From positions 1-18,509 of the forward strand of contig JAFMAW010000012.1 of the NCBI GenBank assembly GCA_029784795.1: a stretch of 18,509 nt of DNA, written 5' to 3'. The notes beneath the pieces are model-generated. The model saw only the letters and a list, made by a program, of their open reading frames with translations. It had not been told where the DNA came from and did not search any database. Below are positions 1 to 18,509 of this stretch, one piece after another (positions within the stretch are counted from its first letter, which is position 1; each line of letters starts with the position of its first letter). The translations under genes and the position numbers were made by a program. The stretch comes from Nitrososphaerota archaeon. GTDB lineage: Archaea > Thermoproteota > Nitrososphaeria > Nitrososphaerales > UBA183.

Positions 1-22
1 CTGCGCCTTTCGCCCAGGGCCG

Positions 23-406
23 TTACTTCACTTCGAATGGAATCCTGTTCCCGTTGTGGTCGTAGACGCCTAGATTGTCGACTGTGGCGTATGGATACCC
101 CATTATCACCATGAGCTTGCCGCTGGCGTGCAGCAGGTCCTGGTGGGAGGGGTTGTGGTTCCCAGAGGGGTGGGAGTGGGCGACCCCCAGGTAGGAGAAG
201 TCGACGGGGAGCATCCACCAGTTGAAGGAAGAGAACGAGGCCCCGTGGCTGGCGAGGGGAGGGATCACTACGCCCGTCACCTCCACCACCCCCTTCTTCG
301 ACTTGCCCCTGAGGAGCAGGATGCCTTCGTTGGGGTAGGCCATGGCAGAGTAACTGAAGAGGCTGTCCACTACCTGCTTGTGGAAGACGACCTTCTCGAC
401 GACCAT
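23..406 (-). CDS. JAMM/MPN+ metalloprotease (possible desampylase)
   Basis: A 127-residue single-domain Mov34/MPN/PAD-1 protein. The full JAMM zinc site is visible: Glu27 (in NEGILL), then His77-Ser-His79, seven residues, Ser87, two residues, Asp90, which is the pattern HxHx7SxxD. Known archaeal JAMM proteins of this size remove ubiquitin-like SAMP modifiers by cleaving isopeptide bonds, and some bacterial and archaeal relatives act on other substrates, so the exact substrate is inferred. No signal peptide or membrane segment is seen, so it should be cytoplasmic. It starts at ATG 406, nine bases after the stop of the glutamine amidotransferase, so the two are probably co-transcribed. The pair is divergent from the proteasome alpha gene, which suits a role in a ubiquitin-like/proteasome pathway. 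The length is normal for the family and the domain looks intact. Confidence 0.85.
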   Translation of the reverse strand: MVVEKVVFHKQVVDSLFSYSAMAYPNEGILLLRGKSKKGVVEVTGVVIPPLASHGASFSSFNWWMLPVDFSYLGVAHSHPSGNHNPSHQDLLHASGKLMVIMGYPYATVDNLGVYDHNGNRIPFEVK

Positions 407-415
407 GCCGCTACC

Positions 416-1003
416 CTACTTCAGGAGGCCTATGAAGTTGGCCACCACCTTGTCTCCGTCCGAGTTGTCGGCCGTGAACCGCTCCGGATGGAACTGCACC
501 CCGTAGAGGGCGCGCCTTCTGTGCTTCATGGCAGCGACGGCGCTGGTGTCGCTCCTGGCCAGCAGTGTGAACCCTTCCGGGACCGACTTCACCACCTCGT
601 ACCTCGACTCGAAGAGCACGAGCGAGCGGGAGAGGCCTTCGAAGAGCGGGTCGTCGCCCAGGACGGTGGTGTTCACCATCTCGAGGACGTGTCTCTTGTC
701 CTTGACGACCTCGGCGCCGAAGGCGTGGGCCATGAGCTGGTGCCCGAAGCAGATGCCGAGTATGGGTGCGCGGGAGTCAAGTATGGCCTGAGCCTCGACG
801 CGAAACTTGGCTCTAGTTTCGGGGTCGGTCATCATCTCCGGAGAGCCGCTAAGGGCGACCCCGTCGAACGAGTCGAACTTGGCGGCAGATGATTCGTGCC
901 ACTCGATGGCGGTCACAGTCGCGCCGTTCCCCTCGAAGCATTCTTCCAGCTTCCCGGCGCGCTCCTTGGCCGGGTAGTTGTTCACCACCAGGACCCTGGT
1001 CAA
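416..1003 (-). CDS. class I glutamine amidotransferase (GMP synthase subunit A-like)
   Basis: A 195-residue stand-alone class I glutamine amidotransferase domain, which releases ammonia from glutamine. Catalytic Cys85 sits in the nucleophile elbow GICFGHQ, and His172 and Glu174 are in FHPE. An oxyanion-type GSP turn is at residues 53-55. The C-terminal half (LLARSDTSAVAAMKH, YGVQFHPE) resembles the GMP synthase A subunit, but the N-terminal GGQY signature of true GuaA is absent (NNYPAKERAG here), so it may serve a different synthase. The start is TTG at 1003; a TATA-like box 27 nt upstream supports a leaderless transcript from that codon. The JAMM protease follows after nine bases. Fold and active site are secure; the acceptor reaction is not. 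Confidence 0.75.
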   Translation of the reverse strand: MTRVLVVNNYPAKERAGKLEECFEGNGATVTAIEWHESSAAKFDSFDGVALSGSPEMMTDPETRAKFRVEAQAILDSRAPILGICFGHQLMAHAFGAEVVKDKRHVLEMVNTTVLGDDPLFEGLSRSLVLFESRYEVVKSVPEGFTLLARSDTSAVAAMKHRRRALYGVQFHPERFTADNSDGDKVVANFIGLLK

Positions 1004-1026
1004 CCCAGGTCAGGGCCCCGCTTCAC

Positions 1027-1034
1027 GATAAGAA
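1027..1034 (-). promoter_or_regulatory. TATA-like box for the amidotransferase/JAMM pair
   Basis: On the minus strand the sequence reads TTCTTATC, centred about 27 nt upstream of the TTG start at 1003. That is the usual archaeal TATA-to-start-site distance, so the transcript would begin at or next to the start codon. It lies back-to-back with the psmA promoter. Confidence 0.5.
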
Positions 1035-1066
1035 CTTTCACGGAAAAAGCAAGAACCGCAGAACAG

Positions 1067-1073
1067 TTTAAAT
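1067..1073 (+). promoter_or_regulatory. TATA box and ribosome binding site of the psmA superoperon
   Basis: TTTAAAT at 1067-1073 predicts transcription from about 1095-1097. The in-frame TTG at 1088 would then lie upstream of the RNA. An AAAGGAG Shine-Dalgarno-like sequence (about 1096-1102) precedes the ATG at 1115, giving a short leader. This decides in favour of the ATG start. Confidence 0.5.
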
Positions 1074-1114
1074 GGCCAAGGAATTAGTTGGGCAAAAAGG
1101 AGCAAGGCAAGAAA

Positions 1115-1861
1115 ATGTTTGCACCTTCGGCAGGATATGACAGGGCGATCACGATTTTTTCGCCCGACGGCAGGCTGTACCAAGTAGAGTACGCCCTTGA
1201 GACGGTCAGGAGAGGCAACCTGGCAGTGGGGGTCCAGGCGAAGCAGGGAGTGGTGCTGGCCGTAGAAGAGAAGCAGAGGAAGCTCCAGAGTGCGGAGTCG
1301 GTCATCAAAATGTTCCAGATCGACGACCACGTCGGAGCGGTCGGAGCGGGTTACATCCCAGACGCTCGTATACAGGTGGACAACGCGCGGGTCCTGGCCC
1401 AGAGCAACAGGCTAATCTACGACGAGCCGGTCGACATCGAAGCCATAGCCAAGCGCATCGCCGACATGAACCAACAGTACACGCAGTATGCCGGCGTGAG
1501 GCCCTTCGGGGTCTCCCTCATCATAGCGGGCGTCGACGGAGCCGGACCGGTGGTCTACCTCGCTGACCCTACGGGGACGTATTCCGGGTTCCATGCCATA
1601 GCGATAGGGCAGGGGAGCGACCAGGTCAACGACTACCTGGAGAAGAGCTACTCCCCGGACCTGACCCTGGACGAAGCCGTCACCCTGGCCATAGAATGCA
1701 TCTACCTGGTGAGCGAGGACAAGAGCGGGACTTCGCACATCAAGGTCGCTGTGGTGGATGCTGAGACCAAGAAGTGGAGGCGCCTCGCCGAAGCTGAGGT
1801 AGGCAAGAGCGCGGCTGGGGCCAAGACCAAGTCAGACAAGCCGCCGGCCAAGAGCTCCTGA
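1115..1861 (+). CDS. psmA: proteasome subunit alpha
   Basis: Alpha subunit of the archaeal 20S proteasome, forming the outer heptameric rings that gate substrate entry and dock the ATPase unfoldase. The N-terminal gate motif is clear: YDRAITIFSPDGRLYQVEYA, with the conserved YDR and the RLYQVEYA helix. The body carries VGVQAKQGVVLA and RPFGVSLIIAGVD typical of the family. With the ATG at 1115 the protein has 248 residues and begins close to the YDR motif, as in other archaeal alpha subunits. An in-frame TTG at 1088 would add nine residues but lies upstream of the likely transcription start. The last roughly 20 residues form a Lys/Ala/Ser-rich, probably disordered tail. It heads a tightly spaced operon with SBDS and the exosome genes. 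No beta subunit is in the window. Confidence 0.95.
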   Translation: MFAPSAGYDRAITIFSPDGRLYQVEYALETVRRGNLAVGVQAKQGVVLAVEEKQRKLQSAESVIKMFQIDDHVGAVGAGYIPDARIQVDNARVLAQSNRLIYDEPVDIEAIAKRIADMNQQYTQYAGVRPFGVSLIIAGVDGAGPVVYLADPTGTYSGFHAIAIGQGSDQVNDYLEKSYSPDLTLDEAVTLAIECIYLVSEDKSGTSHIKVAVVDAETKKWRRLAEAEVGKSAAGAKTKSDKPPAKSS

Positions 1862-1876
1862 GAAGCGTAGGCTCAG

Positions 1877-2617
1877 ATGAGCGGGAACTTCGGTCGGGGC
1901 GGCGGAAGCTTCAAGCCGAGAACCCACGAGTCGTCGAAGTTCACCACGGTCAGGCTCACCATCGGAGGGGAGCAGTATGAGATACTGGTCAACCCAGACC
2001 CGGCCCTGTCTTACAAACAGGGGAGGAACGTCGAGCCATCCGCAGTCGTCGCCGTAGACGAGGTCTACTCGGACTCTCGGAAAGGCCTGAGGTCAAGCGG
2101 CGAGAAGCTGAAGCTCCACTTCGGGACGGATGACCCCGCCAAAGCAGCCCTCGAGGTACTGAAGCGAGGGGAACTGAACCTCACCCAGGAACAGAGGAAG
2201 AGGCTGACGGAAGAGAAGAGACGTGCGATAATAGCGGCGATTTCAAAGAACTTCGTCGACCCGAGGACCCTGCTCCCCCACCCGCCGATGAGGATAGACC
2301 AGGCCATGCTGGAGGCCAGGGTCTCTGTGGACCCGTTCCAGGACCCGAATGAGCAGATGAAGGCCGTGGTCGACGCCCTTAGGACGATACTCCCTCTGAA
2401 GTCGGAGAAGATCAGGCTCCAGGTGAAGGTGAGCGCACAGTACACCGGCCAGGCGATTGGCATCCTGAAGACCTTCGGCGAGATAGTCAAAGAGGACTGG
2501 TTAGCCGACGGGACGCTCTCCGCAATAGTAGAAATACCCGCTGGCGGACAGCCCGGCCTGCTGGACCGCCTCGGCTCGACCACGAAGGGAGCCGCACAGG
2601 TCACAGTGGTGAAATAG
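1877..2617 (+). CDS. ribosome maturation protein SBDS (SDO1)
   Basis: A 246-residue SBDS family protein, the factor that in eukaryotes works with an EF-2-like GTPase to release eIF6 from the 60S subunit and that binds the large ribosomal subunit in archaea. The N-terminal FYSH domain (about residues 20-105) carries the conserved block around YEILVNPDPALSYKQG. It is followed by the helical domain (LTQEQRKRLTEEKRRAIIAAISKNFVDPRT, with PHPPMRIDQAMLEA) and a C-terminal ferredoxin-like domain. Length is normal. It starts at ATG 1877, 15 nt after psmA, and Rrp4 follows after two bases. The psmA-SBDS-rrp4 order is part of the known archaeal exosome superoperon. Confidence 0.95.
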   Translation: MSGNFGRGGGSFKPRTHESSKFTTVRLTIGGEQYEILVNPDPALSYKQGRNVEPSAVVAVDEVYSDSRKGLRSSGEKLKLHFGTDDPAKAALEVLKRGELNLTQEQRKRLTEEKRRAIIAAISKNFVDPRTLLPHPPMRIDQAMLEARVSVDPFQDPNEQMKAVVDALRTILPLKSEKIRLQVKVSAQYTGQAIGILKTFGEIVKEDWLADGTLSAIVEIPAGGQPGLLDRLGSTTKGAAQVTVVK

Positions 2618-2619
2618 AG

Positions 2620-3306
2620 ATGCCAATGATACAGAGAAAACAGGTAATCCCGGGAGACGTCGTAGCAAAGGGGAACTACCGCTACGGGAGTTACATCGAG
2701 AAGCGCGGAGACGAGTATGTGGCCCTCAGGGTGGGGGTCGCCGAGGTGGGGAGTGACGGGATAAAGCTCAACCCATTCACCGGGCCGTACCTCCCTCGCG
2801 CCGATGACGAGGTGATCGGCAAGGTGATAGACATCAACGGCTTCGGCTGGGTAATAGACATCAACTCGTGCTTCGATGGCTTCCTACCAGCCTCGTTCGT
2901 CTTCGGGAGGGACTTCTCCCCCGCGACCCACGACCTTTCAAGCAAGTTCGGGGTGGGGGACATCCTGGGGACAAGGATAGAGGCCTTCGAGAGGTCCAGG
3001 GACCCGCAGCTGAGCATCAGGGGCGAAGGCTACGGGAAGATCTCGTCGGGGGAAATCGTTAAGATATCACCAACGAAGGTCCCCCGAGTAATCGGGAAAA
3101 GAGGTTCGATGATCAACCTAATCAGCGAAAAGACAGGATGCGACATCAGGGTAGGCCAGAACGGCGTGATAGTCGTGGACGGGAGCCCTGAGGGAATTAC
3201 GAAGGCTGTCAAGGCCATCAGGCTCGTGGAAGAGGAGACTCACGCGCCGGACTTGATGTCCAAGGTAGAGGCGGCTCTAGGAGGGAGCGTCGTTGGCGGG
3301 AACTAA
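2620..3306 (+). CDS. rrp4: exosome complex RNA-binding subunit Rrp4
   Basis: A 228-residue cap subunit of the archaeal RNA exosome; it forms a trimer on the Rrp41/Rrp42 ring and feeds RNA into the pore. An N-terminal domain is followed by an S1 domain (about residues 62-135, with VIGKVIDINGFGWVIDIN) and a KH domain (about 143-205) carrying the GKRG loop (159-162). These three parts distinguish Rrp4 from Csl4, which has a zinc ribbon in place of KH. The gene starts two bases after the SBDS stop and its 3' end overlaps the rrp41 start by 14 nt, indicating coupled translation. Length and domain order are standard. Confidence 0.95.
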   Translation: MPMIQRKQVIPGDVVAKGNYRYGSYIEKRGDEYVALRVGVAEVGSDGIKLNPFTGPYLPRADDEVIGKVIDINGFGWVIDINSCFDGFLPASFVFGRDFSPATHDLSSKFGVGDILGTRIEAFERSRDPQLSIRGEGYGKISSGEIVKISPTKVPRVIGKRGSMINLISEKTGCDIRVGQNGVIVVDGSPEGITKAVKAIRLVEEETHAPDLMSKVEAALGGSVVGGN

Positions 3307-4048
3307 GAAGGAACTCATAGACAAGAACGGCGTCAGGCTCGACGGCAGGAAGTGGAACGAGCTCCGGCCGATAAAGCTGCAGGTGGGCATCATGAAGAAC
3401 GCCGACGGGTCGGCCTACATCGAGTGGGGCAAGAACAAGATCATGGCCGCGGTGTACGGGCCGAAGGAGGTGCACCCCAAGCACCAGGTCCTGCCTGACA
3501 GGGCCTTGCTCAGGTGCAGGTACCACATGGCGCCCTTCTCGGTCGACGAGAGGAAGAACCCCGCGCCGTCTAGGAGAGAGATAGAGATCTCGAAGGTGAT
3601 CAGAGAGGCGCTTGTGCCCGCGGTGATCGTGGAAGACTATCCGAGGACGGCCATAGAGGTCTGGGTCGAAGTGCTGCAGTCCGACGGAGGGTCGAGGGTC
3701 GCCGGAATCACGGCGGCTTCGCTGGCCCTGGCGGACGCCGGGATCAACATGAGAGACCTCGTGGTCGGCTGCTCCTGTGGCCTCATCGGGGAGCAGGTGG
3801 TATCTGACCTGGACGACACCGAGGACAAGGAGGGGAACGGGGACATGCCCGTGGCGATCATGCCGAACCTCGGACTGGTGTCGCTCCTCCAGGTGGACGG
3901 AGTATACACCCGGGAGAACTTCCAGAAGGCCTTTGAGCTTGCCATCGAGAAGGGGAAGCAGATCTACCAGATGCAGCGGGAGGCCCTGACGACGAGGTTC
4001 TTCGGGGGCGAAGCCAAGACGACTGAGGTTGAGGAGGTGGCCGAGTAG
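3293..4048 (+). CDS. rrp41: exosome catalytic subunit Rrp41 (RNase PH fold)
   Basis: A 251-residue phosphorolytic 3'-5' exoribonuclease subunit of the hexameric exosome ring. The RNase PH fold signatures are VRLDGRKWNELRPIK at the N terminus and LVVGCSCGLIGEQVVSDL in the core. Asp178 and Asp184 (DKEGNGD) match, in spacing and context, the two catalytic aspartates known from Sulfolobus Rrp41 (D182/D188). Arg94/Arg95 in SRREIE fit the RNA/phosphate-binding arginines. It starts at TTG 3293 inside the end of rrp4, with a GGAGGG ribosome binding site at 3280-3285. Rrp42 begins immediately after the stop. Confidence 0.95.
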   Translation: MAGTKKELIDKNGVRLDGRKWNELRPIKLQVGIMKNADGSAYIEWGKNKIMAAVYGPKEVHPKHQVLPDRALLRCRYHMAPFSVDERKNPAPSRREIEISKVIREALVPAVIVEDYPRTAIEVWVEVLQSDGGSRVAGITAASLALADAGINMRDLVVGCSCGLIGEQVVSDLDDTEDKEGNGDMPVAIMPNLGLVSLLQVDGVYTRENFQKAFELAIEKGKQIYQMQREALTTRFFGGEAKTTEVEEVAE

Positions 4049-4864
4049 ATGTCGATGATGAAGAAGAACTACGTGGTAGAGGCCATCAGGAAGGCACAGC
4101 TGCTACAGCTGCTAGCAAGCGGCAAGCGCCTCGACGAGAGAGCCCTCGACCAGCCCAGGAACCTGAAGATTGAGACCGGAGTCATCCCGAAGGCCAACGG
4201 CTCAGCCAGGGTGACCCTAGGGAACACCCAGGTGCTGGCAGGGGTGAAGATAGCCACCGGGATACCATTCCCTGACACGCCAGACAAAGGGATACTGATG
4301 GTGAACGCCGAGATACTCCCGATGTCGTCCCCCTACGCCGAAGCGGGGCCGCCAAGCGAGGATGCGATAGAGCTGGCAAGGGTGACGGACAGGGGCATAC
4401 GGGAGTCTGAGATGGTCGACCTGACCAAGCTCGGTCTCATCCCCGGGAAATCGGTCATCGCGGTGTTCGTGGACTGCAACATCATGAACGTCGACGGTAA
4501 CCTGTTCGACGCCACCAGCTACGCCGTGGTGTCCGCGCTCAGGACCGCCAAGATGAAGAAGTACGTGATAAAGGACGACAAGGTTGAAGCCACCGACGAG
4601 CTGATCCCGGTCCCGGTCGAGAAAACACCGGTGTCAGTCACCATAGCCAGGTTGGGCGACAGGCTGGTGGTCGACCCCAGCGCGGAAGAGGAAGCGTCCA
4701 TGGACATGAGGATTACCATAACCACGGACGACGATGGGAACATCTGTGCGAGCCAGAAGGGCGAAGCGAGCACCATCAGCCCGGAGCAGGTGCTGCGGGC
4801 GGCGGACACATCCATAAGCGTCGGCAAGGCGATCAGGGCCAAGATACTCGAGGCGACCAGGTAG
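4049..4864 (+). CDS. rrp42: exosome non-catalytic ring subunit Rrp42
   Basis: A 271-residue RNase PH-fold subunit that pairs with Rrp41 in the exosome ring. It contributes RNA-binding arginines but lacks the catalytic aspartates. It begins with KRLDERALDQPRNLKIE and has the Rrp42-type block VFVDCNIMNVDGNLFDATSYAVVSAL where Rrp41 has its active-site strand. The ATG at 4049 directly abuts the rrp41 stop, with GGAGG about 10 nt upstream inside rrp41. Its stop overlaps the L37Ae start by one base. Length is typical for the family. Confidence 0.94.
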   Translation: MSMMKKNYVVEAIRKAQLLQLLASGKRLDERALDQPRNLKIETGVIPKANGSARVTLGNTQVLAGVKIATGIPFPDTPDKGILMVNAEILPMSSPYAEAGPPSEDAIELARVTDRGIRESEMVDLTKLGLIPGKSVIAVFVDCNIMNVDGNLFDATSYAVVSALRTAKMKKYVIKDDKVEATDELIPVPVEKTPVSVTIARLGDRLVVDPSAEEEASMDMRITITTDDDGNICASQKGEASTISPEQVLRAADTSISVGKAIRAKILEATR

Positions 4865-5088
4865 TGCCGAAGGCGAAGGAGAGCTTCAGAGGCCTCGGCG
4901 CGAAGTACGGCGGCACCCTCAGGAAGAGGTACGCCAGGGTCTTCAGGACGCTGAAGCAGGCCAGGTCGTGTCCGGCTTGCGCGAGCAAGAGGCTCGCCCG
5001 GACCTCCTCGGGGATCTGGAAGTGCAAGTCCTGCGGCTACACCGTGGCCGGAGGGGCATTTGACCTCACCCAGGCGAAGGCAAGATAG
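4864..5088 (+). CDS. rpl37ae: 50S ribosomal protein L37Ae (eL43)
   Basis: A 74-residue zinc-ribbon protein of the large ribosomal subunit. The four metal cysteines are Cys36/Cys39 (CPAC) and Cys54/Cys57 (CKSC), followed by the family ending GYTVAGGAF. The N terminus contains the expected basic FRGLGAKYGGTLRKRY stretch. It starts at GTG 4864, sharing one base with the rrp42 stop. In many archaeal genomes the RNA polymerase subunit RpoP (also a small zinc ribbon) comes next, but here the Pcc1-like frame follows with an overlap and no RpoP is present. Confidence 0.94.
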   Translation: MPKAKESFRGLGAKYGGTLRKRYARVFRTLKQARSCPACASKRLARTSSGIWKCKSCGYTVAGGAFDLTQAKAR

Positions 5089-5299
5089 GCCCATAGAGTC
5101 AGTCGAACTGAAGATCACGTTCCACGCTGACAGGCAGACCGCCGCGAAGATAGCCGAGAAGTTCCCCTCGGCCATAGTAAGAGGAGGCAAGTGCGTCGTG
5201 AGCATCGAAGGGAGCAGCCCGGGCGAGGTCGCCGAGAGGGCCAAGGCCCTGCTAGAGCAGGTGAGATCCGTCGAGTCCAGCTCGAAAGGATTTAAGTAG
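5060..5299 (+). CDS. KEOPS complex subunit Pcc1-like protein
   Basis: A 79-residue alpha/beta protein: a basic start, a strand (VELKITFHAD), a helix (RQTAAKIAEKFPSAI), strands (GKCVVSIEG) and a helix (SPGEVAERAKALLEQVRSV). Size, secondary-structure order and position between L37Ae and prefoldin beta match Pcc1, the dimerisation subunit of the KEOPS complex that makes the t6A modification on tRNAs. The TTG at 5060 overlaps L37Ae by 29 nt and its ribosome binding site (GGAGGGG, 5050-5056) is unusually close, so the true start may lie a little downstream. The sequence is short and divergent, so the family call rests partly on neighbours. Confidence 0.7.
   Translation: MTSPRRRQDRPIESVELKITFHADRQTAAKIAEKFPSAIVRGGKCVVSIEGSSPGEVAERAKALLEQVRSVESSSKGFK
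5291..5296 (+). promoter_or_regulatory. internal TATA-like box before prefoldin beta
   Basis: TTTAAG inside the last codons of the Pcc1 gene, about 30 nt before the TTG at 5324. No Shine-Dalgarno sequence precedes that TTG, so a near-leaderless transcript would fit. It would let the chaperone subunit be expressed separately from the exosome genes. Confidence 0.4.
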
Positions 5300-5323
5300 A
5301 GACCGGAGCCGCTGTTCCAAAAG

Positions 5324-5707
5324 TTGAGCCAGCCAGAACTTCCTCCTCTCCTCAGAGAGCAGCTCGCGAGGTACGACCAGGCGCAGCAGAACCTTCAGGC
5401 TGTGCTTGCCCAGAAGCAACAGGTGGAGCTCGAGCTCAACGAGACGGAAAAGGCGCTGGAGGAGCTCGGGAAGGCCACCGACTCCGAAGCCGTGTACAAG
5501 TTCGCCGGGAACCTGCTGATCAAGACAAAGAAGGAAGAGGTGACTAAGGAGCTCGGAGAGAAGAAGGAGCTAGCCAACACCAGAAAGATGGTCCTCGCGA
5601 AGCAAGAGTCGAGGTTCAGGGAGAGCCTCAAGGACCTCCAGACTAAGATAGACGAGGCAGTGAAGGCGAGGCCACCGCAGACTCAGCAGCCGCCCGGGGA
5701 CGCGTAG
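5324..5707 (+). CDS. pfdB: prefoldin subunit beta
   Basis: A 127-residue prefoldin beta subunit. Two long coiled-coil helices (about residues 8-50 and 75-115) flank a short beta-hairpin region (SEAVYKFAGNLLIKTKKEEV), the family signature. Four beta and two alpha subunits form the hexameric 'jellyfish' chaperone that passes unfolded proteins to the thermosome. The start is TTG 5324; the N terminus (SQPELPPLLREQLARYDQAQQNLQAVLAQ, written here only as a landmark in two parts: SQPELPPLLREQ and LARYDQAQQNLQ) is of normal length. It has no visible ribosome binding site but has a TATA-like box inside the preceding gene. The tail is Pro/Gln-rich. Confidence 0.92.
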   Translation: MSQPELPPLLREQLARYDQAQQNLQAVLAQKQQVELELNETEKALEELGKATDSEAVYKFAGNLLIKTKKEEVTKELGEKKELANTRKMVLAKQESRFRESLKDLQTKIDEAVKARPPQTQQPPGDA

Positions 5708-5720
5708 ACCGTGGCGACCC

Positions 5721-6725
5721 TTGACCCCTGAAACGAAGCCGGAAGACTTTCCTTTCCTGGAGCCATCAGCCCTCAAGAGGGCCGTGGTGGTATGTCACAG
5801 GAACGCTGACGCTGACGCCTACCTCTCGGCCTACGCCGTCTCTAAGCTCATCGGGTCAGTCGCTCCCAGGTGCCACGTCTCCATAGCCACCCCGGGAGGG
5901 ATGACGATGCTCACCCAGAAGCTGAGCGCGCGGTTCCCGCATGACATCGCCGACGGGAGCGGGGGGGACTATGACCTGTATGTCGCGGTGGACGTGGGTG
6001 ACGAGGAGCTCCTCAGTGAGTGGAAGGAGAAGTTCAGGGAGAGCCCCGGAATGAAGGTCCTGGTGGACCACCATCCGCGCAGAGAAGGGGGACTGTATGA
6101 CCGTTCTGTGGTAGACGAGGGCGCGACCTCGGCTGCCGAGGTGGTCTACGGGCTTTTCGAGAGCCGGGGGGTGACCCCGGACCCACAGACGGCTCAGGCG
6201 CTCCTCGAGGCGATCCTCTTCGACTCCTCACATCTTGCAATCGCGGGCCGCTCCGGGCTCGGGGCGGCGGTCAAGCTGATGGACGCAGGGGCGGACATCT
6301 CCCAGGCGCGGCGGGAGCTTCGCAGCGAGCCTGACTACGGAGAGGTCATCGCTAAGCTGAAGGGAGCTCAGAGGATATCGATATTCAAGGCAGGGACGTG
6401 GGTGGTGGCGACCAGCCACATCGGCTCGTTCCAGGCCCACGTCGCCAGGTCCATGGTCTACCTCGGGGCAGACTTGGCGCTGGTCAGCGGTGAGTCGGAC
6501 GGCGAGACCAGGGTCAGCCTCAGGGCGACCCCGAGGTTCCAAGAGTCTGCGAAAGTAAAGCTGGGATCCGAGGTCGCCGAGGAGATGGCGAGGAGGCTCG
6601 GAGGGCATGGCGGGGGGCACGCCACCGCCGCTTCCTTCTCCGCCCCCGTGGGTGAGGAGGAGACGGTTGCGGCGACCATGAAGCTGTTCGGGGAGCTCAT
6701 CGGCGAGCTGAAGAAGCTGGACTAG
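5721..6725 (+). CDS. DHH/DHHA1 phosphoesterase (NrnA/RecJ-like)
   Basis: A 334-residue DHH superfamily phosphoesterase. Metal-binding motifs are complete: His26-x3-Asp30-x-Asp32 (HRNADAD), Asp91 (AVDVGDEE), Asp116-His117-His118 (VDHHPR), and the C-terminal DHHA1 glycine-rich motif GGHGGGHATAASF that binds the substrate. Such proteins degrade short oligonucleotides (nanoRNase), cyclic dinucleotides or single-stranded nucleic acid using Mn2+. Which substrate applies cannot be read from the sequence. It follows prefoldin beta by 13 nt at TTG 5721 with only a weak ribosome binding site. As the last gene of the exosome superoperon, a role in finishing RNA decay (oligoribonuclease) is a reasonable inference. 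Its stop shares the CTAG tetranucleotide with the convergent Nudix gene. Confidence 0.85.
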   Translation: MTPETKPEDFPFLEPSALKRAVVVCHRNADADAYLSAYAVSKLIGSVAPRCHVSIATPGGMTMLTQKLSARFPHDIADGSGGDYDLYVAVDVGDEELLSEWKEKFRESPGMKVLVDHHPRREGGLYDRSVVDEGATSAAEVVYGLFESRGVTPDPQTAQALLEAILFDSSHLAIAGRSGLGAAVKLMDAGADISQARRELRSEPDYGEVIAKLKGAQRISIFKAGTWVVATSHIGSFQAHVARSMVYLGADLALVSGESDGETRVSLRATPRFQESAKVKLGSEVAEEMARRLGGHGGGHATAASFSAPVGEEETVAATMKLFGELIGELKKLD

Positions 6726-7255
6726 GCGTACCTGGAGGAGGCCCTGCTCTTCAGGAAGCCCTCGAAGGAGAGCTTGAACCACGGCGTGTATGAGTCAGGG
6801 TGCGCCGTGAGGTCTGCGACCACGTCGGTAACGCTGGCCCACCTTACAGACGACATCTCGTCCCCGTTGGGGACGATCGCGCCGTCGAAGTCCCCCACCA
6901 GTACCCTGCAGAACTCGTTCTCTGCGTTCGCCCCCTGGGGGGCGAAGTAGACGAAGGAGTGGACGTCCTCCAGCTCCCCCACCGTGGCGCTCAGCTCTTC
7001 CTTCGCCCTGCGCGAGGCTGCCTGCTGGTAGGTCTCCCCTGGATAGACGTGGCTCGTGAAGGAGACGTCCCAGGCGCCGGGCCAGAGCAGCTTCTTCTGG
7101 CTTCGTTGCTGGAGCAGCAGCTTGCCGCCGTGGAAGATGAGGGCGGTGTATGCCCTGTGGCGCTTCCCCTTCCCCGCGTGGCAGCTCTCGCGCGTGTCCG
7201 TCCCTATCTCCCTGTCGTGTTCGTCAACGAGTATGAGTATCTCCTCCTTGGCCAA
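6722..7255 (-). CDS. isopentenyl-diphosphate isomerase-like Nudix protein lacking the catalytic Cys
   Basis: A 177-residue Nudix-fold protein laid out like type I IPP isomerase. The landmarks align with E. coli Idi as I remember it: LVDEHDREIGT, the metal histidines His26 and His33, WPGAW (58-62), His69, GET (73-75), ENEFC with Glu112 and Glu114, and a C-terminal TPWFKLSFEGF. All five metal ligands are present, but the catalytic Cys of the TNSVCGHP motif is Thr67 (DVSFTSH). It may therefore be a Nudix hydrolase or an altered isomerase. The TTG at 7255 is preferred over the longer in-frame ATG at 7363, which overlaps the divergent ribK gene, because the similarity starts there and a TATA-like box lies 27 nt upstream. 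Confidence 0.75.
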   Translation of the reverse strand: MAKEEILILVDEHDREIGTDTRESCHAGKGKRHRAYTALIFHGGKLLLQQRSQKKLLWPGAWDVSFTSHVYPGETYQQAASRRAKEELSATVGELEDVHSFVYFAPQGANAENEFCRVLVGDFDGAIVPNGDEMSSVRWASVTDVVADLTAHPDSYTPWFKLSFEGFLKSRASSRYA

Positions 7256-7278
7256 CCCCCCCGTGGGCGGGCGGTTTC

Positions 7279-7286
7279 TAGATAAG
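7279..7286 (-). promoter_or_regulatory. TATA-like box for the IDI-like Nudix gene
   Basis: Minus-strand CTTATCTA centred 27 nt upstream of the TTG at 7255, consistent with a leaderless transcript. It lies back-to-back with the ribK box at 7297-7305, so both genes use one short divergent promoter region. Confidence 0.5.
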
Positions 7287-7296
7287 CCAATCGGGC

Positions 7297-7305
7297 TTTT
7301 TATTT
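7297..7305 (+). promoter_or_regulatory. TATA-like box for ribK
   Basis: TTTTTATTT centred 25 nt upstream of ATG 7326, implying a leaderless mRNA. The same CTTTTATTTCG-type box precedes the XPF gene at 11572-11579. Confidence 0.5.
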
Positions 7306-7325
7306 CGGCAGCCTCGGGGGCATCC

Positions 7326-7748
7326 ATGCGCCTCTCGGTGACGGGGACGTTGTTCAGCGGCATGGGGAAGGGGAAGTACTATGTGGGCCACCCCGAGTAC
7401 CAGAGGCGGTTCAGGGAGCGGCTGGGTTACATGCCATACCCCGGCACCCTCAACGTGAAGCTAGACGACAGGGAAGTGATACGCAGGCTCGGGGAGATCA
7501 GGTCGGCGGACGGGTCGAAGATAGAGAGTTTCGCCCTGGGCGGCGAGACGTTCAGCTCCCTCACTTGCTTCGAAGGGGAGCTGAAGGGGGAGAAGGTCAC
7601 CCTCCTCTTCATCGACGTGACATACTACAACGAGACTGTCGCCGAGCTGATCTCCCCGACCTACCTCAGGGGGAAGCTCGGCCTGAAGGACGGCGACCCC
7701 GTGACCTTCAGCGTCGACGTGCCCACCCCTCACCAAGGTAGGTCATGA
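7326..7748 (+). CDS. ribK: CTP-dependent riboflavin kinase
   Basis: A 140-residue archaeal riboflavin kinase that makes FMN from riboflavin with CTP as phosphate donor. The N-terminal glycine-rich nucleotide motif GMGKGKYYV (12-20), the PYPGTLNVKL motif (PGTLN, 39-43) and the C-terminal PTYLRGKLGLKDGDPV are the family hallmarks. The open frame extends upstream to 7056, but similarity begins at ATG 7326 and a TATA-like box sits 25 nt before it, so that start is used. It converges with the RbkR gene, overlapping it by 41 nt at the 3' ends; that gene has a second, related kinase domain. Confidence 0.92.
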   Translation: MRLSVTGTLFSGMGKGKYYVGHPEYQRRFRERLGYMPYPGTLNVKLDDREVIRRLGEIRSADGSKIESFALGGETFSSLTCFEGELKGEKVTLLFIDVTYYNETVAELISPTYLRGKLGLKDGDPVTFSVDVPTPHQGRS

Positions 7749-8421
7749 CCGCGCACTCGTCCCCGTCCTCTAGGCCCAGTGACTTCCTGAGATCGACCGG
7801 AGAGATCACCTCGAGGACCGAGCTGTCGTGGTGAGTCCTCTCTATGGCTAGGACCGCCCCGGGGTGTTTCCCGGCTATCTTCGCGCGGAAACATTTCACG
7901 CCGCCGTAGGACCTCCTGCCGTCGCTGAAGCCTGGGATTTCAATCCCCTTCAGCAGCTCGAGGCGCCGCCGCTGCCCAATCATCGCCTCGGTGGTGAGGC
8001 GCAGGTTGAGGGTCCCCGGGAAGGGCTCGAAGTGGAGCGCCCTGGCGAAACCCTCGGCGTAGCCCTTCAGCGAGACATAGTAGGCGCCCTCTTTCAGCCC
8101 GGCGGACACCGTCCCTCGGAACTGCATGGTGTCCTTGCCCCTCTCCAGGTTTGCGCCCACATCAGCCAGGAAGGTCTCCACGGCGTCGAGGCCCGCCTCC
8201 GTCAGCCTGACGGCGAGCCCCCGTCCAGAGTGGGCTCTCTCGGCCAGGCCCACCCTCTGGAGGTCTGAGAGCCTCAGTGAGGCCGCCTGCTGGCTGAGTC
8301 CCAGGGATTCGCCCAGCATCCCCGTGGTGACGTTGACGAAGGAGTTGACTGCCCCCAGCCTCACCAGGTGGAGGAGAGTGGTGAGCTGCTCCGCACTCGC
8401 GCTGGCGCTCTTTTCTGACAT
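7708..8421 (-). CDS. rbkR: HTH regulator fused to riboflavin kinase domain (RbkR type)
   Basis: A 237-residue bifunctional protein. Residues 1-90 are a winged helix-turn-helix domain (MLGESLGLSQQAASLRLSDL, with a recognition helix rich in Gln/Ser/Arg). Residues about 98-237 are a CTP-dependent riboflavin kinase domain (LKEGAYYVSLKGY, FEPFPGTLNL with PGTLN at 135-139, and SPVDLRKSLGLEDGDE). This architecture is the archaeal RbkR family, known to make FMN and to regulate riboflavin biosynthesis and transport genes. It is divergent from the ECF transporter operon, its probable target, across a 58-nt gap containing a palindrome. With two kinase genes here, this one may act mainly as a sensor; nucleotide and flavin motifs look intact, so activity is possible. 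Confidence 0.9.
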   Translation of the reverse strand: MSEKSASASAEQLTTLLHLVRLGAVNSFVNVTTGMLGESLGLSQQAASLRLSDLQRVGLAERAHSGRGLAVRLTEAGLDAVETFLADVGANLERGKDTMQFRGTVSAGLKEGAYYVSLKGYAEGFARALHFEPFPGTLNLRLTTEAMIGQRRRLELLKGIEIPGFSDGRRSYGGVKCFRAKIAGKHPGAVLAIERTHHDSSVLEVISPVDLRKSLGLEDGDECAVMTYLGEGWARRR

Positions 8422-8433
8422 CTACAAGGATGC

Positions 8434-8445
8434 TGGTAGCTACTA
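8434..8445. promoter_or_regulatory. candidate operator palindrome between rbkR and the ECF operon
   Basis: TGGTAGCTACTA, with a perfect 8-bp core GTAGCTAC at 8436-8443. It lies six bases upstream of the TATA box of the transporter operon and within the rbkR promoter region, so a bound regulator could affect both. Assignment to RbkR is inferred from position. Confidence 0.4.
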
Positions 8446-8450
8446 AACTG

Positions 8451-8457
8451 TTATAAG
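8451..8457 (+). promoter_or_regulatory. TATA box of the ECF transporter operon (divergent with rbkR)
   Basis: TTATAAG centred 26 nt upstream of ATG 8480, giving a leaderless start. Its TTATAA core is palindromic and could also serve rbkR (ATG 8421). An alternative rbkR box is minus-strand TTTAGTA at 8447-8441, about 23-26 nt from its ATG. Confidence 0.55.
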
Positions 8458-8479
8458 AATATCCGGCTCGGCGCGGAAC

Positions 8480-9178
8480 ATGGGCACAGTCTCAAGGGGC
8501 CGCCTGGACACGGCCTCCATCGCAGGTAGCGCCATATTCAGCGCCCTGGCGATCATCCTCGCGGCCGGCTCCCAGGCCATGGGCCTGAACTTCCCTCTGG
8601 TCCCGTACCTGCAGTTCGACCTTGGCGAGGTCGCAATCATACTAGCGTTCTTCATCTTCGGGCCCGCCCCTGCGCTGGTAGCCTCCTTCGTGGAGTTCGG
8701 CGGGCTGATGGCCTTCGGCCAGCAGATACCCATAGGCCCTCTTCTGAAGCTGGCGGCGCTGGTGTCCACGGTCGTCGGTCTCTGGGCCGGCACGAAAATC
8801 GCGGCACGCGGCGGGAGGACCAGCTTCCTCAGGCTCGCAGGGTGGACCACTGCCATGGGCAGCGCGTTCCGGGCCGCGGTGATGACGGTAGCCAACTTCT
8901 ACCTCGTCGTCTACATCTATGGCCTCGCAGCCACCGAGGGTTTCGTCAGCGCACCCTTCGCCGCGGTGGGGATCGGGCTGACCTCCTCCAACGCCCTGCT
9001 GGTGATCCTCGCTTTCACGGCCGTGTTCAACGTCACTCAGCTGGCCATGGTCATGGGCATCGCATCCCTGGTCTTGAGGGTCCCGTCGGTCCCCAGGCTG
9101 AGGGTGGCAGGGAGGACCCCGTGGTTCTCCGACGTGATGCAGCCGCCCGCCGCGACAGCCCCTAGGGAAAGACTCTAA
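8480..9178 (+). CDS. ECF transporter S component, probably riboflavin-specific (RibU-like)
   Basis: A 232-residue membrane protein with about six hydrophobic segments (near residues 12-33, 45-63, 65-78, 84-106, 117-149 and 162-199). The stretch PLVPYLQFDLGEVAIILAFFIFGP matches the RibU-type pattern of a strand-like loop with FD followed by a GP-containing helix (given as PYLQFDLGEV and FFIFGPAPAL). S components capture a vitamin and dock onto the EcfT/EcfA module, here encoded just downstream. Riboflavin is inferred from the divergent RbkR regulator and nearby ribK; the S-component sequence alone does not settle the ligand. The C-terminal roughly 25 residues are Pro-rich and cytoplasmic in character. 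Promoter evidence supports ATG 8480. Confidence 0.8.
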   Translation: MGTVSRGRLDTASIAGSAIFSALAIILAAGSQAMGLNFPLVPYLQFDLGEVAIILAFFIFGPAPALVASFVEFGGLMAFGQQIPIGPLLKLAALVSTVVGLWAGTKIAARGGRTSFLRLAGWTTAMGSAFRAAVMTVANFYLVVYIYGLAATEGFVSAPFAAVGIGLTSSNALLVILAFTAVFNVTQLAMVMGIASLVLRVPSVPRLRVAGRTPWFSDVMQPPAATAPRERL

Positions 9179-9201
9179 CCCCGCCAGATGGCGGCAGCCA
9201 C

Positions 9202-10053
9202 ATGGGCGACATACTCGGGATAGAGAGGCTGAACTTCAGGTATCCGGAGTCGCCCAAAAACGCGGTCTCCGACTTCGAACTGTCGATACCTGAAGGCGAG
9301 ATAGCGGTGCTGGCCGGGCCGTCGGGGTGCGGCAAGTCCACCCTCCTCAGGACAGTGAACGGGCTGATTCCCCACATGTACGGCGGTGAGTACTCGGGGG
9401 ACGTGATCGTGGCAGGATCGAGCGTCAAGGGTTCGAGCATGCGCGACCTCGCCCAGACGGTCGGGTTCCTCTTCCAGAACCCGGAGAACCAGATATTCAT
9501 GTTCACCGTTGAAAGGGACATCGCTTTCGGGCTGGAGAACCTCGGGGTCCCCCGGGAAGAGATGAGGGCCAGGGTGGACGAGGCCCTCCGTCTCCTTAGG
9601 ATCGGCGACCTGGCCCAGCGGGCCCCCCACGAGCTCTCCGACGGGCAGAAGCAGAGGGTGGCCCTTGCCGGGGTCCTCGCGATGCGGCCAAAGCTGGTGA
9701 TACTCGACGAGCCGACATCACTGCTCGACCCCAAGACGGCTTCTGAGCTGGTCGCCCTGGTGGCCAGGCTCAGGGAAGAGCTGGGGACCACCTTCGTCGT
9801 AGTGGAGCACCGCCTGGACCTCCTTGTGGGGGTCGCAGACAGGCTGGTCGTGATGGACGGAGGGAGGAAGGTTCTCGAAGGGGCCCCCAGGGACGTGCTC
9901 TTCGGCGATGATGCCGAGGCACACGGCGTGGCCATCCCTGCTGTCACCAGGGTGCAGAAGGCGCTCACAGAGAGCAAAGGCGGGAGGGCTGTCGCAGGAC
10001 GGCTGCTGACCGCGTCCGAGTTGGCCTCCGCCGTGGAGGGGAGGCAGGGATGA
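9202..10053 (+). CDS. ECF transporter ATPase EcfA (first copy)
   Basis: A 283-residue ABC ATPase of the energy-coupling factor type. Walker A GPSGCGKST is at 39-47, the Q-loop is Gln92 (FQNPENQ, the sequence typical of ECF ATPases), the signature LSDGQ is at 145-149, Walker B ends in Asp169-Glu170, and the H-loop His is in VVEHRLD. It pairs with the next gene product to power vitamin uptake. The signature has Asp in place of the usual first Gly (LSDGQ for LSGGQ), a common ECF variation. It begins 23 nt after the S component and its last four bases (ATGA) are the start of the second ATPase gene. Length is normal. Confidence 0.93.
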   Translation: MGDILGIERLNFRYPESPKNAVSDFELSIPEGEIAVLAGPSGCGKSTLLRTVNGLIPHMYGGEYSGDVIVAGSSVKGSSMRDLAQTVGFLFQNPENQIFMFTVERDIAFGLENLGVPREEMRARVDEALRLLRIGDLAQRAPHELSDGQKQRVALAGVLAMRPKLVILDEPTSLLDPKTASELVALVARLREELGTTFVVVEHRLDLLVGVADRLVVMDGGRKVLEGAPRDVLFGDDAEAHGVAIPAVTRVQKALTESKGGRAVAGRLLTASELASAVEGRQG

Positions 10054-10745
10054 TAGAGTTCAGGGATGTCACGTTCGTCCACCAGAACGGCGTCAAGGCC
10101 CTGGATGGGGTCAGCCTCAGGGTGGAGGCAGGCGAGTTCGTCGCCCTGGTCGGTGAGAACGGGGCGGGGAAGACGACCCTCGTCAAGCATGTGACTGGCC
10201 TGCTGAAGCCGGCGTCAGGCAGCGTCCTCGTCGACGGCGTCGACACGAGGGAGGCGAGCACGGCCCAGCTGTCGCGGAAGGTCGGAGTCGCATTCCAGAA
10301 CCCCGACCACCAGCTCTTCTCAGAGACCGTGGAGGAGGAGATGTCGTTCGCCCTCCGGAACTTCGGGTTCTCCCCGGAGCTGGTGCGGAACCGCGTCGCC
10401 TGGGGGCTGGAACTCTTCGGTCTGGAAGAGTACAGGAGGTCGTCTCCGCTGGTCCTCAGCGGCGGGGAGAAGAAGAGGCTGACCTTGGCGTGCATCCTGG
10501 CCTGGGACCCGCAGGTGGTGATACTCGACGAGCCCACGGTGGGGCAGGACGCCATCCAGAAGGAGAGGCTGGCGGGGACGATACAGATGCTGAAGTCTGC
10601 CGGGAAGACCGTGCTGGTGGTGTCCCACGACATCGAGTTCCTCTGGCCGATACAACCGAGGGTGGTGGTGATGAAGGGCGGGAGGGTCGTGGGAGACGGC
10701 CCCTCGGCAGACCTCATGCAGGATAGGGTCTGCTGGGATCGGTGA
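10050..10745 (+). CDS. ECF transporter ATPase EcfA (second copy), C terminus frameshifted
   Basis: The open frame encodes 231 residues: Walker A GENGAGKTT (35-43), Gln83 in FQNPDHQ, signature LSGGE (136-140), Walker B Asp160-Glu161 and H-loop His193, so the nucleotide-binding domain is complete. The frame then ends early (VCWDR stop). One frame away the sequence continues GLLGSVRIAQPQLVEFYQAL and onward to a TGA at 10859-10861, which overlaps the EcfT start as ATGA. Adding one G to the GGG run at 10726-10728 would give a 270-residue protein ending in DRGLLGSVRIAQPQ, the normal size and ending for this family. The ATPase core should still fold; only the C-terminal segment is lost if the shift is real. 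Confidence 0.9.
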   Translation: MIEFRDVTFVHQNGVKALDGVSLRVEAGEFVALVGENGAGKTTLVKHVTGLLKPASGSVLVDGVDTREASTAQLSRKVGVAFQNPDHQLFSETVEEEMSFALRNFGFSPELVRNRVAWGLELFGLEEYRRSSPLVLSGGEKKRLTLACILAWDPQVVILDEPTVGQDAIQKERLAGTIQMLKSAGKTVLVVSHDIEFLWPIQPRVVVMKGGRVVGDGPSADLMQDRVCWDR

Positions 10746-10861
10746 GGATCGCCCAGCCGCAGCTAGTGGAGTTCTACCAAGCGCTTCACCGCAGGCCTGT
10801 GGCACCCTTCGTCCACGCCCTGGACGCCGCGCGCTGGGCCGGGGAGACCCTGCAGCCATGA
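10728..10861 (+). pseudogene. displaced C-terminal segment of the second EcfA
   Basis: After residue 226 of the second ATPase, the reading frame shifted by one base encodes 44 more residues (GLLGSVRIAQPQ, VEFYQALHRRPVAPF, ALDAARWAGETLQP) before TGA. The 'P-x-L...L' ending is typical of ECF ATPases. The restored stop would overlap the EcfT ATG by four bases, the same junction as between the two ATPase genes. This supports a single-base deletion, real or from sequencing. Confidence 0.75.
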
Positions 10862-11604
10862 TGTGGCTCAGCGGAGGCTTCATCTTCAGGAAAGGCTACT
10901 CGTTCTATCACAGGCTGGACCCCAGGGCCAAGCTCCTGAACTCGGTGCTGATGTTCGTGACGACGCTCCTCGCGAGGTCCGTCTTCGAGATGGTACTGGT
11001 AGTCGCGTTCATGGTTGGGCTTTCGGCAGCCGCCACGGTCCTGAAGAGGGTGGCCAGGACCATGGCGTTCACGGCGCTGTTCTCGGGGTTCATCTTCGTG
11101 GTGAACGTGCTGTTCACCAGGGACCTGGAGACGTCGGTCCTCTACGCCACGAGGTTCATAGCAATAGTGGTGTCGACCAGCATCTTCTTCATCACCACGT
11201 CGCCTGACGAGCTCGAGCAGGTCATGAAGATGTTCAGGCTCCCCAGGGACGTCGTTTTTGCCTTCGTCACCGCAGTCAGGTTCATACCGGTCATGATGCT
11301 CGACACCATACAAATCATGGACGCCCAGAAGTCCAGAGGGCTGGAGCTGGAAAAGGGGAACCTCGTCCGCAGGGTCAGGAACATGATACCCATATTGATC
11401 CCTCTGGTGGTCAACTCGGTGGTGAGGAGCGGAGAGCTGGCCGAAGCCATGGAGGCAAGGGCGTACGGCGCGGCCCCCAGGCCCACGTCCCTCCTGGCAT
11501 ACAGGGCGAGGCGGGTGGACATCGGGGTAGCGTGCGCGTCCGTCGCGTTGTTCGCGCTCGCCGCCTATTCCTTTTATTTCGTCATTCCAGTGCAGTTCCC
11601 GTGA
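10858..11604 (+). CDS. ECF transporter transmembrane subunit EcfT
   Basis: A 248-residue integral membrane scaffold linking the S component to the two ATPases. Hydrophobic segments lie near residues 27-60, 68-86, 94-113, 135-150 and 217-243. The N-terminal FHRLDPRAKL-type motif (here YHRLDPRAKL, 17-26) is characteristic. The two coupling-helix motifs that contact the ATPases are present as SRG at 159-161 (AQKSRGLEL) and ARA at 200-202 (MEARAYGA). It starts at ATG 10858, which would overlap the restored stop of the second ATPase. Its end contains a promoter-like sequence for the XPF gene, whose GTG start overlaps the EcfT stop by three bases. Confidence 0.92.
   Translation: MMWLSGGFIFRKGYSFYHRLDPRAKLLNSVLMFVTTLLARSVFEMVLVVAFMVGLSAAATVLKRVARTMAFTALFSGFIFVVNVLFTRDLETSVLYATRFIAIVVSTSIFFITTSPDELEQVMKMFRLPRDVVFAFVTAVRFIPVMMLDTIQIMDAQKSRGLELEKGNLVRRVRNMIPILIPLVVNSVVRSGELAEAMEARAYGAAPRPTSLLAYRARRVDIGVACASVALFALAAYSFYFVIPVQFP
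11572..11579 (+). promoter_or_regulatory. TATA-like box for XPF inside the EcfT gene
   Basis: TTTTATTT centred about 26 nt before the GTG at 11601, encoding part of the EcfT C terminus. It is nearly the same string as the ribK box and would give a leaderless XPF transcript independent of the vitamin-transport promoter. Confidence 0.45.
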
Positions 11605-12287
11605 TTCCCGCCCGGGTGGTGGTCGACGAGAGGGAGAGGGCGAGCGGGGTCCCTGACGAGCTGGCCAAGCTCAACGTCAGGGTGTACTTCAGCAGGCTCC
11701 CGGTGGCGGATTATGTCCTCAACCCCGAGATTGCCGTAGAGAGGAAGTCTGTCAGGGACCTGGTCGCGTCAGTCTACGACTCGCGCATATTCGACCAGGC
11801 GGCGAAGATTTCTGCGGCCTACGCAAAGCCGTTCCTGGTGGTCGAAGGGGACTCCAAGGAGGTCGCCATCCTGGCAAGGAACATGAAGTCGTTCTTCGGG
11901 GCCATCGCCAACGTGTCCATCGCCTACGGGCTGAGGGTGCTTTACACGGCGAACCAGAGGGAGACCGCCCTCGCCATCTCAGAGTTACTCGTCCAGGCCA
12001 GGGCTAAGCCCCTCGCCAGGATGCCGTCGGAGGTCCCCCGCAAGGCGAAGAGCACCCCCCTGCAGCAGGTCTACCTGCTTTCGTCCCTCCCTGGGGTCGG
12101 GAGAAGGCTGGCGGAGAAGCTCCTGTCGAAATACGGCACCCCCAGACGGGTGATGGCCCTCACCGCGGGGGAGCTGGCCATGACCGGAGGCATAGGCTGG
12201 AAGAGGGCCGAGAAGATCAAGGAGGTGCTGGACTCGAAATATGCGAGGTACGTCGAAGCTGCCCCGCAGTCGAGGCTGGAAGGATGA
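11601..12287 (+). CDS. xpf: XPF/ERCC4-type structure-specific endonuclease (short form)
   Basis: A 228-residue nuclease of the XPF/Mus81 family. The ERCC4 domain begins directly (VVVDERERASGVP). The metal site is Glu47-Arg48-Lys49-x3-Asp53 (ERKSVRD), preceded by Asp37. Two helix-hairpin-helix motifs follow: LPGVGRRLAEKLLSKYG (163-179) and GGIGWKRAEKIKEVL (196-210). The helicase domain of euryarchaeal Hef is absent, as in the short XPF of crenarchaea and relatives, which cuts flaps and branched DNA with PCNA. No obvious PCNA-binding motif is seen at the C terminus. The GTG at 11601 forms GTGA with the EcfT stop; the frame is open upstream to 11532 but that part only shadows EcfT. Confidence 0.9.
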   Translation: MIPARVVVDERERASGVPDELAKLNVRVYFSRLPVADYVLNPEIAVERKSVRDLVASVYDSRIFDQAAKISAAYAKPFLVVEGDSKEVAILARNMKSFFGAIANVSIAYGLRVLYTANQRETALAISELLVQARAKPLARMPSEVPRKAKSTPLQQVYLLSSLPGVGRRLAEKLLSKYGTPRRVMALTAGELAMTGGIGWKRAEKIKEVLDSKYARYVEAAPQSRLEG

Positions 12288-12910
12288 AGGTCGCGGTTCT
12301 CGGAGGGACAGGCCGCATGGGAAGGGCCATCGCCAGGCAGCTTTCCCGGCACAACGAAGTGGTGATCGGTTCCCGGGACCCGTCGAGGGCCTCGGAGGCG
12401 GCCAGGCTGATTCACGGGGCGACCGGGTCAGACTACCTCGGCGCCTCGGAGGCCGCGGATGTCGTGGTCTTCACAGTCCCCTATGAGGCCCTGGGCGCTG
12501 CGGCGGGGCTCGCCGCTGCGCTCTCGGGGAAGGTGGTGGTCTCAGCGGTCAACCCGCTGAGGGTCGAGGCTGGGCTTCTACGGTACGGGCTGGAAGAGGG
12601 GTCCGCGGCGGAGGAGCTTGCCGGCCTCCTCCGGGAGAGCAGAGTGGCCACGGCGTTCAACCATGTCTCTTCTCTGTTCTTCGAGAGGGACGAGCCGGTC
12701 GCCATGGACATACTTGTGGCTGCGGAGACCAGGGAGACGTTCGAGGTGGTCTCAGGGTTGGTGAAGTCCATCCCGAACCTCAGGCCGCTCTACGCCGGGC
12801 CCCTCTCCCAGGCCCGGGTCATCGAAAGGATGACCCCCCTGGTCCTCAACCTCGCCAAGCTCAACAAGACAGGAAGCTTGACCACGAGGTTCGTCTCCGT
12901 AAGGGGATAG
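12284..12910 (+). CDS. npdG: NADPH-dependent F420 reductase
   Basis: A 208-residue F420:NADP oxidoreductase, which moves hydride between coenzyme F420 and NADP. The N-terminal Rossmann motif GGTGRMGRAIARQL (7-20) binds NADP, and GSRDPSRA (29-36) carries the Ser-Arg pair that reads the 2'-phosphate. AVNPLRV and AFNHVSS match the F420-binding side of the family. It overlaps the XPF stop as ATGA at 12284, with a GGAAGG ribosome binding site just upstream. It converges with the flavin reductase gene across 28 nt. Presence of this enzyme implies that the organism makes F420, a deazaflavin derived from the riboflavin pathway intermediate pool. Confidence 0.88.
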   Translation: MKVAVLGGTGRMGRAIARQLSRHNEVVIGSRDPSRASEAARLIHGATGSDYLGASEAADVVVFTVPYEALGAAAGLAAALSGKVVVSAVNPLRVEAGLLRYGLEEGSAAEELAGLLRESRVATAFNHVSSLFFERDEPVAMDILVAAETRETFEVVSGLVKSIPNLRPLYAGPLSQARVIERMTPLVLNLAKLNKTGSLTTRFVSVRG

Positions 12911-12938
12911 AGGAGGCCGGAGCGGTCATGCCCCGCGC

Positions 12939-13466
12939 CTAGGATCCGGGATACTGGCTCAGCCCGTCCTGCCATCCGGCATAGAGGACCGGCCTGTACC
13001 TACGGTAGTCCCAGAAGCCGCTGAAGGCGCCCGCAGCGCGGGCGTCCTCTACGCGCGCGACCAGGAGCAGGTGGTCGCCGAGGCGGCGGGTCGCCTGCAG
13101 CCTGCATTCCAGGGTCGCCACCGCTGCGTCGAGGACCGGGACCTTCAGCTTCACCCCCTCCGAGTATTTCAGCCCGGCCTCTGCGAGCTTGTCCTTCACC
13201 GCGGCACCGCTGGCGGTGGCCAGCTTCGACAGGGCTGACGATCTCTCTCTGCCGACGATTGAGAGGGAGAAGCAGCGCGCCTTCCTGGCTAGCCTGCATG
13301 TGTAGCCCCGAGGAGCGCACGCCACGGCGACCATCGGCGGGCGCTCGGAGACAGACAGGTAGGACACCACGGGCATGGCCGAGACCCTGGCCCCTGCCTT
13401 CGCGGCCATCACCAGAGGGACCTGAGGATAGAAGAGGCGGTGGACTAGCGACGGGTCGATGCCCAT
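12939..13466 (-). CDS. flavin reductase-like FMN-binding protein
   Basis: A 175-residue protein of the flavin reductase (split-barrel, FMN-binding) family. Recognisable features are the early FYPQVPLVMAAKAGARVSAMPV strand-turn (given as FYPQVPLVMA and VSAMPVVSYLSVSERPPMVA), the FMN-phosphate region VACAPRGYTCRLARKARCFS, and the C-terminal YRPVLYAGW segment. Such proteins bind FMN and reduce it or another acceptor; the partner is not evident here. It starts at ATG 13466 with a TATA-like box 27 nt upstream and is downstream of, and co-directional with, the aminopeptidase gene. Confidence 0.8.
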   Translation of the reverse strand: MGIDPSLVHRLFYPQVPLVMAAKAGARVSAMPVVSYLSVSERPPMVAVACAPRGYTCRLARKARCFSLSIVGRERSSALSKLATASGAAVKDKLAEAGLKYSEGVKLKVPVLDAAVATLECRLQATRRLGDHLLLVARVEDARAAGAFSGFWDYRRYRPVLYAGWQDGLSQYPGS

Positions 13467-13488
13467 GGGGCAAGCGGTGGGACTCCGG

Positions 13489-13497
13489 TTAGTTAAG
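13489..13497 (-). promoter_or_regulatory. TATA-like box for the flavin reductase gene
   Basis: Minus-strand CTTAACTAA centred 27 nt before ATG 13466, consistent with a leaderless transcript separate from the upstream aminopeptidase gene. Confidence 0.45.
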
Positions 13498-13508
13498 TGG
13501 AGGCGCAG

Positions 13509-13535
13509 GCGCGGGCGACTCTGCGGAACCCGCGC
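13509..13535 (-). terminator. GC-rich hairpin after the aminopeptidase stop
   Basis: GCGCGGG (13509-13515) and CCCGCGC (13529-13535) form a perfect 7-bp stem with a 13-nt loop, five bases beyond the aminopeptidase stop. No T-run follows, and archaeal termination mostly depends on T-tracts, so a termination or 3'-end-protection role is only possible. Confidence 0.2.
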
Positions 13536-13539
13536 GCCC

Positions 13540-15945
13540 CTATCTTCGCGGGCTCTTCAGGAGGCGCTTGCGGACGCCGGAGTTGATCTCTAGCCGCTCG
13601 AGGGCCCTGACGAGGCTGGACCCGCCCAGCTTCATCCTCCTGCCTGAGAGGAACCTCTTCACCTTAGCTTCCCTGGCCACCCCGCAGACAGGGAGGATGC
13701 GCATCATGTAGAGGTAGAACTGCTGCGACCCTCCGTACATGTCGTAGATGGCGTCGTAGTGCTCGGAGAGCCACGCCCAGTAGACGTCCCGGGCACTGGT
13801 GTTGAGGGCGCCGAAGGCCATCGGGTAGGCTGAGTCCGAGCGGCTGACATCCTTGCTAATCCCTAGGTCTAGGGCCTTTTCGACCAGCGCCGGGTCCTTG
13901 AAGGAGTAGAGGGCCTCGTAGATCTTCGCCCTGTCCACCTCACCCTGCAGCGTCTTCACCATCTCTACGAGAGGCCCCATGGCCTTCTCCCCGTAGGTTA
14001 TGGCATAGGCTGAAGCGACTGCCCCCTTCAGGTTCGGGTCGAGGTCTTGGTAGTGATCGAACCTCTTGGCGAGCTTGGCAGCGTAGGCGTAGTCGACGCC
14101 GACGTACTGCGAAACAAGAGCCTCCCTGGCCGCGCCCAGATATTCAGGCTCGCCGGGCTTCGGGTCCTCCCCTATGCTGGCGATGAGAGGCGGATAGAAC
14201 TTCGGGTAGACGGAGTGGAGCCCTGGCGAGTCCCAGGCGATGGCGTTGAGAAGATGCAGCTGCTCGGCGGCCACCTGGATCGTGAGGTTGTCGGGGGTCC
14301 CGCCGCACAGAGCGATGAACCTGAAGTACTCCGCCGGGTCGATCTCCCCCGCCTGCAGGAAGAGGAAGAGGTCGTTGATTAGGCCTGCCCTGTCGTAGGA
14401 GTTGAGGTCGGCGAACCCCGCCGCCAGCCTCTCGTACCCTTTACTGTCGTAGCGGGTGACGTGGAAGCCCCCTCTCCCAGGGTTGACTAGCACGTCCTGG
14501 CCCCCTACGTCGAGCGTCATTGACCTCTTGTCGAAGAAGACCTTTGTCTCCTTCCCCCCGGCGCTGACTGCGGTCGTAATCGGCCATGGAGGAGCAGAGA
14601 CGCTCCCGGTGATCATGAACCTCTTCTGGGTGAGCCTGACCTTCTTCCCTTCGGAGCGGACCTCGACCACGGGGAAACCCGGCCTGGTGAGCCACCCCTT
14701 GGCCACCTTGCTCACTGGGAGGCTGGAGGCCCTGCCTAGGGAGTCCCAGAGGTCCTTCCCTGAAGCGTTGGAGAAGCTGAACTTCTTGAGATAGTCAGAC
14801 ACCCCCCTCCTGAAGGCATCCTCCCCCACGTAAGACTCGAGCATCCTCAATATGCTCCCTCCCTTGTTGTAGCTGATCTGATCGAACATGTGCATTGCGT
14901 CTTCTACCCGCCGGACATGGGCCTGGACAGGGTGCGTGTTCTTGACCGCGTCGAGGTTGAGCGCCATGAGGGTCTCGTCCATTAGGAAGATGCTCATGGT
15001 GTCCCACTCCGGCCTGAGCCGGTCCGTCATCTTGTACCCCATGAAGGTGGCGAAGCTCTCGTTCAGCCAGAGGTCGTCCCACCACTTCATCGTCACGAGG
15101 TCGCCGAACCACTGGTGCGCCACTTCGTGGACCATCGACATGGCCCCCCTGTTCTTCTGTCGGAAGGCGGCGCCCTCGGTGACAAGGGCGTAGCTCTCCC
15201 TAGAGGAGATCGCCCCCCAGTTCTCCATGGCGCCTGTGTGGTATTCGGGGAGGGCTACGATGTGGAGCTTCTTCAACGGGTATGGGACACCAAAGTAGTC
15301 TGCAAAGTCATGTACAGAGCCGGACGCCATCCTGAGGGCCAGCTCGGAGTTCTTGGCCTGGCCAGGCCGGGTGGCGGTGATGACCTCGACGTCCCCGGAG
15401 CGGGTCCTGGTCTCCTCCATGTTGCCGATGGCGAAGAAGAGGAGGTATGTCGACATCCGGGGGGTCTCTTCGAACACATGCCTCGTCCTCCCCCCTCCAA
15501 GGTCCTCGGCGCGGGACTCCTGGGTGTTGGCGATGACCTTGAGCCCGGACTCGGTGGTGATCTCGAGCCTGAACGCAGCCTTGTACGATGGTTCGTCGAC
15601 GCATGGGAATACGGTCCTGGCTTCGGCTGGCTCCAGGTCAGTGGCGAGGATGTAGTCCTTCCCGTACTTCGACTTGTAGAGCCCGAAGATGACGTCGTCG
15701 GTCACCTGCTTGGCGTAGGATATGTCCACCTTCGACAGCTTCCGTGGGACCCCCGAGATGAGCAGCTTGGACCTTTTCTTGTCGTGCCGGAACCTAGCCG
15801 CCTTCCCGTCGACCTTGACCGACCCCACATCCAGTGCCGAGCAGTCCAGCGACAGCGAGGCGGGGGACCCCTTGACCGCCACGGTCTCCTCGCCTTTCAG
15901 GCGGGCCTTTCGAAAGTCGACGTCGAGCCTGAGGTCATAGGACAC
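13540..15945 (-). CDS. M1 family zinc aminopeptidase (tricorn-interacting factor F2/F3-like)
   Basis: An 801-residue gluzincin aminopeptidase that removes N-terminal residues from peptides, downstream of proteasome-type degradation. The N-terminal beta domain (1-205) is followed by the catalytic domain with the exopeptidase motif GAMEN (238-242) and the zinc site HEVAH (273-277) plus Glu296, the HExxHx18E pattern. A Tyr in ISYNKGG fits the transition-state tyrosine. The remainder is the linker and C-terminal helical domain. Length and order match archaeal tricorn-interacting factors F2/F3. The start is GTG 15945, with AGGA and CGGAG sequences 4-13 nt upstream and a TATA-like box at 15989-15997, giving a short leader. 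No signal peptide, so cytoplasmic. Confidence 0.93.
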   Translation of the reverse strand: MSYDLRLDVDFRKARLKGEETVAVKGSPASLSLDCSALDVGSVKVDGKAARFRHDKKRSKLLISGVPRKLSKVDISYAKQVTDDVIFGLYKSKYGKDYILATDLEPAEARTVFPCVDEPSYKAAFRLEITTESGLKVIANTQESRAEDLGGGRTRHVFEETPRMSTYLLFFAIGNMEETRTRSGDVEVITATRPGQAKNSELALRMASGSVHDFADYFGVPYPLKKLHIVALPEYHTGAMENWGAISSRESYALVTEGAAFRQKNRGAMSMVHEVAHQWFGDLVTMKWWDDLWLNESFATFMGYKMTDRLRPEWDTMSIFLMDETLMALNLDAVKNTHPVQAHVRRVEDAMHMFDQISYNKGGSILRMLESYVGEDAFRRGVSDYLKKFSFSNASGKDLWDSLGRASSLPVSKVAKGWLTRPGFPVVEVRSEGKKVRLTQKRFMITGSVSAPPWPITTAVSAGGKETKVFFDKRSMTLDVGGQDVLVNPGRGGFHVTRYDSKGYERLAAGFADLNSYDRAGLINDLFLFLQAGEIDPAEYFRFIALCGGTPDNLTIQVAAEQLHLLNAIAWDSPGLHSVYPKFYPPLIASIGEDPKPGEPEYLGAAREALVSQYVGVDYAYAAKLAKRFDHYQDLDPNLKGAVASAYAITYGEKAMGPLVEMVKTLQGEVDRAKIYEALYSFKDPALVEKALDLGISKDVSRSDSAYPMAFGALNTSARDVYWAWLSEHYDAIYDMYGGSQQFYLYMMRILPVCGVAREAKVKRFLSGRRMKLGGSSLVRALERLEINSGVRKRLLKSPRR

Positions 15946-15988
15946 AATCTCCGTTCCTGACCACCGGCCTCTGGGCCGCCGAGAGCCC

Positions 15989-15997
15989 CCTTAAAGG
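15989..15997 (-). promoter_or_regulatory. TATA-like box for the M1 aminopeptidase gene
   Basis: Minus-strand CCTTTAAGG, predicting a transcript start near 15967. The roughly 22-nt leader holds purine-rich ribosome-binding sequences, unlike the leaderless genes nearby. Confidence 0.4.
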
Positions 15998-16009
15998 ATG
16001 CTTGACGGC

Positions 16010-18234
16010 CTATTCCTTGTCGATGAATTCCTCGGCCTTCGGCGGGTCCGGCGGGAGTCCCTTGCGCTTCCTGATGTCCGTGACCAGCCCCCACAGCATG
16101 TTCTGAGGGACCGCCTGCCACGTCTTGAAGTGGGTGTTCCAGACAGCCTTGCCCGCCGTGGCTCCTCTCATCTTCTCGCTCAGGTCGAACGTCTCGGCCG
16201 CGGGGATCTCTCCCTCCACCACTGTCATGACCTCCTTCTGGTCTATCCTGACCAGCTTCCCCCTCTTCGCGCTGATGACCCCGGTCACCGCGCCTATGAG
16301 GTCTGACGGCCCCTTCACCTCTATCCCCAGTATGGGCTCCAGGAGAGTGGGGTTGGCTGACAGCATGGCCCCGAGTATGGCCCTCCGTGAAGCGGGCATG
16401 AGCTGGGCGTAGGTCCGGTGGGCTGGGTCCTCGTGGGGGACGAAGTTGGTGAGTGCCACCTTGACCCCTCGGGTGAACTCGTAGGCGAGCGGCCCGTTCT
16501 TCATGATGTCGTCGAAGCCTGCCCTGATGGAGTCCATCGACTCCTGCAGGAACTGGACCCCCTTGGTGACCTCGGTCAGGATGTTGCCCCTCTCGTCGAC
16601 GGCCTGGAAGTTGCGGGCCTGGTCGGGGTCCCATCCGTGGTCGCGGAGGGTCTTGATCACCCCCTTCGTCTCCACGTTCTCGCTTATGGTCCCGTTGCGG
16701 ATTAGCTCGACGACGTCGGGCTCAAGGGGCTCGACCTCGATGAAGATCTTGTTGTGCCTGTTAGGAGACCTGGCCATGATGGGGCCGGCGCGCGCGCGGA
16801 TGGTCTCCCTGTAGTTGATGATTGGCGGCGAGGTGATGATCTCCAGCCCCGCCTGCTGAATCTGCGTGGTGGCTATCTCGAGGTGGAGCACCCCCATCCC
16901 TGCCATGAGGGTCTCCCCGGACTCCTGGTTGATCGTTATGACGAGGTTCGGGTCCTCGATGTTGAGCCTCCGCATCACCTCGACGAGCTTGGGGAGATCC
17001 CTCGGGTGCTTCGCCTCCACCGCCACAGTGACGACGGGCTCGCTGACATAGTGGATGGACTCGAACGTGGCGACCCCCTTCTGGTTCGAGATGGTCTCCC
17101 CCGACCTGATGTCCAGGCCGAGGAGCGCCGGGATGTTACCCGCAGGGAGCGAATCGACTATCTCCCGCTGAAAGCCCATGAATATCTGGACCGACTGTAT
17201 CTTCCCCTCTCTCTTCGAGTTGAGAAGGTAGACCGTGTCGCCGTTGCTGACGCTGCCGGAGAAGAGCCTCCCGGTGGCCACGAGCCCCGCGGCGGGGTCG
17301 ACGACCACGTTGGTGACCATCATGACCGTGGGTCCGTTCTCGTCGCAGGCGAGGAGGGCCTTCCCTACGTCGCTGTTGAGGTCCCCCTGTGGCCAGATCT
17401 TCGGGATGCGGTAGGTCTGGGCGACGTGAGGAGGCGGATGGTGCCTGACGACCATGCCCAGCAGAGCCTCGTGGAGAGGGAGCTTCTTGCCGAGCTCCTC
17501 CGGAGTCGAACTCTGATACGCGTTGATGATGTCCTTGAACGACATCCCCGCGGCCTTCGCCATGTCGAAGTTGAATCCCCACTTGTCCTTCGATGACCCG
17601 AACGCGACCTGGGCGTCCTGGACCGAGACCTTCCACTTCTGCTTGTACTCCGGTTCGGCGTATGTCTCGACGAGACGGTTGAAGTCCCTCACGATGCCGA
17701 AGAGCCACTCCTGCATCTTCTCAGGGGAGAGGCGGAGCTCCTTGATCAGCCGGTCGATTTTGTTGATGTAGACGACGGGGCGGACGCGCTCTTCAAGGGC
17801 CGAACGGGTCACAGTTTCGGTCTGGGTCATAATGGATTCGACGGCGTCGACTACGACAATTGCGCCGTCAACCGCCCGTAAGCTTCGAACTACCTTGCCG
17901 GAAAAATCAATGTGTCCGGGAGTATCAATCAGGTTGATGACATAGGGCTTCCCCGCGGACTCGTAGTACAGCGTCACGTTGGCGGCTTTGATGGTCATCT
18001 GTCTTTGCTGCTCGAGTTCCATGTAGTCGAGAGCTAACGCTTGCCCTGCCACCGAAGGCGACAACATGCCAGTCGCAGCTAGGAGACTATCGCTTGTGGT
18101 TGTCTCTATGGCAACGCCGAATGACTATCGGCGTTGATACCATGGTCCACGTGAGCGATGATTCCAAGGTTGCGTATCTGGTCCTTGTTGTGGACTATCT
18201 TCAGGGCTTCTGCTGTCGTCTTGAACTTCGGCAT
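16010..18234 (-). CDS. fusA: elongation factor 2, gene interrupted by a 32-nt intron in the P-loop
   Basis: Archaeal EF-2, the GTPase that translocates tRNA and mRNA on the ribosome. Two exons are needed: 18234-18138 (32 codons plus one base) and 18105-16010. Joined, they give 730 residues, the normal length. Exon 1 reads MPKFKTTAEALK through IIAHVDHG; the junction codon is AAG for Lys33, completing the G1 loop AHVDHGKTT. Further G motifs are DTPGH (93-97) and NKID (147-150). Domain IV has the diphthamide-type His595, but in AHRTYAQ and not the usual HRGPAQ. Without splicing, translation from ATG 18234 stops after 42 codons, and starting at the internal ATG 18067 would lose the P-loop. A TATA-like box lies 25 nt before ATG 18234. 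The aminopeptidase gene follows after 64 nt. Confidence 0.9.
18106..18137 (-). other. candidate bulge-helix-bulge (BHB) intron in EF-2
   Basis: A 32-nt insert (phase 1) in codon 33. In RNA sense it contains a 9-bp stem, CAACGCCGA with TCGGCGTTG, and a 7-nt loop TAGTCAT. Exon ATGG (18143-18140) pairs with intron CCAT (18111-18108) as the 4-bp central helix. The flanking 3-nt bulges are TAT (18139-18137) and AGA (18107-18105). Cutting after the second base of each bulge (TA^T and AG^A), as tRNA-splicing endonuclease does, rejoins GGT-A with AG-ACA to give Gly-Lys-Thr. The outer helix is weak: one C-G pair next to the bulge, then GTGG/CCAC and ATCGCT/AGCGAT in the exons after internal loops, so it is a relaxed BHB. 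Confidence 0.85.
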
Positions 18235-18255
18235 AGTCCTTTCACTAAGTCTGCC

Positions 18256-18263
18256 CTTATGAA
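18256..18263 (-). promoter_or_regulatory. TATA-like box for EF-2
   Basis: Minus-strand TTCATAAG centred about 25 nt before ATG 18234. A second similar string (TTCATAAC, about 18275-18268) further up would give a short leader containing AAAGGA. The surrounding 60 nt (18241-18300) are about 38% GC by hand count, AT-rich for this window. Confidence 0.4.
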
Positions 18264-18359
18264 GTGGTTATGAACGTTTCCTTATCAGATAGATTGTAGC
18301 ATAATGTTCTCTGCCGCTCCAGCATCTCTAGCTCGACCCGTCGTCCGCCACCTCTCGGC

Positions 18360-18509
18360 TCAGAAGGACATGAAGCTGTCGTAGAGCACCACCTTCAGGG
18401 TGGCCTCTGCCTTCTGGCTCAGGAACCTCCTCGCCATGAGGGTGTCCCCGAGGATCCTCTTGAACGCAGAGAAGACTACTCTGCCATCCACCTCTTGCCG
18501 TAGCCCTTC
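18360..18509 (-). pseudogene. DDE transposase C-terminal remnant, frameshifted and cut by the window edge
   Basis: On the minus strand one frame from the edge reads KGYGKRWMAE then hits TAG (18478-18476). The next frame continues VFSAFKRILGDTLMARRF, SQKAEATLKVVLYDSFMSF and a TGA at 18362-18360. Together they match the usual transposase ending 'YgkRWmaEsvFSafKR...G', where the Glu is the last residue of the DDE triad. One base is missing between GAG and GTC (only TA remains where three bases are expected). The upstream part lies outside the window, so family and element borders cannot be given. A broken insertion-sequence remnant is the best reading. Confidence 0.65.

Follow-up and report, generated by a model that had tools for sequence, protein, structure and literature searches.

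A predicted bulge-helix-bulge intron in the EF-2 gene of a Nitrososphaerota archaeon and inserts at neighbouring codons in its relatives

An insert in the P-loop codon of EF-2

The window, the whole 18,509-nt stretch of DNA that we analysed (contig JAFMAW010000012.1, from a Nitrososphaerota archaeon), carries a gene for elongation factor 2 (EF-2) on its minus strand. A 32-nt insert interrupts the Lys33 codon of this gene, within the P-loop motif AHVDHGKTT. The features are listed in the order in which the gene is read; a caret marks a predicted cut.

18234-16010, minus strand: EF-2 gene (direct reading)
18138..18234, minus strand: EF-2 exon 1, 97 nt, from the ATG to base 1 of the Lys33 codon, MPKFKTTAEALKIVHNKDQIRNLGIIAHVDHG + A
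18147..18159, minus strand: outer helices, exon strands on the 5' side, ATCGCT and GTGG (folding)
18140..18143, minus strand: exon strand of the central 4-bp helix, ATGG (folding and geometry)
18137..18139, minus strand: 5' bulge, TA^T, with the cut predicted at 18138/18137 (geometry)
18106..18137, minus strand: predicted bulge-helix-bulge (BHB) intron, 32 nt, at the sole best-scoring junction, with the canonical cut after bulge base 2
18128..18136, minus strand: 5' arm of the inner intron helix, CAACGCCGA (folding and geometry)
18112..18120, minus strand: 3' arm of the inner intron helix, TCGGCGTTG (folding and geometry)
18108..18111, minus strand: intron strand of the central 4-bp helix, CCAT (folding and geometry)
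18106..18108, minus strand: in-frame TAG within the intron (direct reading)
18105..18107, minus strand: 3' bulge, AG^A, with the cut predicted at 18106/18105 (geometry)
18089..18099, minus strand: outer helices, exon strands on the 3' side, CCAC and AGCGAT (folding)
16010..18105, minus strand: EF-2 exon 2, 2096 nt, starting AG ACA ACC ACA and running to the stop; 697 aa from Thr34

The profile of exon 2 is that of an ordinary EF-2, with GTP_EFTU and EFG domains (Pfam). When the exons are joined, they give 731 codons including the stop and restore GKTTTSDSLL; the joined protein scores 155, versus -29 for the unspliced one. The best junction is unique (1 tie). When the insert is retained, translation ends at the TAG at 18108-18106. 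An earlier, sequence-only reading of this DNA had claimed an insert that splits the Lys33 codon, an in-frame TAG at this position and a single correct junction; direct reading and protein restoration bear out all of this, only one placement giving the top protein score.

At the junction fixed by the protein, the geometry is ATGG TA^T CAACGCCGA-loop-TCGGCGTTG CCAT AG^A, the intron hairpin having 9 bp and the loop TAGTCAT. The insert has features that define a BHB intron: two 3-nt bulges, a 4-bp exon-intron helix and an intron-internal helix, and a cut after the second base of each bulge gives the exact product. The hairpin, the ATGG/CCAT helix and the bulges TAT and AGA are as first described. 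None of 882 shifted placements in the window (within 15 nt of both sites) matched the geometry score. The insert with its flanks, 71 nt in all, has a folding energy of -27.1 kcal/mol, lower than 200/200 dinucleotide shuffles (z -4.48); in a context of 131 nt the fold is less exceptional (z -1.89, 14/200 shuffles equally good). The outer exon-exon helix consists of one C-G pair, an asymmetric internal loop, then GTGG/CCAC and ATCGCT/AGCGAT. These two longer-range pairings, also proposed earlier, do close the 71-nt fold, but the outer helix is weak and not contiguous. For this reason the insert is an unconventional (relaxed) BHB.

Two other kinds of element were considered for the insert. A group I, group II or other Rfam intron found no Rfam match in the window at gathering scores, and an intein is ruled out by a length of 32 nt with an in-frame TAG.

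Related assemblies and splicing enzymes

The insert is identical in the EF-2 regions of three assemblies: G001 (the assembly that has all sampled words of the window), G019 and G091. The intron-bearing records L032 (FK5_bin.27) and L033 (LSA3.bin14) belong with G019 and G091. A 25-nt intron core occurs once in each of the three assemblies and is absent from G005 and G024. Looking for a mobile source, we found no second place for the core in G001, G019 or G091 at up to 3 mismatches, and no exact match among the viral contigs searched.

Of 25 genus members with a readable site, 20 have no interruption; the other five, G001, G019, G091, G025 and G113, have one. The G025 insert (31 nt) also lies in the Lys33 codon and has another sequence; the G113 insert (29 nt) lies inside the Asp30 codon. 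The relatives thus include EF-2 genes both with and without an insert at codon 33, the comparison that the sequence-only reading had suggested. We found no second intact EF-2 in G001 (65% complete) or G091 (90% complete), each having one strong match, and this too agrees with what had been anticipated. A weaker second match in G001 is an intact frame of 595 residues, which on reading appears to be an IF-2-like GTPase. Frames of this paralog measure 1117-1124 aa in G007, G010, G015, G018 and G025 and ~600 aa in most others; a further intein is possible in the five long ones.

Could the gene simply be broken, a pseudogene or a product of sequencing or assembly error from which no spliced product arises? 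The frame is interrupted and G001 has just one strong EF-2 match, as such a reading would have it. EF-2 is, however, indispensable to the cell. Exon 2 is full length and its protein 99% identical to the intact EF-2 of G005, and removal of each of 49 other inserts (below) likewise gives back the protein, their junctions having BHB geometry. An assembly error in particular, which had been named as grounds for dropping the intron, is unlikely because the insert is identical in three assemblies. We give a broken gene very little credence.

A BHB intron calls for its enzymes. The bearer of the window's own intron, G091, has two splicing-endonuclease genes (PF01974) and RtcB. One subunit, L227, keeps a Tyr, His, Lys pattern (VYEHGPGIDHAPY and TVRKQF), which we take to be the catalytic triad, and matches solved splicing endonucleases, best of all 3p1z_B (E 3.7e-42) and 3ajv; the other subunit, L228, is without the His. 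The subunit type, a point on which the sequence-only reading had advised a check, is thus a two-subunit set. Two PF01974 genes are also found in G113, in 16/16 genomes of one set (13 with an intron, 3 without) and in 5/7 genomes of another, in which G001 (65% complete) has one and G019 (60% complete) none. The sole endonuclease subunit found in the incomplete G001 bin is the one without the His. RtcB is found in 6/7 genomes of the latter set (present in G001, none in G019) and also in G113. According to the part of PMC4090602 that we draw on, Thaumarchaeota have alpha2beta2 splicing endonucleases.

With these enzymes, the two-subunit endonuclease would cleave the EF-2 mRNA at the two bulges, after which the exons would likely be ligated by RtcB to give an uninterrupted EF-2 message. 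On an unspliced message, translation would stop inside the intron, and no EF-2 with a damaged P-loop would be made.

The window's EF-2 differs from its relatives in one further respect. Exon positions 300-400 (window 17802-17902) are 24-38% different per 50 nt from all 11 relatives compared, the changes hitting residues that these relatives keep (for example FSGKVVRSL versus FTGKVTRSL in L004), and positions 400-700 are 1% different from L004. The gene is perhaps a mosaic formed by recombination.

Predicted introns at codons 22-37 across the phylum

We surveyed the order (400 genomes, 359 with EF-2) and the phylum (151 genomes; 126 genomes outside the order with EF-2), taking as results the best-scoring matches listed. 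In two batches, 66 five-prime regions or loci were read, some of them one gene fetched twice. The larger batch of 46 regions gave 39 BHB introns, 1 intein, 5 intact sites and 1 region that was too short; these regions were picked as seemingly interrupted or stop-bearing, with a few controls, and the counts are hence not a frequency. Outside the order, 18 suspicious and 2 control regions gave 17 BHB introns and 3 intact sites. At least 17/126 EF-2 genomes outside the order therefore have a BHB intron at the site, a count that could miss introns with a length that is a multiple of three and no stop and that leaves out partial EF-2 matches at contig ends.

In all, we collected 50 distinct introns, the window's included, in 19 families (the family label of L070, AcS1-27, was guessed from identity and has no effect on this count). 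They measure 16 to 63 nt (median 31) and lie at seven exact junctions within EF-2 codons 22-37:

Asn22, phase 1: 24 introns
Asn22, phase 2: 5 introns
Between His28 and Val29: 6 introns
Asp30: 1 intron
Lys33, phase 1: 8 introns
Lys33, phase 2: 5 introns
Ser37: 1 intron

Six Asn22 introns of one genus (L109-L114, family f2) have common stems and variable loops, with lengths from 37 to 63 nt.

Among the matches listed in the two surveys, no insert-like interruption was found elsewhere in EF-2. Four listed genes have stops off the site (G105, G441, G132 and G135); read in frame, none has an insert. G105 (L230) has a mid-gene point stop and G441 (L202) a second point stop besides its intron stop, both in otherwise complete EF-2 frames, and the stops of G132 and G135 are close to the C-terminal end. 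The mid-frame point stops of G105 and G441 are TAA and TGA. The introns found are thus confined to codons 22-37, among the matches listed.

The BHB geometry recurs at these junctions. The protein left 1 to 7 placements per intron; wherever there was a choice, we used the placement that scored best as a BHB, which slightly favours the motif, and kept tied placements out of the null of shifted placements. Over the 50 introns, the real geometry score was reached by 176/43055 shifted placements. For 31/50 introns there were none; for the other 19 at least one shifted placement was equally good, the worst cases being L108 (18/551), L097 (13/852) and L116 (10/839). The central helix varies between species: ATGG/CCAT, ACGG/CCGT, CGGG/CCCG, TGGG/CCCA, TTCG/CGAA, TCCG/CGGA, CAGG/CCTG and GCCC/GGGT. 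It is complete in 46/50 own pairs (the exceptions are L070, L115, L120 and L116) versus 153/2042 swapped pairs, in which introns were exchanged between species with a differing exon strand. Thus the exon-intron helix is kept by compensatory change across species.

These results also bear on a second way of doing without splicing, a programmed hop of the ribosome over the insert, as in T4 gene 60, that leaves the RNA uncut. The hairpin and the stop codon after a Gly codon resemble a bypass site. Bypass needs complete codons on both sides, however, and the window's insert divides that of Lys33 as A^AG. On the 3' side of the insert the triplet before ACA is GAG, and a hop cannot yield Lys. In addition, the BHB-preferred junction splits a codon in 44/50 introns, and the compensated exon-intron helix tracks the BHB cut geometry at all seven junctions. 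We therefore regard bypass as extremely improbable.

Taken together, protein restoration, geometry, compensatory change, the three identical assemblies, the failure to find a second EF-2 in G001 and G091, and the endonuclease and RtcB genes of G091 support the BHB reading. The window's insert is very likely a BHB intron of the EF-2 mRNA that would be removed by cleavage and ligation. The original proposal of such an intron is supported, and the intron turns out to be one of many in this gene.

Stop codons, turnover and possible roles of the introns

All 50 introns have a stop in frame with exon 1, like the TAG of the window; the other two frames have one in 12 and 22 introns. Expected numbers are 21.4 (mononucleotide shuffles) and 24.6 (helix-keeping shuffles). 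Introns with a length that is not a multiple of three are detectable regardless of a stop; 32/32 of them have one in frame, versus 16.3 expected, and by group the same subset gives 20/20 versus 9.5 expected. We give no p-value because related introns are not independent. Selection for the unspliced EF-2 message to end translation early is likely on these counts. The stops fit the coupling of translation capacity to splicing activity that the sequence-only reading had put forward as a possibility; they also fit simple protection against the translation of unspliced RNA.

The site appears to have changed state many times. On an EF-2 tree of the order there were at least 17 state changes (12 for presence alone), after a misrooting fragment (palsa1368) and the duplicates NCgw1048, G012 and G010 had been dropped. 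The phylum sample, with 13 congeners thinned beforehand and G081 left out, gave at least 24 changes (19 for presence alone); this is a quick single-gene tree with 24/94 forks open and an outgroup that does not form a single clade, and its change counts give no more than rough guidance. The Asn22 phase 1 form is found both inside the window's order and beyond it, and many of its introns have the common core T[TC]CG AAA GG ... CC CG[AG]A. Two of the families outside the order with this form (f33 and f51) cluster with a pair of records, themselves uninterrupted, whose titles read Bathyarchaeota. With seven changes on the phylum tree, the form could be either old with many losses or repeatedly gained. 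Families f8 and f10 had no interruption at the site among the matches listed.

Two relatives carry another kind of element here. In L137 (G030; 1190-5215) and L059 (1312-5094), an intein lies directly after Lys33, the codon split by the window's intron. Both match Pfam Intein_splicing, and a LAGLIDADG domain scores above the cut-off in the L137 intein and just below it in the L059 intein. The RtcB match of G025 (G025:C109:23609-26422) comes in two pieces ~1.5 kb apart within one 1108-residue open frame, and this RtcB looks like another intein carrier. EF-2 is apparently the commonest target of thaumarchaeal casposons, going by the relevant part of PMC6563490.

What might the introns do? They may be neutral or selfish insertions into a hot spot that contribute nothing to expression, their stops being only protective. 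The 20 genus members without an insert, the many state changes on the EF-2 tree and the inteins, which mark the site as insertion-prone in two relatives, speak for this account. On the other hand, 50/50 introns lie in codons 22-37 with no insert elsewhere among the matches listed, and the universal in-frame stops imply selection on unspliced RNA, which still allows the intron itself to be neutral. On balance we think that this account is probably right. Alternatively, the intron could be a regulatory switch, in which the supply of EF-2 depends on how much of its message is spliced and is thereby tied to the tRNA-splicing machinery. That introns recur at a single place in one gene essential for translation, each with a stop in frame, would suit a switch; the uninterrupted f8 and f10 among the matches listed, and most of the genus without an intron, would not. 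We consider a switch possible but rather unlikely. We are more doubtful about a wider version, in which EF-2 would be a general splicing checkpoint of the phylum: a tRNA-type intron with its own stop would have been put into the P-loop stretch again and again in evolution, active translocase would be made only as long as the enzymes of tRNA splicing are at work, and the Asn22 form would predate the split of the order from its neighbours, Bathyarchaeota-like lineages included.

Introns of this kind are already known. A cbf5 pre-mRNA intron was reportedly described by Watanabe in 2002. The cbf5 introns of Desulfurococcales and Sulfolobales (Yokobori 2009, PMC2738675) are the closest known system: according to that paper they are, two exceptions aside, predicted unconventional BHBs, which should be cleavable by the hetero-oligomeric enzyme, and the cuts are predicted to fall after the second bulge residue and before the third. 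The introns described here are in EF-2, with its GTP_EFTU and EFG domains, instead of a pseudouridine synthase gene, occur in other lineages, and have seven junctions within 16 codons and an in-frame stop in all 50 collected. Splicing of cbf5 was demonstrated by cDNA in several species; that of EF-2 is predicted from DNA. Archaeal tRNA and rRNA BHB introns are alike in motif and predicted enzymes, but the EF-2 intron is part of an mRNA and so of a message open to ribosomes before it is spliced. The BHB of HVO_1309 in Haloferax (PMC7714728) likewise concerns an mRNA cut by the splicing endonuclease, but, on the evidence of the excerpt used, it lies in the 5' UTR, whereas the EF-2 insert interrupts coding sequence. 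The inteins in P-loop GTPases, such as those of L137 and L059, differ in being spliced as protein from an open frame; the EF-2 intron would be spliced as RNA.

Searches of open PubMed Central listed no paper on an EF-2 intron. Cbf5 is the sole archaeal mRNA with a BHB intron named in the part of PMC4810243 that we cite and, as of 2020, the sole one reported besides its own 5' UTR case in that of PMC7714728; a 2025 paper on splicing endonucleases cites the cbf5 work (PMC12397907, in part). What is new is the host gene, EF-2, together with the spread of its introns, their seven closely spaced junctions and the stops that they contain. If the BHB reading is true, EF-2 would join cbf5 as a second protein-coding gene carrying archaeal introns, and would do so in far more lineages of the phylum than expected. 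It would also mean that introns have come and gone repeatedly in a single essential gene, which would offer a test bed for gain and loss without a spliceosome. The stops in all 50 introns would point to selection on unspliced RNA where ribosomes reach the message at once.

EF-2 is used as a phylogenetic marker. Among 120 EF-2 proteins listed, at least 7 (P0031, P0057-P0062) have 684 residues. A 729-residue EF-2 would come out at this length if its start were placed at the first Met in exon 2 (in the window the same start gives 685). The annotations of these 684-residue proteins may thus lack the P-loop, which suggests that EF-2 is annotated without it in some lineages.
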